A stretch of 64,000 nucleotides of DNA from Halomonas sp. LR3S48 (GTDB lineage Bacteria > Pseudomonadota > Gammaproteobacteria > Pseudomonadales > Halomonadaceae): assembly GCF_025725665.1 (NCBI RefSeq), contig NZ_CP107009.1, forward strand, positions 2,666,001 to 2,730,000, read 5' to 3'. Shown here in pieces: positions 1-64,000 of the stretch (position 1 is its first letter; the number at the start of each line of letters is the position of its first letter). The notes below the pieces were generated by a model that saw nothing but the letters and a program-made list of their open reading frames with translations, was not told the origin of the DNA and searched no databases. Position numbers and translations under genes: made by a program.

Positions 1-1
1 G

Positions 2-2413
2 GTCTCGGCCAGCGTGCGTAGCTACCAGCATGGCCCCCAGACGTTGACCGCTCGCCAGGACGTGGCGCTCGATTACCTCAATACCGTGCCGCTTTCGGCC
101 GCCCCCGGCTACGGCGAGGTGCATGGCATCGGCGACGGTCTGTGGGCCTGGTTCGGTGCCGATTTCGATATGTTCAATCGGCTGCTTGCGATCGGCTTCG
201 ACGAGATCGACAGCCTTGCAGAACGGGGGTTGGCCCTGCGCCAGGTCGTGGCACTGATGATCGCGCAGCGGCGCCCCTCCTGGTATCTGGCTGGTGGCCG
301 CAGATCACTGGAAGAGCTGACAGACAGCTACCTGCGATTGCTTCGCCAAGAGGGGGTGGTTTCGAACTCCCTCGCCCAGGCGGCGCTGGAGCGGCGCCTG
401 AGCTTTCGCGATTACACCGAAACGCCCTTCAGCCTGCGCATCGAACCGGACAAAGGGGTCCAGGTTGCACGCCAGCGCCTGGGAGGCATGCTAGGCATGT
501 CGCTTTACGATCTCGACCGCCTCGACCTCACTGCACGCACGACGCTCAACGCCAGGCTCCAGAGCGACGTCACAGCCTATTTGCATCGCCTGGCGGACCC
601 CGAGTTCGCCGGCGAGATCGGTCTGCTGGGAGAGCGCCTGCTTTCCCCCGACCGAACCCAGGACGTGCGCTACAGTTTCACCCTGTTCGAGCGCAGTGAA
701 GACGGCTTCATGGTGCGTGTCCAGACCGACAATACCGACCAGCCCTTCGATATCAACGAGGGTAGCAAACTCGAACTCGGCTCCACCGCCAAGCTGCGAG
801 TCTTGGCCACCTATCTGGAAGTAATCGCCGAACTGCACGCACGCCATGGCAACAAGAGTGTCGAGGAGCTGCGCGCGGTCGAAACCGACCGCCAGGACGT
901 ACTCAGCCGCTGGGTGCTGGACCGGCTCATCGAAGCGCCCAATCTGCCACTCGACGGGCTTCTGTCCATGGCCATGGAGCGGCGGTATTCGGCAAGCCCG
1001 GGGGAGGCTTTCTTCACCGGAGGCGGACGGCATACCTTCAGCAATTTCCGCCGCGAGGACAATGGCCGCAACCCGACGCTAGCCGAAGCCATGCGGGAGT
1101 CGCTCAACCTGCCCTTCATTCGCGTGATGCGGGACCTGGTGCGCTACAGCACGCATCGTAACGAGCACCGGACCCAACTGCTGGAGGATGACGGCGACCC
1201 CCGCCGCATGGAGTACCTGCGCCTGTTTGCCGACCGCGAGGGGCGCACCTTCCTGCTGCGCTTCTGGCGCAAATACCGCAACATGCACAGTGACCAGCGC
1301 CTCGCCACTTTCCTCGAGGGGCTCAGTGTCTCCGCACCACGCCTTGCCGCGGTACACCGCTACCTGTTCCCGGAAGCCAGCCGCGACCAGTTCGCCGCCT
1401 TCCTAGGCAACTGGCTGCCCGACGCGAGTCGTCCGAGCGAGCGCGAGACCGACACGCTCTATGAACGCTACGCGCCCGGCAGCTACTCGCTCACCGACCA
1501 GGGCTACGTCGCCCGGGTCCACCCCCTGGAGCTGTGGCTGCTGGGCTATCTGCTCGACTATCCGGATGCCAGCTTCGCCGAAGCTGCCTCGGCCAGCGTC
1601 GAGGAGCGCCAGGAGGTCTACGGCTGGCTGTTCCGGACACGCCATCGCAGCGCTCGCGACGTGCGTATCCGCACCATGCTCGAAGTCGAAGCGTTCCTCG
1701 ACATTCATGAGCGCTGGCAGCGCCTGGGCTACCCATTCGAACACCTGGTGCCTTCGCTGGCCACTGCGGTGGGCTCGTCGGGCGATCGCCCGGCGGCACT
1801 GGCCGAGCTGATGGGTATCATCCTCAACGATGGCATAAGGCAACCTACGCTACGCATCGATGAGCTGCACTTCGCCGCCGACACGCCCTACGAAACCCGC
1901 TTTCTGCCCGCCCCAGGGCGAGCCCAACGGGTCATGGCTCCTGAGGTGGCTGCGGTGCTGCGCGACACGCTGTCCCAAGTGGTCGAAGGCGGTACTGCCA
2001 GACGCCTGCAGGGCAGTTTCACCCTGGAGGATGGCACGCCGCTGGTCCTGGGCGGCAAGACCGGCACCGGTAACAATCGCATCGAAACGGTGGGTCGCGG
2101 CGGACAGGTCACCAGTTCACGCGCACTCAACCGCACCGCCACTTTTGTCTTCTATCTCGGCGACGACCATTTCGGCACCCTCACCGCTTATGTGGCGGGT
2201 ACGGCTTCAGACGACTTCCGCTTTACATCGGCCCTGCCGGTGCAGGTGCTCAAGGGCATGGAGCCAATCCTGCGTCCCTACCTCGAACCCGGCGCGGGTA
2301 ACTGTCCCGCCACGCCCCGGGGTGAATACCACTTCGCCGAAGATGCCGAAGCGGATCCGCCGGATGACGCTGGCGACGACTCACCCTCGTCGCCCAACCT
2401 CGCCCTGCGCTAG
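2..2413 (+). CDS. Bifunctional penicillin-binding protein (GT51 transglycosylase + transpeptidase), 5' end outside window
   Basis: The reading frame is open to the first base of the window, so the N-terminus (membrane anchor and first glycosyltransferase motifs) is missing; the GTG at 14 is not a credible start. The first visible residues resemble the late GT51 motif (LTARQDVALDYLN followed by a Gly-rich stretch and WFG). A transpeptidase domain follows. The serine motif STAK starts at visible residue 257 (counted from base 14), SLN is near 363 and KTGTG near 682. All three catalytic motifs are intact. The SxN-to-KTG distance, about 320 residues, is long for this family, suggesting an inserted helical region. 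The C-terminus is acidic and Pro-rich. It should polymerise and cross-link peptidoglycan in the periplasm. It is followed by a strong hairpin and a convergent lipoprotein gene. The domain call is firm; the exact PBP class is not. Confidence 0.82.
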   Translation, partial: VSASVRSYQHGPQTLTARQDVALDYLNTVPLSAAPGYGEVHGIGDGLWAWFGADFDMFNRLLAIGFDEIDSLAERGLALRQVVALMIAQRRPSWYLAGGRRSLEELTDSYLRLLRQEGVVSNSLAQAALERRLSFRDYTETPFSLRIEPDKGVQVARQRLGGMLGMSLYDLDRLDLTARTTLNARLQSDVTAYLHRLADPEFAGEIGLLGERLLSPDRTQDVRYSFTLFERSEDGFMVRVQTDNTDQPFDINEGSKLELGSTAKLRVLATYLEVIAELHARHGNKSVEELRAVETDRQDVLSRWVLDRLIEAPNLPLDGLLSMAMERRYSASPGEAFFTGGGRHTFSNFRREDNGRNPTLAEAMRESLNLPFIRVMRDLVRYSTHRNEHRTQLLEDDGDPRRMEYLRLFADREGRTFLLRFWRKYRNMHSDQRLATFLEGLSVSAPRLAAVHRYLFPEASRDQFAAFLGNWLPDASRPSERETDTLYERYAPGSYSLTDQGYVARVHPLELWLLGYLLDYPDASFAEAASASVEERQEVYGWLFRTRHRSARDVRIRTMLEVEAFLDIHERWQRLGYPFEHLVPSLATAVGSSGDRPAALAELMGIILNDGIRQPTLRIDELHFAADTPYETRFLPAPGRAQRVMAPEVAAVLRDTLSQVVEGGTARRLQGSFTLEDGTPLVLGGKTGTGNNRIETVGRGGQVTSSRALNRTATFVFYLGDDHFGTLTAYVAGTASDDFRFTSALPVQVLKGMEPILRPYLEPGAGNCPATPRGEYHFAEDAEADPPDDAGDDSPSSPNLALR

Positions 2414-2453
2414 TCGTTGAGTGAGTCTTTGAGTCTGCCACCGGGCCGTAAAC

Positions 2454-2490
2454 GACAAGGCCCGGTGCTTGAACTGCACCGGGCCTTGTC
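2454..2490. terminator. Bidirectional hairpin between PBP and lipoprotein genes
   Basis: A perfect 15-bp inverted repeat (2454-2468 and 2476-2490) with a 7-base loop lies between two convergent genes. Neither side has a long T-run, but the stem is GC-rich and the position fits a shared terminator. Confidence 0.7.
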
Positions 2491-2510
2491 AGGGAGCTTT
2501 CATCAAGAGA

Positions 2511-2786
2511 TCACTGGCAGGGTATGACCTTGCGCAGCGTATCCTTGGCCCACAGCATCTGGCCGTCCGGCGTCTTGCCGTGTTCGTTCCAGCGCTCGGT
2601 AACTTCCATGCAGAAGGAACCGGCGTTTTCGGTACGAACATCGGGGTTGGAAGGACGCTCGCCACCAATCCGCAGCAGATCGGGATTGTCGGTGGTATAG
2701 CGAGGAGCAATGGTGGAATTGCTGGCACAGCCGGTAATCAGGGCGGCAGCTACCAGTACTACGGGTAAACAGCGGCGCAAAGGCAT
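2511..2786 (-). CDS. Small lipoprotein, paralogue of the one at 9029-9298
   Basis: A 91-residue protein with a lipoprotein signal: MPLRRC, a hydrophobic stretch and the lipobox ITGC. I use the ATG at 2786 because GAGGG lies about 10 bases upstream and the lipobox then sits at the usual distance; a longer frame to 2819 would bury the signal. The mature part has the pattern APRYTxxNPDxxRI...CxEVTExWNxHGxTPxGQ...LWAKDTxRxVxPC. It contains two cysteines besides the lipidated one, possibly a disulfide. The protein at 9029-9298 shares nearly the whole pattern. I do not recognise the family. It is probably anchored to the outer or inner membrane facing the periplasm. Transcription ends at the hairpin 2454-2490. 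Confidence 0.75.
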   Translation of the reverse strand: MPLRRCLPVVLVAAALITGCASNSTIAPRYTTDNPDLLRIGGERPSNPDVRTENAGSFCMEVTERWNEHGKTPDGQMLWAKDTLRKVIPCQ

Positions 2787-3079
2787 GTTCACAAACCCTC
2801 GAAAGTGTCGATGACGCACCGGCAGGCATTGCCGGTAGCGCTAGATATCATCCGCTTTCGAGGCCGTCAATGTTTTTCGAACAGCGTTCTTCCAAAGCCT
2901 ACCTAAGATAACCTCATTGCTTGAAGCCACATATGTCCGTTCATGGTCAGAACGTGTCGATGCGAGAGCCAATCTGGCTCTTGAGGCTACGATAGCGTGT
3001 AAAGTTGGCAATTCGTACTGATCCCTTAGCCGCGCTACGCTGAAGGTACCAGACACAGTTCAGGATGTGACGACGTTTC

Positions 3080-4222
3080 ATGGCCGAAGCAAGACCGGAC
3101 CAGGAATATTCCCCGACACCCAGCGTGTTCGAACGCTGGGCCGCACGCTACCTGCGGCATCATAACCAAGGCAACGTCATTTCCCGACAGGCGCATGGCA
3201 GCCGGGAAATTGACGGCATCCGCCAGGTATTCCGTCGAACCGTTGCCTGGGCCGCCCTGGCCGGCATTGTCTCAGGCGGGGTCATTGGCGGCACGGAGTG
3301 GTACATGCGCCAGGGCATGCTCGATGGCATGCAGGACATGAGCCTGCGGGGACAGCTGCCCTACTGGGCCGGCTTCTTTGCCGTGGCCGGGGTGGTCAGC
3401 GCCGCCGAGATTGCTTTTCTCTATTGGAATGCGCTGCGCGGCGTGGCCACTACCAGCCGTCTTGCCGCCGTATCACTTCGCGACAGCCCCCAGGCCAGAT
3501 TGCTTCTGCTCGGGTTGACCCGCATTGCCCTCGAGTTTCCCAACCCGCGGCATCGAATCTATGGCATCGACCCCTATGCCCGAATGAGCCGTTGGAAGCT
3601 GGCTGCCATGGCGGTGATGTATCGCATGAAGGTGGGCGTCACCAGCTTCCTGCTACGGGTGCTGTTGCGCCGCATCCTGGGCCGCGTGGCGCTGCGTGGC
3701 CTGCTGCCGCTGGTCACTGGCCCGCTCTACGCCGTGTGGAATGCCATCATTACTTGGCGAATCCTGATCAAGGCCCGTGAGCAGGCGCTGGGTCCCTTCA
3801 TCATCGAGGCACAGGTCGCTCAGCTCGAGCGCGATCCGCTGAGCGAGCAAGCTCGTCGCGTCGCACTGCATGCGCTTGGCGCTCTGGTCATGGCCAATCA
3901 GGATGCGCACCCCAACCATGTCTACTTGCTTTCTCGTCTGCTCGAGACCTTCGGCAGTCGTAAGCACAGCATCGACGTGGACTGGCCTCAGCAACGCTTC
4001 GCGCTCAATCGTCTGGAACGCCGAGAAAAACGCCGCGTACTGGAGTTGCTGACTACCGCTACCGTGCTTGCCGGGAGATGCAGGGGCAGGCGCAAGCGCT
4101 TCCTCGAAGAGCTTTTCGAAGCTTGCGACATGGCCTATCCGGAAGAACGGGTTCGGGCCTGGCGCCGCCAATTCATGAACGGGCAGTCGCTCGACACAGC
4201 TCACAACGCCACGTCGGGCTAA
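3080..4222 (+). CDS. Uncharacterised multi-pass membrane protein
   Basis: A 380-residue protein of unknown function. The N-terminus (about residues 1-50) is polar and basic. Hydrophobic segments appear near residues 54-73 and 93-115, and again around 180-230 (the [19 protein letters not shown] region), giving roughly three to four membrane spans. The C-terminal 130 residues are soluble, charged and helical. No catalytic motif is recognisable. Its TAA stop overlaps the stop codon of the convergent polB gene (bases 4219-4222), so the two transcripts run into each other. The roughly 290 bases upstream hold no convincing gene; a 71-codon frame at 2841-3056 on the other strand looks spurious. Confidence 0.7.
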
Positions 4223-6600
4223 AACAGACCGAGCTGGCGATCGATCAGGCTGGAGAAGTCGTCGCCGCGGAAGGGCAGGATGGCGTCGGCCACCGGCTGC
4301 AGTTGCCGGGAGAGATAGTGTTGATAATCGATGGCGGAGCGCCGCGCCTCGAGCGGCTCCGGCCCCGCCACGGTGATTACGTAGCGAATCCAGCCGCCAT
4401 GCTGGTACTGCCGCGGACGTCCTAGCTGGCTATTGAGCTCGTCAGCCATGCGCGCGGCGCGTACATGGGGCGGCACGTTGCGGCGGTAATCATCGAGCCG
4501 TCGACGTAGCCGCTTGCGATAGACCAGGCGCTCGTCGAATTCGCCGGACAGGGTGCGACTCACGTAGTCGCGCACGTAGTCGCGATAGGTCTCGCCGAGA
4601 AAGATACGCCGGTACAGCTCCTGCTGAAAGATCTTGGCCAGTGGCGTCCAGTCGGCACGCACTGTCTCCAGTCCCTTGAAGACGATGCGCTCCCCTCCCT
4701 GTGCGTCACGCACCAGCCCCGCATAGCGCTTCTTGCTGCCCTCCTCCGCGCCACGGATGGTAGGCATCAGAAAGCGTCGGAAATGGGTTTCGAGCTGGAG
4801 TTCCAACGCACTCTCGAGCCCATGTTCCACCTTGAGGTGCTGCGCCCACCAGCGGTTGACCCGCTCCGCCAGGCGTTGCCCGATGGTATGAGCCTCGGCC
4901 TCTTCGTGGGCGCTGCCCAGCCAGACGAAGGTGGAATCGGTATCGCCGTAGATCACCGTGTAACCCTCGGCCTCGATCAGCTCTCGGGTGCGTCGCATGA
5001 TCTCGTGGCCGCGCAGGGTGATCGACGATGCCAGGCGCGGATCGAAGAAACGACAGCCGCGTGAGCCGAGTACACCGTAGAAGGAGTTCATGATGATCTT
5101 CAGCGCCTGGGAGAGTGGCGCATTGCCCTCGCGCTTGGCGGCCTCGCGTCCCTGCCATACCCGCGCCACCATGTCGGGTAACGCATGCCTGGTTCGCGAG
5201 AAGCGGGCACCGCGAAAACCCGGCACGGTCTGCGTTTCGGGCTCCTCCAACCCTGCTACCAGCCCCACCGGATCAATCAGGAAGGTGCGGATGATCGATG
5301 GGTAGAGGCTCTTGAAATCGAGCACCAGTACCGAGTCGTAGAGGCCGGGCCGCGAGTCCATGACAAACCCGCCTGGACTGTCCTCGTTTCCGTCCCGCCC
5401 TTGGGGAAGGTTTGGCGCCACGAATCCCAGCCGGTGCATGCGCGGCAGGTAGAGATGCGAGAAGGCCGCCACCGAGCCACCGCTGCGATCGGCAGGAAGC
5501 CCGGTGACGCTGGCCCGCTCGAGCAAGAAGTCGATGAGCTCGGTCTTCTCGAAGATTCGCGTTACCAGCTCGCAGTCCTTGAGGTTGTAGCGGGCAAGCT
5601 GCGGCTTGTCCTCGGCGAACATACGGTCTATCTCGTCCATGCGCTGGTAGGGGTTGTCGATCGCCTTGCCCTCGCCCAGCAGCTCCTGAGCGACGTTTTC
5701 CAGGCTGAACGAGGCGAAGCGCCAGGTGGCCTGGCGCAGGGCTTCGATGCCATCGATGATCAGCCGGCCGGGGGCCGAGGAGAAGAAGTGGTTGGTATTG
5801 CTGCCATGGACGCGCCAGCCGAGCGGCTCACCACCGCGTCCTAGCAGCAGCGGCACGCCGAGACGCTCGGCGTGCCGCTGCAGGATGCGCAGGTCGAACT
5901 GCACCAGGTTCCAGCCGATGATGGCATCCGGGTCGTACCGGGCGATCCAGGCGTTGAGACTCTCCAGCAGTGCCTCATGGCTGGTGCAGTACGCGAGCGA
6001 GAAATCGCGGGCAGCATCGGCCTCGCCACCCTGCCCGTTGGCGGGCCCCAGCATGTAGACCTGGCGCTCGCCGCAGCCTTCAAGCGCGATGGAGTAGAGC
6101 TCGCCGCGTGCATCGGTCTCGATATCCAGCGAGGCCAGTACGAGCCGGGGGCGATAATCGGGCGCTGGCTTCAGTTGGGCATCGATCAGCGTGCCATCGG
6201 TATTCACGCTTCCCGTGAACCACACCGGTGCGGTGATGAACCGCTCCATCAGGTAGCGCTCCGGTGGTCGTACGTCGGCTTCGTAGATATCGATGCGGGC
6301 ATCGCCAAGGCGCTTGGCAAGGTTCATCAACTGACGATGCTGGCGGCAGTAGAGGCCGAGCATGGGACGATGCTGGAAGTCTCGCAGGTCTAGTTGGCGC
6401 AGCTCGACGTCACGCTCGCCGCACAGCAGCGCCTCGGCCTGCTCCCGCTGTTCGGCGGGCAGGAACGCCACCGAGGGCTGCACCGGCAAGCGCACATGCC
6501 GAGGGCCTTCATCGGTGGCCAGCCAGAACGTGACCTCGGTGCCGGCAGCCGACTCACGCCAGTGCCGGGTCAGCACGAACCCCTGCTGTTGTTCCACCAC
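4219..6600 (-). CDS. polB: DNA polymerase II (family B, proofreading)
   Basis: A 793-residue family B polymerase, close to the 783 residues of E. coli Pol II. The 3'-5' exonuclease motifs are present: Exo I (LDIETD), Exo II (NLVQFD) and Exo III (YNLKDCE). Polymerase motif A (DFKSLYPS, about residue 427), motif B (KIIMNSFYG) and motif C (YGDTDS, about residue 550) are all intact. It should take part in replication restart and translesion synthesis. The start is one of two adjacent GTG codons (6600 or 6597); GAGAGG at 6603-6608 favours the second. E. coli polB is SOS-regulated, but I found no CTGT-N8-ACAG LexA box upstream here. It is convergent with the preceding gene, and their stop codons overlap. 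Confidence 0.96.
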
Positions 6601-6741
6601 GACCTCTCACCTGCTTGATCCCAGTGGAAATGTTACTCGGTGTCGGCTGGAAAGTCGCCGCATGGCTAAGCGCAGGTTCGGTGCCCCCTTGTCCCCGTCC
6701 AGCGAAGCCTGTGACTATGCCGCCGAGATGACAGGAAGAAA

Positions 6742-8853
6742 CTACATGGTGTCATCGCTGGCATCATCCCACTGGGCCTCATTCGGCTCACGGTCGATCG
6801 ACTCGGCATCTGCGGGCCGGGCAAAGAAGAACCCCTGCCCTTGGCGGCATCCCAGTTGCAACACGGCTTGCCCCTGCTCTTCGGTTTCGATCCCCTCGGC
6901 GAGCACTATGAATCCCAGGCTGCCACCCATATCGGCCACCGCCCGAATGATGGCTTGGTCCCGAGGATCAGCCATGACGCCATCTACGAAGCTGCTGTCT
7001 ATCTTCAGCTTGTCGATAGGCAAGTGCTTGAGGTAGCTCAGCGACGAGTAGCCCGTTCCGAAATCATCAATCGCCAGCGACACCCCCATGCGTCGTATCT
7101 CTTGCAGCCTATTGATGGTGCTCTGGTCCGAGTTCATCAGAGAGGACTCCGTGATCTCCAGCTCGAGGTATCTGGCAGGCAGGTCGGCAGATTCCAGGAT
7201 ATGTCGAAGCCGTTTCACGAACTCCGGCCGCGCCAACTGGGGAGCCGCCACATTGACGGCAATGCGACCGAATGCCATGCCCGCATCCAGCCATGTCCGC
7301 CCCTGCTGGCAGGCCCGCCGCAGCGCCCATTCGCCGAGAGGTACTACCAAGCCGATGCGCTCTGCCAAGGGAATGAAGACGGACGGAGGAATATCCCCTT
7401 CCTGAGGGTGGTGCCATCGTGCCAGGGCTTCCACCCCTATCCATTTCCCCGTTTGCAGGTTGACCTGGGGTTGGTAGTGCAGGAACAGTTGATCCTGCTC
7501 CAGAGCATCCCGCAGATCATTTCCCAATCGTACTCGCAGCATTGCCCGATCGGTCATGTTTGGGTCGAAGAAGTGATAGCCCGAGTCATGGCGCTTGGCC
7601 TGATACATGGCGGCATCGGCCTGCTGAATGAGCTCGTCGGCCTGTTCGCTGTCATCGGGATAGATGCTTATGCCTATGCTGGCCTGGGCATGAAATTTCC
7701 AGTCCTCGAATTCGATCGGTGCATCCATGATCCTCAGCAAACGCTCTGCTGTCTGGATTGCGTCCTCCGGCATGGCCAGGTCCTGGATCAGCATAATGAA
7801 CTCATCGCCGCCGAAACGTGCTACCGCGTCTTCACCTCGAATGGGACCGGTGAGCCGCCGAGCGAATTCCCGAAGTACCCTGTCACCGGCAGCATGACCG
7901 AGGCTGTCATTGATCGTCTTGAAGTCATTAAGGTCCATGAACATCACAGCGAGGCGAGTGCTGTGCCGCTGGCTATGCGAGAGCGCTTGCCCAAGACGTC
8001 GCCGGAAACATGCCCGGTTCGGCAGACCGGTCAGGGTATCGGTGTTGGCAAGGTGCTCAAGCATTCGTTGGATCGCCTTCTGCCGATCGACCCAAGTCAC
8101 CAGCAGGCTCAGACCCAGAATCAGGCCGGCGAAGCCACTAATGGCTGCGGCCATGCCATCCTGTGACAGCAGTGAGTCATGCGCGACGGTTACAGAGCTA
8201 TGGTAAAAGCGAGAGGCTCCCATCGCCGTATAGTGCATGCCGGCCACTGCAAAGCCCATGAAGACCCCGGCTACCAGCGTCATGCCGCTTTCCGAGAATG
8301 CCGGTAGTCTGCGTACACGAAAATGGAGGTAAAGTGATGCCAGGGCCAGCAGAAAGGCTACCGCAATGGAGAGAACGAAGAAGGGAAAGTGATAGCGCAG
8401 CCCTTCCATGTGCATGGCTTCCATGCCGGTGTAGTGCATGCTGCCGATGCCCGCTGCCATCAGCAGCGCCCCTATGAGAAGCTGACGTACCTTGAGGCTC
8501 GGGTGCGCCATGAAATGCAGGGCCGCACCGCTGCCTAGTATCGCCGGTATCAGGGACAGCACCGTCAAACTCAAGGTGTACCCCATGCGCTCGTGCCCTT
8601 CCACGGAGAAGGCCAGCATGGCACTGAAATGCATCGCCCAAATGCCGCAGCCCATGGCCACCGCGCCACCAACATGCCACCAGTTCTTGCTCGTGGGCGA
8701 AGGCGAGGCGACCATGCGATCGGCCAGCATCAACGCAGTGAGACCCGCAAAGCAGGCGATGGCAATGGAGAGCGTTACCAGCAAGGGATCGTAGCTGCTT
8801 TCCAGCAATGGGCCCAGCGAAGGGTCGGTGATATCGAAACGCCAAACTTCCAT
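6742..8853 (-). CDS. MHYT-sensor diguanylate cyclase/phosphodiesterase (MHYT-GGDEF-EAL)
   Basis: About 703 residues. The N-terminal membrane domain has repeated MHYT-type motifs (MHFSAML, MHYTGMEAM, MHYTAMG) in a multi-pass region, thought in this family to bind a metal and sense a diatomic gas. It is followed by a GGDEF domain with intact GGDEF (ARFGGDEF) and an EAL domain with intact EAL (VEALARWH) and DDFGTGYSSL. Both c-di-GMP synthesis and breakdown look possible; which dominates cannot be read from sequence. I chose the ATG at 8853. GGAG precedes it, and a perfectly spaced sigma-28 promoter lies at 8888-8914, so longer frames starting at 8937 or 8985 would begin upstream of the transcript. 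This ties the gene to the flagellar regulon although it lies about 40 kb from the flagellar genes. Confidence 0.92.
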   Translation of the reverse strand: MEVWRFDITDPSLGPLLESSYDPLLVTLSIAIACFAGLTALMLADRMVASPSPTSKNWWHVGGAVAMGCGIWAMHFSAMLAFSVEGHERMGYTLSLTVLSLIPAILGSGAALHFMAHPSLKVRQLLIGALLMAAGIGSMHYTGMEAMHMEGLRYHFPFFVLSIAVAFLLALASLYLHFRVRRLPAFSESGMTLVAGVFMGFAVAGMHYTAMGASRFYHSSVTVAHDSLLSQDGMAAAISGFAGLILGLSLLVTWVDRQKAIQRMLEHLANTDTLTGLPNRACFRRRLGQALSHSQRHSTRLAVMFMDLNDFKTINDSLGHAAGDRVLREFARRLTGPIRGEDAVARFGGDEFIMLIQDLAMPEDAIQTAERLLRIMDAPIEFEDWKFHAQASIGISIYPDDSEQADELIQQADAAMYQAKRHDSGYHFFDPNMTDRAMLRVRLGNDLRDALEQDQLFLHYQPQVNLQTGKWIGVEALARWHHPQEGDIPPSVFIPLAERIGLVVPLGEWALRRACQQGRTWLDAGMAFGRIAVNVAAPQLARPEFVKRLRHILESADLPARYLELEITESSLMNSDQSTINRLQEIRRMGVSLAIDDFGTGYSSLSYLKHLPIDKLKIDSSFVDGVMADPRDQAIIRAVADMGGSLGFIVLAEGIETEEQGQAVLQLGCRQGQGFFFARPADAESIDREPNEAQWDDASDDTM

Positions 8854-8887
8854 GGTCTCCGCCCCGGAGTCGAGCCTATTGAAAGAA

Positions 8888-8914
8888 TTGTCGGCTTGGC
8901 GAGCATAAACTTTA
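8888..8914 (-). promoter_or_regulatory. Sigma-28 (FliA) promoter of the MHYT-GGDEF-EAL gene
   Basis: Reading on the minus strand: TAAAGTTT (8914-8907), 11 bases, then GCCGACAA (8895-8888). This matches the enterobacterial FliA consensus TAAAGTTT-N11-GCCGATAA with one mismatch and exact spacing. Transcription would start about 28 bases before the ATG at 8853. Confidence 0.78.
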
Positions 8915-8966
8915 AGGAAAGTTAGACTGCTTGCCATTTTTGAACGGGTTACTCGCTCCAACGAAA

Positions 8967-8992
8967 CCGGCCCATGCAGATGCATGGGCCGG
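8967..8992 (-). terminator. Terminator of the second lipoprotein gene
   Basis: A perfect 12-bp inverted repeat (8967-8978 and 8981-8992) lies 37 bases after the lipoprotein stop codon. It is followed on the minus strand by TTTCGTT. It separates this gene from the downstream c-di-GMP gene and its sigma-28 promoter. Confidence 0.75.
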
Positions 8993-9028
8993 CTGAATCT
9001 ACCTCTGGTTCCTTACCCTGGCAGGGGC

Positions 9029-9298
9029 TCAGTCACATGGTACGACAGCGCGCTGAGTGTCCTTGGCCCACAGGGTCTGTCCATTCGGCGTTTCGCCGTG
9101 AGCGTTCCAGGTCTCGGTGACCTCGACACAGTAGGAACCGAGATCTTCGATGGTTTTCTCGGGGTTGGCGGGTTGTTCCTCGCTGATGCGCATGATATCG
9201 GGGTTTTCGCTGGTATAGCGCGGCGCCAAGGCGTTGGTGCCACAGCCTACCAGCAGGGCGGCAATCAGCAGCAGGGGCAGAGCGAGTCGCAGTTTCAT
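9029..9298 (-). CDS. Small lipoprotein, paralogue of the one at 2511-2786
   Basis: An 89-residue lipoprotein: MKLRLAL, a hydrophobic core and the lipobox LVGC. The ATG at 9298 has GAGGA about 8 bases upstream; the frame extends to 9454, but that extension has no signal character. The mature chain shares with its paralogue the pattern APRYTxxNPDxxRI, CxEVTExWNxHGxTPxGQ, LWAKDTxRxVxPC, roughly half to 60% identity by eye. The two extra cysteines are conserved. The family is unknown to me. It is monocistronic: a hairpin follows at 8967-8992, and the upstream neighbour lies 152 bases away. Confidence 0.75.
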   Translation of the reverse strand: MKLRLALPLLLIAALLVGCGTNALAPRYTSENPDIMRISEEQPANPEKTIEDLGSYCVEVTETWNAHGETPNGQTLWAKDTQRAVVPCD

Positions 9299-9450
9299 CG
9301 TATCATCCTCACGAAAGGTATCAGTCATTCGTTCGTTTTTCGGATGATGCGTAACGGGCAATGAGAGAGCATGCCGCGGGGGCCAATCCATTTGCCCTCC
9401 ACCGCATGACTGCATTCTAAAGGAGCGCAGGGCGCACCGCCAACCTGGCT

Positions 9451-10014
9451 TCAATCCTTGGTCTCGACTTCCCCTTCTCCCCGCCCTGGTGCCTTCACCC
9501 CGTCGAGGCTCGATCCAGTGCCCCCGGCCCGTTGCCCCAGCACGCTGAATGAGCCGTCGGTTTCCAGTATGACGGCTGCGATCTCGCTCAGATCAGCCAT
9601 CCCGGCAGCGCGGGCTGCCGCTCTCACTTCGTCTTTGGTCACACGAGCTTTCAACAGCGCACTCGGCAGATATTCCCCCTGAAACAACAACAGCGCCGGC
9701 TCACCGGTCACCAGTTGCCGTACCCAACGCCAGCGAACGCTGGCCCAGGTAACCAAGTATTGCATCCCGACCAATAGTGCGAAGGCCAAGGCTCCCTGTA
9801 CCAGAGTAACGTCCTTGCTGAGCATCACGGTGGCAAGTACCGAGCCCAACGCCACGGTCACGACGAGGTCGAAGGCGTTCATTTTCGATAGCGTGCGGCG
9901 TCCTGATACCCGCAGCAGAAACACCAGACTGACATAGCCCAGCACGCCCAGTAACGCCGTGCGCAGCAAGGCGGCAAGAGAGTCGAAGAAGATCGGATCC
10001 AAGCAAGCCTCCAT
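9451..10014 (-). CDS. DUF421 (YetF/YcaP-like) membrane protein
   Basis: A 187-residue protein. Residues 1-90 hold about three membrane spans. They include the typical DUF421 pattern [24 protein letters not shown], followed by a cytoplasmic domain with [13 protein letters not shown] and a conserved [18 protein letters not shown] segment. This is the standard two-part layout of the family. The molecular function of the family is not established. The last 30 residues are charged and Gly-rich. It is transcribed divergently from metG across about 170 bases. Confidence 0.85.
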
Positions 10015-10185
10015 ATCAGCGAGTCCAGTGTCGGCCTAGTGCAAGGTAGCAGTACATGGGCATCGACGTGCATACCAGGCCGCACCCATCAGACGAAACG
10101 CCCCGCCTCCCCCTCACCGGGTGCAGTCATGTCCCAACACGGCTACAATCGAGGGTCTGTTTTTCCCGGGAATATCAGAGCCGAC

Positions 10186-12228
10186 ATGTCGAACAACGCA
10201 AGCGCCCCGCGCAAGATTCTGGTCACCAGTGCCCTGCCCTACGCCAACGGCTCGATCCACCTTGGCCATCTGCTGGAATACATCCAGACCGATATCTGGG
10301 TGCGCTTCCAGAAGAGCCGCGGCCATGAGTGTCACTACGTTTGCGCCGACGACGCCCACGGCACCGCGATCATGCTGCGGGCCGAGCAGGAGGGCATCAC
10401 CTCGGAAGCCCTGATCGAGCGCGTGTCGAAGGAACACCAAGCCGACTTCGCCACCTTCGGCGTCGCCTTCGACAACTATCATTCGACGCATTCCGAGGAG
10501 AACCGCCATTTCAGCGAGCTGATCTACTCTCGCCTGCGCGACCGCGGCCATATCGCCACCCGCGACATCGAGCAGATGTACGACCCGGTGAAGGGCCTGT
10601 TCCTGGCTGACCGCTTCATCAAGGGTACCTGCCCCAAGTGCAAGACTGCCGACCAGTACGGCGACAACTGTGAGGCCTGCGGCGCCACCTACACCCCGGC
10701 GGAGCTGATCGACCCGGTATCGGCAATCTCGGGCGCCACACCCGAGGTGCGCAGTTCCACCCACTACTTTTTCAAGCTTCCCGATTTCGCTGACTTCCTC
10801 AAGCAATGGACCCGCGGCGGCCACGTGCAGACCCAGATCGGCAACAAGCTGCAGGAGTGGTTCGAGTCCGGCCTCAACGAATGGGACATTTCCCGCGATG
10901 CACCCTACTTCGGCTTCGAGATCCCCGATGCTCCGGGCAAGTACTTCTACGTGTGGCTGGATGCGCCGATCGGCTACCTGGCCAGCTTCAAGAACCTGTG
11001 CGAACGCACCGGCATCGACTTCGACAGCTACTGGAAGAAGGACAGCGAAGCCGAGGTCTACCACTTCATCGGCAAGGACATCGTCTACTTCCATGCGCTG
11101 TTCTGGCCAGCCATGCTGCACGGTGCCGATTTCCGCACGCCCACGGCGGTGAACTGCCACGGCTTCGTCACCGTCAACGGGGCCAAGATGTCGAAGTCCC
11201 GCGGAACCTTCATCAAGGCGGCGACTTACGCCGAGCACCTGAACCCGGAGTACCTGCGCTACTACTTCGCCGCCAAGCTCACCTCGCGGGTCGACGACCT
11301 GGATCTCAACCTCGAGGACTTTGCCGCCCGGGTGAATGCCGACCTGGTGGGCAAGGTGGTCAACATCGCCAGTCGCTGCGCCGGCTTCGTCAAGAAGCTG
11401 GGCGACGGAAAGCTCTCGGCCCACTGTATCGAGCCGGAGCTGGTGGCACGGTTCATCGCCGCGGGAGATGGCATCGCCGAGGACTTCGAGGCCCGCGAGT
11501 TCGGGCGTGCCGTACGCAAGATCATGGAGCTGGCCGACGAGGCCAACACCTATATCGCCGACAGGGAACCGTGGGTGCTGGCCAAACAGGAGGGTCGCGA
11601 GCAGGAAGTACTGGAAATCTGTTCGGTAGGCCTTAACCTGTTCCGCCAGTTGATGGTCTATCTGGCCCCGGTGGTACCGGCCATGGCCGAGCAGGCACGT
11701 CAGTTCCTGCAGTTGGACTCTCTCGTTTGGGCGAGCCGCCAGGAAGTCCTGCTGGACCACGCAATCGCCAAATTCAAGCCGCTGATGACCCGCGTCGAGC
11801 GGGAGAAGATCGATGCCATGATCGAGGCGTCGAAGGAGGACCTGGTGGAAGAACAGAAACTCAAGGAAGCGGCCAAGGGGCCGCTCGCCGAAGACCCCAT
11901 CGCCGAGCCGATCGCTTTCGACGACTTCGCCAAGGTCGACCTGCGTATCGTGCGTATCGCCAAGGCAGAGTACGTGGAGGGCGCCGACAAGCTGCTGCAA
12001 CTCACTCTCGATCTAGGTGGCGAGACGCGCAACGTTTTCGCCGGCATCCGCTCGGCCTATGCCCCGGAGGCGCTGGAAGGCCGGCTGACCGTCATGGTAG
12101 CTAACCTGGCCCCGCGCAAGATGCGCTTCGGTGTCTCGGAAGGCATGGTGCTGGCGGCGGGAAATGACGGCGGCATCTACCTGCTATCACCGGACTCCGG
12201 TGCCGAGCCCGGTCAACGAATCAGATAA
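10186..12228 (+). CDS. metG: Methionyl-tRNA synthetase
   Basis: A 680-residue enzyme that charges tRNA-Met (E. coli MetG has 677). The class I signature appears as HLGH near residue 24 and KMSKS near 334. A zinc knuckle of the form CxxC-x9-CxxC lies near residues 148-163. The C-terminal 110 residues form the dimerising tRNA-binding (Trbp111-like) domain ([17 protein letters not shown] onward). The frame extends upstream to 10039, but the ATG at 10186 starts the family's usual N-terminus ([11 protein letters not shown]). A clear terminator follows. The long open frame on the opposite strand is a shadow caused by GC-biased codon use. Confidence 0.98.
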
Positions 12229-12243
12229 ACGGCTTCGGCACGG

Positions 12244-12275
12244 AAAAAGCGCGGCCTCGGTCGCGCTTTTCTTTG
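12244..12275 (+). terminator. Intrinsic terminator of metG
   Basis: A 9-bp stem AAAAGCGCG/CGCGCTTTT (12245-12253 and 12262-12270) with an 8-base loop, followed by CTTTG. It starts 16 bases after the metG stop. Confidence 0.85.
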
Positions 12276-12353
12276 TCAAATGAACTCTTAGAGCCAATTT
12301 TTGGCGTAACATGGGCTGGGAATGGCACTTTTCAATCAAAAGCCTGGTCTCAT

Positions 12354-12380
12354 TAAAGCTTTGTAATCTAAAGCCGATAT
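12354..12380 (+). promoter_or_regulatory. Sigma-28 (FliA) promoter of the CHASE4-GGDEF gene
   Basis: TAAAGCTT (12354-12361), 11 bases, then GCCGATAT (12373-12380): one mismatch in each box and exact FliA spacing. The predicted start near 12387 would leave a leader of about 70 bases before the ATG at 12460. Confidence 0.75.
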
Positions 12381-12459
12381 ATCTTGTAAGCAATTACCTA
12401 CACCGGTGCCGGTACCCCCTGACACCGTGGGTGGCGACACATGAAACAGGCATGCCTCA

Positions 12460-14046
12460 ATGACGACAGTGCTCAATTCGTTGCGTAATCGTTTCCTGCT
12501 GTCATTGTGCACCGTGCTGTGCCTGGCCCTGCTTGCGCTGGTATTGATCGCACGCTACCAGATCATGCCGATCCTGCTGGAAGACGAGGAGGCCTTCGCC
12601 AGCGCCGAGCTCGATAGGACCGAACGTGCCCTTGGCAGCGAACTCAATCACATGCGTCGCCTGGTGGAAGACTGGGCCTACTGGGACGATACCTACGATT
12701 TCGTCAGTGGGGTGAAGCCCGAGTACGTTGACTCCAACCTCTACGAAGACACCCTGTTGACTCTCGATCTGCAGTTGATGTTCTTTCTCAATGACAGCTA
12801 CGAACCTTACTGGGTAGTAGGCTTTGATGAAGAGGGTGAGTTCACCTCCTGCCCCGGCTTGCAGCCTCCCTGCGATTGGGCCGCCCCCGCCGTGCAATTC
12901 CTTCGCGAGCGAATCGATGGTGGCCTCGAGGAAGTCACACATACCTGGTTGCTGTCGCTGCCGCAACTGGCCATGGGCGCCCTGTCGCCGATCTACCAGA
13001 ACAGGGAAGAATCGCCGTCGGCCGGCTGGCTGGCCATGGTACGTCCGCTCTCCGAGCCTTGGATCGAGCAGCTACGCGATACCACCGGCATCGATCTCGC
13101 ACTCGATACCGTCATTGCGGGTAGCGTTCCCAGCGAACAGCTCGAACGCGTCTCGCCCACCCATATGGCCGCCAGCCGCAGCGTTGCCGCCGTTCCCGCC
13201 AGCCGAGCCGTGCGTATCGATGCCCTGCTGCCCCGTCAACGCTATCAGGCAAGCCTGGAGACGTTTCGCTTCGCTCTCTACTGGACCGGTGGCGTGCTGA
13301 TCGTCACGCTACTGCTCGTATTGTGGCTGCTCGAACGTATGGTGCTGTTGCCACTGCGCCAGTTCAGTCACTACACCCAGCGCCTCCATCAGGAGGCTAT
13401 ACCACCACCGATGCCAACCCGTCTGGTGACTCGCCGTGACGAGATCGGCACCCTGGCCCGTGAGTTTCGCAACCTGCTGAAACACCAGCAGCAACAGTCC
13501 GAGCAATTGCTGGAACTGACCCTGCACGACCCCTTGACGGGCGTGGCCAACCGGCGCCTGTTCGACGAGCGCTTTGCCGAGGTGCTGAGGCGCCCCGGCC
13601 AGCATCACCGAACCGCCGCGATGATGATCGATATCGATCACTTCAAGCTCTACAACGACCACTACGGCCATCAGGCGGGCGATGCCTGTCTGATAGCTTT
13701 GGCGCAGTGCATGGAGCAGCAGCTCGGCAAGCATGGATTTCTGGTGGCACGCACCGGCGGTGAGGAATTCAGCGTCCTGCTTCCGGACACCTCTCTCGAG
13801 GCCGCCCTCACCCATGCCCGGGAGTTGCTCCAGGCGGTCAACGAGCTGGCGTTGCCGCACGAATATTCACCGACCAGCTCCAGCGTGACCGTAAGCATTG
13901 GTGTTGCCGCGTATCGAGCGGACCTGGCGACCCCGGGCGATATCATGCGTGCCGCCGATCAGGCCATGTACCAGGCCAAATCGGGCGGACGCAACCGGGT
14001 GGAAGGCTATTGCATCAGCGATCGGCTCAGCACCATCGACCGATAG
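12460..14046 (+). CDS. Membrane diguanylate cyclase (CHASE4-HAMP-GGDEF)
   Basis: A 528-residue protein. A membrane span lies near residues 12-32. A periplasmic domain with the CHASE4 hallmark DWAYWDDTYDF comes next, then a second span near 270-290, a HAMP linker, and a C-terminal GGDEF domain. The active site reads GGEEF, and the upstream metal-binding aspartate motif MIDIDHFKLYND is intact, so it should make c-di-GMP. The RxxD product-inhibition site expected a few residues before GGEEF is absent (KHGF there), so feedback inhibition is probably lost. There is no EAL domain. A sigma-28 promoter precedes the gene. A 15-codon frame starting at 12441 overlaps the start out of frame; I do not assign it a role. 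Confidence 0.92.
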   Translation: MTTVLNSLRNRFLLSLCTVLCLALLALVLIARYQIMPILLEDEEAFASAELDRTERALGSELNHMRRLVEDWAYWDDTYDFVSGVKPEYVDSNLYEDTLLTLDLQLMFFLNDSYEPYWVVGFDEEGEFTSCPGLQPPCDWAAPAVQFLRERIDGGLEEVTHTWLLSLPQLAMGALSPIYQNREESPSAGWLAMVRPLSEPWIEQLRDTTGIDLALDTVIAGSVPSEQLERVSPTHMAASRSVAAVPASRAVRIDALLPRQRYQASLETFRFALYWTGGVLIVTLLLVLWLLERMVLLPLRQFSHYTQRLHQEAIPPPMPTRLVTRRDEIGTLAREFRNLLKHQQQQSEQLLELTLHDPLTGVANRRLFDERFAEVLRRPGQHHRTAAMMIDIDHFKLYNDHYGHQAGDACLIALAQCMEQQLGKHGFLVARTGGEEFSVLLPDTSLEAALTHARELLQAVNELALPHEYSPTSSSVTVSIGVAAYRADLATPGDIMRAADQAMYQAKSGGRNRVEGYCISDRLSTIDR

Positions 14047-14136
14047 ATACCATTACTCGCCTCTTTATCAGGCGAAGCCTAGTCCCATCGAGGCCAACGC
14101 TGACCCGGGCGGTATGCCCGGGCCAGCCCTGCAGCG

Positions 14137-14142
14137 TATAAT
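14137..14142 (+). promoter_or_regulatory. Candidate -10 box of rsxB-nth
   Basis: A perfect TATAAT lies 55 bases upstream of the rsxB start codon. No good TTGACA-like -35 element stands at 16-18 bases upstream, so this is only a candidate. Confidence 0.35.
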
Positions 14143-14196
14143 AGTCGGCTGCCGGCCTCGTGCCGGCACCTCACCTGCGCCCAACCAGGAGACGAC

Positions 14197-14967
14197 GTGA
14201 CGGGCCACAGCACCTTGATCGATGCCATCGACGCCCTGCTGCCGCAAACCCAGTGTGGCAAGTGCGGCCACCCGGGCTGCCGCCCCTACGCCGAGGCCAT
14301 CGACGCGGGCGAACCGATCAACCGCTGCCCGCCCGGCGGCGAGGAAACTGTCAAACGCCTCGCCGAGTTGACCGGTCGTCCATCCCAGCCCCTCGAGCAG
14401 CCGGCTCAGTTGCCACTGTTGGCGGTCATTCGCGAAGCGGAATGCATCGGCTGCACCAAGTGCATCCAGGCGTGCCCGGTGGATGCCATCCTGGGCGCCA
14501 GCAAACGCATGCACAGCGTGATCACCGCCGAGTGCACCGGCTGTGAACTGTGTGTAGCGCCCTGCCCCGTCGACTGCATCGACCTGGTGCCGCATCCCGA
14601 ATGGCAGGCTGCCGCCGATGAGGCCGATCGCCAAGCGTACCTGGCACGGCGGGCGCAACTGGGTCGCCGGCGGTATCAGGCACGCCTGCAGCGCCTGGCA
14701 CGCCTTGAGCGGGAGAAGCGCCTGGAGCGGCAGCGCCGCGTGATCCGGCAGGAAACCCGCGGTTCGCGCAGCGGCCCGGCACCGCAGCGTCAGCGCCAGA
14801 TGGCCGTGAAAGCAGCCGAACAGGCGGTAAGAAGAGCTCGCCAACAGCTCGAGCACGCCCAGCGATGCCATGACAACGAAGCCTGTCATCAGGCCGAAAC
14901 CCAGCTCCAGCGCGCCAACGCCCTGCTAGAGGAAGCCCGCGCATCCCTGGCGCCCGGTTCGCCATGA
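14197..14967 (+). CDS. rsxB: RsxB/RnfB-like iron-sulfur protein
   Basis: A 256-residue protein with an N-terminal 4Fe-4S motif (CGKCGHPGC... NRCPPGG, residues about 19-47). Two ferredoxin-type clusters follow: [14 protein letters not shown] and [15 protein letters not shown]. This matches the soluble part of RnfB/RsxB, an electron carrier of the Rnf/Rsx membrane complex, but the hydrophobic N-terminal anchor is lacking. From about residue 140 the tail is Arg/Gln/Ala-rich and probably helical. The GTG start has AGGAGA just upstream. It overlaps the next gene by an ATGA at 14964 and is probably cotranscribed with nth, as rnf genes often are, but no rnfA, C, D, G or E is nearby. Confidence 0.88.
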
Positions 14968-14990
14968 GCCCCTTCGCAACGAGAGCCCGG

Positions 14991-15629
14991 ATGAACGCCC
15001 AGAAACGCTACGAGATTTTCGCCCGCCTGCGCGAACACAACCCCGAGCCGACCACGGAACTGAACTGGAGCACGCCGTTCGAGCTTCTCACTGCCGTGCT
15101 GCTCTCCGCCCAGGCCACTGACGTGGGAGTCAACAAGGCCACCGCACGGCTGTTTCCGGTGGCCAACACGCCTCAGGCCATCATCGATCTCGGCCTCGAT
15201 GCGCTCAAACAACACATCAAGACCATCGGACTCTACAACACCAAGGCCGAGAACCTGATGAAGACCTGCCGCATGCTGGTCGAGAAGCATGGCGGGGAGG
15301 TACCACGCACCCGCGCCGAGCTCGAAGCGCTGCCGGGGGTTGGGCGCAAGACCGCCAACGTGATCCTCAACACCGCCTTCGGCGACCCCACCATTGCCGT
15401 GGATACGCATATCTTTCGCGTCTCCAACCGCACCCGCATCGCCCCTGGCAAGAACGTGAGCGAGGTCGAGCAGAAACTGCTTCGCCACGTGCCCAGGGAG
15501 TTTCGCCGCGATGCGCACCACTGGCTGATCCTGCACGGCCGATATACCTGCGTGGCACGCCGGCCGCGCTGCGGTAGCTGCGTGATCGAGGATCTGTGCG
15601 AGTACAAGGAAAAGGTGGAGCTTGGTTAG
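14991..15629 (+). CDS. nth: Endonuclease III
   Basis: A 212-residue base-excision repair glycosylase/AP lyase acting on oxidised pyrimidines. It closely resembles E. coli Nth along its length. The helix-hairpin-helix LPGVGRKTAN includes the catalytic lysine; the catalytic aspartate is in IAVDTHIFRV. The C-terminal 4Fe-4S ligands follow the spacing C-x6-C-x2-C-x5-C. The ATG at 14991 gives the family N-terminus (MNAQKRYEIF). An in-frame ATG at 14964 overlaps the rsxB stop as ATGA and could also be used, which would add 9 residues. Confidence 0.97.
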   Translation: MNAQKRYEIFARLREHNPEPTTELNWSTPFELLTAVLLSAQATDVGVNKATARLFPVANTPQAIIDLGLDALKQHIKTIGLYNTKAENLMKTCRMLVEKHGGEVPRTRAELEALPGVGRKTANVILNTAFGDPTIAVDTHIFRVSNRTRIAPGKNVSEVEQKLLRHVPREFRRDAHHWLILHGRYTCVARRPRCGSCVIEDLCEYKEKVELG

Positions 15630-15740
15630 AAAGCACTACACAGATTTTCGTGGAGTATTTTATTCGACTAATGCAGGTTTTGCATATTCCTGCACAGTCA
15701 TGGACGATAAGCGGTAGACAACAATAATCAGAGCCGCAGC

Positions 15741-16811
15741 ATGCGCACCATGCCACTGCACGACCGCCCCATCGATGAGCGTATCGAGGCGCTACTCGCC
15801 CTTTCGCGTGAGCACGCCGACACTTTCTGCAGCCCCTCGGCATGGCTCGCTCGCGAGCGCTACCTGGCCAACCATCCCACGCGTATCCTGGCCATGAAGT
15901 GCATGGACGGGCGTATTCACCTACCCCATGTCACCCGTACTCCGTTGGGTATCATCACTCCGTTCCGTAACCTTGGCGGCATCTTCCACCTGGGCTGGCC
16001 CTACCTCGGCGAAATGCTCACCGATGCCGTCGATGAAGCCATCCGTGGCGGTAACGGCGTGCTGTTGATCATCAGCTACCATTTCTCACGTGGCGAGCGG
16101 GCGCGCGGCTGTGCCGGCTTCGCCTGCGACGCGGACGCTGCCCTGGCCCATGCCCATGAGATACGTCGCCAGGCCGAACGCATCTTCGGTCGCGATCACG
16201 GTCACGTCTATCCACTGGTGTGCGGCTTCGAAACCGATACCGATGCGCTCATCGTGCACGGTGCCGACGACAGGACTCTCGACATCAGCGAGCTGACCCC
16301 TGACGAGGAAGGCGATCTCGTACGCCACGTCACCAGCCTGTGCCCCGACATGCCGGCCGACATTCGCCGCGACCTGCTACCGCTGCTGAAAGGCAACCTG
16401 CAGCATGTCGACTCGCTGCGCGGCACCGCTCGCGAACTCGACATCGAACATCGCGAATGGGTGATCTGCGTTGGACGAGGCTTCGACTTCCTGCACCTGC
16501 CCAACACCGCCCTGATCGTGGGGCCCTACAGCCCCAACCTCTCCGAACCCATCGGCACCGCGGCAGCAATCATCGATGCCAACATGAAGGCGGGGCGCAT
16601 TCCCGATGACGGCTTCCTGCTGCTGGCCTCGACCCCCTATCAAACGGTCGGAGTGGATCGAGCCCGGGCCGAACTGAAGTCGTGTTTCCTCTCTGAGTTC
16701 GCCGCCCGGGTCATCGCACGGGAACATCCCCGGCTGTCCACCGGCATGGTCTCTCGCACGGCCATTGTCCATTGGCCCAGCCGCAGGCTGGAACTTCTCG
16801 AACGCGCTTGA
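15741..16811 (+). CDS. Carboxysome-shell-type (CsoSCA-like) carbonic anhydrase homologue
   Basis: A 356-residue protein. The motif CMDGRIH (C54, D56, R58) and a later H114 with C124 match the Cys-His-Cys zinc ligands and Asp-Arg dyad of beta-class carbonic anhydrases. The spacing and overall length recall the carboxysomal CsoSCA subclass. If active, it would interconvert CO2 and bicarbonate. No carboxysome or RuBisCO gene is present, so it is probably a free-standing enzyme or has another role. The upstream 110 bases are AT-rich and may hold a promoter. An in-frame ATG at 15750 is an alternative start. A YdcF-like gene follows after 13 bases, probably in the same transcript. Confidence 0.72.
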   Translation: MRTMPLHDRPIDERIEALLALSREHADTFCSPSAWLARERYLANHPTRILAMKCMDGRIHLPHVTRTPLGIITPFRNLGGIFHLGWPYLGEMLTDAVDEAIRGGNGVLLIISYHFSRGERARGCAGFACDADAALAHAHEIRRQAERIFGRDHGHVYPLVCGFETDTDALIVHGADDRTLDISELTPDEEGDLVRHVTSLCPDMPADIRRDLLPLLKGNLQHVDSLRGTARELDIEHREWVICVGRGFDFLHLPNTALIVGPYSPNLSEPIGTAAAIIDANMKAGRIPDDGFLLLASTPYQTVGVDRARAELKSCFLSEFAARVIAREHPRLSTGMVSRTAIVHWPSRRLELLERA

Positions 16812-16824
16812 CCGGAACGCAACG

Positions 16825-17568
16825 ATGACGCTGCTCAAGATCCTGCTGCTGCCACCCACCCTCAACGTGTTGTTGGTACTCCTGGGGCTGATGCTCAGTC
16901 CCAGGCGATTCCTCGGTGCCCTGCTGATCATGCTGGGGCTGTTCGGCCTGCTGCTGCTCGCCACGCCGATGGCCAGCCATGCCCTGCGTCAGGGACTGGA
17001 ACCTCACCCCACTCCGGCCCGCACCCAGTTGGAGAGCGCCGAGGCAATCGTCATCCTCGGCGGTGGGCGCGACTATATGGCCCCCGAGTTCGGCTGGGGC
17101 GATGCACCGGCGAACCCCACCTGGCGCCGGCTAGCCTACGGTGCCTACCTGCATCGCCAGACCGAACTGCCGTTGTTGGTCAGCGGCGGCCGGGTGCATG
17201 GTGAGGAAGCCGCCGAAGCGAGCCTGATGGCAGCCGCCCTGCGCGACGTCTTCGACATACCGGTGAAGTGGTTGGAAGGCGAAAGCCGCAGCACCGCCGA
17301 GAATGCCCGCCTCAGTGCCGAGATGCTGCGTGCAGACGACATAGGGCGGGTCGCCCTGGTCTCGCAGGCCTGGCATATGCCGCGGGCGGTGGCGGAGTTC
17401 GAGGCACAGGGCCTGGTCGTGGTGCCCGCCCCCACCGAATTCACCAGCCCGCCGCCCGAAGGGCTCGAAGCCTGGCTGCCGCGCGCCTATCATCTCAACC
17501 AGAGCACGCGAGCCCTCAACGAATGGCTGGGGCGTGCCGCCCTGTCGCTCCGTCAATGGCTGCCGTAG
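16825..17568 (+). CDS. YdcF/ElyC family (DUF218) membrane protein
   Basis: A 247-residue protein. Two hydrophobic segments near residues 7-27 and 30-50 anchor it. The DUF218 domain follows, with the characteristic AIVILGGG and later motifs VSGGRVHGEEAAEA, ESRSTAENA and VSQAWHMPRA. Related ElyC is linked to envelope and lipid-carrier homeostasis in E. coli, but the biochemical role is not known. The ATG at 16825 is chosen because it gives the membrane anchor directly; the frame runs back to 16765 inside the previous gene. It is convergent with the nitrilase gene. Confidence 0.85.
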   Translation: MTLLKILLLPPTLNVLLVLLGLMLSPRRFLGALLIMLGLFGLLLLATPMASHALRQGLEPHPTPARTQLESAEAIVILGGGRDYMAPEFGWGDAPANPTWRRLAYGAYLHRQTELPLLVSGGRVHGEEAAEASLMAAALRDVFDIPVKWLEGESRSTAENARLSAEMLRADDIGRVALVSQAWHMPRAVAEFEAQGLVVVPAPTEFTSPPPEGLEAWLPRAYHLNQSTRALNEWLGRAALSLRQWLP

Positions 17569-17615
17569 TTCCAGTCCCGCTCACTCAGCACCAGCCAGGG
17601 GGACATGCTTGTCTC

Positions 17616-18530
17616 TCAAGCCGATGCCGTTTCGCACTGCGTCGGCTTGGCGTCCGAATCAGCGGGCCAGGGCTGCAATGTGGCGAGGAGTTGGTGCGGC
17701 CAGTCGCGGTCGTTGGCCACCTGGGCTTCAGCGCGGTTGAGTTCCAACGTGCCCACGTCGACGTCGTGACAGGCCCAGAGCATGTCGCCCTCGGTAGTGG
17801 CGAGCATGCCATCGGCGGGGAAGCCATGATCCATGGGTGCGTAGAGAGTCGCCTCGCCGGTGTTGATATCAAGCGCCGGGCTCCATGGTGCCTCACCGGC
17901 GGTCACCGCCTGGGCCACGAAGAAGCGATTCTCGAGCGCACGGGCCAAGCAGCCTACCTTTACGCGGGTCGCGCCGGCAGGGGTATCGGTACAGCTGGGC
18001 ACCAGCAGCAGGCGCACTCCGGCTTCGTACTGGGCACGCACCGACAGCGGGAACTCCACGTCGTAGCAGACCGCGATACCGACCCGGTGGCCGTCGCAGT
18101 CGAAGCCGTGAAGGGCGTCGCCGGGCTCGATGACACCGCTCTGCTTCTCGTAGCCGGTGAGTTGCAGCTTGTCCTGCCAGCCATGAACTCCGTTCGGGGC
18201 GAACCAGTCGGCCCGATTGCGGTAGCGCCCGCCGCCGACGTCGAGCAAAAAGGTGCCGGGCACCAGATACATGTCGAGTTCCCGAGCCAGGCGCCGGTAG
18301 AGTTCGCACCAGGCGCCACGCCACGGCTGCAGCTCGGCCAACGAGGCCTTGAGGTCGCCGCGCGCTTCAGGGGAGAAGCTGGCTGCGAGCTCCAGGCTGA
18401 GGTATTCGGGCAGCACCGCGATCCGGGCTCCCAGCTCGCGGGCCTGCCGCAGACAGGCTGCCTGGCGCTGGGCGAATTCGCCGAAACTCGCCGGCATGCC
18501 GATCGGATACTTGGCCACGGCCACGCGCAT
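17616..18530 (-). CDS. Carbon-nitrogen hydrolase (nitrilase superfamily)
   Basis: A 304-residue cytoplasmic amidohydrolase. The Glu-Lys-Cys triad is visible as VLPEYLSLE (Glu), WQDKLQLT (Lys) and IAVCYDVEFP (Cys). The substrate is unknown; the family cleaves nitriles, amides or N-carbamoyl compounds. The ATG at 18530 has a strong GGGAGGGG-like ribosome site; the longer frame to 18623 overlaps the upstream gene and lacks this support. It lies 37 bases downstream of the NTF2-fold gene and is probably in the same operon. Confidence 0.88.
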   Translation of the reverse strand: MRVAVAKYPIGMPASFGEFAQRQAACLRQARELGARIAVLPEYLSLELAASFSPEARGDLKASLAELQPWRGAWCELYRRLARELDMYLVPGTFLLDVGGGRYRNRADWFAPNGVHGWQDKLQLTGYEKQSGVIEPGDALHGFDCDGHRVGIAVCYDVEFPLSVRAQYEAGVRLLLVPSCTDTPAGATRVKVGCLARALENRFFVAQAVTAGEAPWSPALDINTGEATLYAPMDHGFPADGMLATTEGDMLWACHDVDVGTLELNRAEAQVANDRDWPHQLLATLQPWPADSDAKPTQCETASA

Positions 18531-18567
18531 CGCTACCCCTCCCTCGTGTTCGTAGAGATAGCCGACA

Positions 18568-18975
18568 TCACGCTTCGGCCACCTGACGCAACCACTCTTC
18601 GAGGTTGTAGTAGTTGGTGACACGGGTGATCAGGCCCCCGTTCACCTCGAAGAAGGCACCTCCGGGCAACACGTAGCGCTGCCCCTTGGCCGGCGGCAAG
18701 CCCTCGTCGGTGGCGCGGTACTCACCGTGCACCACATACTCGGCGGCGACCCGGCGGCCGTCGTCACTGGACATGACCACGATATTCTCCAGCCGCTCCA
18801 CGTAGCTGCGCTCCATGCGAGCCAGGAACAGACGAAAGGCGTCGCGCCCCGTCTCACGTGGCCCCTGGTTCAGGTCATGCGCCACTTCGGCATCGAGGCA
18901 ATCGAGCATGGTGTCCCAGTCGCCGCGATTGAAGGCATCGTAGTAACGCTGGATCAGTTGCACGCTCTCGGACAT
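18568..18975 (-). CDS. NTF2-fold (ketosteroid isomerase-related, SnoaL-like) protein
   Basis: A 135-residue small alpha-beta barrel protein. The start (LIQRYYDAFNRGDWDTMLDCLD) and the end (RVTNYYNLEEWLRQV) are typical of steroid-isomerase-related NTF2-like proteins. The family includes enzymes and binding proteins, and no catalytic residue can be assigned safely. It sits just upstream of the nitrilase, which suggests they act on the same compound. Confidence 0.82.
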   Translation of the reverse strand: MSESVQLIQRYYDAFNRGDWDTMLDCLDAEVAHDLNQGPRETGRDAFRLFLARMERSYVERLENIVVMSSDDGRRVAAEYVVHGEYRATDEGLPPAKGQRYVLPGGAFFEVNGGLITRVTNYYNLEEWLRQVAEA

Positions 18976-19001
18976 GGGCAGGCTCTCCTGGGTGAATTCA
19001 T

Positions 19002-19023
19002 GGGGCGTGAGTGTAAACGCCCC
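19002..19023 (-). terminator. Weak hairpin after the arsA-like gene
   Basis: A 7-bp inverted repeat GGGGCGT/ACGCCCC lies between the ArsA-like stop and the NTF2 gene start. There is no T-tract, so it may only weakly end the cstA operon transcript. Confidence 0.3.
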
Positions 19024-19098
19024 GGCCAGGCGGCGTTAGTCTGCCGGCATGCATTTGACCATTGCCATACAGCAATGACCGCAGAGGACGAGCTCGCT

Positions 19099-20106
19099 TC
19101 AGAAGCCCAGGCTCTCGAGCCGGTTGGCCAGATCCTCCAGGGCCGCGATACCCTGCACGTCGCTCGGCAGCAGCGGCAGGCGCGGTCGCGGCAGGTGCGC
19201 CAGCTGCTCGTCGATGCGCGTCAGATAGCTGGCCTCCTGCATACGTCGCGCACGCAGGAAATCACCGTCGGCGTCGTCGGGGATCACCCGGTTGACCAGG
19301 GCTCCGGCTACCGGGACCTTGACCGCCTCGAGCGCCTGGACGGCACGCACCGTCTCGAGGATTGGCAGCCGCTCCGGTGTCATCACGAACAGGAAACCGC
19401 TCTCCTCGGCGTTCTCGATGCGGCGACGGGCACGGTGAAACAGGCGCCGACGCTCGATCAGGGTTCGTGCCACGTCGCGAGTGCGTTCATCGAGGTCGCT
19501 GAGGGGGTCCTCCTGGGGGTCATCGAAGGGCGTGTCGACGTCACGACCACGCTTGGGCGTCAGGTGGGAGAGCACCTTGCCCAGTTCTTCGGACTTGCGG
19601 TTGTGCGCCAGCAGTCCGTCGGTCCAGGCAGCCATGGCTTCGGGCAGGGTCAGCAGGCGCAGGGTGTGTCCCGTCGGTGCGGTATCGAAGATCACCAAGT
19701 CGTAGGACGCATCGTCATTGGTGACGATACGCGACAGCCGCTCCAGCAGCGCGGCTTCCTGGGTGCCCGGCGACTGGCGGGTCAGGCGCATCTGACGTTC
19801 CAGCTCCTGCATCATTTCCGGCGCGGCGTAACGGCGCATCTGCTCGGTGACCCGGGCCAGGTGCGCCTCGACCTCGGCATCGGGGTCGATCTCCATGGCA
19901 TCCAGATTGGGCAACAAGCGCCGCGGCGCATCGCCCAACTCGCGGTCGAACACGTCGCCCAGGCTGTGGGCCGGGTCGGTGGACACCACCAGCACGCGGC
20001 GTTCGCGTCGCGCGGCCAGCACGGCAAGCGCTGCCGCCACCGTGGTCTTGCCCACCCCGCCCTTGCCGCCCACCCAGAGCAGGCGTTTATCGAGTAACTC
20101 TCTCAT
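19099..20106 (-). CDS. ArsA/GET3-family ATPase
   Basis: A 335-residue P-loop ATPase. The deviant Walker A motif KGGVGKTT is near residue 14, and the ArsA/GET3 signature VVSTDPAHSLGD follows. A later FDTAPTGHTLRLL is the switch II region. It is a single-domain form, unlike the duplicated arsenite-pump ArsA, and no arsB or arsR is nearby. Relatives energise arsenite export or handle tail-anchored membrane proteins. Here it is the last gene of the operon cstA - Cys-Cys protein - ATPase, 64 bases after the second gene, which suggests a role tied to that transporter. The ATG at 20106 has GGGA upstream; a GTG at 20118 is less likely. Confidence 0.9.
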   Translation of the reverse strand: MRELLDKRLLWVGGKGGVGKTTVAAALAVLAARRERRVLVVSTDPAHSLGDVFDRELGDAPRRLLPNLDAMEIDPDAEVEAHLARVTEQMRRYAAPEMMQELERQMRLTRQSPGTQEAALLERLSRIVTNDDASYDLVIFDTAPTGHTLRLLTLPEAMAAWTDGLLAHNRKSEELGKVLSHLTPKRGRDVDTPFDDPQEDPLSDLDERTRDVARTLIERRRLFHRARRRIENAEESGFLFVMTPERLPILETVRAVQALEAVKVPVAGALVNRVIPDDADGDFLRARRMQEASYLTRIDEQLAHLPRPRLPLLPSDVQGIAALEDLANRLESLGF

Positions 20107-20170
20107 GTCACATCCCACGAAGCATGGCTTGCTGCGCGGCTAATTCGGCGCCGCGCTCAAGATCCGGCCG

Positions 20171-20473
20171 CTAACAACATCTGAAATGATCGAGCGGCGA
20201 ACGCTCCATGCCCATGCGCCGATGCCAGTCGTGAAAGCGTTCGAGCAGCAGTGGCTGCAGCTCCAGCGTGTAGTAGGCAGCTGGATTGGGCACGCCCATC
20301 ATCTCGGAGAACACCAGCAGCATGAACAGGTCGTCCTCGTCTCGCCGCGCGCGGGCGATGGCGCCGCGATAGCGCGCGCTGTACATCTCCTCGGTGAAGA
20401 AACGAGCCTGGCTCAGCCAGGCCCGAATCCGTTCGAGACGAGGATCATGCGACTTGTCATGATCGTCGTTCAT
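20171..20473 (-). CDS. Small protein ending in Cys-Cys, between cstA and arsA-like genes
   Basis: A 100-residue soluble protein, charged at the N-terminus and helical in the middle. It ends exactly in Arg-Cys-Cys before a TAG stop. I believe it belongs to a small family known from annotation as cory-CC-star; I recall the name but cannot check it. Its conserved-looking core has RARRDEDDLFMLLVFSEMMG and PNPAAYYTLEL. It lies 15 bases after the cstA stop, so it is surely cotranscribed. From memory, the E. coli CstA partner YbdD and its paralogue YjiX also end in Arg-Cys-Cys, though the rest of their sequence differs. The free Cys pair might bind a metal or be modified. Confidence 0.75.
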   Translation of the reverse strand: MNDDHDKSHDPRLERIRAWLSQARFFTEEMYSARYRGAIARARRDEDDLFMLLVFSEMMGVPNPAAYYTLELQPLLLERFHDWHRRMGMERSPLDHFRCC

Positions 20474-20488
20474 GTCAGCCTCCGAGGC

Positions 20489-22162
20489 TCACTCCTGCCT
20501 GGCCATTTCAGCACGCGAACGCTTCAGCGCCGAGGCGCACTCCATCGCCACCAGGATGGCGGCGACCAGCACCACGATGTCCACGAACAGCAGGAAAAAG
20601 TTGCCTTCGTTGAAGAAGGTACGCAGTTGGATGAGTAGCGCGGCGATGGTCATCACCAGCAGGAAGCACAGCGGCGCCAGGGTGTACCACATCGGCCGAC
20701 GCAGGCGCACCAGCATCACCGTGACCACCAGCAGGGTCAGGCCCGCCAGTAACTGGTTGGTGGTGCCGAACAGCGGCCAGATGATCATGCCACCGGTGCC
20801 GTCGGCACCGCCGGCGCCGAAAGCCAGCAGCAGGCAGCTACCCACGGCGAGCAGCGTGGCGGGCACGTTGCGGGTCATCCACTTCTGGTGATAGATCGCG
20901 CCCCACTCCTGGAAGATGTAGCGCTGCAGGCGCAGACCGGTATCCATGGTGGTGCCGGCGAACAGCGCCGCCATTACCGTCAGCAGGGTCGCCGCGGTGG
21001 CTTCGGGCAGGCCCAGGCCGTTATGGATCATGTAGGCGCCACCCTCGACGAAGGCGTTGACACCGCCGGCACCGAAGGCCGTATAGACCGCCTGCCAGTC
21101 GGCGAAGGTGGCAAAGCCGGCGGTGGCGGCCAGGATGGCGGCAAGCGCCAGCATGCCCTCGCCCACGGCACCGAAGTAGCCGACAAAGCGGGCATCGGTC
21201 TCCTTGTTCAACTGCTTGGAAGTGGTACCGGAGGAAACCAGGCCATGGAAGCCGGAGATGGCGCCGCAGGCGATGGTGACGAACAGCAGCGGCAGCATCG
21301 ATGGCGTGCCTGCCGGCAGGTCGTCGTTGATCATCGGGGCCACCACGCTGGGGTTGAGCAGCACGATGGCGCCGTAGAGCACGATCAGGCCGATGAACAG
21401 CTGCAGGCCATTGATGTAGTCGCGCGGCTGCAGCAGCACCCACACCGGCAGCATCGAGGCAATGGCGGCATAGCCGAACAGGATCAGGATCCATACGGCA
21501 TTGCCCGAGAGCCCCCCGACTTCGGCCGGCATCTGGATCGGCACCGACGGGCCGATGAAGATCAAGGCGTAGAGCGCGATGACACCGAGAATCGACACCA
21601 CCGGCAGGCTCAGAATGCGGCGATAGATCAACTGACCGATGACCAGTGCCACCAGGATGGCTCCCCACACCGGCACCACGGCGCTGGAGAAATTCATCAT
21701 CAGCCCGGCGATGACCACGGCGAATACCGCGTTCACCATCAGCAGTACGAGGAAGATGACGATCATGAATATGCTGCGCGCCCGGGCGCCGACCACGTCT
21801 CCGGTCAAGGCGCCGACCGACTTGGCCTTGTTGCGCACGCTGGCCCAGATGGCCCCGGCATCGTGTACGCCAGCAAAGAACACGGTACCGAGCACGACCC
21901 ACAGGAAGGCCGGTAGCCAGCCCCAGATGACCGCGATGGCCGGGCCCACGATAGGTGCGGCACCAGCGACCGAGGTGAAGTGGTGCCCCCAGAGAATGAA
22001 GCGGTTGGTCGGCACGAAATCGACCCCATCCTCGAATTCATGGGCAGGGGTTCTGAAATCGGGATCGAGACGATAGATCTTCGTGGCTATGAAACGGGAG
22101 TAGAAGACGTACCCCGCAGCCATCCCGGCAAGACCTAGAACCAGCAAGATGATGGCACTCAT
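20489..22162 (-). CDS. cstA: CstA-family (carbon starvation protein A) transporter
   Basis: A 557-residue membrane protein with about 14-16 hydrophobic segments. CstA landmarks include FVPTNRFILWGHHFTSVAG, AIVGP-type turns, and the end region GTTNQLLAGLTL. Family members take up pyruvate or peptides when carbon is short. This is the short form; E. coli CstA has about 700 residues. The ATG at 22162 has AAAAAGGAG upstream; a frame to 22204 adds a basic stretch without such a site. It is the first gene of a three-gene operon with the Cys-Cys protein and the ArsA-like ATPase. A 7-bp inverted repeat at 22245-22264, about 80 bases upstream, may be regulatory. Confidence 0.93.
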   Translation of the reverse strand: MSAIILLVLGLAGMAAGYVFYSRFIATKIYRLDPDFRTPAHEFEDGVDFVPTNRFILWGHHFTSVAGAAPIVGPAIAVIWGWLPAFLWVVLGTVFFAGVHDAGAIWASVRNKAKSVGALTGDVVGARARSIFMIVIFLVLLMVNAVFAVVIAGLMMNFSSAVVPVWGAILVALVIGQLIYRRILSLPVVSILGVIALYALIFIGPSVPIQMPAEVGGLSGNAVWILILFGYAAIASMLPVWVLLQPRDYINGLQLFIGLIVLYGAIVLLNPSVVAPMINDDLPAGTPSMLPLLFVTIACGAISGFHGLVSSGTTSKQLNKETDARFVGYFGAVGEGMLALAAILAATAGFATFADWQAVYTAFGAGGVNAFVEGGAYMIHNGLGLPEATAATLLTVMAALFAGTTMDTGLRLQRYIFQEWGAIYHQKWMTRNVPATLLAVGSCLLLAFGAGGADGTGGMIIWPLFGTTNQLLAGLTLLVVTVMLVRLRRPMWYTLAPLCFLLVMTIAALLIQLRTFFNEGNFFLLFVDIVVLVAAILVAMECASALKRSRAEMARQE

Positions 22163-22435
22163 TCTGGTCGGCTCCTTTTTGAGGATGAGTTCCTTCTTCT
22201 TCAACGACTCGCATGTTACGCGAAGCGTCAGATCCGGCAGCGCGCTTGGCCCTGCTCGGCCAAGGATGAGCAGAGCGAAGTGACAAGTCCAACTTCCGGC
22301 CTGGCTTTTGATCCTAAAGTCGTAGCGTTGACCGGAGCATGCCCGCTTCGAGGCTTTGTTCCAAGGTCGTACAGCACCAGGGTTGCACGCACGTTACGCT
22401 GCTGGCATAGCCAGCCTCCGGATGACGAGAACCCC

Positions 22436-22723
22436 ATGCAAGAAATTCTGCTGCAACTCGCCATGGCCGCCGCCTTCGGCGCCTTCGTCGGCCTGTTGTT
22501 TCGCGTTACCCGCCAACCCGGCCAGGCAAGCGCCTTCAGGTTCACGCTGGTGGGCCTCATCGCCGGCATCACCGCCTATCTGATCTTCTACATTCTTACC
22601 CGCACCACCGGCGCCCCGGCCTGGCTGCTGCCATTGCTGGTACTGCTACAGGTGTGGCTGTGGCTGGGCCCGCTGGGGCCCAAGTTGCGGCGACTCGAGA
22701 AGAACGGCGACGAACCGCGCTGA
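22436..22723 (+). CDS. Small membrane protein, unknown
   Basis: A 95-residue protein with about three hydrophobic segments (near residues 5-22, 36-56 and 62-78) and a basic C-terminal end. No family is recognised. The frame opens further upstream, but the ATG at 22436 begins the hydrophobic part and has a purine-rich GACGAGA before it. It is divergent from cstA across 273 bases that hold no other gene I can support. Confidence 0.55.
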   Translation: MQEILLQLAMAAAFGAFVGLLFRVTRQPGQASAFRFTLVGLIAGITAYLIFYILTRTTGAPAWLLPLLVLLQVWLWLGPLGPKLRRLEKNGDEPR

Positions 22724-22855
22724 GCGCACGCGCGGCCGTCCTCCCGGCTGCCAGTTCGCATTCATACACCTTCTGCCAAGGTCGTCTTTGCCGCCTCCGC
22801 CATGTTCACTAGACTGGTAAACAACAAGATACCAACAAATCTCAAGGAGTCATGA

Positions 22856-23227
22856 ATGGCCAAGGTGCTGGTGGTGGACGATGAGCCCAACATCGTCCTG
22901 TCGCTGGAGTTCCTCATGCAACAGGCCGGTTTCGACGTGGACACGGCCGAGGATGGCGAAGGCGCCCTGGCCAAGGTCGAGCAATCCTCACCCGATCTGA
23001 TCCTGCTCGATATCAGCCTGCCAGGCATCAGTGGCTTCGATGTGCTGGAACAGCTGCGGCAGGATGAACGCCACGCCAGGCTGCCCATCATCATGCTCAC
23101 CGCCCATGGACGCGAGGTGGAACGCGAGAAGGGGCTGGCGCTCGGCGCCGACGACTATGTGACCAAGCCCTTCTCGACCCAGGCACTGGTCGAGAAGGTC
23201 AAAGCCCTGCTGGCAGAGGATGCCTGA
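22856..23227 (+). CDS. Single-domain response regulator (CheY-like receiver)
   Basis: A 123-residue receiver domain with no output domain. The acidic pocket VVDDEP, the phospho-acceptor Asp near residue 52 (LLDISLP), the Thr of MLTAHG and the Lys of TKPF are all present. AAGGAGT precedes the start. A TTGCCG-N16-TAGACT pair at 22788-22815 could be a promoter. Its TGA stop overlaps the start of the next gene by one base, so the two are coupled. The probable kinase partner is the symporter-histidine kinase two genes downstream, or the membrane sensor-exonuclease. Confidence 0.9.
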
Positions 23228-25290
23228 TGAGAGGGGGCAAGCTGCCCAAGCGTCAGCGCCTGATCGGCCTGTGGCTGTTGCTCAGCGGTGTCAGCCTGCT
23301 GGGCGGCGCCATTTTCGCCGCCTGGCTCGACAGCCTGTTCCACCCCCAGGGTTTCGCCCGCCTCGTGCTGTGGCTCGGCTGCTTCTCCGGCGGAGGTACC
23401 ATCTTTCTGGTCGGTCTGCTGCTCGAGCGCATGCTGTTCACTCCGCTGCGCCACCTGCAGGTACAGCTGGCGCGTCTGGTGGCCAACCCGGACGCCCGTG
23501 AGGACTACCCTCCCGAAGGCTGGCTGCGCGGCCTGGGCCCCGACCTGGTGCGTGTGCGGGAAGCCTGGCGCAGCGACCGACAACGCCTGGCCACGGCCCA
23601 TGCCGAAGGCGCACGCAGTGCGGCCCGCATTCGCCAGGAGCTCGAGACGCTGCTGCAGGTACTCGACACACCGCTGCTGCTGTGCGACCAGCATCGTCGG
23701 CTGCTGCTGTTCAATCAGGCCGCCGAGGCCCTGTTCGAGAAGCATACCGGACTTGGGCTCGGTAAACGCCTGGATGCCCTGCTGCCGATATCGAGCCTGC
23801 AGGATGCGCTGGGACAGTTGCCTGAAGACGGTTCGCCACGCGAGCTGCTGATTCCCTGCGACGAGCGCTGGCTGCACATGGTGATGCGCCGCGTGCCCCA
23901 GAGTAACGGCGAGACCCTGCTGACCCTGACCGATGCCACCGCCGCCTGGACCAGCGAGATGGGCGCCCGTGCCGGCCTGGCGGAACACATGGGACCATTG
24001 CGTCGGCACGGTGCCAGCCTGGCCAGTGCCGCCGAAGCGCTGGGCAGCGTACGCCATGCGAGGCATATCGACGATACGCTGCGCCGGCGCCTGGAAGCAG
24101 TCATCGACGAGGAGAGCCATGCCCTGGGCAGCGAAATCGAGAATCTCGGACGCTTGATCGAGGACATGCAGCGGCAGGGCGAGCGCCTGGTACCTCTCTG
24201 GTCAAACGACCTGTGGCAGTCGCTCAACGAGCGACTCGGCGACAACTCCATCGAGGTCCTGCCCATCGGCATGCCCGCCTGGTTCAAGGGCGACGCCCCG
24301 GCGCTGCTGGTCATGCTCGTCGCACTATTGGAGCGGCTGAGCAAGCATGCCGGCACCACGTACTTCGAGGGCGAGATCCTGCTCGGCAATCGTCGCGTCT
24401 ACCTCGACCTGATCTGGCCCGGCAAACCGCTGCCGCAGCGGGAGCTGGCGGCATGGTGCGAACAGCGCCTCGAGGCGCTGCCGCTTTCACCGCGAGTCGG
24501 CGACTTGCTGCGTCAACATGCCAGCGATGCCTGGAGCCTGGCGGACGGCGATGTACAATATGCCCGCCTGCGCCTGCCGCTACCCGCCGTGGATCGCGTC
24601 GGTGCGCCACCCAGACAGCTGCCGCCACGCCCCGAGTTCCATGACTTCGGTATTGCCGATCTGCCGCCGCCGGATGCCGAGCTGGCGCGCTGCCCGCTAC
24701 GGGCGCTGGAAATCGTGGCCTTCGATACCGAAACCACCGGGCTCGAGCTGCGTCGTGGTGACAGTGTGATCAGCATCGGCGCCTGCCGTATCGTCAATGC
24801 CCGATTGCTGGCCAGCGACACCTTCGACGTGCGTGTCGATCCCGGCAGGCCGATTCCACCCGCCAGCACTGCGATCCACGGCATTACCGACGCCGAGGTT
24901 GCCGGCGCCCCACCACTTTCGGTGATCCTGCCGCGCTTCCGTGACTATATCGGCGAGGCCGTCATCCTGGCCCACAATGCCGCTTTCGACCTGCTGGCCT
25001 TGCAGCCCACCGGCAGCGCCATGTCACTGGAAATGCCGGTGCTCGATACGCTGCTGCTCTCCCGCGCCCTGGATGAGAGTCTGGACGGGCATGACCTGGA
25101 TACCCTCGCCGAGCGCTACGACCTCAGCTTCCCCCCGGGAACCCGTCATACGGCGCTCGGCGATGCACGAGTGACGGCCGAGCTGTGGCTGGCACTGCTG
25201 CCACGCCTGGAAGCCCGCGGCATCGAGACCCTGGAGCAGGTGCTGGCCCTGCAGTCCACCGCCCTGGATCGCGAGGACGCCTGCACATGA
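23227..25290 (+). CDS. Membrane sensor-like protein fused to a DEDDh 3'-5' exonuclease
   Basis: A 687-residue protein. Two membrane spans lie near residues 11-32 and 45-66. A PAS-like region follows near 140-240 (LLQVLDTPLLLCDQHRRLLLFN). A helical middle part resembles a histidine-kinase scaffold but has no recognisable H-box or ATP-binding motifs. From about residue 490 there is a DnaQ-type exonuclease domain: FDTETTG near 499-505, HNAAFD near 583, and the HTALGD segment with its His and Asp near 640. The four acidic residues and histidine look intact, so it may cut nucleic acid 3' to 5'. It is coupled to the receiver gene upstream and overlaps the small membrane gene downstream by ATGA. Confidence 0.85.
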   Translation: MRGGKLPKRQRLIGLWLLLSGVSLLGGAIFAAWLDSLFHPQGFARLVLWLGCFSGGGTIFLVGLLLERMLFTPLRHLQVQLARLVANPDAREDYPPEGWLRGLGPDLVRVREAWRSDRQRLATAHAEGARSAARIRQELETLLQVLDTPLLLCDQHRRLLLFNQAAEALFEKHTGLGLGKRLDALLPISSLQDALGQLPEDGSPRELLIPCDERWLHMVMRRVPQSNGETLLTLTDATAAWTSEMGARAGLAEHMGPLRRHGASLASAAEALGSVRHARHIDDTLRRRLEAVIDEESHALGSEIENLGRLIEDMQRQGERLVPLWSNDLWQSLNERLGDNSIEVLPIGMPAWFKGDAPALLVMLVALLERLSKHAGTTYFEGEILLGNRRVYLDLIWPGKPLPQRELAAWCEQRLEALPLSPRVGDLLRQHASDAWSLADGDVQYARLRLPLPAVDRVGAPPRQLPPRPEFHDFGIADLPPPDAELARCPLRALEIVAFDTETTGLELRRGDSVISIGACRIVNARLLASDTFDVRVDPGRPIPPASTAIHGITDAEVAGAPPLSVILPRFRDYIGEAVILAHNAAFDLLALQPTGSAMSLEMPVLDTLLLSRALDESLDGHDLDTLAERYDLSFPPGTRHTALGDARVTAELWLALLPRLEARGIETLEQVLALQSTALDREDACT

Positions 25291-25487
25291 ACGCCTCAAA
25301 CCACCGTGCCAGGCTGATAGCACTGATCGGCGTGGCCGCCCTGCTCTTCTCGCCGCCGCTGGTACTGATCTTCGACCGACCCGCGCCTGCCGGGCCATCC
25401 TGGCTGCCGCTCTACCTGTTCGTGGCCTGGCTGGCCGTTATCGGATTGACCGCCTGGCTGATGGAGCATCGGCAGGAGGAAAGTTGA
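25287..25487 (+). CDS. Small two-span membrane protein before the symporter-kinase
   Basis: A 66-residue protein with hydrophobic segments near residues 9-27 and 36-56. Its ATG overlaps the stop of the exonuclease gene (ATGA, 25287-25290), and it ends 4 bases before the symporter-kinase gene, so the genes are translationally coupled. Small two-span proteins often accompany sodium/solute symporters (for example DUF485- or DUF4212-type partners). It may play that role for the kinase's transporter domain. I cannot assign it to a family by eye. Confidence 0.75.
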   Translation: MNASNHRARLIALIGVAALLFSPPLVLIFDRPAPAGPSWLPLYLFVAWLAVIGLTAWLMEHRQEES

Positions 25488-25491
25488 CGCG

Positions 25492-28242
25492 ATGAGAACC
25501 GATCCGGTAGTGCTGACGGTCGCCTTCGGCTACCTGGCGCTGCTGTTCGTGATCGCCGCCTGGGGCGACCGTCGCGCCGAACAGGGCCGCTCGGTGATCG
25601 GCTCGCCTACCGTCTATGCCCTTTCCATTGCGGTCTATTGCACCGCCTGGACCTTCTACGGCAGCGTGGGGCGGGCCGCGGAATTCGGCCCCAGCTTCTT
25701 GCTGATCTACCTGGGCCCGACACTGGCGATGCTGACGGCCCCCCTGCTGATCCGCAAGATGGTGCGGATTGCCAGCACCCAGCGCATCACTTCCATTGCC
25801 GACTTCATCAGCGCCCGCTACGGCAAGAGTTCGAGCCTCGGCGCGCTGGTGGCGTTGATCGCGCTGATCGGCATCACGCCCTATATCGCCCTGCAGCTCA
25901 AGGCGATCACCCTGAGTCACGCGGTGCTGGTCAACTACCCGGAAGCGGCCGAGTTCCGCCTCGCCGAGGAGAGCTTCTGGACCGACAAGTCGTTCTGGGT
26001 GGCGCTGGTACTCGCCGTCTTCATCATCCTGTTCGGCACCCGACACCTGGACGCCAGCGAACGCCATGAGGGCATGGTCGCCGCCATCGCCTTCGAGTCG
26101 CTGGTCAAGCTGGTGGCGTTTCTTACCGTCGGCATCTTCGTGACGTTCGTGCTGTTCAACGGGCCTGGCGATCTTTTTCGCCAAGTCGCCGACACACCCG
26201 AGCTGGCCGGCGCTCTGAGCCTGGCGGCGGTCCCCGGTGGAACCATCGGCTGGGTCGGCACCCTGGTGCTCGCCTTTCTGGCCTTCCTCACCCTGCCGCG
26301 CCAGTTCCAGGTACTGGTGGTGGAGAACGTCGACGAGCGCCACCTCAGGCGCGCCAGTTGGCTGTTCCCGCTCTACCTGGTGGCGATCAATCTGTTCGTG
26401 ATTCCCATCGCCATGGCCGGCCTGTTGCTACCGATGGGCAACGGCGATCCCGACAGCTTCGTGCTCACCCTGCCGCTCTCGGCCGGCATCGAAGGCATAC
26501 CGCTACTGGTCTTCATCGGCGGGCTCTCGGCGGCAACCGGCATGGTGATCGTCGAAACGATCGCGCTCTCCACCATGGTCAGCAACCAGCTGATGATGCC
26601 GCTGCTGCTGCGCTCCCGCCGGCTCCACCTGAGTTCCCAAGGGGAGCTGGCCGGCTGGCTGCTGGGCATCCGCCGTGTGGCGATCGTACTGATCCTGCTG
26701 CTTGGCTACCTCTACCACGCCTTGATCGGCGATTCCTACAGCCTGGTGACCATCGGGCTGGTGTCGTTCGTCGGCGCGGCCCAGTTCGCTCCGGCCATGC
26801 TGATCGGCATGTACTGGCGCGGGGCGACCCAAGCCGGCGCAACCCTGGGCCTGCTGGCCGGCTTTCTTACCTGGTGCTACACCCTGCTGATACCGGGATT
26901 CGCCCAGTCGGGCTGGCTCGATGCCACCCTTCTCGAGCATGGCCTGCTGGGCCTGGAATGGCTGCGCCCCTACGCGCTGTTCGGCCTGGAAGGGTTCGAC
27001 ATCTACAGCCACGCCCTGCTGTGGAGCCTGCTGGCCAACGTCGGACTCCTGGTCGGCGTGTCGCTGTTCACGCGCCAGAGTCCGGTGGAGCAAACCCAGG
27101 CGGCACTCTTCACCGAGGCCATGAACCCCGGGCTTCAACACACCTCGCTGTGGCGCGGCCAGACCACCTGCGGCGAACTCAAGAGCCTGCTGAACCGCTA
27201 CCTGGGGGCCGGCGCCACGACCCGGATACTGAACGCGCCACAGGGCAGCCAAGCCGATGAGACCCCCGCCCCGCCGGCACTGATCGCCCGCGCCGAACAG
27301 GCCCTGTCGGGAGCCCTGGGCAGTGCATCGGCGAGGGTGCTGATCAATTCGGTGGTCCGCGGCGAGGCCTTGGACCTGGAGTCCATCCTCAGCATTCTCG
27401 ACACCACCTCGCAGACGCTGGAGTACAACCGTCGCCTGGAGCAGAAGTCCAACGAGCTGGCCCGCATCGGCGAGGAGCTGCGAGCCGCCAACGAGCGCCT
27501 GCGCGAACTCGACCGGCTGAAGGATGAGTTCGTCGCCATGGTCAGCCACGAATTGAGAACGCCGCTCACCTCGATCCGTGCCTTCGCCGAGATCCTGCGC
27601 GACAGCAAGGACCTGCCGGAAGAGAAGCGCGTGCACTTTCTCGAAGTGGTGGTGCTCGAGAGCCAGCGGCTTTCGCGCCTGATCGAAGAGATTCTCGACT
27701 TGGCGCGCCTGGAGAGCGGACGCCTGACGCTCAATCCCCAGCGGCTCGACCTGGTGGCGCTGGTACACCACAGCGTGGATGCCGTGCACCGGCTGCAGGA
27801 GGACCGCGGTGTTGCCCTTGAAGTCGAGCTGGAACTCGATGAGGCGCCGGTGATCGGCGATTCCGACCGCCTCGAGCAGGTGATCATCAACCTGCTCGAC
27901 AATGCCGGCAAATTCGCCGACGACGACAACCCGCGCGTGCGCCTCCATCTGGCCCGACACAAGCAGAGCTTCAGGCTAAGCGTCGAAGACAACGGTCCGG
28001 GCATAACGCCTGATGAACGTGAACGAGTATTCGAGAAGTTCCATCAGGTCAAGCGCTACGGCGCCGCCAGCGGCAAGGCCCGCGGCCGCCCGCGCGGCAG
28101 CGGTCTGGGCTTGCCGATCAGCCGCGGCATCGTCGCTCACCTGGGCGGGCGGCTATGGGTCGACGATGCCCCGACCCTGCAAGGTGCCTGCCTGGTCATG
28201 GAGTTGCCAAGCGCCCTGGTAACGCAAGCGCAGCCTGAATGA
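25492..28242 (+). CDS. Sodium/solute symporter-histidine kinase (CbrA/CrbS type)
   Basis: A 916-residue protein. Residues 1-540 form a symporter-family domain (SSS/SLC5) of about 13 membrane spans. A short STAC-like segment (near 545-600) links it to a kinase. The H-box MVSHELRTPLTS places the phospho-histidine near residue 687. The N-box (INLLDNAGKFA), G1 (VEDNGPG) and G2 (GSGLGLPIS) motifs are intact. CbrA and CrbS, kinases of this build, control carbon and acetate use in Pseudomonas and Vibrio. This one seems to lack the PAS domain those carry. It follows the receiver and exonuclease genes in one operon. GGAGGA lies upstream of the ATG. Confidence 0.9.
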   Translation: MRTDPVVLTVAFGYLALLFVIAAWGDRRAEQGRSVIGSPTVYALSIAVYCTAWTFYGSVGRAAEFGPSFLLIYLGPTLAMLTAPLLIRKMVRIASTQRITSIADFISARYGKSSSLGALVALIALIGITPYIALQLKAITLSHAVLVNYPEAAEFRLAEESFWTDKSFWVALVLAVFIILFGTRHLDASERHEGMVAAIAFESLVKLVAFLTVGIFVTFVLFNGPGDLFRQVADTPELAGALSLAAVPGGTIGWVGTLVLAFLAFLTLPRQFQVLVVENVDERHLRRASWLFPLYLVAINLFVIPIAMAGLLLPMGNGDPDSFVLTLPLSAGIEGIPLLVFIGGLSAATGMVIVETIALSTMVSNQLMMPLLLRSRRLHLSSQGELAGWLLGIRRVAIVLILLLGYLYHALIGDSYSLVTIGLVSFVGAAQFAPAMLIGMYWRGATQAGATLGLLAGFLTWCYTLLIPGFAQSGWLDATLLEHGLLGLEWLRPYALFGLEGFDIYSHALLWSLLANVGLLVGVSLFTRQSPVEQTQAALFTEAMNPGLQHTSLWRGQTTCGELKSLLNRYLGAGATTRILNAPQGSQADETPAPPALIARAEQALSGALGSASARVLINSVVRGEALDLESILSILDTTSQTLEYNRRLEQKSNELARIGEELRAANERLRELDRLKDEFVAMVSHELRTPLTSIRAFAEILRDSKDLPEEKRVHFLEVVVLESQRLSRLIEEILDLARLESGRLTLNPQRLDLVALVHHSVDAVHRLQEDRGVALEVELELDEAPVIGDSDRLEQVIINLLDNAGKFADDDNPRVRLHLARHKQSFRLSVEDNGPGITPDERERVFEKFHQVKRYGAASGKARGRPRGSGLGLPISRGIVAHLGGRLWVDDAPTLQGACLVMELPSALVTQAQPE

Positions 28243-28250
28243 AGGGCCTC

Positions 28251-29381
28251 CTACCTGCCACCGACGCTCCCCTGCGCCAACCTGACCAGGCTGCGAATCG
28301 CCTGCATGTCGTGGCGCAATAGCAGGCGCTGGTCATCCTCCAGCCGGACCATGTCGATCCAGCCATCGGCGGCCCCTCCGACCTTCAGGCTCGCCAGCTG
28401 TGCCGCGAGCAGTCGCTCCTGAAGGCGATCCAGTGCCGAAATTCCTGCCCTGGCCTGGCGTGCTGTGAGCGCCTCCTTCAACACCAACGCCGATAGCCGC
28501 AAGCGCGTATCCGGCACGCTGACGCTATGGCGAAGCGACAGCAGTCGCACCGCATTGACCAGTGGTAACAGGCCTTGGCGCTTGAGATTGAGGGCCTTTT
28601 CATGAGGCGCGTCCTCATCGTTAGCGGAAAGCCGACCGAAGCGGTCCAGTGCCACCGGCAGCTCGTCGAGCAATTGCGCCATTTCGTTCAGGAACAGTCC
28701 CGCCCGGGGCATGAGCCGTGCGACGTGTTCGGCGAGTGCCTCGGCCAGGCCGGCATCGCCGAACACGGGATGAAAATCGAGCAGGATATTGCTCTGCTGC
28801 ACCCGCTTCACCCGGCGCTCCCGGGTCCACAGGCTCAGCTGCTCGCACCACTCCGAGAGCCGCTTGCGCCACATCGGCCAGCGCGCCATCACATGGCCAT
28901 TGCATAGCGGTATGCCTGCCTCATCGAGTCGTGCAGTGAAGCGCTCACCGAGCGCCTGGAAGAAGCCGTCGATCTCGGTATGGCGGGAATCCGGGTAGTC
29001 GGCCACGATCATGGCGTTGTCCTGATCGGGACCCAGCAGGCTTTCGTGCCGGCCCGCGGAGCCCAGCGTCAGCACACAGAACCTCACCGGCGGCTTGCCC
29101 CAACCCTGCCCTTGCATCTCGCTGAGCGAGAGTTGGATCGCACGGCGGTAAAGCTGGTCGTTATGGTCGCTGATCAGCTGACTGATACGCCAAGCGGGCA
29201 GGTCGAGCCGCTGCAGGGCCTCGGCCAGCCGCAGCTGCCAGGCGTGGGAGACAGGCAGGTCGGGGCTCGGCCCCAGTTCGTCCAATGCTTCGCGCAGCGG
29301 CGCCAGCAGCTTGGCAAGCTCAGGCTGGCCGTCGCCGGCGAACAGCTCACGCCAGGGTGAAGCCCGATGCAGCACTCGCAT
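28251..29381 (-). CDS. DUF294 GlnD-like nucleotidyltransferase domain protein
   Basis: A 376-residue protein. The nucleotidyltransferase signature LGSAGRHESLLGPDQDNAMI (about residues 120-139) is like that of PII-uridylyltransferase and glutamine synthetase adenylyltransferase. The DUF294 C-terminal helical domain follows. CBS and cyclic-nucleotide domains, common at the N-terminus of related proteins, are absent. Such proteins recur beside symporters and symporter-kinases. Here the gene is convergent with the kinase gene, 8 bases apart. Target unknown. The ATG at 29381 has GGGAG at a good distance. Confidence 0.8.
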   Translation of the reverse strand: MRVLHRASPWRELFAGDGQPELAKLLAPLREALDELGPSPDLPVSHAWQLRLAEALQRLDLPAWRISQLISDHNDQLYRRAIQLSLSEMQGQGWGKPPVRFCVLTLGSAGRHESLLGPDQDNAMIVADYPDSRHTEIDGFFQALGERFTARLDEAGIPLCNGHVMARWPMWRKRLSEWCEQLSLWTRERRVKRVQQSNILLDFHPVFGDAGLAEALAEHVARLMPRAGLFLNEMAQLLDELPVALDRFGRLSANDEDAPHEKALNLKRQGLLPLVNAVRLLSLRHSVSVPDTRLRLSALVLKEALTARQARAGISALDRLQERLLAAQLASLKVGGAADGWIDMVRLEDDQRLLLRHDMQAIRSLVRLAQGSVGGR

Positions 29382-29452
29382 ATCGTCTCCCATCGTATAC
29401 ACGTCAAGCGAGTGTAACGAGAGAGAGGAAACGAGACACTTGGGCCAAGGGA

Positions 29453-30412
29453 TTACGCTAGCCTGGAGGTGGCTGCCTCTGCCTCGATCATCGCCGCCAG
29501 GCGCTCCAGGTTGAGTTTTCCCTTACCGATCAACACCAGTACCGCAGCTCTTTCCCCCGGCTGGGCGGTCAACTTGGCTTGCCCTGGCGTCCACTGCAAT
29601 AGTTGTATCCGTTCAGGTGCATCGCGGCTCCTGAGAAATCCCTTCGCTCTCAGCAGCATTGGGCAGGCTACGTCGAGCAGCGCCAGCAACCGGTTGGGAT
29701 CCAGGGGCCTGGCCAGCCCCACCGAGAGGGACGCCAGCTCCGTTCCGGCATCGCACGGGAAGGTGGGCAAAGCTTCGATGGGCAGAGCTTCAGCCACAGC
29801 GGCCCGCACAGAGGGCTCCTCGGCCGGAGAGGCGAGCCACTGCAAGCGTGCCTTGGGATTCAACGTCACGATTTGCCGCGCCATCTCTTGTCTCTCCGCC
29901 AGCGCCATGCCACCCCAACGATTGAGCAGCACATCGTCGACGTCACCAAGCTGCGCCGCGACCATATCGCCCACGCTTGCATCGCGCAGCAGGACATCGA
30001 GGAACGATAGATCGACCAACAGCTCCGTTCTGTCCAGGCGGTAGCCGCCGGCGGCATCGAACAGCTGCATCAATGAGCGCGGGCGGGCAACGCCGCTCGC
30101 CTCGAACACCAGGCGTTGCGGCGGGCGCTGCCAGCGCCTGATGGCACTGAGTTGGGCCGAGAGGTTGCCCGAAATCCCACAGCAGGCGCAGCCATTGCTC
30201 AGCCGCAGCACTTCGCCCGGGCCCACATGCGAGCCAGTGCTCGATTCGATCAATTCGGCATCGATATTCAGGCTACCGAAGTCGTTGATCAAGAAGAGCG
30301 TGTCAGGAAGCTCGCCGCGACGGATCAGTGTATTGATGCGAGTCGTCTTGCCGCTGCCGAGAAAGCCGCAAAGCAGATGTACCGCAATGGCCGGCGTCAC
30401 CTGGCCACTCAT
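29453..30412 (-). CDS. G3E-family (COG0523, CobW-like) GTPase with altered NKxD
   Basis: A 319-residue P-loop GTPase of the metallochaperone family. Walker A is GFLGSGKTT, the switch region INDFGSLNIDAELI follows, and the metal-binding CxCC motif reads NGCACC. The ESxG-like element is FEASGVARP. The guanine-specificity motif NKxD is changed to NRWG, so nucleotide preference may differ. A smaller C-terminal CobW domain is present. Its ATG overlaps the stop of the amidohydrolase gene (ATGA at 30409-30412), which argues that it serves that operon, perhaps delivering zinc or another metal to its metal-dependent hydrolases. That role is inference. Confidence 0.88.
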   Translation of the reverse strand: MSGQVTPAIAVHLLCGFLGSGKTTRINTLIRRGELPDTLFLINDFGSLNIDAELIESSTGSHVGPGEVLRLSNGCACCGISGNLSAQLSAIRRWQRPPQRLVFEASGVARPRSLMQLFDAAGGYRLDRTELLVDLSFLDVLLRDASVGDMVAAQLGDVDDVLLNRWGGMALAERQEMARQIVTLNPKARLQWLASPAEEPSVRAAVAEALPIEALPTFPCDAGTELASLSVGLARPLDPNRLLALLDVACPMLLRAKGFLRSRDAPERIQLLQWTPGQAKLTAQPGERAAVLVLIGKGKLNLERLAAMIEAEAATSRLA

Positions 30413-32025
30413 TGCGTGGGGGTTCCAGCCAGCAGGGTGGCGTGGACCTTCACCTCGGAGAGTGGCACCTGAGGATCCAGCGGATCGTCATCGAGCACCG
30501 CCACGTCGGCCCATTTACCCGGTTCGAGGCTACCGATGCACTGGTCCATGTGCAGCGTACGGGCCGCACCCAGGGTGATCGCTTCCAGGGCCCGAGCACG
30601 ACTGATGGCCTCGGCGCTACCCAGTATCTCACCGGATGCGGTCTGGCGAGTGTGCGCGCAGTGCGCGGTGAACAGCGGCGACAGCGGCGTGACCGGCGCA
30701 TCGCAGTGGATGCCGAAGGTGATGCCCAGCCGGTCGGCACTGGCCGTGGGCTCCAGGCGTTGGCAGCGGTCGAAGCCGAGCGTGCGGCTCAGGTGAATGT
30801 CGCCCCAGAAGTAGATGTGGTTGGCAAAGATATTGAGGCAAGCCCCTAGCGCCTTGACGCGATGGAGCTGGCTCTGGCGAATCAACTGGACGTGTTGCAG
30901 CGTGTGGCGATGATCCGGCCGAGGCCACAGGCTCAGAGCCTCTTCCAAGGCATCGAGGACGATCTCCACCGCCTCATCGCCATTGGTGTGGATATGCAGC
31001 TGCAGGCCCGCCTGATGGTAGTGTTGAATCAGATGATGAAAGGTCGCCGGCGGCGCATTCCATACGCCGTTGCCATCCACTTCCAGATAGCCGGGCCACA
31101 TCAACCGCGCGGTAAAGTTCTGGATGGCCCCATCGGTCACGAGCTTGACGATGCCGAAGCGCAGCTTGTCGTGATTGCGCTGCATGGCCAGCCTGACGCG
31201 CTCACTGCCAGTTTCTGGCTCCCAGGCGAGTGCATTGAGGGCCGGCACCAGGCGCACGGGGAAATCGGCGGCCTCCGTCGTCTGGCACATGGCCTCGATG
31301 GCGCTGTCGCTCAGCGGGTTGAGCAGGTCGGTGATGGTGGTGATGCCCTCGCGCCGCGCTGCACGGGCGTACTGCTTCAGGGCATGCGGCTTGCTTGCCT
31401 CCTCGAAGAAATCGATGCCGTAGCGGTCGAAGACCAGATGCATGGCCGGCATCTCCTGCAGTTCGCCGAGACACTCGCCGGTCGCACTGCGTACGATGCC
31501 GTCGATGCGTTTCGAGTCGATGTCGGCCTGACGCAGCACGGCCGAATTGACCGTCATGACATGCAGGCTTGCGTGCATGACGATGATGGGCACCTCGCTA
31601 CTGACCGCATCGAGCAGCCGCTTGTCGAGCCGGCTCCCGGCGAAGTAGATCGGGTCGAAGCCCCAGGCAATCAACGGCTGGCCGGGCGGATGTCGCCGCA
31701 GCCTTTCCGCCAGGCGCTGCCGGATCGACTCGACGTCGCGCAGCCCAGGCCAGCGCCGCCCATCGGGGGCCACCTTGTCGAACCAGCCCAGGTAGAGGTG
31801 GTCCCAGATCGCTCCTTCGAGCGCATGGCTATGCCCTTCGACGAAGCCGGGCATCAGCACCTTGTCGGCGAAGCGATCGTCGACGACGACATCACCGAAG
31901 GCCCTGATCCAGTCCAGGCTCGCCAGGCTCAGCACTCGTCCATCCTTTACGGCCAGGCAACTGCCGCTCGGCTGCGAAGGGTTCATGGTATGGATGTGCC
32001 GCGCGCGGTAGACGGTGATGGTCAT
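30409..32025 (-). CDS. Metal-dependent amidohydrolase (amidohydrolase 3, YtcJ-like)
   Basis: A 538-residue protein. The metal-binding HxH is in the VEGHSHALEG segment (about residues 60-70). Later motifs HIHTNGDEAVE and TFGIHCDAPVTPLSP match the YtcJ-type amidohydrolase family, whose substrates include amides and N-acyl compounds; some act on exoenzyme or imine substrates. The ATG at 32025 has AGGA upstream and begins the usual beta-strand MTITVYRARHIHTMNP. It is the seventh gene of a peptide-uptake operon and overlaps the downstream G3E GTPase. Confidence 0.87.
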   Translation of the reverse strand: MTITVYRARHIHTMNPSQPSGSCLAVKDGRVLSLASLDWIRAFGDVVVDDRFADKVLMPGFVEGHSHALEGAIWDHLYLGWFDKVAPDGRRWPGLRDVESIRQRLAERLRRHPPGQPLIAWGFDPIYFAGSRLDKRLLDAVSSEVPIIVMHASLHVMTVNSAVLRQADIDSKRIDGIVRSATGECLGELQEMPAMHLVFDRYGIDFFEEASKPHALKQYARAARREGITTITDLLNPLSDSAIEAMCQTTEAADFPVRLVPALNALAWEPETGSERVRLAMQRNHDKLRFGIVKLVTDGAIQNFTARLMWPGYLEVDGNGVWNAPPATFHHLIQHYHQAGLQLHIHTNGDEAVEIVLDALEEALSLWPRPDHRHTLQHVQLIRQSQLHRVKALGACLNIFANHIYFWGDIHLSRTLGFDRCQRLEPTASADRLGITFGIHCDAPVTPLSPLFTAHCAHTRQTASGEILGSAEAISRARALEAITLGAARTLHMDQCIGSLEPGKWADVAVLDDDPLDPQVPLSEVKVHATLLAGTPTQ

Positions 32026-32097
32026 GGCGAATCCTGGAGTGGCGACAGCGGTTATGGCGCCGCCCGGCGGCGCCAACCTAGCGATTCGGAATGTGGC

Positions 32098-33258
32098 TCA
32101 GCGGGGCAGTCGGCGTTCGACCAGCCTTGCCATGATGCTGGCGCCGATCGGCAGGATGCCGTCATCGAGGACATAACCCGGGTTGTGCAGCGGTATCGAT
32201 CCCGCGTGTCCCACCCAGCAGTAGGCACCGGGCACGACCTGGAGCATGTCGGCAAAGTCCTCGCTGCCGGTGACGAGCCTGTCGACCAGCTCGGCCCGGT
32301 CATCGCCCACGACCTCCCTGGCCGCCTCGATATAGGTCTGCGAGCACTTCGGATCATTGACGAGCACGTTGAAGATGTTGCGCAATTCAACGCTGATGCG
32401 CACGCCATGGGCGAGTTCCAGTCCACGGCAGAGCCGGTGAATACGCTCGTGCACCTGCTCGCAGAGTTCATCGTCGAAATAGCGAATCGTGCCCGCGAGC
32501 GTGGCCGTGTCGGGAATGACGTTGTAGGCGGAACCGGCATGGAACTGGGTGACCGAAAGCACCAGCGGGCTGGTCGGCGGCGAATTGCGGCTCACCACCG
32601 CCTGGAGCTGTTGCACCAGCTGAGTAGCGATGACGATGGGGTCCTCGGACTGGTGAGGCATGGCCGCGTGGCTGCCGGTGCCCTCCACCTTGATGTCGAA
32701 GAAGGTGGCGCCTGCCATCGCCGGCCCGGGTGTAATGGAGACTTGGCCCGGCTCACTCAGCGGGTCGTTGTGAAGACCGTAAATCTCGTCGCAGGGAAAA
32801 CGCTCGAAAAGCCCTTCGGCCAGCATTCGCCTTGCCCCGCCCAGGCCCTCCTCGGCGGGCTGGAAGATAAGGGTCACGGTGCCCACGAAGTTGCGCGTCT
32901 CGGCCAGGTAGCGTGCCGCCCCGAGCAGGATCGTGGTATGGCCATCATGGCCGCAGGCGTGCATCCTGCCAGGATTTTGCGAGGCATAGGGCAGGCCGGA
33001 AGCCTCCTCGATGGGCAGCGCATCCATGTCCGCGCGCAAGCCGATACAACCCCCTTCGCCCTGCCCCTTCAGCACGCCGACGACTCCGGTGCCGGCTATT
33101 CCGGTATGGACCTCGTCGACTCCCCAGCCGTGCAGCTTTTCCGCCACGATCGCCGAGGTACGCGTCTCCTCGAAGCCAAGCTCGGGATGCGCGTGGATGT
33201 CGTGGCGAATGGCGACAAGTTCCTCTTCGTACTCGGCGATGCGTGACAGGACAGACAT
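32098..33258 (-). CDS. M20-family amidohydrolase/peptidase
   Basis: A 386-residue zinc enzyme of the hippurate hydrolase/N-acyl-amino-acid deacylase type. Motifs: HPELGFEE, HACGHDGHT (metal Cys and His), the catalytic pair QPAEEG, a dimerisation domain in the middle, and SEDFADM near the end. It removes acyl or amide groups from amino-acid derivatives or dipeptides in the cytoplasm. It lies 23 bases after the ATP-binding gene of a peptide ABC transporter and 72 bases before the YtcJ-like gene, which suggests it acts on what the transporter brings in. Confidence 0.92.
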   Translation of the reverse strand: MSVLSRIAEYEEELVAIRHDIHAHPELGFEETRTSAIVAEKLHGWGVDEVHTGIAGTGVVGVLKGQGEGGCIGLRADMDALPIEEASGLPYASQNPGRMHACGHDGHTTILLGAARYLAETRNFVGTVTLIFQPAEEGLGGARRMLAEGLFERFPCDEIYGLHNDPLSEPGQVSITPGPAMAGATFFDIKVEGTGSHAAMPHQSEDPIVIATQLVQQLQAVVSRNSPPTSPLVLSVTQFHAGSAYNVIPDTATLAGTIRYFDDELCEQVHERIHRLCRGLELAHGVRISVELRNIFNVLVNDPKCSQTYIEAAREVVGDDRAELVDRLVTGSEDFADMLQVVPGAYCWVGHAGSIPLHNPGYVLDDGILPIGASIMARLVERRLPR

Positions 33259-33281
33259 GTTCCACCTCGTTAGCGTTGGGT

Positions 33282-34937
33282 TCAGGCGATGTCGAGTTCG
33301 CGAAAATTGGCGAAGTCCCAGTGACGCCCGGGTGCGGCTTCGATCAACTGCCGCGTATAGTCGTGGCGGGGCGAGGCAAGCACTTCCCCGGCCGGCCCTT
33401 GCTCGACGATGACGCCGCGCTGCATCACGATGACGTCATCGCAGATCTGCGCGGCCACGCGCAGGTCGTGGGTAATGAACAGAATGGCGATGCCCAGCTT
33501 CTGCTGGATGTCGCCGAGCAGCTTCAGCACCTGGGCCTGGACCGAGACATCCAGAGCCGATACCGCCTCATCCGCCACCAGCACATCCGGACGCATCATG
33601 ATCGCGCGAGCGATGGCGATCCGTTGGCGCTGCCCACCGGAAAACTGGTGGGGGTAGCGGTGCAGAGCGTCACGTGGCAGCCCGACCAGCTCAAGCATCT
33701 CTTCAGCGCGTGAAAGTGCCTCGGGCCCACTCACTCCATAGTTGAGCGGCCCTTCCATCAGGCTCATGGCGATGGTCCAGCGGGGGTTGAGCGAGCGGAA
33801 AGGATCCTGGAAGACGACCTGGAAATGCTTGCGAAGCGGACGCAGCGCGCGGCGCGACAGCCGAGCGATCTCGGTACCTGCGACGCGAACCTCTCCCGAG
33901 GTGGGATCGACCAGCCGCATGATGCAACGGGCGACCGTCGACTTGCCCGAACCGCTCTCGCCGACGATGCCAAGCGTCCTGCCGCGTACCACGGTAAAAT
34001 CGATGTCTCTAGCCGCCAGCGTGCCTGGGCGACGAAGGAACCAGCCTCCGTCGCTGTACGCCTTGTTCATGCCGCGCACTTCCAGCACGCCCTCCTGATG
34101 ACTCGTCGTGCGCACGTTGCGCGGCACCAGGCTCGGCACGGAACTCAACAGCGTGCGCGTGTACTCCTCACGGGGATGACGCAGCAGCGTCTCGACGGGA
34201 GCCTGCTCGACGATCCTGCCGTGCTGCATCACATGCACGGTATGGGCCACCTCGGCAACCACCCCCATGTCATGAGTAATGAAGAGTACCGCCGTACCAT
34301 GGCGCTGCTGCAGCTCGGCGATCAGCGCCAGGATCTGGGCCTGGGTGGTTACGTCCAGCGCCGTGGTGGGTTCGTCGGCGATCAGCAGCTTGGGTTCGAG
34401 TACCAGCGCCATGGCGATCATGATGCGCTGCCGCTGCCCGCCGGACAGTTGGTGAGGGTAAGAACGGTAGATCCGCCGCACCTCGGGCAGGTGAACCTGT
34501 TCCATGATCTCGAGCACCCTGGCTTCGCAGGCTCTGGCCGGCATGTCGGTATGGGTCTTCAGCACTTCCGCGACCTGCTCGCCCACCCGCATCACCGGAT
34601 TGAGGGCCGTCATCGGCTCCTGGAAGATCATCGCGATGCGCCGTGCCCGAATCCGGCGCATTTGCGAAGGCGTCAAGGTCAGCAGATCCTCGTCATCCAG
34701 CAGGACTTTCCCACCTGTCACTTCCAGGGAGCCCTTCTGTAGCAGGCCCATCACGGCCAGCGACGTGACCGACTTGCCCGAACCGCTCTCGCCAACCAGG
34801 CAGGCCGTTTCGCCGGCACGCACGTCCAGGCTGATCGCATCCAATACCTTGGTCGTCTCCCCTGTCAGCCCCACTGACAGTTGACGTATGCTCAATACCA
34901 CGGGTGAAGCGCTCAAGTCGGCACTCTTGAAATGCAT
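33282..34937 (-). CDS. Fused dipeptide/oligopeptide ABC transporter ATP-binding protein (DppD-DppF type)
   Basis: A 551-residue protein with two complete ATP-binding cassettes in tandem. Each has Walker A GESGSGKS, a signature ([18 protein letters not shown]) and a Walker B ([24 protein letters not shown]). These correspond to DppD and DppF, which are separate proteins in E. coli. It energises the two permeases encoded just upstream. Its start lies 1 base after the permease stop. Confidence 0.95.
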
Positions 34938-34938
34938 C

Positions 34939-35823
34939 TCAGGCCTCCCGTCTCTTGAGCCGCGGATCGAGCATGTCGCGTGCCGTATCGCCCAGCAGAT
35001 TGATCGAGAGGATGCACAGCGACAGCACCGCCCCGGTCCAGAAGATCAGTCCCGGATGGACCTGAAAGTAGGTGCGCCCTTCCGCCATGATATTGCCCCA
35101 AGTGGGAATTTCGGTGCTGACCCCGGCCCCCAGGAACGACAGCAGCGCCTCGGTAAGGATCGCCGAGGCGCAGATGTAGGTTCCCTGGACGATCAGAGCC
35201 GGAAGGGTGTTGGGCATCAGGTGCTTGCCGAGGATCTTGAACATGCCGCTGCCCAGCGCAATCGCCGCCTCTACGTATGGCTCCTCGCGGGCACCCAGCA
35301 CCACCGAACGTACCAGCCGCACCACTCGCGGCACCTCGGGAATGGTAATGGCAACGATGACCGACCATACGCTCGGACCGTTGAGGGCAACCAGGGCAAT
35401 CGCCAGCAGGATGGCCGGAATGGCCATCAGGCTGTCCATGATGCGCATGATGATGGCATCGGCCATGCGAAAGAAGCCCGATACCAGGCCGATGAGCATC
35501 CCGGTCAGCACACTGAAGAGAGCCGCTCCGATACCGATCAGCAGCGATACCCGGCCGCCGATCATGATGCGGCTGAACAGGTCGCGGCCGTACTGGTCGG
35601 TACCCAGCAGGTGATCGGCCGAGGCGGGCTGCAAGCGGTTGAGCGAGTTCATCTGCATCGGGTCGTAGGGCACGTAGAGCGGCGCCAGCAGCGCCGACGC
35701 CACGATCGCCAACAGCACCACTCCCGCTATCACGGGCCCGGCGCCGACCCGCCAACGCCTGGGCAAGGAGAGCGCTCCGAGAACCGCCTGCATCGCCGAG
35801 GTGGGTTGCGTTGCATGAGCCAT
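34939..35823 (-). CDS. Peptide ABC transporter permease (DppC-like)
   Basis: A 294-residue inner-membrane protein with about six spans and the binding-protein-dependent permease EAA-like loop (EEPYVEAAIALGSGMFKIL). The N-terminal LGTDQYGRDLFSRIM element is typical of DppC. The ATG at 35823 overlaps the stop of the other permease gene by ATGA. The open frame continues upstream to 36564, but only inside that gene. Confidence 0.94.
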   Translation of the reverse strand: MAHATQPTSAMQAVLGALSLPRRWRVGAGPVIAGVVLLAIVASALLAPLYVPYDPMQMNSLNRLQPASADHLLGTDQYGRDLFSRIMIGGRVSLLIGIGAALFSVLTGMLIGLVSGFFRMADAIIMRIMDSLMAIPAILLAIALVALNGPSVWSVIVAITIPEVPRVVRLVRSVVLGAREEPYVEAAIALGSGMFKILGKHLMPNTLPALIVQGTYICASAILTEALLSFLGAGVSTEIPTWGNIMAEGRTYFQVHPGLIFWTGAVLSLCILSINLLGDTARDMLDPRLKRREA

Positions 35824-36764
35824 CAGTAACGGATCCTCGGGTCGATGAGCGTATAGGAGATATCGATGACGAGATTCACCAGCACGTAGAGCCCTGCCGT
35901 GAGCAGGATCATCGCCTGTATCACCGGATAATCCCGAGCGAGGATGGCATCCACGGTCAGCCGGCCCACACCGGGGATATTGAAGACGCTCTCCGTGACC
36001 ACCACGCCGGCGATCAGCAGGGCAAAGCCGGTGCCGATGATGGTCATGATCGGTACCGCGGCGTTGCGCAGGGCATGCCGGAACAGCACGACGTTCTCGC
36101 GCAGCCCCTTCGCCCTGGCGGTGCGCACGTAGTCCTCGCCCAGCACATCGAGCATGCTGGCCCGGGTCATCCTCGCAATCAGGGCGACGTAAATGGTGGC
36201 CAGGGTGAATGCCGGCAGCACCGCTCGCTGCAGGAAGCCCAGGAAATCGCGCGTCGGTGCCATATACCCCTGGACGGGAAACCAGCGCAGTTCGATGGCG
36301 AAGATCTGGATGAAGATGTAGCCGATCACGAATACCGGAACGGAGAAGCCCAGCACCGAGAAGGTCATCACGGCATAGTCGATCCAGCTGCGGTGTCGCC
36401 ACGCCGCGAGCACGCCCATGGGTAAGGCGATCAGCACGGATAGCGTGATGGTCAGTACGGCAATGTTGAGAGTCGGCCAGATACGCTGGCCTATCATGGT
36501 GCTGACCGGCGTATTGGAAATCAGCGAGACGCCCAGGTCGCCGCGGAACAACTGGGTTACCCAACTGATGAACTGGCTATGCAGGGGATCGTTGAGGCCC
36601 AGGTTCTCGCGGATCCTCTCCAACTGCGCAGGGGTGGCCGAGTCGCCGGCGAGAATGGCGGCAGGGTCGCCGGGCGTCAGCCTCAGCATCAGGAACACGA
36701 ACAAGGCCACGATGATCATGACCGGCACGACAGCCAATACCCGCCTGGCGATATAACCCAACAT
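35823..36764 (-). CDS. Peptide ABC transporter permease (DppB-like)
   Basis: A 313-residue inner-membrane protein. The N-terminus MLGYIARRVLAVVPVM and the RLTPGDPA motif are typical of DppB. The EAA-like loop is DVLGEDYVRTARAKGL, and about six spans are visible. It pairs with the DppC-like protein to form the channel. It overlaps that gene by ATGA. Confidence 0.94.
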   Translation of the reverse strand: MLGYIARRVLAVVPVMIIVALFVFLMLRLTPGDPAAILAGDSATPAQLERIRENLGLNDPLHSQFISWVTQLFRGDLGVSLISNTPVSTMIGQRIWPTLNIAVLTITLSVLIALPMGVLAAWRHRSWIDYAVMTFSVLGFSVPVFVIGYIFIQIFAIELRWFPVQGYMAPTRDFLGFLQRAVLPAFTLATIYVALIARMTRASMLDVLGEDYVRTARAKGLRENVVLFRHALRNAAVPIMTIIGTGFALLIAGVVVTESVFNIPGVGRLTVDAILARDYPVIQAMILLTAGLYVLVNLVIDISYTLIDPRIRY

Positions 36765-36809
36765 GGGTCACTCCTTCGCGTCGTTTGCGCAAGCGACGAA
36801 GAGCGAGTC

Positions 36810-36833
36810 GGCGGGCGCACGCTCGCGCCCGCC
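36810..36833 (-). other. Intercistronic hairpin between solute-binding protein and permease genes
   Basis: A 9-bp GC-only stem GGCGGGCGC/GCGCCCGCC with a 6-base loop and no T-tract. In similar operons such hairpins stabilise the upstream mRNA so that the binding protein is made in excess over the permeases; this use here is inferred. Confidence 0.5.
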
Positions 36834-36845
36834 GTCACCCACCAT

Positions 36846-38456
36846 TCACTCTTTCTTGACGTTCCAGAACACCGGTACCGGCGAAGCAATCATGTCGGTG
36901 AGGCTGTCGCGTCGTGCCTGGGGCATCTGGTACTGGCCGAGCGGGATATAGATCACCTCGTCCAGGGTATGCGCCTGTAGCTTGCGCGCCACCTCCTGCT
37001 GCTGTTCGAGGCTCTCGGCGGCAAAGAACTCCGCACGCAGCTCCTCCAGGCGCTCGTCATCGGGCCATCCGAACCAACCCTCTTCTCCACGTCCATTGAG
37101 CATCACGTTGATCAACGGAGAGGTGATCTCGGGAACCATCCAGTTGGTGAAGAAGACATTCCAGCCCCCTTCCGACGGTGGCGACATGCTGGCGCGGCGG
37201 TTCACCAGGGTCTGCCAGTCCATGGGCTGCAGGTCGACCTCGAAGCCGGCATTGCGCAGCGCCTGGGCTGCCACTACAGGCTGAGCGGTCAGGCTGCTGA
37301 CATCGGTCGGCTGCATGAGTACGACGGGAGTGCCATCGTAGCCAGCCTCCTCCAGCAACTGGCGCGCCCCCTCGGGATCGCCTCCTCCGGTCAAGGTTTC
37401 GGACCCCGTATCATCGGCCAATGGGGTGCCGCAGCCGAAGATGGCACCACATACCTCGTAGTAATCCGGATTACCCATCATGGCGGCCAGCACATCCTCC
37501 TGATTGAGTGCCTTCAGCGCCGCCTGGCGAATCTTCTTGTCGTCGAAGGGAGGATGCTTGAAATTGAGCCGCCCTATGGCCTGGTAACCGAACGGATCGC
37601 GCGTCTCCACCACCAAGTCGGGGTTGGATTCGAGGATCGGCAGCAGGTCGACCTGCACCTGTTCGATATAGTCGATCTCACCGGCCGAGAGTGCGTTCAC
37701 CGCGGTCTGGGCATCGGGCATCGTCGTCCACACGACGCGCTCCACGTTCACCACCTTGCCGCCCGCCATCCAGCTCGGCTCCTCCTCGCGGGGCACGTAG
37801 TCCTCGAAGCGCTCGTAGGTCACGGAAACGCCGGGCTCATACTCTTCCTCGACGAAGCGGAAGGGTCCTGAGCCGATGTGCTCGCTGATCGAGCTGTCCG
37901 ACGAGGTCTCGGCAATGCGCGCTGGCATGATGAAGGGCGGCACGGCCGACTGTTTGGCCAACACCTCGACGAGAGGCGCAAAGGGCTCCGAGAGGGTCCA
38001 GGTGACGGTCCGGTCGTCGCTCGCCTCGAGGCTCTCGGTCACGTCGAAGATCAATTGGCCACCCGAGTCGCGCTCTCCCCAGCGCTGCAGCGAGGCCACC
38101 GCATCCGCTGCCGTTACCGGCTCGCCATCGTGGAACGTCAGACCCTCGCGCAGCCGAAAGGTATAGACGAGCCCATCGTCAGACACCTCCCAGTCAGCCA
38201 TCTGCGGCTGGGGGTGGAACTCCTCGTCCGAGGCCAATAGCACGTCATAGATCATGTAGCCGTGATTGCGGCTGATATGCGCTGTGGTGATGATCGGGTC
38301 CAGCACGCGCAGGCCAGAATGCATGACGGCGACAATGGTATCGGCATCGGTCTGAGCCGTGGCCGGCAGCGACAGGGCGCCGACCATCGCCACGGCCAGC
38401 CCCCCTTGCCACTTCGCGATCTTGGCAACCGAGCTCGTCGGTATCGGTTTACTCAT
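36846..38456 (-). CDS. Periplasmic peptide-binding protein (SBP family 5, DppA-like)
   Basis: A 536-residue exported protein. The signal peptide has a basic start, a hydrophobic core (GGLAVAMVGALSL) and a likely cleavage after ATA or AQT. The family 5 fold is recognised by VLDPI near the start and the segment EGLTFHDGEPVTAADAVASL. It delivers peptides or related compounds to the ABC permeases encoded downstream. GAGGAAGGA precedes the start. It follows the M81 peptidase gene by 64 bases. Confidence 0.94.
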   Translation of the reverse strand: MSKPIPTSSVAKIAKWQGGLAVAMVGALSLPATAQTDADTIVAVMHSGLRVLDPIITTAHISRNHGYMIYDVLLASDEEFHPQPQMADWEVSDDGLVYTFRLREGLTFHDGEPVTAADAVASLQRWGERDSGGQLIFDVTESLEASDDRTVTWTLSEPFAPLVEVLAKQSAVPPFIMPARIAETSSDSSISEHIGSGPFRFVEEEYEPGVSVTYERFEDYVPREEEPSWMAGGKVVNVERVVWTTMPDAQTAVNALSAGEIDYIEQVQVDLLPILESNPDLVVETRDPFGYQAIGRLNFKHPPFDDKKIRQAALKALNQEDVLAAMMGNPDYYEVCGAIFGCGTPLADDTGSETLTGGGDPEGARQLLEEAGYDGTPVVLMQPTDVSSLTAQPVVAAQALRNAGFEVDLQPMDWQTLVNRRASMSPPSEGGWNVFFTNWMVPEITSPLINVMLNGRGEEGWFGWPDDERLEELRAEFFAAESLEQQQEVARKLQAHTLDEVIYIPLGQYQMPQARRDSLTDMIASPVPVFWNVKKE

Positions 38457-38520
38457 TTTCGTCCTTCCTCTTGTGCGTTGTTATAGGAGTACTTGCCAGT
38501 GCCCGATGGCCTGCCGGCGC

Positions 38521-40032
38521 CTACCCGGGAGGTTGGAAGCTTCTGCCCAGCGGGCTCAAGCGCATACCCGGCGCCAGGCGGCGCCAGGCGAGATCCGCGG
38601 GGCTGAAGGGCATCGGCCCCGGCGCCTTGCAGATCAGGATCTCCGCGGCAATCGATGCGAAATCGGCGCGGAAGTGGGTCGAGCTCTTGACCACCAGAAT
38701 GCCCGCCTCCTCGGGACTCACCCCCACGAAGCGAAACATTTCCCGGTCGGCCATCTGGGCCTTGTGGCTGGTGACCACGACACGCACCCCATCGATGCGC
38801 AAGCAGGCGGATGGCCCCAGGTCCAGCCGCGCGCCGCCGTAGAAATCGCCGCTGGCCAGCAGTTGGCCGTCGGAAAGCCGCTCTACGCTCGCGCTGACCG
38901 CATAGGGACTATCCCCGGCAGTGCCGGATGTTCCACCCAGGGCCACCTCGACCACGGCGCCCTCGCCCGCCCGGTGTGCGCTCGCCGCGGCAGCCGGATC
39001 CACCATCAGTCCCAGCGCCGCCCTCTGAACACGGGCCTCGACCAAGGCGCGCAGCATACCGGTGGTATTGGAATCGCCCCCCGCTCCGGGGTTGTCCTGG
39101 GTATCGGCCAGTACGATGGGGCCCCGGCTACCTTCACGCAGCAGGCGCTGCGCTTCGGCGACGCCCTCCGCGGCCTCGAAGACACGCCCGGCAAAGCCGG
39201 TTTCCGCCTCCGCGTAGGCCCGCCCGATTCGTTCTACGGCGGCCTCGGCCAAGGCCTGAGAGCGTGCATAAGCCACGACGACAGGACCACATTCAGGGAA
39301 ATCGGCAGCGGGAAAGCCCATGAACAGCGAGGTACTCAGCACCTCCTCGCGCTCCTGCTGGGCCACCAGGCGATAAAGGCCCGCGGCCGGCTCGAGGTCG
39401 GTCGTTTGCCAGGGTATGGGGACCAGGTAGGGGAGGCGAAGAAGTGCCTTGGCCAGCGGCGCTCGGACCCTCATCAATTGTTCGAGGAGGAGTGCCGTGC
39501 GCCGTCCCGACTCGGCCATGTCGGTGTGGGGGTAGGTGCGAAACCCCACCAGCACGTCGGCCTGCTCGACCATGCGCGCAGTGACGTTGCCATGCAGGTC
39601 CAGGCAGGCGGCGATGGGCGTCTCGGGGCCGACCACTTGGCGCACGCGGGCGAGCAGCTCCCCCTCACCGTCATCGAGATGCTCACACACCATGGCACCA
39701 TGCAGATCCAGCAGCACGCCATCGAGCCTGCCCGCCCGACTCAGTCGCTCGAGCAGTTCCTCGACGATGCGGTCAAAGGCTTCACGCGTGACATGGGCGG
39801 AAGGGATGGCACCCGCCCACAGTAGCGGCACCGCCTGCCAACCTGCCTCATGTGCATGCGCCACCGCACCGGAGATGCCGAGGTTGATGCCCCGGCACGC
39901 GCTCAACAGCGCCTCCCCACGTGCCAGCGGCATATAGCCACCGCCCTGGACGAAGTCCTCGTAGGTCGCCTTGCTGGGTGCAAATGTGTTGGTTTCGTGA
40001 AGGAACCCACCTATCGCAACACGATACGTCAT
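38521..40032 (-). CDS. M81-family metallopeptidase (MlrC-like, DUF1485)
   Basis: A 503-residue protein. The start RVAIGGFLHETNTFAP, the motif DLHGAMV, CLDLHGNVTARM and TYPHTDM (metal-binding His/Asp) and the QDNPGAGGDSNTTGML segment are all typical of MlrC, the third enzyme of microcystin degradation. Homologues are widespread in bacteria that do not degrade microcystin, so the substrate here is probably a different peptide or amide. The ATG at 40032 is supported by AAGGGAG upstream. It is the first gene of the eight-gene operon and is divergent from the IclR regulator. Confidence 0.9.
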   Translation of the reverse strand: MTYRVAIGGFLHETNTFAPSKATYEDFVQGGGYMPLARGEALLSACRGINLGISGAVAHAHEAGWQAVPLLWAGAIPSAHVTREAFDRIVEELLERLSRAGRLDGVLLDLHGAMVCEHLDDGEGELLARVRQVVGPETPIAACLDLHGNVTARMVEQADVLVGFRTYPHTDMAESGRRTALLLEQLMRVRAPLAKALLRLPYLVPIPWQTTDLEPAAGLYRLVAQQEREEVLSTSLFMGFPAADFPECGPVVVAYARSQALAEAAVERIGRAYAEAETGFAGRVFEAAEGVAEAQRLLREGSRGPIVLADTQDNPGAGGDSNTTGMLRALVEARVQRAALGLMVDPAAAASAHRAGEGAVVEVALGGTSGTAGDSPYAVSASVERLSDGQLLASGDFYGGARLDLGPSACLRIDGVRVVVTSHKAQMADREMFRFVGVSPEEAGILVVKSSTHFRADFASIAAEILICKAPGPMPFSPADLAWRRLAPGMRLSPLGRSFQPPG

Positions 40033-40252
40033 TATTGTCGTGCTCCCTTCCACACGCTGTGCAGCCGGCCCCCTGGCATCACGAAAGTTGATCGATGAAA
40101 CCGTGGAGAGCTGCAATTGAAACGGTGGCGTGCTGGATCACTTGAGAAGCCAGTTGCATCGCATGGCAATGCATCTGTATTGTTTTTTAGCTGCTCATAG
40201 CAAGCTAGTCGGACATACCGGTTGGCGCAAATCCAGAAGGAATCCCCGAAGC

Positions 40253-41065
40253 ATGACGCGACATGTGTTGAAATCGGTGCCTGGCGGCAGGATCGTTACC
40301 GAGGCACAGCGCAACGACCCGCTGTTCGTCCAGTCCGTGGCGCGCGCCATGCAGGTACTCTCGGCATTCCACGGCGTGGACAGCGCCCTAAGCCTGGCCG
40401 AGATTGCCAAAGCGGCCGGTATCGACCGTAGCGCTGCCCAGCGCATCGTGCATACCCTGCGTCAACTGGGCTACCTGCGGCTGGACAAGGATGGACGCGG
40501 CTTCCTGCCCGATATCCGCATTCTCGACCATACGCTGGACTACCTGAGCCTGAACCCGATCGTCCGCAACGCCACGCCGGTGCTGCTCGAACTGAGGCGC
40601 AATGCCCAGGAGCGGGTCGATCTCAGCCTTTTCGACGATGTTCGCGTCGTCTATGCGGCGCGGATGCAGAGCAAGCGGGAGACGTTCTTCGCCACCCTGG
40701 TGGGCCACAGCGTGCCGACTTATTGCAGTTCGGGCGGCCGCGCCATCCTGTCCAAGCTGGACGACGACGAGGTACGGGACATCATTGCCCGCTCCGACCG
40801 GACCCCGCTGACGCCTCGCACCATCACTGATCCCGAGCGGGTGATGAGCAAGGTCCATGAGGCAAGAGAACAGGGCTTTGCCCTGGCCCGCGAAGAGATA
40901 CTCATCGGTGAAATTGCGCTGGGAGTGCCGATCATAGGGCATGACGGAAGACCCTGCGGCGCGATTCATATCGCAGGGTCCTTGAGCGACTGGCACGAAG
41001 AGGCCTTTCGCGACAGGTTCTTCCCGCTGGCCGCCGAAGCCGCCCTGGCCATTTCGCGTTTCTGA
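40253..41065 (+). CDS. IclR-family transcriptional regulator
   Basis: A 270-residue regulator. The N-terminal winged helix-turn-helix (LSLAEIAKAAGIDRSAAQRIVHTL) is followed by the IclR effector domain (from about residue 110, with the ILIGEIALGVPI segment). It lies back-to-back with the M81-peptide transporter operon across 220 bases, so it most likely controls that operon and itself. The intergenic segment has an imperfect inverted repeat TTGCATCGCATGGCAATGC, a possible operator. The frame opens at 40130, but the ATG at 40253 has AAGGA upstream. Confidence 0.92.
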   Translation: MTRHVLKSVPGGRIVTEAQRNDPLFVQSVARAMQVLSAFHGVDSALSLAEIAKAAGIDRSAAQRIVHTLRQLGYLRLDKDGRGFLPDIRILDHTLDYLSLNPIVRNATPVLLELRRNAQERVDLSLFDDVRVVYAARMQSKRETFFATLVGHSVPTYCSSGGRAILSKLDDDEVRDIIARSDRTPLTPRTITDPERVMSKVHEAREQGFALAREEILIGEIALGVPIIGHDGRPCGAIHIAGSLSDWHEEAFRDRFFPLAAEAALAISRF

Positions 41066-41095
41066 ACGGATGGGCCCGGGCAGCGGCCTGTCGTC

Positions 41096-41395
41096 TCAGC
41101 GCGGCTTGAACATGTCGTCGCCGACCTGATCGATGTAGCGCTGCGCCTTGCTCACCATCAACTGGTCGCAGGCGTCTCGACCCGGCACCAGGTCGGAGCG
41201 CTCGAAGCGGTGTTCCAGGATCTCGCCCTCGGCTCCCGGCTTGCGGATCCAGCCGCTGACGCGGAACTGACCGCCCTGCTCGGCGGGCTCCGAAACGATC
41301 TGGTAGCCGTTGTACTCCACCGGCTCGGCGGCCTTGGCATTGCCCGGCTTGGCCTCACCGCCACCGAACAGGCCGCCCAACAGTTTCTTCAGCAT
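41096..41395 (-). CDS. HlyU-family protein
   Basis: A 99-residue protein resembling HlyU-type small regulators (PF10115) along its length: an MLKKLLGGLFGG start, YNGYQIVSEP, and a conserved RFERSDL segment. Although named after a Vibrio haemolysin regulator, in most bacteria its role is unknown. GGGGAGAG precedes the start. It is 90 bases downstream of argG, with a terminator between them. Confidence 0.8.
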   Translation of the reverse strand: MLKKLLGGLFGGGEAKPGNAKAAEPVEYNGYQIVSEPAEQGGQFRVSGWIRKPGAEGEILEHRFERSDLVPGRDACDQLMVSKAQRYIDQVGDDMFKPR

Positions 41396-41440
41396 TGTTC
41401 TCTCCCCTACAGTTCTTCCCTACGAGCTTTCCAAACGAGA

Positions 41441-41461
41441 GCGCCGGCCAAGGGCCGGCGC
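41441..41461 (-). terminator. Terminator of argG
   Basis: A 9-bp stem GCGCCGGCC/GGCCGGCGC with a 3-base loop lies 25 bases after the argG stop, followed on the minus strand by TCTCGTTTGG. Confidence 0.65.
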
Positions 41462-41485
41462 ATCCTGGAGCGAATCGACAGGCAA

Positions 41486-42706
<1,221 letters not shown>

Positions 42707-42908
42707 TCGGGGGCTCCTCTCAGGTAAACGTCACAAGACGTGCAGTATAGCGTGGCTGCTGCCTGGCGAATACCGGCCGCGGGACGTATCGCGGCCAAGC
42801 TGTTAGACTTTTCGCCCATGAGAGGCGGCCTGGCGACGGTAGTCGTTCGCTGGCAAGGAGCCGTCCCCGTAATGACTGGCGTGAGAGGCACGTGATGAGG
42901 AGAGGTGC

Positions 42909-43574
42909 ATGAGCGAGGCGATCACTCGCGAGATGATGGCGCAGCGGTTTCGCAGTTTCCTGCCGGTGGTGGTGGATCTGGAAACTGGAGGGTTCAACGC
43001 AGAACGCGACGCCATTCTCGAAATCGCCGCCGTGACGCTGACCATGGATTCGGAAGGCAACCTGATGCCGGACGCAACCTACGCCTACCACGTACAGCCC
43101 TTCTCGGGAGCCAACGTCGAGCAGTCTGCGCTCGATTTCACCGGCATAAAACTCGATGACCCGCTACGCCAGCGGGTGGCACTCTCCGAAGCCGAGGCCT
43201 TGGGCGAGATCTTTCGCCCCGTGCGCAAGGCGATTAAGTCGCATGGCTGCACCAGAGCCGTGTTGGTGGGCCACAATGCGGCCTTCGACCACGGCTTTCT
43301 CAACGCCGCTGTCAATCGCTGCGGCATCAAGCGCAACCCCTTCCACCCCTTCTCGAGCTTCGATACCGCCAGCCTCGCGGGCCTGGTCTATGGCCAGACG
43401 GTCCTCGCCCGAGCCTGTCGCGCAGCGGGGATTCCGTTCGACAATCAGGAGGCCCACTCGGCGCGTTACGACACCGAGCGAACCGCAGAGCTGTTCTGCG
43501 CCATCGTCAATCGCTACAAGGATCTGGGCGGCTGGGCGTTGGCGCAGCGGGAACAGGGCCTCGACGAGCTGTAG
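42909..43574 (+). CDS. rnt: Ribonuclease T
   Basis: A 221-residue DEDDh exoribonuclease that trims tRNA and 5S/23S rRNA 3' ends. Motifs: [19 protein letters not shown] and [13 protein letters not shown], with all catalytic acids and the histidine. It closely resembles E. coli RNase T (215 residues). It is followed by the strong bidirectional terminator shared with grxD. Confidence 0.97.
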
Positions 43575-43613
43575 AAGCCTCGAGAAATTGAGCATTTATG
43601 CGGTTCTTTCAAT

Positions 43614-43651
43614 GACAAGGGCCCGCGAGCGGAAGCTCGCGGGCCCTTGTC
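43614..43651. terminator. Bidirectional terminator between rnt and grxD
   Basis: A perfect 17-bp stem (43614-43630 and 43635-43651) closed by a GGAA tetraloop, placed between two convergent genes. Confidence 0.85.
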
Positions 43652-43678
43652 GTCGAAGCGTGCGTTGCGAAAGGAGGA

Positions 43679-44029
43679 TCAGGCGTCACCACCCTCTTCG
43701 TTGGCCTTGGCGCGCGCCGCCGCCTCCTTGATCAGCTTCTCGAGTTCGCCGCTCTGGTGCAACTCGGCGACGATGTCGCAGCCACCCACCAGCTCGCCTT
43801 CCACCCACAGTTGGGGGAAGGTGGGCCAGTTGGCGTACTTGGGCAACTCTGCACGAATATCGGGGTTGTCCAGCACGTTGACGAAGGCGAAACGCTCGCC
43901 ACAGGCCATCAGGGCCTGCACCGTCTGGGCAGAGAAGCCGCACTGCGGCAGTTGGGGAGTGCCCTTCATGTAGATCAGGATGGGGTTCTCGCCGATCTGG
44001 CGCTGAATGTTCTCGATGGTAGTGCTCAT
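43679..44029 (-). CDS. grxD: Monothiol glutaredoxin Grx4-type
   Basis: A 116-residue protein with the monothiol active site CGFS ([13 protein letters not shown]) and the glutathione-binding [19 protein letters not shown]. It binds and transfers [2Fe-2S] clusters. It is convergent with rnt and divergent from argF. Confidence 0.97.
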
Positions 44030-44194
44030 GTGCGCTCCTGTTGGAAGAGGTGGATGCCGAGGGTGTCGGGACGGACAATACCCGAGTACGATACTCAGCC
44101 TTTAGCTCATGGCCCCATTCTACTGATGACGGGCGAATTGCGCATCCCCCGTAGGCTGGCTAGGATGGTGGTTTTTTCGCGCGGAGAGATCGCC

Positions 44195-45115
44195 ATGGCG
44201 ACACGCCATTTCCTGACCCTGCTGGACCTGAGCCCCGAAGAGTTGCACTACCTCATCCAGCGCGCCATCACGATCAAGAACCGCCTGCGGGCCCAGGGGC
44301 CGACCTACGCTCCGTTCACCAACCGCACGCTGGCGATGATCTTCGAGAAATCGTCGACGCGCACACGGGTTTCGTTCGAGACGGCCATGGCGCAGTTCGG
44401 CGGTCATGCGCTATTCCTCTCGCCACGAGATACCCAACTCGGTCGCGGCGAACCGATCGAGGATACCGCGAGGGTGCTGGCGGAGATGGTCGACATCGTC
44501 ATGATCCGCACCTTCTCCCATGCCGGCCTCGAGACCTACGCCGGCGCCAGCTCGGTGCCGGTGATCAATGCGCTCTCCGACGACTACCACCCCTGCCAGC
44601 TACTCGCCGACGTCATGACCTGGACCGAGCTGCGCGGCAGCGTGCGTGGACGCACGGCGGTATGGATTGGTGATGGCAACAACATGTGCCACTCGTGGAT
44701 CAACGCCGCGCGCCAGTTCGACTTCCAACTGAAGGTATGCTGCCCCAAGGGCTACGAGCCGCGCCAGGACATCCTCGCAGCCGCCGGCGACCGGGTCATT
44801 CTGCTGCACGATCCTGCCGAGGCCGTGGTCGGCGCGGACCTGGTGACGACCGATGTGTGGGCCTCGATGGGCCAGGAGGAGGAGCAGGCCAAGCGCGAAG
44901 CGGATTTCGCCGGCTTCCAGGTCACCGAGGGCATGCTGGACCGCGCCAAACCCGACGTCGTGTTCCTGCATTGCCTGCCGGCACACCGCGGCGAGGAGAT
45001 CAGTGAAACCCTGCTCGACGACCCGCGCGCGGTGGTATGGCAGGAAGCCGGCAACCGCTTGCACGCCCAGAAGGCCTTGATCGAATTCCTGTTGCTGGGG
45101 CGGGTCGATCACTGA
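44195..45115 (+). CDS. argF: Ornithine carbamoyltransferase
   Basis: A 306-residue enzyme that makes citrulline from ornithine and carbamoyl phosphate. Carbamoyl phosphate motif STRTRVSFE, the HPCQ motif ([11 protein letters not shown]), the ornithine-loop region and HCLPAHRG are all present. The ATG at 44195 is preceded by GGAGAG; the longer frame from 43757 overlaps grxD antisense and is not real. It supplies the substrate of the ArgG reaction encoded nearby. Confidence 0.97.
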
Positions 45116-45132
45116 GACCTGACACCAAGCCG

Positions 45133-45158
45133 CACCGCCGGGATTCATCTCGGCGGTG
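45133..45158. terminator. Possible terminator between argF and motB
   Basis: An 8-bp inverted repeat CACCGCCG/CGGCGGTG with a 10-base loop between convergent genes. There is no T-tract, so support is moderate. Confidence 0.4.
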
Positions 45159-45198
45159 ACTCTACCCGCTCACGGCTCGGTCGTTCAGGCAATAATGT

Positions 45199-45894
45199 CT
45201 AGCTGCCAGCTGTCACGTCCTGATGCAACAGAAGCTCGACGCGACGATTGGCGGCGCGCCCTTCCGGAGTCTCGTTGCTATCCAATGGGCGCGTCTCGGC
45301 GTAGCCCACTGCTCGCAACCGCTCGGCCGGCAGGCCCTGGTCGGACAGGTAACGCAATACGGCGATGGCTCGTCCGGATGAGAGTTCCCAGTTCGATGGG
45401 AAACGGGCACTGGCGATGGGAACGCTGTCGGTATGCCCTTCCACGGAGATGTCTCCTTCGAATGTCGCGAGGACTTCGCGCAACCGGCTCAGCACCTCAC
45501 GCCCCTGCCCCGTGAGGACGGCCTGGCCGCTGTCGAACAAGAGATTGTCGTCGATCCGCAGAGTGATACCCTGTTGCCCCTCGGTCACGCTCACGCCTTC
45601 GATATCGAGACCCGGGAAGCGCGGCTGCAAGCCATCGTGGCGAGGCTTGAGCCCAGCGCCAGCCACCATGCGCTCGACGGCCTCAGCTTGCGGCGTGACA
45701 GTGACAGTGGCACTGGCCTCACCGCTCTGACGGCTTTCCTGGATGGCCGTACCGTTGCCAGCCAGCGAGAGCAAGAGGACGAACAGCGTGATGAGCAGGG
45801 TCAGCACATCCAGGTAACTCACCAGCCAGCCCTCACCCTCCCCGGCATCGATGGCGGGAGGATGCAGCACGTCTCGCGTGCTGCGATCAAGCAT
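45199..45894 (-). CDS. motB: Flagellar motor stator MotB
   Basis: A 231-residue stator protein. A single membrane span near residues 26-46 contains the ion-binding aspartate in SYLDVLTLLI. The OmpA-like peptidoglycan-binding domain (from about residue 110, with VEGHTDSVPI and the NRRVELLL end) anchors the stator to the cell wall. It overlaps motA by 8 bases. The ion (H+ or Na+) cannot be told with confidence. Confidence 0.94.
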   Translation of the reverse strand: MLDRSTRDVLHPPAIDAGEGEGWLVSYLDVLTLLITLFVLLLSLAGNGTAIQESRQSGEASATVTVTPQAEAVERMVAGAGLKPRHDGLQPRFPGLDIEGVSVTEGQQGITLRIDDNLLFDSGQAVLTGQGREVLSRLREVLATFEGDISVEGHTDSVPIASARFPSNWELSSGRAIAVLRYLSDQGLPAERLRAVGYAETRPLDSNETPEGRAANRRVELLLHQDVTAGS

Positions 45895-46705
45895 TCTGCG
45901 CTTCTCCGTCCGGGGCGTCGCGCTTGGCCACTTCCGGATCGCGAATTTCGTCGTGATAGTTGACGACGAAGGAGTTGAGAGTTTCCTCGATGAAGGACGG
46001 CAGGCGGCGCTTGGTAATCAGCGAGATGCCCTCGAGTACCATGTTCATCGCGATGAGCCGCTCTTCGGTGCGCCGTTCGAGCTTCACGGCAATGGGCTTG
46101 AAGACCAGGTTGGCCAGCAGGATCCCGTAAAAGGTGGTCAACAACGCCACCGCCATTCGAGGCCCGATGACGTGCAGGTCGCCCGACTCCATCACTTCGA
46201 GCATGTTGACCAGCCCCACCAGCGTTCCGATCATGCCGAAGGCCGGGGCGTAGGTGGCCATGGTGCGGAAGATCTGCGCCTCGGCGTGCTCGCGCGCCTT
46301 GAGCCGGGCGATGCGCCAGCGCAGCAGGTCGAAGATCTCGTCCTCCTTGGTATTGGCGATGACCAGTTGGATGCCGGTACGCAGGAAGGGATTGCGCGCC
46401 TTTTCCAAGGCCGCTTCGACGGCCCGCACGTCGCCCTTGAACCAGAGCCGAGAGATGTCCACCAGCTCCTTGATGTCGTCGCGCATATAGGTGTTCTCGC
46501 GGCGAAACACCAGGCCCACCAAGCGTACTACCCGTAGCACTTCCTTGAGCGGATAGCTGATGAAAGTGGCCGCCATGGTTCCGGCCAGCACAATGGCAAG
46601 GCCCGGCAGGTTGATGAAGCTCTGCGGCGACTCGGCGGTAAAGAACAGTACGCTGACCAGCAGGACGATACTGGCGCACATGCCGATAATGGTGGATGGA
46701 TTCAT
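45887..46705 (-). CDS. motA: Flagellar motor stator MotA (PomA-like)
   Basis: A 272-residue membrane protein with four spans. The long cytoplasmic loop contains the charged residues that contact the rotor. The conserved TYAPAFGMIGTLVGLVNML and the end FIEETLNSF are typical of MotA/PomA. It is the first gene of a motAB operon driven by a sigma-28 promoter. Confidence 0.94.
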   Translation of the reverse strand: MNPSTIIGMCASIVLLVSVLFFTAESPQSFINLPGLAIVLAGTMAATFISYPLKEVLRVVRLVGLVFRRENTYMRDDIKELVDISRLWFKGDVRAVEAALEKARNPFLRTGIQLVIANTKEDEIFDLLRWRIARLKAREHAEAQIFRTMATYAPAFGMIGTLVGLVNMLEVMESGDLHVIGPRMAVALLTTFYGILLANLVFKPIAVKLERRTEERLIAMNMVLEGISLITKRRLPSFIEETLNSFVVNYHDEIRDPEVAKRDAPDGEAQNA

Positions 46706-46745
46706 TCAAGCTCCTGAAAATACGGGGCATGGCATCTATAGAGCA

Positions 46746-46772
46746 CTATCGGCTTGGAACGGAAACACTTTA
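46746..46772 (-). promoter_or_regulatory. Sigma-28 (FliA) promoter of motAB
   Basis: On the minus strand: TAAAGTGT (46772-46765), 11 bases, GCCGATAG (46753-46746). One mismatch in each box and exact spacing. It lies 41 bases upstream of the motA start codon. Confidence 0.85.
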
Positions 46773-46830
46773 ACCATGACCGGAAAAGGACGGCATCCGG
46801 TTGACCCAGATCATGCTTTCCGTAACACGC

Positions 46831-46857
46831 TAAAGTTTCCTCGATCCCAGCCGATAC
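46831..46857 (+). promoter_or_regulatory. Sigma-28 (FliA) promoter of the EAL gene
   Basis: TAAAGTTT (46831-46838), 11 bases, GCCGATAC (46850-46857), only one mismatch to consensus. Together with the motAB promoter 58 bases away on the other strand it forms a divergent FliA control region. The remaining 317-base gap between motA and the EAL start holds nothing else I can support. Confidence 0.85.
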
Positions 46858-47022
46858 GATAGCCATGAGATCCTTGTCGGCAGCAGGCCCTTCGACCCAG
46901 CCTGCCATGATGGACGATGGCGAAGGCGTGTTGCCTGTGCCTTGCCAATGAGTGATTCCTGCAGCGGACTTGGCGCGCAGGAGGACAAGCCGCTGGCCGA
47001 TAGCGACCAGACAGGAGTAGCC

Positions 47023-47796
47023 ATGCATCGATGCGCCGAAAAGGAAGGACACTGCGAACGCTGCGAGGGTCCATTGCCCTTCGCGTTCACCATGGCTTTC
47101 CAGCCCATCGTCGATCTCGCCTCGGCCCGCATCACCGCCTACGAGGCACTGGTGAGGGGGCCGGGTGGCGAATCCGCTGGCAGTATCCTGGCGCAGGTCA
47201 CCCCTCGCCTGCTCTACCGTTTCGACCAGGCCTGTCGAATCCGCGCCATCGAACTCGCCAGCCGCCTTGGCATGCGCGAGAGCCTGTCGATCAATTTCCT
47301 GCCCAACGCCGTCTATGAGCCCATGGCATGCATCCAGGCAACGCTGGCGATATCCGAGCAGGTGGGTTGGCCGGTAGAGCGACTGATCTTCGAAGTTACG
47401 GAGACCGAGCGAGTTCAGGGACAGCATCTGGGCAACATCATCGAGGCCTACCGTAGCATGGGCTTCGTGACCGCACTGGACGACTTCGGAAATGGCTTCG
47501 CCAACCTCGACCTGTTGGTGGAACTGCACCCCGACCGGCTCAAGATCGACCGCGCCCTGGTGATGGGCTGCGACAGCGATTCGCGCCGCCAGGCCATACT
47601 GCGTGCCCTCATCGGCCTGGGCCGAGAGCTCGGCATCGACCTGGTGGCGGAAGGGGTGGAGACCCGTGCGGAAGCCTTGTGGCTGGCCCGCAGCGGCATT
47701 ACCCAGCAGCAAGGCTTCTTCTATGCCCGTCCCGGCCTTGAGAAACTGACTCCTGGCCTGGAGCCGGCTCTCATGGCATTGCAGCGGGCCATTTGA
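47023..47796 (+). CDS. EAL-domain c-di-GMP phosphodiesterase with Cys-rich N-terminus
   Basis: A 257-residue protein. Nearly the whole chain is an EAL domain with intact catalytic residues: YEALVRG, SINFLP, FEVTETE, DDFGNG, RLKID, VAEGVET and QGFFYARP. It should break down c-di-GMP. The first 15 residues carry CxxxxxxCxxC (MHRCAEKEGHCERCEG), possibly a metal or cluster site. I choose the ATG at 47023 because AGGAG stands 5 bases before it; an ATG at 46948 is in frame but lacks such a site. It is driven by a sigma-28 promoter, so c-di-GMP would fall as the flagellum is completed. Confidence 0.92.
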   Translation: MHRCAEKEGHCERCEGPLPFAFTMAFQPIVDLASARITAYEALVRGPGGESAGSILAQVTPRLLYRFDQACRIRAIELASRLGMRESLSINFLPNAVYEPMACIQATLAISEQVGWPVERLIFEVTETERVQGQHLGNIIEAYRSMGFVTALDDFGNGFANLDLLVELHPDRLKIDRALVMGCDSDSRRQAILRALIGLGRELGIDLVAEGVETRAEALWLARSGITQQQGFFYARPGLEKLTPGLEPALMALQRAI

Positions 47797-47879
47797 AGAA
47801 AACGCTTCGATCACGATCACGACAACCTGCAACTTGAGAATATTCCGAGTGCATCACACTCAGCACGGAGCCAAGCAGC

Positions 47880-49082
47880 ATGCCTGAGCAAAGGGACCAC
47901 GATCCTTTCACCGTCGCTCTGCATCCGATTCACGATGCCAGCCATCACCATGTGGCGGATCGCCTGGTCTACACCCGGCACACCGACACCGAAACCGAGG
48001 ACGTCATGGCCGCCACGGCCAGGGCGCTGGCCAGCGCCGTCTATGAACTCGGCGATGGCGGCCTGCTGGGCGACAGGACACTGTTCCTCGACCTGCCACT
48101 GGAGTGGCTCGATCGTCCCGAACTGCTGCCGACGCCGGCACCGCGCCTGGCACTTGGCATTGCCGAAGTGTACACGGTCGATGCCGAGCTGCTCGCTCGC
48201 CTGGACGACATCCGCGAGCGCGGCTACCGGGTCATCGTATCGACCCGCCTGCTGAAGCAGGACCTGGAGGCGATGCTCGATCGCTGCGACATCATCATGC
48301 TCACCTCACCACAGGATCTCGACGACGAGACGCTGGAACGGCTTCCCGCACGCAACGTCAAGCTACTGGTCGAGAACCTCGACAGCCGGGAAGAGCTGGA
48401 GCGCTACCAGGCGCTGGGCTGCGACTACTACCATGGGCACTATCTCGCCAAACCCAGCTTCATCGCATCGGCCCCGCGAGGTCGCCACGGTAACCGTGCT
48501 GCCCAGATCCGCCTGATCCGCGCCCTCTACGAGGACAACAACGATCTCAACCGGCTCCATGAGCTGGTGGTGCAAGTGCCACACCTGCACGTGGCCATCC
48601 TGCGCCGGGCCAACTCGAGCTATTTCCACCGCGGCGGCAAGGAGGTCGACCTGCATCGCGCGGTACAGCTCCTGGGGCTCATCGAGCTTCGCCGGCTGAT
48701 CCTGACCCTGACACTCGCCAGCCTGCAACCCTCGTCGCGCATCGTGCTGCGCATGGCGTTGATCCGTGCCTTCATGTGCCGCAACCTGACGGCTCCCTTC
48801 CCCTCCCTCGACCCCGAGGATGCCTTCACCACCGGCCTGTTCTCGATGATGGATGCCCTGCTGGAGGAGGACCGCCAGACCCTGCTCGAACACCTGCCAT
48901 TGGGGCAGCCGATCATCGATGCCCTCAAGCACCGCTCAGGCCCCCTGGGTGCCGTGCTGACCCTGTGCGAGAACCATGAGCGGCAGGTCGAAGAAGCCAT
49001 CGACGACGTGCCTGCCGATCGGCTCCACAACTGCTACATGAATGCCCTCGGGAGCACCAAGTCCCTGATGGAAAATCTTTAA
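47880..49082 (+). CDS. YuxH-like protein: degenerate EAL plus HDOD domain
   Basis: A 400-residue protein. The N-terminal half aligns with an EAL fold, but the catalytic EAL motif is replaced (DRLVYTRH), so it is probably not an enzyme. The C-terminal half is an HDOD domain (QIRLIRALYEDNNDLNRLHELVVQ onward) used in signalling. It is 83 bases downstream of the EAL gene and probably cotranscribed from the sigma-28 promoter. Its stop codon overlaps that of the convergent fliA gene (49079-49082). Confidence 0.88.
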   Translation: MPEQRDHDPFTVALHPIHDASHHHVADRLVYTRHTDTETEDVMAATARALASAVYELGDGGLLGDRTLFLDLPLEWLDRPELLPTPAPRLALGIAEVYTVDAELLARLDDIRERGYRVIVSTRLLKQDLEAMLDRCDIIMLTSPQDLDDETLERLPARNVKLLVENLDSREELERYQALGCDYYHGHYLAKPSFIASAPRGRHGNRAAQIRLIRALYEDNNDLNRLHELVVQVPHLHVAILRRANSSYFHRGGKEVDLHRAVQLLGLIELRRLILTLTLASLQPSSRIVLRMALIRAFMCRNLTAPFPSLDPEDAFTTGLFSMMDALLEEDRQTLLEHLPLGQPIIDALKHRSGPLGAVLTLCENHERQVEEAIDDVPADRLHNCYMNALGSTKSLMENL

Positions 49083-49783
49083 GCGTGCTCGGTCAGGCGC
49101 GCCCTGAGCCGGCTCACCGCCTGACTGTGCAGCTGGCAGACCCGTGATTCGGTCACGCCGAGCACGACGCCGATCTCCTTGAGGTTGAGTTCCTCCTGGT
49201 AGTACAGCGCCATCAGCAACTTCTCACGCTCGGGCAACGCCTCGATGCCTTCGGCCAGACGCTGGCGCTTCTCTTCGTCAATGAGCATACGGTAGGGAGT
49301 GTCGATCGAGGCATCCTCGATCCCGGGCTCGACACCCTCGGCCATCAGCGCCTCGAAGGGGAGCAGATGCCCGCTGTTGGTATCGTTGAGCAATTGCCGA
49401 TACTCCTCCAACCCCATGTCGAGTTCGGCGGCGATCTCTGTCTCCTCGGCCGAGCGCCCCAGCGTCTGTTCCAGGCGCCGCACCGCCTCGTCGACCGCCC
49501 GTGCGTTGCGCCTGACGCTGCGCGGCAGCCAGTCGCGGCTGCGTAACTCGTCGAGCATGGCACCGCGTATACGCTGGCTGGCGAAGGTGGCAAAACTGGC
49601 GCCCTGGGTCGAATCGAAGCGGCCCATGGCCTCGAGCAGCCCCACCATGCCGGCCTGAATCAGGTCGTCGAGTTCGATGCTTGCCGGCAGCCGAACCTGC
49701 ATGGACAGTGCCTGCCGCCTCACCAGCGGCAGGTACTCGTCCAGCAGGTCTGCTTGTTCAATCTTGCCTCGTGCTGTGTACAT
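49079..49783 (-). CDS. fliA: Flagellar sigma factor FliA (sigma-28)
   Basis: A 234-residue sigma factor. Region 2 is LVRRQALSMQVRLPASIELDDLIQ with GMVGLLEA and ASQRIRGAMLDELR. Region 3 lies in the middle, and region 4 has the helix-turn-helix LKEIGVVLGVTESRVCQLHSQAV. It is the last gene of the flhBAF-flhG'-flhE cluster. Five promoters with its consensus occur in this window. Confidence 0.97.
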   Translation of the reverse strand: MYTARGKIEQADLLDEYLPLVRRQALSMQVRLPASIELDDLIQAGMVGLLEAMGRFDSTQGASFATFASQRIRGAMLDELRSRDWLPRSVRRNARAVDEAVRRLEQTLGRSAEETEIAAELDMGLEEYRQLLNDTNSGHLLPFEALMAEGVEPGIEDASIDTPYRMLIDEEKRQRLAEGIEALPEREKLLMALYYQEELNLKEIGVVLGVTESRVCQLHSQAVSRLRARLTEHA

Positions 49784-49839
49784 GCGCTTGCTCTCACGGC
49801 TAACAATCCCCCGGGCGTCGACTCGAACGCTCGATGGGC

Positions 49840-50262
49840 TCAGGGACGTTGCAGATGCTCATGGTCGACGATCACCTGCAGCCCTTGCAGGGTCGTGGCA
49901 CGCTGCCGGCGATCCTGCAGTGAAAACTGGAAATACAGTGGCGTATCGGCCGGCAGGCCCGCCATGACATCGGTTTGCCCACGTGGCCCCGGTAGCGGTA
50001 TGCAGCCCCCCGGGTGGCACAACCAGGCATTCACCTCACTGCCGGCTGGTGGCTGATACTGCCAGCCAACCCGTCGCATCACCTGGCCGCGCGCCAGTTC
50101 AGGCGAGGGTGGCAGCAAGGCAGCGGATGAACTCGGGCGGTCGTCCATGGTCACCAGCAGCGAAGGAGCGCTGGCGACCCAACTGCCGGCGGCATGAGCG
50201 ATACCCATCCACACGGCACAGAGTGCGACACCCGCAAGCCAAGGCCCCGTACGACGTATCAT
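49840..50262 (-). CDS. flhE: Flagellar protein FlhE
   Basis: A 140-residue periplasmic protein. A signal peptide with a cleavage near AHA-AG is followed by a chain resembling E. coli FlhE: WQYQPPAGSEVNAWLCHPGGCIPL and a GLPADTPLYFQF segment. FlhE guards proton leakage through the flagellar export apparatus in enterobacteria. It overlaps the upstream gene by ATGA and sits 56 bases before fliA. Confidence 0.8.
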   Translation of the reverse strand: MIRRTGPWLAGVALCAVWMGIAHAAGSWVASAPSLLVTMDDRPSSSAALLPPSPELARGQVMRRVGWQYQPPAGSEVNAWLCHPGGCIPLPGPRGQTDVMAGLPADTPLYFQFSLQDRRQRATTLQGLQVIVDHEHLQRP

Positions 50263-50849
50263 CTCGCCAATACCAGCAGTTCGATGCCGAAATAAGCGTC
50301 CGCCACATACTGTAGATTGGCCAATAGACCCTGCCGCCCCACCCCCGGCGGATGTACGGCGATCAAACGCTGCGGGCCGCCCTGTTCGGAGATCTGCCTG
50401 AGCATGCGATAGCCGCGGCGAAACGCCTCCAGATCGTCATCCACCCACAGCGCCCAGTGCGATTGCTGTGTCACCAGCAGTGGCAAGTGCGGACTGTCGA
50501 TGGGCAACGCCACGATGCGCCAGGACCGCGGATCGCCTATCCAGCGCCGCCCCTCCCCGGCCCAACTTTCCAGTAGTTCGCTCACCCTGGTGGTGTGCCG
50601 TTCGGCGGTGCCCGGCAGGCCCAGCACCATCAACGTCACTGGCTGAGCACTGCCCGCCTTGCGCGGCGGCGTCACGGCGGCACTCGTTGATGCCGGCTTG
50701 GCCGATGGCCGGGGGGCAGCCTGCGATCTTGCCTCACTGCTGCCTCCGCCAGCAGCCAGCTCGACCAGCATCTCGGCCACATGTGCCGGGCAATCCTGCG
50801 ATTCACCGTTCGCCCATTGGCGCAGCCCTGCGGCCTGGTCCCATCCCAT
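50259..50849 (-). CDS. FlhG-like protein lacking the ATPase P-loop
   Basis: A 196-residue protein in the place where flhG normally follows flhF. It starts MGWDQAAGLRQW, matching the DQAxxLR motif that in Bacillus/Geobacillus FlhG activates the FlhF GTPase. A Pro/Ala/Ser linker (about residues 36-68) follows. The rest has the hydrophobic pattern of the MinD fold (VTLMVLGLPG..., a DDDLEAFRRGYRMLRQ segment, and a C-terminal GLLANLQYVADAYFGIELLVL) but no deviant Walker A lysine, so it should not hydrolyse ATP. It abuts flhF exactly and overlaps flhE. The motif is plain; the fold assignment is inference. Confidence 0.6.
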   Translation of the reverse strand: MGWDQAAGLRQWANGESQDCPAHVAEMLVELAAGGGSSEARSQAAPRPSAKPASTSAAVTPPRKAGSAQPVTLMVLGLPGTAERHTTRVSELLESWAGEGRRWIGDPRSWRIVALPIDSPHLPLLVTQQSHWALWVDDDLEAFRRGYRMLRQISEQGGPQRLIAVHPPGVGRQGLLANLQYVADAYFGIELLVLAR

Positions 50850-53066
50850 CTAACCTGTCTCCCTTTCACCGAGACCAAGGTGGCGAATGGCATCGCGCAC
50901 CATGAAAAGTTGTACCAACGACTCGAGCAGCGCAACGTCGCGGCGTCGGCGACGCCCACCGCCAAGCCCCAGCAGCTCCGCCCGTAGATCCATCGCCGCC
51001 TCGTCCTCGGCAAGGTCCAGGTGAGCCGCCACCGTCGCCAGACCACTGGCCATCAACAGACGCTGACCGGCACGTAGTTCCCCTAGCTCGGCCGGGTCCA
51101 GGCGCTGCCAGGCACGGCGGGCAAGCTGCGGCAGAACGTCGCCCTGCAACAGTGTGAGCAACAGTGGCTTGGGCTCGCGCCCCAGCCGCGCCGGGGTTAT
51201 CCAATAGCGCTTGCCAAGGACCTTGCCACTCTCCTCATCACGAACCTCACCGAGCCAGGCCCGCGCACTCAGGCTTTGCTGGTCGCGCCGGCCACCCTTG
51301 AAGACCGCCTCGACGGGCAGGGTAGAGAGGCCGAGACGTCCCGGTGCACCGCGGAAACGGCAGCGCACTTCACCCATGGCTTCGCCCGTACCTTCGAGCG
51401 ACGCCAGGGTGCGCCGTTCGCCGGAGTAGTCGACACGCTGGCTTCCGCGCACCTGGCTGCACCAACTCATCTCCTGACGCTCCAACCACTCTCCCGCTTC
51501 GCCATCGGGCAGCCCGTTCAGCAGATGTACGCCGATATCGTGCCGCTCCAGCGCCGCCGCCAGACGCCCCTGCTGTCCCGCTACCTGGCGATGCTGCAAT
51601 AGCGGCAGCGCCAGCCAGGTGCCCTCGGAGCTGAGTGCCACGTCGGGCATCGACCAGTTCTCGCCCGGCACACGGCGGCGTTCGCTCCACATCATGCCCA
51701 GCGCCTGGTCGGAACGGGGATAGTCTGCCAGCAACTGCTCCAGGCGCTGCTGCTGGACGGTTGAAGGTAACCCCAGCAGGTTCCACACCTCTTCGAGGCG
51801 CTCGAAGCCGGGCAGGCGCTGGCGCAGCGCCTGCAACACGACGGCCAGGCGGCGCCCTTGGCCCAGCAGGTTGCCGGAACTTCGGGCGGCAGGCTCCACG
51901 GCCTGTCGCGCCGGCCTTGCCAGCGGTGTGCGATCGGCCAATGCCTGTCCGATCAGGGTATCGGGCTCGGCGAGCGCCATGTCCTCCGGCACACGCTGGC
52001 CATGCGAGACGAACAGCAGACGAAGCCCGTGGCGCATGACGATGTCGAGCACGGGCGCCAACCGCCCTGCTTCGTCCTGCTTGGTGATGATGCAGTCGCA
52101 CAACTCGCCACCGGCCGCCTGGGCCGCCTGGCGATAGCGCACCACCACCTCCTCGAGGGTCTCGGGTTGGCTGGCGGCATTGAGCAGCAGCACCAGGCGC
52201 ACCGGGGAATCGCCGCCGTGCAGATGACTGACCTGTTCGATCACGCGGTGATCGCGCTGGCTCATGCCAACCGTATCGATGATGATCCAGGACTTGCCCT
52301 TCACACGCTCCAGCAGATCCGATACCGGTTGGTCGGCGTTGAGCGCGTACATCGGCACGTCAAGCAGCCGCGAATAGATGCGCAGCTGCTCATGAGCGCC
52401 GATACGGAAGCTGTCGGTGGTCACCAGCGCCACAGGACGCGTGCCGTGACGCATGACATAACGCGCCGCCAGCTTGGCCGTGGTGGTGGTCTTGCCCACC
52501 CCGGTGGGACCGATCAGCGCCACGATACCGGTACGGTCCATGAAGGCGGCTTCGTCGTCCAGGCCGCTCAAGCGCTTGGCCAACTGGCGCGCCAGCCAGG
52601 CCAATGCACGCTCATCCAGCGCGCCTGCGACCGCCAACTCTTCGGGCAGGGCCGACACCACCTCTTCGGCCAACGCCTGGCCGAAACCGGCCTCCAGCAT
52701 CGTCCGCACGAGCTGCTCGCCGAGCGAATCGGCCGATTCCGGCTGGCCACGCTCGCGGGAAAGCAGGGCACGCATGTCGCGCATCTCTTCGAGCAGCCTT
52801 GCACTCATGGCCTCGAAGGCCTGGGCCGGGTCCGGCCCCACTGGCGTGGCCGGCGTGGTTGCCGGGCGGCCCGACTCGGCGGATGGCGGCGTGACGCTGC
52901 CGATACTGGCATCACCGTCGGTCGCCGCCGACTCGGCCATGGCCAGGATTTCGACACCCTGCTCGGTGTGTCGGTTGGCCAGTATCAGGGCCTCATCGCC
53001 AAGTGCAGCACGCACCTGGCGCATGGCCTCGCGACTGTTGGCGCCCAAGAAACGCATGACACTCAT
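50850..53066 (-). CDS. flhF: FlhF signal-recognition GTPase with long C-terminal extension
   Basis: A 738-residue protein; the family usually has about 400-480. The N-terminal B domain (MRFLGANSREAMRQVRAAL) and a disordered linker lead to the NG domain: P-loop GPTGVGKTTTTAKL near residue 188, TDSFRIGAHEQLRI, IIDTVGMSQRD, and TKQDEAG near 329. The GTPase ends near residue 380. The remaining 350 residues match no family I know; they are mixed alpha/beta with many Arg and Gln, and they end in a helical stretch. FlhF places flagella in polar flagellates. The gene starts 3 bases after flhA and touches the FlhG-like gene. Confidence 0.93.
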   Translation of the reverse strand: MSVMRFLGANSREAMRQVRAALGDEALILANRHTEQGVEILAMAESAATDGDASIGSVTPPSAESGRPATTPATPVGPDPAQAFEAMSARLLEEMRDMRALLSRERGQPESADSLGEQLVRTMLEAGFGQALAEEVVSALPEELAVAGALDERALAWLARQLAKRLSGLDDEAAFMDRTGIVALIGPTGVGKTTTTAKLAARYVMRHGTRPVALVTTDSFRIGAHEQLRIYSRLLDVPMYALNADQPVSDLLERVKGKSWIIIDTVGMSQRDHRVIEQVSHLHGGDSPVRLVLLLNAASQPETLEEVVVRYRQAAQAAGGELCDCIITKQDEAGRLAPVLDIVMRHGLRLLFVSHGQRVPEDMALAEPDTLIGQALADRTPLARPARQAVEPAARSSGNLLGQGRRLAVVLQALRQRLPGFERLEEVWNLLGLPSTVQQQRLEQLLADYPRSDQALGMMWSERRRVPGENWSMPDVALSSEGTWLALPLLQHRQVAGQQGRLAAALERHDIGVHLLNGLPDGEAGEWLERQEMSWCSQVRGSQRVDYSGERRTLASLEGTGEAMGEVRCRFRGAPGRLGLSTLPVEAVFKGGRRDQQSLSARAWLGEVRDEESGKVLGKRYWITPARLGREPKPLLLTLLQGDVLPQLARRAWQRLDPAELGELRAGQRLLMASGLATVAAHLDLAEDEAAMDLRAELLGLGGGRRRRRDVALLESLVQLFMVRDAIRHLGLGERETG

Positions 53067-53069
53067 CGC

Positions 53070-55151
53070 TTATCGACCTCCCACCAGCGTCACGATGCGC
53101 AGGGTGCGATCATCGGGAATTTCCGCCTGCGACATGACCACAAGGTGGCGCATGCGCCGGCGCAGGAAGCGGGCCAGCAACGGTCGCAGGCTATGCTGCA
53201 CGACCAGCACCGCTGGCTCGCCGCTCGCCTCGTGGCGCTCGACGGCCTGTTCGGTTTGACTCATCAAGGTCTCCGCCAGTCCGGGCTCGAGCGACCCATT
53301 GCCGTTCATCGCCTGCATCAGGACCTGCTCGAGCTGGGCATCCAGGCCTATCACGTTCAGCGTATCGCGTCCGGGGAACCACTGCTGAGTAATCGCCCGC
53401 CCCAGCATGATCCGCACCAATGCCGTCAGCTCGTTGGTGTCCTGCTGCTGAGGCGCGTACTCCGCCAGGGTATCCAAGATGGTACGCATGTCGCGAATGG
53501 AGACGTCTTCGTCGAGCAGATTCTGCAGGATACGCTGCAGCACGGTCAGGCTGATGGCCTTGGGAACCACGTCCTCGACCAGCGACTTCTGCTCCTCGCC
53601 CAACTTGTCGAGCAGCTTCTGGACCTCCTGTCGCCCCAGCATTTCGGACGCATGGCGATGCAGCAAGTGGTTGAGGTGGGTGGCGATCACGGTACCGGCA
53701 TCGACCACGGTATAACCGTAGACTTGAGCGTGTTCGCGCTGGCCGCCGTCGATCCAGACGGCCGGCAGGCCGAAGGCGGGGTCGGTGGTCGGCGTGCCTT
53801 GCAACTGGCCGGTAACCTGCCCAGGGTCGATGGCAAGCCACTGTCCGGGGAAGGCCTCGGCGCGGCCGATTTCCGCCCCTTTCAGGGTAATCACGTAGGT
53901 GTTGGCACCCAATTCAAGGTTGTCGCGTATATGCACCACGGCGGGAAGGAAGCCGACCTCCTGGGCGAACTTCTTGCGCACGCTCTTTATGCGGCCCAGC
54001 AATTCACCGTCCTGACGCTGGTCGACCAGCGGAATGAGACGATGCCCGACTTCGAGACCCAGGGTATCCACCAGTTGGACGTCTTCCCAACTGGCTTCGG
54101 GCGCTTCGGGTGGTGGTGGCGGTTCGGTGTGAAGCTCCTCCTCCACCAGGCGCTGCTCACGCTGCCGCGTGAGCATCCAGGCCAGGCCGGCCAAGAGGCC
54201 GGTAAAGAGCAGGAACACCATGTTGGGCATGCCCGGCACCAGGCCCAGCAGGCCCATGACCAGCGCCGCCAGCACCATTACCTGGGGATTGACGAACAGC
54301 TGACCGATCATCTGCTGGCCGACGTCCTGCTCGGTATTGACACGCGACACGGTCACGCCAGCGGCGGTGGAAATGACCAGGGCGGGAATCTGGGCCACCA
54401 GGCCATCACCGATGGTCATCAAGGTATAGGTCCTGGCGGCATCGCCGAAGCCCATGCCGTGCTGAAGCATGCCGATCAGGAGACCGCCGATGACGTTGAC
54501 CACCATGATCACCAGGCCGGCCATGGCATCGCCGCGCACGAACTTGCTGGCACCGTCCATGGAGCCATAGAAATCGGCCTCCTGGGCAACCTCGGAACGA
54601 CGCTTGCGGGCGTCCTCCTCGCCAATGAGGCCGGCATTGAGGTCGGCGTCGATGGCCATCTGCTTACCCGGCATGGCATCGAGCATGAAGCGCGCCCCCA
54701 CCTCGGCGATGCGTCCCGCGCCCTTGGTGATGACCATGAAATTGATGATGACGAGAATCAGGAACACCACCAGACCGACGGCGAAGTTGCCGCCGATGAG
54801 AAACTCGCCGAACGCCTCGATGACCTTACCGGCCGAATCTCCGCCCTGGTGCCCTTCCATCAGGATGACCCGGGTGGAGGCCACGTTGAGCGACAGGCGC
54901 AGCAGCGTGGTGAACAGCAGCACTGCCGGAAACGCGGCGAAATCCAGCGGCTTCTGGGTAAACATGCTGACCAGCAGCACCATCACCGCCAAGGCGATGT
55001 TGAAGGTGAAGAGCAGGTCGAGTGCGAACGGCGGCAGCGGCACGATCATCATGCCGAGGATCATGATGATCAGGATCGGGCCGGCCAGCAGCTTCATGCG
55101 TACGTCGCCCATCCAGTCGCGGCGCCCGATGATATGGCTGAGTGACTTCAT
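53070..55151 (-). CDS. flhA: Flagellar export gate protein FlhA
   Basis: A 693-residue protein of the type III export apparatus (E. coli 692). Eight hydrophobic segments in the first 330 residues include the FHIPEP signature RLSLNVASTRVIL. The cytoplasmic half binds export chaperones. It overlaps flhB by ATGA. Confidence 0.98.
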   Translation of the reverse strand: MKSLSHIIGRRDWMGDVRMKLLAGPILIIMILGMMIVPLPPFALDLLFTFNIALAVMVLLVSMFTQKPLDFAAFPAVLLFTTLLRLSLNVASTRVILMEGHQGGDSAGKVIEAFGEFLIGGNFAVGLVVFLILVIINFMVITKGAGRIAEVGARFMLDAMPGKQMAIDADLNAGLIGEEDARKRRSEVAQEADFYGSMDGASKFVRGDAMAGLVIMVVNVIGGLLIGMLQHGMGFGDAARTYTLMTIGDGLVAQIPALVISTAAGVTVSRVNTEQDVGQQMIGQLFVNPQVMVLAALVMGLLGLVPGMPNMVFLLFTGLLAGLAWMLTRQREQRLVEEELHTEPPPPPEAPEASWEDVQLVDTLGLEVGHRLIPLVDQRQDGELLGRIKSVRKKFAQEVGFLPAVVHIRDNLELGANTYVITLKGAEIGRAEAFPGQWLAIDPGQVTGQLQGTPTTDPAFGLPAVWIDGGQREHAQVYGYTVVDAGTVIATHLNHLLHRHASEMLGRQEVQKLLDKLGEEQKSLVEDVVPKAISLTVLQRILQNLLDEDVSIRDMRTILDTLAEYAPQQQDTNELTALVRIMLGRAITQQWFPGRDTLNVIGLDAQLEQVLMQAMNGNGSLEPGLAETLMSQTEQAVERHEASGEPAVLVVQHSLRPLLARFLRRRMRHLVVMSQAEIPDDRTLRIVTLVGGR

Positions 55152-56344
55152 CGACGCTCTCCGCCGGGCCCGGCGGTATCCTGGTCAGCGTCGCCAGCGA
55201 CCGCGTCGGCGGCTGGCACTTCCAGGTTTTCCGGTATGGGCAAATTCTCTGGTGTAGGCGGCACCTCTCCCCCCTCTCGTGACACGTGCTTGAGACGGAA
55301 GGCCCAGGCCAGGACTTCCGCTACGGCGGTATACAGGTCAAACGGAATCTCATGCTCGAGATCGACGTGGTGATACAGGGCACGAGCCAGCGGCGGGGCC
55401 TGCAGAAGCGGCACACCCGCTTCCTCGGCGAGTTCGCGGATACGCGCCGCCACCCTGTCGGCGCCCTTGGCTACTACCCTCGGCGCCCCCATGCCCTTCT
55501 CATCATACTGTAGCGCTACTGCATAGTGCGTCGGGTTGGTGATGATGACATCCGCCTCGGGCACCTTGCTCATCATGCGACCGCGCGCCATTGCCTGTTG
55601 CTGGGAGCGGATCCGTGCCTTGAGGTGCGGATCGCCCTCGGACTCCTTGTGCTCGCGCTTGATCTCGTCCTTCGACATGCGCAACTTCTTGGCATGGTTC
55701 CAAAGCTGGTAGGGCACGTCGATCAGTATCACCACCAGCAGCGTCAGCACCATCAAGCCGCAGGCCTCGGCCGCCATCATCAGCGCTCGGGCCAACGCCT
55801 GGGTCGTCGGTTGATCCAACAGCGACAGGTACTCCCCGCGCTTGAAATAGAGATACGCCATGCCGACCCCACCGATGAGCACCGACTTGGCCACCGCCTT
55901 GAACAGTTCGACCAGTGCCTGGGTACCGAACATGCGCTTCAGACCCTTGAAAGGGTTGAGCTTCGACATCTGGGGCTTGAGCGATTTGGCCGAAATCAGC
56001 CAGCCCCCCAGCAGCGCCGGCGCCACCAACGCCACTAACGTCAGCAACAGGAACAGCGGCATCATGGACACCAGCGTACGGCTGCCCAGGTCGAGCACGT
56101 TGCTCAGCATGGGACCGGTTTCGAAGGCTTGACGACGCTCGAACAGGAAGGCCTGCTCCATCACCAGCCCGAGCTGATCGTAGAGCATCGCTCCCATCGA
56201 CCACATACCCACCACGCCGCCCAACAGCAGCATGAAGGTGGTCAATTCCCGGGAACGGGCGACCTGGCCGTCCTCGCGCGCCTTCTCCAGGCGTCGAGGC
56301 GTGGCCTCTTCGGTCTTTTCCTGATCACTGCTTTCGTCGGCCAT
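55148..56344 (-). CDS. flhB: Flagellar export switch protein FlhB
   Basis: A 398-residue protein with four spans and a cytoplasmic domain with the self-cleaving NPTH motif (IITNPTHYAVALQY). It switches export specificity from hook to filament. The C-terminal tail after residue 350 is Pro/Glu-rich and a little longer than in E. coli. It is the first gene of flhBAF-flhG'-flhE-fliA. Confidence 0.97.
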   Translation of the reverse strand: MADESSDQEKTEEATPRRLEKAREDGQVARSRELTTFMLLLGGVVGMWSMGAMLYDQLGLVMEQAFLFERRQAFETGPMLSNVLDLGSRTLVSMMPLFLLLTLVALVAPALLGGWLISAKSLKPQMSKLNPFKGLKRMFGTQALVELFKAVAKSVLIGGVGMAYLYFKRGEYLSLLDQPTTQALARALMMAAEACGLMVLTLLVVILIDVPYQLWNHAKKLRMSKDEIKREHKESEGDPHLKARIRSQQQAMARGRMMSKVPEADVIITNPTHYAVALQYDEKGMGAPRVVAKGADRVAARIRELAEEAGVPLLQAPPLARALYHHVDLEHEIPFDLYTAVAEVLAWAFRLKHVSREGGEVPPTPENLPIPENLEVPAADAVAGDADQDTAGPGGERR

Positions 56345-56422
56345 GGCTACCAGACACTCTTCTGCACGGTGGCCATTGTGGCGTCAACGGTGAGGGGGCG
56401 ATACGCCAAAAAGCGCCGATGA

Positions 56423-56443
56423 TCGTGGCCTTATCGGCCACGA
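56423..56443 (-). terminator. Possible terminator of cheYZ
   Basis: An 8-bp stem TCGTGGCC/GGCCACGA with a 5-base loop lies 50 bases after cheZ. On the minus strand a T5 run occurs about 10 bases later. It separates the chemotaxis genes from flhB. Confidence 0.45.
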
Positions 56444-56493
56444 CCCACGACGCGGAAGAGATTGCAGTGAGGAACGCGAAGCGTTAGGAGGGC

Positions 56494-57186
56494 TCAGAAG
56501 CCGAGCTGATCCAGTAGATCGTCGACCTGATCCTGGTTCGTCATGACGTCGGCTCCCGGCTTGATCTGGGGACCGTTGAGCAGGCTTTCCTCGCGACGTC
56601 GCGCTTCTGTCTCCCATTGATCGTTGGCCTTGCGCTGCATGCTCTCGCGGGCCACTTCCTCGGGGACGTTGTCGATCAATACCTGTACCAGCTGGTGCTC
56701 GATCTCGCGGATGACGTCCATCATCTTCTTGATCACCTGCCCCGTCAGATCCTGGAAGTCCTGGGCCATCATGATCTCGAGCAGCTCCTTCTGGGTGGCC
56801 TGGGTCTTGTCGGGCACCTCAGCCAGGTAGGAGCGCGTCTGCTTGACCAGGTCGCGCGCCTCGTCGAGTTCCTTGGGTTCGGCGAACCACTCGGCCCAGC
56901 GCTTGTCCAGCGACTCAGCGCCACTGCTGATCGCGTCCTGCAGCGGCTGGGCACGATCGATGGCGTTGAGGGCACGCTCCGCGGCCTGCTCGGTCATGGT
57001 AGCCACGTAACTCAGCCGATCCCGCGCATCGGGAATCGCCTCGGCCGCCTTCTCGATTTCCTTGTCCAGACCCAACTCGCGCATGCTCTCACGCAGCATG
57101 CGGGTCAACTGTCCGATACGCTGGACCAGTTCCTCGCCGGCGGCACCGGCCGCTTGAGCCTGGCCTGGCTGCTCGTTTGCGCTCAT
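56494..57186 (-). CDS. cheZ: CheY-P phosphatase CheZ
   Basis: A 230-residue helical protein. The catalytic glutamine lies in [20 protein letters not shown]. The C-terminal amphipathic helix [13 protein letters not shown] binds CheY. AAGGAGAG precedes the ATG at 57186; the frame continues to 57225 inside the cheY end. It removes phosphate from CheY-P to end the tumble signal. Confidence 0.95.
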
Positions 57187-57221
57187 TTTGTACTCTCCTT
57201 TCGCAAGCGGGGCTAACAGCG

Positions 57222-57611
57222 TCACTTGCCCAGCTTCTCGAAAATCTTGTTGAGCTTCTCTTCCAGCGTGGCGGCGGTAAACGGCTTCACCACGTAGCCG
57301 CTGGCCCCGGCCTGAGCTGCCGCGATTATGTTCTCCTTCTTCGCCTCGGCGGTCACCATCAGCACCGGCAACTGCTTGAGCGCATCGTCGGCGCGGATCT
57401 GCTTGAGCATCTCCAGGCCATCGAGGTTTGGCATGTTCCAGTCGGACACCACGAACTCGAAGGAGCCCGAGCGCAGCTTGCTCAACGCCTCCTGTCCGTC
57501 TTCGGCTTCTTCGACATTGGTGTAGCCGAGCTCCTTCAACAGGCTCCGAACGATCCGGCGCATGGTCGGAAAGTCATCGACCACCAGAAAGCTCATGTTC
57601 TTGTCAGCCAT
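57222..57611 (-). CDS. cheY: Chemotaxis response regulator CheY
   Basis: A 129-residue receiver domain with [11 protein letters not shown], phospho-aspartate in VVSDWNMP (near residue 57), Thr in [11 protein letters not shown] and Lys in VVKPF. The FPTMRR and [11 protein letters not shown] segments are typical of true CheY. It binds FliM when phosphorylated. It is followed by cheZ. Confidence 0.97.
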
Positions 57612-57671
57612 CGGGAATTCCTCTTCTCTTTCAGGTAACGGTCATCTGACGGCAGTGACTGCCGCCATGGT

Positions 57672-59444
57672 TCAGAATTCTTCCCACTCGCCCTCGGCGA
57701 CGGGTTCGGCCTGGGTCTTGCGCTTCGGCTTGGGATCGATCTCGGCCGCTTGGCGCGTAGTGGGTTGCGCCCCACCTGTCGGCTTGGCCAGGGCTGGCAC
57801 GCCGGTACGCTGCGCCAGTGTCGCCTCGCCCGGAGAAGCACCGCCTCGGCGCTGGCTCGCACCGGCTTGGGACACTTGTTGCGCGTCTCCCGTCAGGCGA
57901 AACACCGCGACGGCCTGCTCGAGACGGCTGGCTTGCTCTTCGAGCGAGGCAGCGGCAACCGTGGCCTGCTGGACCAGCGAGGCGTTCTGCTGAGTGACCT
58001 GATCCATCTGGCCCACCGCCTGGCTCACCTGCTCGATACCATCGCTCTGTTCCTGCGAAGCCGCCGATATCTCGTCCATGATGTCGGTCACGCGGCGCAC
58101 CGCCTTGACCACCTCGTCCATGGTCTCGCCGGCCTGTTCGGCGAGGGTCGAGCCCTCCTTCACCTGGGCCACCGAGCCGTCGATCAGATCCTTGATCTCC
58201 TTGGCCGCGGTGGCACTGCGACTGGCGAGGTTGCGCACCTCGCCGGCCACGACGGCGAAGCCGCGCCCCTGCTCGCCAGCACGCGCCGCCTCGACCGAGG
58301 CGTTCAGCGCCAGGATGTTGGTCTGGAAAGCGATGGAGTCGATCACGCTGGTGATGTCGCTGATCTTCCGGGAGCTCGTGGAAATACTCCCCATGGTCTT
58401 GACCACGCGATCCACCACCTCGCCGCCACGTTCGGCTGTCGTCGAGGCGTCCAGGGCCAGCCCGCTGGCCTGGCGCGCATTGTCGGCGTTCTGGCGTACC
58501 GTGGCGGTAAGTTCTTCCATGCTCGCCGCCGTCTCCTGCAGCGAAGCCGCCTGCTGCTCGGTACGTGACGACAGATCGGCATTGCCGCTGGCAATCTCGC
58601 GGGTGCCGATGTGGATCGACCCGCTACCGTCGCGCACCTGGCCAACGATGCGGGTCAGGCTCTGCTGCATGTTGCGCATGGCGTTGAACAGCTTGCCGAT
58701 CTCGTTGCGGCTGCCCTCGGGAATCTTGCTGGTCAGGTCGGCCTTGGCAATGGTCTGAAGGTGCTTGACCGCGGAGTTGAGCGGTCGTATCACCGTCGCA
58801 CGCAGGCCGACATACACCAGCACCAACACCAGTGCGGCCAGTACCAGTGCGCCCAGCTTGATGATAGCGAAGCGGTCAGCCCGGGCACGGAACTCGGCAG
58901 TCATCGCCTGCCCCGTGCTGAAACCGTAATGGACGAACTCGGTCATGCTGGCAGCGAGGGCGGCACTGGGCTCGATCAGCTCGTCACGCAGTTTGCCGAA
59001 CCCCGGGGTATTGAGCTGATCGAGTGCTTCGTGCTGTTCGCGAACGAGGCCGAGTACCGTCGTGAAGTTCTGTTCGAGCCGCTGGGCCATTTCCAATGAT
59101 TCATCGGACTTGGGAGCCGCGGAGAAGCTGCTCAAGCGCGCCTCGGCCCGCTCCATGCGATCCACCGCGACATCGAGCTGCTGATTGGCATCGGCCATGC
59201 GCCCCAACATGATCTGGTTGGAGGCAATCTCGAGACTGACGCGCGCTAAGTTGAGCAAGGCATCGGCACGATTGACCTCGTTGAGCTGCTGGGTATTGAT
59301 GCGGTCGAGGTCCGTCATGACCCGCTCCGCCTGACGCTCCGACAGGAACGAGAGCAGTGCCACCACGCCGATCAGCACGGCGAAGCTGACCAAGGCGGCA
59401 ATCACGGAAACGTTGATACTGATATTTCGAATCAGGCGACTCAT
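57672..59444 (-). CDS. Methyl-accepting chemotaxis protein with CheR/CheB-tethering tail
   Basis: A 590-residue receptor. Spans near residues 12-34 and 192-214 enclose a four-helix-bundle ligand domain. A HAMP domain ([13 protein letters not shown]) and a long coiled-coil signalling domain with the hairpin tip [22 protein letters not shown] follow. The C-terminus is a flexible basic/Pro-rich linker ending in EWEEF, the pentapeptide type that tethers CheR and CheB. It lies between cheB and cheY in the same direction. Confidence 0.95.
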
Positions 59445-59503
59445 TACCAGGCGGCTCCTTGCGTAAGGTGGCGATTGCTATTGTTTGTTTTTCTTCTGGC
59501 CCA

Positions 59504-60565
59504 TCAGACTCGCTGTGCACGGCCCGAAGCCGCTACCAGCTCCATCAAGCGCTCGGGAATATCGTCCAGGCTTGCCACTTCGGCAGCTCCCCCCAGGGCG
59601 ATCGCCTCGCGAGGCATGCCGAAGACCACGCAGCTTGCCTCGTCCTGGGCCAGGGTGGACGAACCCGCCTGCCGCATCTCGAGCAGCCCTGCAGCCCCGT
59701 CCTTGCCCATGCCGGTGAGAATCACTCCGATGGCATTGCGCCCCGCCTGGGTGGCAGCGGAATGAAACAGCACGTCCACCGAAGGGCGGTGACGATTGAC
59801 CGGCGGCCCGTCGTCGAGCCGGGCCACGTAGTTCGCCCCGCTGCGCGCCAGCTTCAGGTGAGCGTCGCCCGGCGCGATATAGGCATGGCCCGGCAATACT
59901 CGCTCGCCGTCGCTGGCTTCCTTCACGGTGATGTTGCAGAGCCGGTTCAGCCGCTCGGCGAAGGAGCGAGTGAAGCCGCCGGGCATGTGCTGGGTGATGA
60001 GGATGGCCGGGCTGTTGGCCGGCAGCGGCTCGAGCACGGCGCGGATCGCTTCCGTGCCTCCCGTGGAGGCCCCGATGATGATCAGCTTCTCGCTCGATAC
60101 CAGCGGTGCCTTCAAGGCCGCCCGCGGCGTCGCTGGGGCCTGGCGGGCCTGGCGCGGGCGCGACTTGGCCGCGGCACGAATCTTTTCGGCGATGTCGTTG
60201 GCATACTCCAACATGCCGTTGCGGATACCCAGCGACGGCTTGGCGACAAAATCCACCGCCCCCAGCTCCAATGCGCGCAGGGTGATCTCCGAACCGGCCT
60301 GGGTTAGCGACGACACCATCAACACCGGCATCGGCCGCAGGCGCATCAATCGCTCGAGGAAGTCGAGGCCATCCATGCGCGGCATCTCGACATCGAGTGT
60401 CAGGACATCCGGGTTGAGACGCTTGATCAAGTCGCGCGCCACCAAAGGGTCCGGCGCCACGGCCACGACTTCCATGTCCGGCTGCGAGTTGATGATCTCA
60501 CTGAGAAGGTCACGAATCAGCGCCGAGTCATCGACACACAGCACCTTGATCCTGTTCGAGCCCAA
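59504..60565 (-). CDS. cheB: Chemotaxis methylesterase CheB
   Basis: A 353-residue protein with an N-terminal receiver (phospho-Asp in [12 protein letters not shown]) and a C-terminal methylesterase domain. The catalytic Ser-His-Asp are in [19 protein letters not shown] and MGKDGAAG. Start: an ATG at 60595 is in frame but has no ribosome site. A TTG at 60565 has AAGGAGA just upstream and gives the family N-terminus ([10 protein letters not shown]), so I choose it. A sigma-28 promoter is at 60625-60651. Confidence 0.95.
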
Positions 60566-60624
60566 GGCAAATCTCCTTGTACATGAGGAAGTCATTGCGA
60601 CTCATGGCTTTTCAATAATGTGAT

Positions 60625-60651
60625 TAATCGGCCCGGGCGGTGAAAACTTTA
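60625..60651 (-). promoter_or_regulatory. Sigma-28 (FliA) promoter of cheB
   Basis: On the minus strand: TAAAGTTT (60651-60644), 11 bases, GCCGATTA (60632-60625), one mismatch and exact spacing. It lies in the gap between cheR and cheB and would transcribe cheB, the receptor gene and cheYZ. Confidence 0.82.
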
Positions 60652-60758
60652 GCCTCGCGTCGGGATAGCCGCAGTGCCCGGATGGTCTGTCGGGCTCGGC
60701 CGTGGCAGGTCGCCGGCGATGGACGACACAGCAGAGGAGATCGCGGCGCGAGCCGTCG

Positions 60759-61622
60759 TCACCCCTTCGCGCCGCCACGATCCGCCAAGGTATAGACCGT
60801 CTGACCTCGCAGGCGGAACACCTTGCTGATATAGGAGAAATTCTCCGAGTGGCCGGCGAACAGAAGACCATCGGGCTTGAGCAACGGGGCAAAGCGCTCG
60901 AGAATACGCGCCTGAGTCTCCTTGTCGAAGTAAATCATCACGTTGCGACAGAAGATGGCATCGAAGGGACCCTTGATCTGCCACTGCGGCGCCAGCAGGT
61001 TCATCGACAGGAACTCCACCATCGATGACACCTCCGGTCGCACCCTGGCCAGCCCTTCGTGCTGCCCACGCCCCTTCTGGAAGAAACGCTTGACTCGCTC
61101 CTCATCGATCTTGCGAACCTGTTCGACGGGATAGACACCGGCCCGAGCACGCGTCAGCGCCTCGGTATCGATGTCGGTGGCTACCACTCGAGCGTCCGCC
61201 GCCCGCGGCCCCAGGGTTTCGAGCAGGGTCATGGCGATCGAATACGGCTCCTCCCCGGTCGAGGCGGCTGCGCTCCAGACGCGTACCGGCCCGCTGGAAT
61301 TGCGAGCATGCTCGGCCAGCAGGGGAAAATGATGCATCTCGCGGAAAAAGGCCGTGAGGTTGGTCGTCAACGCATTGGTGAACGCCTCCCACTCTCGCGC
61401 ATCGGGCTGGCGCGCCAGCTTCTCCAGGTAGTCGCTGAAGCGGGTCAGGCCGTGATGGCGCAAGCGCTTGGCCAGACGACTGTAGACCATCTCGCGCTTG
61501 TGTTCAGCCAGCACGATACCTGCGCGCTGATAGATCAGCTGGCGAATCCGGGAAAAGTCTTCGTCGGTGAGGACCAGATCACGCTCGAGATGACCCAGCC
61601 CGGACCATTGCCCCGGTTCCAT
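60759..61622 (-). CDS. cheR: Chemotaxis methyltransferase CheR
   Basis: A 287-residue SAM-dependent enzyme that methylates receptors. The N-terminal CheR helical domain leads to the SAM motif VWSAAASTGEEPYSIAM, ATDIDTEAL and the CRNVMIYFD segment. An in-frame GTG at 61658, which overlaps the end of the upstream receptor gene, would add 12 residues; the ATG at 61622 gives a more typical start. Neither has a strong ribosome site, and translational coupling is likely. Confidence 0.95.
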   Translation of the reverse strand: MEPGQWSGLGHLERDLVLTDEDFSRIRQLIYQRAGIVLAEHKREMVYSRLAKRLRHHGLTRFSDYLEKLARQPDAREWEAFTNALTTNLTAFFREMHHFPLLAEHARNSSGPVRVWSAAASTGEEPYSIAMTLLETLGPRAADARVVATDIDTEALTRARAGVYPVEQVRKIDEERVKRFFQKGRGQHEGLARVRPEVSSMVEFLSMNLLAPQWQIKGPFDAIFCRNVMIYFDKETQARILERFAPLLKPDGLLFAGHSENFSYISKVFRLRGQTVYTLADRGGAKG

Positions 61623-61642
61623 CCCGGGGCTTTGTGACTTCG

Positions 61643-63829
61643 TCAAAATGTTTCCCACTCTTCATCGGCTGTCGCCTTGCTTGACTTGCCAGAAGCACGC
61701 TTCGCGGGAAGCGGGTCATGCAACAAGGCGGGGGTGGCGGACCGCGAACGCTCGGAGGAAGTCTCCGAGGTTCGCTCCTGCTCTTGGGTAGCAACCTGCT
61801 CGAGCCCGGCACCACGCAGCCGGAAGACGCGAATCGCACGGTCGAGCAGCTCCGCCTGGCGCTGCAGGTCGCTTGCCGCCCGCGCGCTCTGCTGCACGCG
61901 CTCGGCATTCTGCTGGGTCACCTGGTCCATCTCAGTGATGGCCTGGTTGATCTGGCCGATGCCGCTGCTCTGCTCCTCGGACGCCGCCGTGATCTCGCCC
62001 ATGATGTCGTTGACCCGCTGCGAGGCCGCCACCACTTCGGCCATCGCGCTCTCGGCACGCTGCACCTGGCTGGCCCCTTCGTGGATTTCGCTGGCCGAGC
62101 CGTCGATCAGCTGGCGGATCTCCTTGGCGGCGTCCGCACTGCGTCCGGCCAGGTTGCGCACCTCGCCGGCCACCACGGCGAAGCCGCGGCCCTGCTCGCC
62201 CGCCCGCGCCGCCTCCACCGAGGCGTTCAGCGCCAGGATGTTGGTCTGGAACGCGATCGAGTCGATCACGTTGATGATGTCCTTCATCTTCTCGGCGCCG
62301 GCCGTGATGCGGGCCATCGTCTGCACCACGCCATGCATCAGCTCGCCGGTATCGCGCACGCGGCCGGCGTTGTCCAGCGCCAGCCCGCTGGCCTGGCGGG
62401 CGTTGTCGGTGTTCTGCTGCACCGTGGTGGTCATCTCCTCCATGCTGGAGGCGGTTTCCTGCAGCGAGGCGGCCTGCTGCTCGGTGCGCGCCGAGAGATC
62501 CTCGTTGCCGCGGGCGATGGAGCGTGACGCCGGGGTCACGACGTCGATGCCCTGCTGCACGCTGCGGGTGGTGCTGTAGAGGCTCTTGCGCATGGTGTTC
62601 AGCGCACCGAGCAACAAGCCGATCTCGTCGCGCGTACGATCCGGCGAGCGCACCGCCAGGTTGCCCGAGGCGATCTGCAAGGTGAAATCCACGGCGCGGC
62701 GCAGCGGCCGGGTAATCGCCCGCATGGTCCAGACCCCCAGCAGGATCAGGAACAGGATGCCGATCGACAGCGCCGCAATCTGGCCCGTAAGCATCACGAC
62801 CTGACCGCGCTGGGCTTCTTCAGCCAGTTGATTGGCATAGTCGAGCTTGCCCTCGACCAGTACGTTGATGCTCTCGCTGATGGCATCAACTTCCGGTCGC
62901 AGCACATCGTTGTAGGCCTCGTAGGCGGCAAAGCCGCTGCCGTCGATCAGCGCTTGCAGCGTCGGGCGGATGCCGTCGGCGATGGCGACGCCAAGTTGGG
63001 CGTCGAGGGCAGCCACTTCTCCACGCGCGGTATCCTCGCCGTCGAGGAAGCTCTCCCAGGAGGCATCGATTCGCTCGACGACACCTTCGGATTGATTGGC
63101 CAGCTCCTGGATCTGCTCCAGACGCAACGCCCTGGGGTTGCGCACCGGGCGCTCCAGGTCGGTCATCAACTGGCTCAGCAATTGGTCGATACGCTGCAGG
63201 TCGGCGATATCCTGCACACCGTTGTCGTTGAGGTAGGCAACGCGGTCTCCCGATACCTTGAGGCCATAGAGCCCCACGGCGCCGCTGAGCATGAGCAGCA
63301 GCACCGGAATCAGGGTCAGGGTAACCAGCTTGGCCCGAATGGTATGGACGTTGAGCCGCGAGAGCGCACCCAGCAGCCCGCGGCGCACCAGTTGGCCCTG
63401 TTTGACTGACAGTTTCCGGCTCCCTTTACGAAGCTGGGCATAGGCGCGAGCCGCCGCCTCGGCGACGGCCGGCTCAACCGGAGCCCGTACCGAGGTGTAG
63501 CCTTGGCACTTGCCGTCCTCGAGAATCGGCGTGACCGTCGCCTGCACCCAGTAATGGTCGCCATCCTTGCGCCGATTCTTGACGACCCCTTGCCAGGTAT
63601 TCCCTTTCTTGATGGTCTTCCACAGGTCATCGAAGGCCTCAGGCGGCATGTCGGGATGGCGAATCAAGTTATGGGGTGCCCCGATCATCTCTTCGTGAGA
63701 ATAACCACTGACCTCGACGAACGCGGAGTTGGCGTAGGTAATCCGCCCTTCCAGGTCCGTTCGACTGATGAGCAGATGCTCATCACTCAACTTGTATTCC
63801 CGCTGTGTTACCGGCTGATTGTCACGCAT
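61643..63829 (-). CDS. Aer-like PAS chemoreceptor with extra periplasmic domain
   Basis: A 728-residue receptor. The N-terminal 120 residues closely resemble the FAD-binding PAS of E. coli Aer ([37 protein letters not shown]). Unlike Aer, two spans near residues 168-190 and 345-366 enclose a periplasmic helical domain of about 150 residues. HAMP and the signalling domain with the standard tip follow. The C-terminus ends in EEWETF after a DPLPAKR linker. It probably senses redox or energy state plus another cue. AAAGGA lies before the ATG. Confidence 0.93.
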
Positions 63830-63877
63830 CGTTATTATCCTTTGCAGCCTCGTGTGAGTGAGTCCCCTGCCATACCC

Positions 63878-64000
63878 TTAAAACGTCTCCCACTCCTCAT
63901 CGGATGCCGTCTGGCGCGCCTTGGCCTGCACCCGCTTGGCGGGCAGCGGATCCTGCTGCGAGACTGGTGTGCTCGTCGGCTTCCTCGACGTGCCGGCTGA
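63878..64000 (-). CDS. C-terminal end of a third chemoreceptor, cut by the window edge
   Basis: Only the last 40 codons are visible. They read a Pro/Thr/Gln-rich linker with DPLPAKR and end in ASDEEWETF before a TAA stop. The neighbouring receptor ends with almost the same linker and pentapeptide, so this is very probably another methyl-accepting protein, cotranscribed with the Aer-like gene 48 bases downstream. Confidence 0.75.
   Translation of the reverse strand, partial: SAGTSRKPTSTPVSQQDPLPAKRVQAKARQTASDEEWETF

Follow-up and report, generated by a model that had tools for sequence, protein, structure and literature searches.

Architecture of the locus

The window, a 64,000-nucleotide stretch of the Halomonas sp. 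LR3S48 genome, carries a flagellar operon that reads cheY, cheZ, flhB, flhA, flhF, mini-FlhG, flhE and fliA along the minus strand. The genes and the parts of their products lie as follows:

57222..57611, minus: cheY, ORF named by recognition
56494..57225, minus: cheZ, ORF named by recognition
55148..56344, minus: flhB, ORF named by recognition
53070..55151, minus: flhA of beta/enteric type, by its tree position and by identity to annotated E. coli FlhA (66.6%)
50850..53066, minus: flhF, 738 aa, SRP54 GTPase domain (TIGR03499 FlhF, 216 bits, cut-off 174)
50853..51920, minus: C-terminal extension of FlhF, residues 383-738 (356 residues), predicted Tn5-transposase-like fold
50259..50849, minus: mini-FlhG, 196 aa, FlhG relic (ORF, homologues, FlhG homology tests)
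50814..50840, minus: enhancer helix DQAAGLRQW, residues 4-12 of mini-FlhG (alignment, dN 0; role of the motif from the accessible part of PMC12826062, where the residue matching Gln5 is termed co-catalytic)
50643..50813, minus: variable Ala/Pro/Ser-rich linker, residues 13-69 (alignment, dN/dS ~0.64, mostly low pLDDT)
50262..50642, minus: reduced MinD-like domain, residues 70-196 (predicted model)
50589..50621, minus: GLPGTAERHTT, residues 77-87, after strand 1 and without Walker lysines (translation and model)
49840..50262, minus: flhE (PF06366, 58.6 bits, cut-off 25, E 7e-16; the NCBIfam model gives 41.6 of 150 bits, below its cut-off)
49079..49783, minus: fliA, sigma-28 (PRK06986, 315 bits, cut-off 201)

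The stop codon of flhF abuts the ATG of mini-FlhG, and the last 4 bases of mini-FlhG overlap the start of flhE. FlhF contains GPTGVGKTTTT, DTVG and TKQD, which we take to be its GTPase motifs. The system looks like the flhDC type, since flhC lies ~9 kb outside the window (285 bits). The pair flhE and fliA downstream of mini-FlhG was absent from the initial annotation. On the strand opposite to the operon lie genes for an HDOD protein with a weak EAL match (47880-49082, plus) and a separate EAL-domain protein (46942-47796, plus), and an ArsA/GET3-like ATPase gene is recognised at 19099-20118 (minus).

Mini-FlhG begins with MGWDQAAGLRQW (ORF translation). A database search returns 94 homologous proteins, including the window's own, and the named ones come from Halomonas, Billgrantia, Modicisalibacter, Franzmannia and similar genera under the labels 'hypothetical' or 'uncharacterized' protein. 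Because of these 94 proteins and a domain dN/dS of ~0.13, mini-FlhG is a real, conserved gene. The initial annotation had described a 196-residue ORF after flhF that lacks a MinD-type P-loop, and this is borne out: neither KGGxGK nor Walker A (KGGxGKT) occurs anywhere in the 196 residues, and the protein matches no Pfam or NCBIfam family, MinD/ParA included, at E<=1.

Constraint on the helix and the domain

Constraint on mini-FlhG is strongest in the DQA-GLR helix. In alignment A1 (41 rows chosen by hand out of the 94 homologues), D4, Q5, A6, G8, L9 and R10 are invariant in 41/41 rows; conserved residues also occur outside the helix. Across 55 pairs from 11 same-genus loci including the window, the helix has a median dN of 0.0 against a dS of 1.08, and dN/dS is 0.13 for the reduced domain and 0.64 for the linker, with dS near saturation and only motif-bearing ORFs retained (30/30 loci had one). 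Mean column identity in the wide alignment A2 is 0.89 for the helix versus 0.48 elsewhere, the rows being partly selected by motif. A2 combines 15 database proteins with 21 locus ORFs, and the presence of the motif in 36/36 of its rows is partly circular, because most of the locus ORFs came from a DQA regular expression. DQ-A-A/S/D-GLR is present in 80/80 named loci; two peptides, one of which was this motif, served as seeds for the candidates.

The purifying selection on the domain itself and the conserved residues outside the helix would also suit an FlhG-derived scaffold for the C-ring, FliA/FlgM or export-gate proteins whose chief role has moved away from FlhF activation and in which the helix only tethers the domain to FlhF. 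Bacillus FlhG binds the C-ring protein FliY, according to the accessible part of PMC12327844. We nevertheless consider such a scaffold unlikely: the domain diverges strongly across the family (identity 0.48 against 0.89 for the helix, in partly motif-chosen rows) and shrinks to a 131-aa protein in genus g4, and the glutamine is unchanged in all aligned rows.

Relationship to FlhG

Several profile comparisons show that mini-FlhG is a relic of FlhG. Searched over 274 class genomes, the whole-protein profile A2 finds 5 places outside the family, and 3/5 are flhG genes situated between flhF and fliA; we discarded the other two as noise, an FlhG-unlike frame with a stop (G373) and an additional match in G393 (E 0.049). 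A profile of the C-terminal half, from which the helix was omitted, places FlhG in the first ten ranks among 563 ORFs, in a database that contained L138-L142, found earlier by the A2 profile itself, and with some overlapping loci of the own genome counted twice. Its scores have a median of 13 bits for 30 FlhG and of -0.65 for the 16 other ATPases reported, a group that includes one protein encoded after flhF that is probably FlhG (L123, 11.9 bits). At least 10 bits is reached by 27/33 real FlhG versus 0/660 shuffled FlhG, and all 27 domain matches above 9 bits map to one FlhG region. Alignment of mini-FlhG against FlhG by hhalign gives P 2.9e-4. The gene also occupies the flhG slot of beta and gamma relatives.

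The predicted model of the reduced domain contains 4 helices and 5 strands, with pLDDT blocks of 81-98. The initial annotation had proposed a structural comparison with FlhG/MinD, which yields a mixed result: the order of alpha and beta elements is compatible, residues 69-196 covering FlhG residues 21-225 over 117 aligned positions, but a fold search with the model ties FlhG with receiver domains. GLPGTAERHTT does sit after strand 1, at the position that had been assigned to the P-loop, and would be its topological counterpart.

The tie with receiver domains, the missing Pfam match and the reverse search, in which the FlhG profile gives the window protein -2.8 bits and so does not recognise it, would each fit a Rossmann or CheY-like protein without kinship to FlhG that either acquired a DQAxGLR helix or arrived at one by convergence. 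Such an origin is very improbable, as FlhG scores with the C-half profile stand apart from those of other ATPases and of shuffles, in a single register, and the operon slot equals that of flhG. Since this helix-free profile picks FlhG, in one region, over both ATPases and shuffles, we read mini-FlhG as an FlhG relic, and the earlier proposal of an FlhG-derived protein that keeps the FlhF-activating helix gains support, also from the helix dN of 0. Descent from a gamma-type FleN is unlikely, given 26 FleN/FlhG without an enhancer helix and the placement of FlhA in the tree described below.

Distribution in the family and absence of full-length FlhG

FlhF scores above cut-off in 123/151 family genomes, with 15 short FlhF (open frames of 424-477 aa) and 108 long ones (719-874 aa). 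The A1 profile matches 89/151 genomes at E<=0.01, some weakly, counted per genome whatever the position relative to flhF. In 16 of the 19 long-FlhF genomes without an A1 match, flhF is followed by an ORF of 135-173 aa that bears the DQA-GLR motif; the remaining three, all of genus g8 (L081, L082, L083), show neither profile match nor motif, and flhE follows flhF directly (FlhE, 94-110 bits). The relic is thus carried by 105/108 long-FlhF genomes. A functionless, decaying pseudogene is scarcely credible in view of this distribution, the purifying selection with a helix dN of 0 and the fact that Azotobacter and two Pseudomonadaceae carry it alongside flhF and flhE, even though open frames vary from 131 aa (g4) to >300 aa, the three g8 genomes lack the gene and stops interrupt it in G137 (93% complete).

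By an FlhE profile, FlhE follows the relic in 78/79 named loci with enough sequence, the exception being L227 (Pseudidiomarina); 31/79 passed a start-position filter and 47 more matched at E 1e-52 or better with an open frame starting earlier, and the second FlhE profile was partly built from matches that it then counted. In 15/15 short-FlhF loci (L066-L080; g3, g5, g22, g24), fliA comes next, 36-187 bases after the end of flhF. A six-frame scan of these loci finds DQAxxLR in 3/15, ~1.5 kb downstream and inside an apparent cheZ. Native gamma-type operons with a short FlhF and no FlhG are seen at L066-L080 and in G176/G214.

The initial annotation had called for a survey of Halomonadaceae for a separate full-length flhG. 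With the FlhG profile A3, none scores in 151 family genomes, versus 18/20 control genomes at 396-502 bits; the two controls without FlhG, G176 and G214, have flhF followed by fliA (L119/L122). At E<=1e-20, A3 matches a single place in each of 144/151 family genomes (always 75-84 bits) and nothing in the other 7. In the window's genome this single match is the division protein MinD; the comparison with this MinD covered the four best family matches, which are 69-86% identical to it. Either kind of FlhG would have been detected, since intact FlhG gives 396-502 bits and beta FlhG with a broken P-loop 109-125 bits.

We also rejected a full-length FlhG elsewhere in the window's genome from its PF13614 (7) and PF01656 (13) places. 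Those translated are, by recognition, ParA, MinD, two Wzc-like kinases, the ArsA-like protein of the window, Mrp, a CpaE-like protein, CobB/CobQ types, Ffh, BioD and CysNC; the PF01656 place C1:629106 is not among them.

Five of the 80 named loci are titled outside the family: Azotobacter vinelandii, Pseudomonas linyingensis, Stutzerimonas stutzeri K1 and two MAGs, Pseudidiomarina and 'Alcanivorax', the latter possibly misnamed. A long FlhF together with the relic is present in each of the five, and A. vinelandii, P. linyingensis and S. stutzeri K1 also have a FleN-like gene (399, 317 and 287 bits). The cassette probably reached P. linyingensis, Azotobacter, Stutzerimonas and Pseudidiomarina (L199, L201, L202, L227) by horizontal transfer. 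The accessible part of PMC2885672 describes A. vinelandii as a peritrichous bacterium in which fleN lies apart from the flagellar genes, FleQ does not control the flagella, and the nearest counterparts of most flagellar genes are found in Chromohalobacter and Cupriavidus; these data fit a self-contained peritrichous module.

Extent and timing of the loss

Compared with FlhG, mini-FlhG shows a net loss of ~77 residues in the model comparison, with 88 FlhG residues unaligned. By hhalign its C terminus corresponds to FlhG residue ~220 of 289; because it stops ~70 residues before the FlhG end, the C-terminal membrane-targeting helix (LEFFxERL) is gone. Switch II/Walker B (DTAAGI) is likewise absent, and at the place that corresponds to it in the FlhG alignment A3, as judged from strand order, A1 has the consensus WRxVPLxxxSPHLPxL. 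The initial annotation had proposed an ATPase that decayed in this lineage. The ATPase motifs are indeed gone, but the reduction is deletion as well as decay, because ~80 residues have been lost from the interior, together with the membrane-anchor end.

The timing also needs revision. The FlhG of Cupriavidus metallidurans, Cupriavidus EM10 and B. glumae are full length and keep the helix, with P-loops that contain no Walker A lysines. They lie at:

L236, 7482-8306
L238, 7548-8366
L237, 4869-5681

Among 108 Cupriavidus FlhG homologues (the named ones mostly from Cupriavidus), 83 have the helix without KGGxGK, 5 have both, 13 have KGGxGK only and 7 have neither. As the P-loop already looks broken in these full-length proteins, the loss of ATPase probably predates the Halomonas lineage. 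We found no description of the ATPase state of Cupriavidus or B. glumae FlhG in the literature searched. A likely series would run from helix plus ATPase, to helix plus dead ATPase, to helix on a shrunken domain, to nothing (g8, enterics), if its direction is read correctly.

Origin of the operon and the FlhF extension

Window FlhA is 66.6% identical to that of E. coli and 66.5-66.7% to those of Cupriavidus, versus 53-54% for four short-FlhF family members and 41-53% for the rest of the order relatives in the comparison. In an FlhA tree of 58 rows, built by a quick method without L112 and without L133 and L141, which fell below the length limit, all 23 long-FlhF rows form one clade (SH-aLRT 98) that groups with beta and E. 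coli (100), away from the native gamma type. The tree gives no resolved order among E. coli, which is a long branch, beta and the cassette clade; two g8 genomes are the first branch of the latter. On this phylogenetic evidence the flhB-flhA-[flhF-relic]-flhE operon is of beta/enteric type, and the E. coli order cheY-cheZ-flhB-flhA-flhE is the window order minus flhF and the relic. The DQAxxLR helix is absent from 26 FleN/FlhG adjoining flhF in 28 order-level loci (L106-L133), and FlhF activation there must therefore work otherwise.

In its predicted model the FlhF extension has a Tn5-transposase fold, and it is conserved in the family, with a homologous extension in Cupriavidus FlhF. Comparison of its alignment A4, whose profile was also run over 274 class genomes, with 7 Tn5-like proteins by hhalign gives P 0.016 and 0.0053, and no Pfam match to the Tn5 family appears at E<=5. 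There is no D or E among the 9 invariant and 15 near-invariant columns, so the DDE triad is not conserved and no DDE enzyme is expected. Judged from the model, the SRP GTPase apparently carries a fused transposase domain that has been domesticated and is dead. We rejected it as the missing MinD part, since hhalign of A4 against the FlhG alignment gives a best P of 0.9 and the model is Tn5-like.

Model for mini-FlhG function

As described in the accessible part of a 2025 review (PMC12826062), the helix glutamine of FlhG serves as a co-catalytic residue of the FlhF dimer, speeding GTP hydrolysis, and ATP-dependent FlhG dimers bind the membrane. Mini-FlhG is most likely an ATP-independent activator of the FlhF GTPase. 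The glutamine of its DQAAGLR helix would act in the FlhF homodimer to accelerate GTP hydrolysis. With Walker A, the switch regions and the membrane helix all lost, no ATP-dependent membrane dimer that counts or restricts flagella would be expected, and the leftover small alpha/beta domain would probably be a carrier or a piece that docks to FlhF or the basal body. If the helix keeps its function without that dimer, an ATP-independent FlhF switch would remain. We think it likely that FlhF GTPase switching proceeds here without ATP gating or control of flagellar number, in an flhDC/flhE-type, probably peritrichous system. The conserved helix, the FlhG ancestry, the absence of full-length FlhG from the searched genomes, the operon position and the coupling of abutting and overlapping genes support this reading.

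The 2025 review, in its accessible part, leaves it open whether enteric flhF and flhG were never transferred or were lost soon after (PMC12826062). More tentatively, and rather doubtfully, the locus could represent a stage at which the loss of the FlhF-FlhG placement system has stalled: FlhG would have been pared down to the FlhF-switching helix on a small carrier, the dead-Tn5 domain of FlhF would have taken over positioning, for example by nucleoid or membrane docking, and the enteric operon would have arisen from this state by removal of flhF and the relic. The mini-FlhG operon is a candidate intermediate for the enteric loss of flhF and flhG, and indicates what a system for placing flagella may retain before it disappears.

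The two activities of FlhG, the FlhF-switching helix and the flagella-counting ATPase, are hard to separate. If mini-FlhG is the ATP-independent activator that we favour, evolution has split them across many species in otherwise E. coli-like operons, and which half does what can therefore be tested with natural proteins. As the initial annotation supposed, we found no description of such a reduced FlhG in the literature searched, most subscription papers lying outside its reach. The same search returned no papers on FlhF/FlhG of Halomonadaceae or on flhF in peritrichous Halomonas; one Halomonas paper mentions flhF in its accessible part (PMC10185862).

Comparison with known systems

Mini-FlhG shares with the MinD-like ATPase FlhG/FleN/YlxH (PDB 4RZ2/4RZ3, 5J1J/5JVF) the slot after flhF, the DQAxxLR enhancer helix of those FlhG that have one, a C-half sequence signature and a compatible alpha/beta order. 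It differs by lacking Walker A, switch II, the C-terminal membrane helix and ~80 internal residues. Both stand upstream of fliA, but flhE intervenes at the window locus. Cupriavidus and B. glumae FlhG resemble mini-FlhG in their enhancer helix (DQAESLRR/DQAEGLRR), their lysine-free P-loops (AADAGAGATT, GGPVGVGCTS) and the flagellar type, but are still full length (270-274 aa). Tn5 transposase and the Tn5 inhibitor (1B7E) are ~10% identical to the FlhF extension, which has no conserved acidic residues. In E. coli, cheY-cheZ-flhB-flhA-flhE follow the same order as around the relic, but no flhF or flhG lies between flhA and flhE and, unlike in the window, fliA is not beside flhE.
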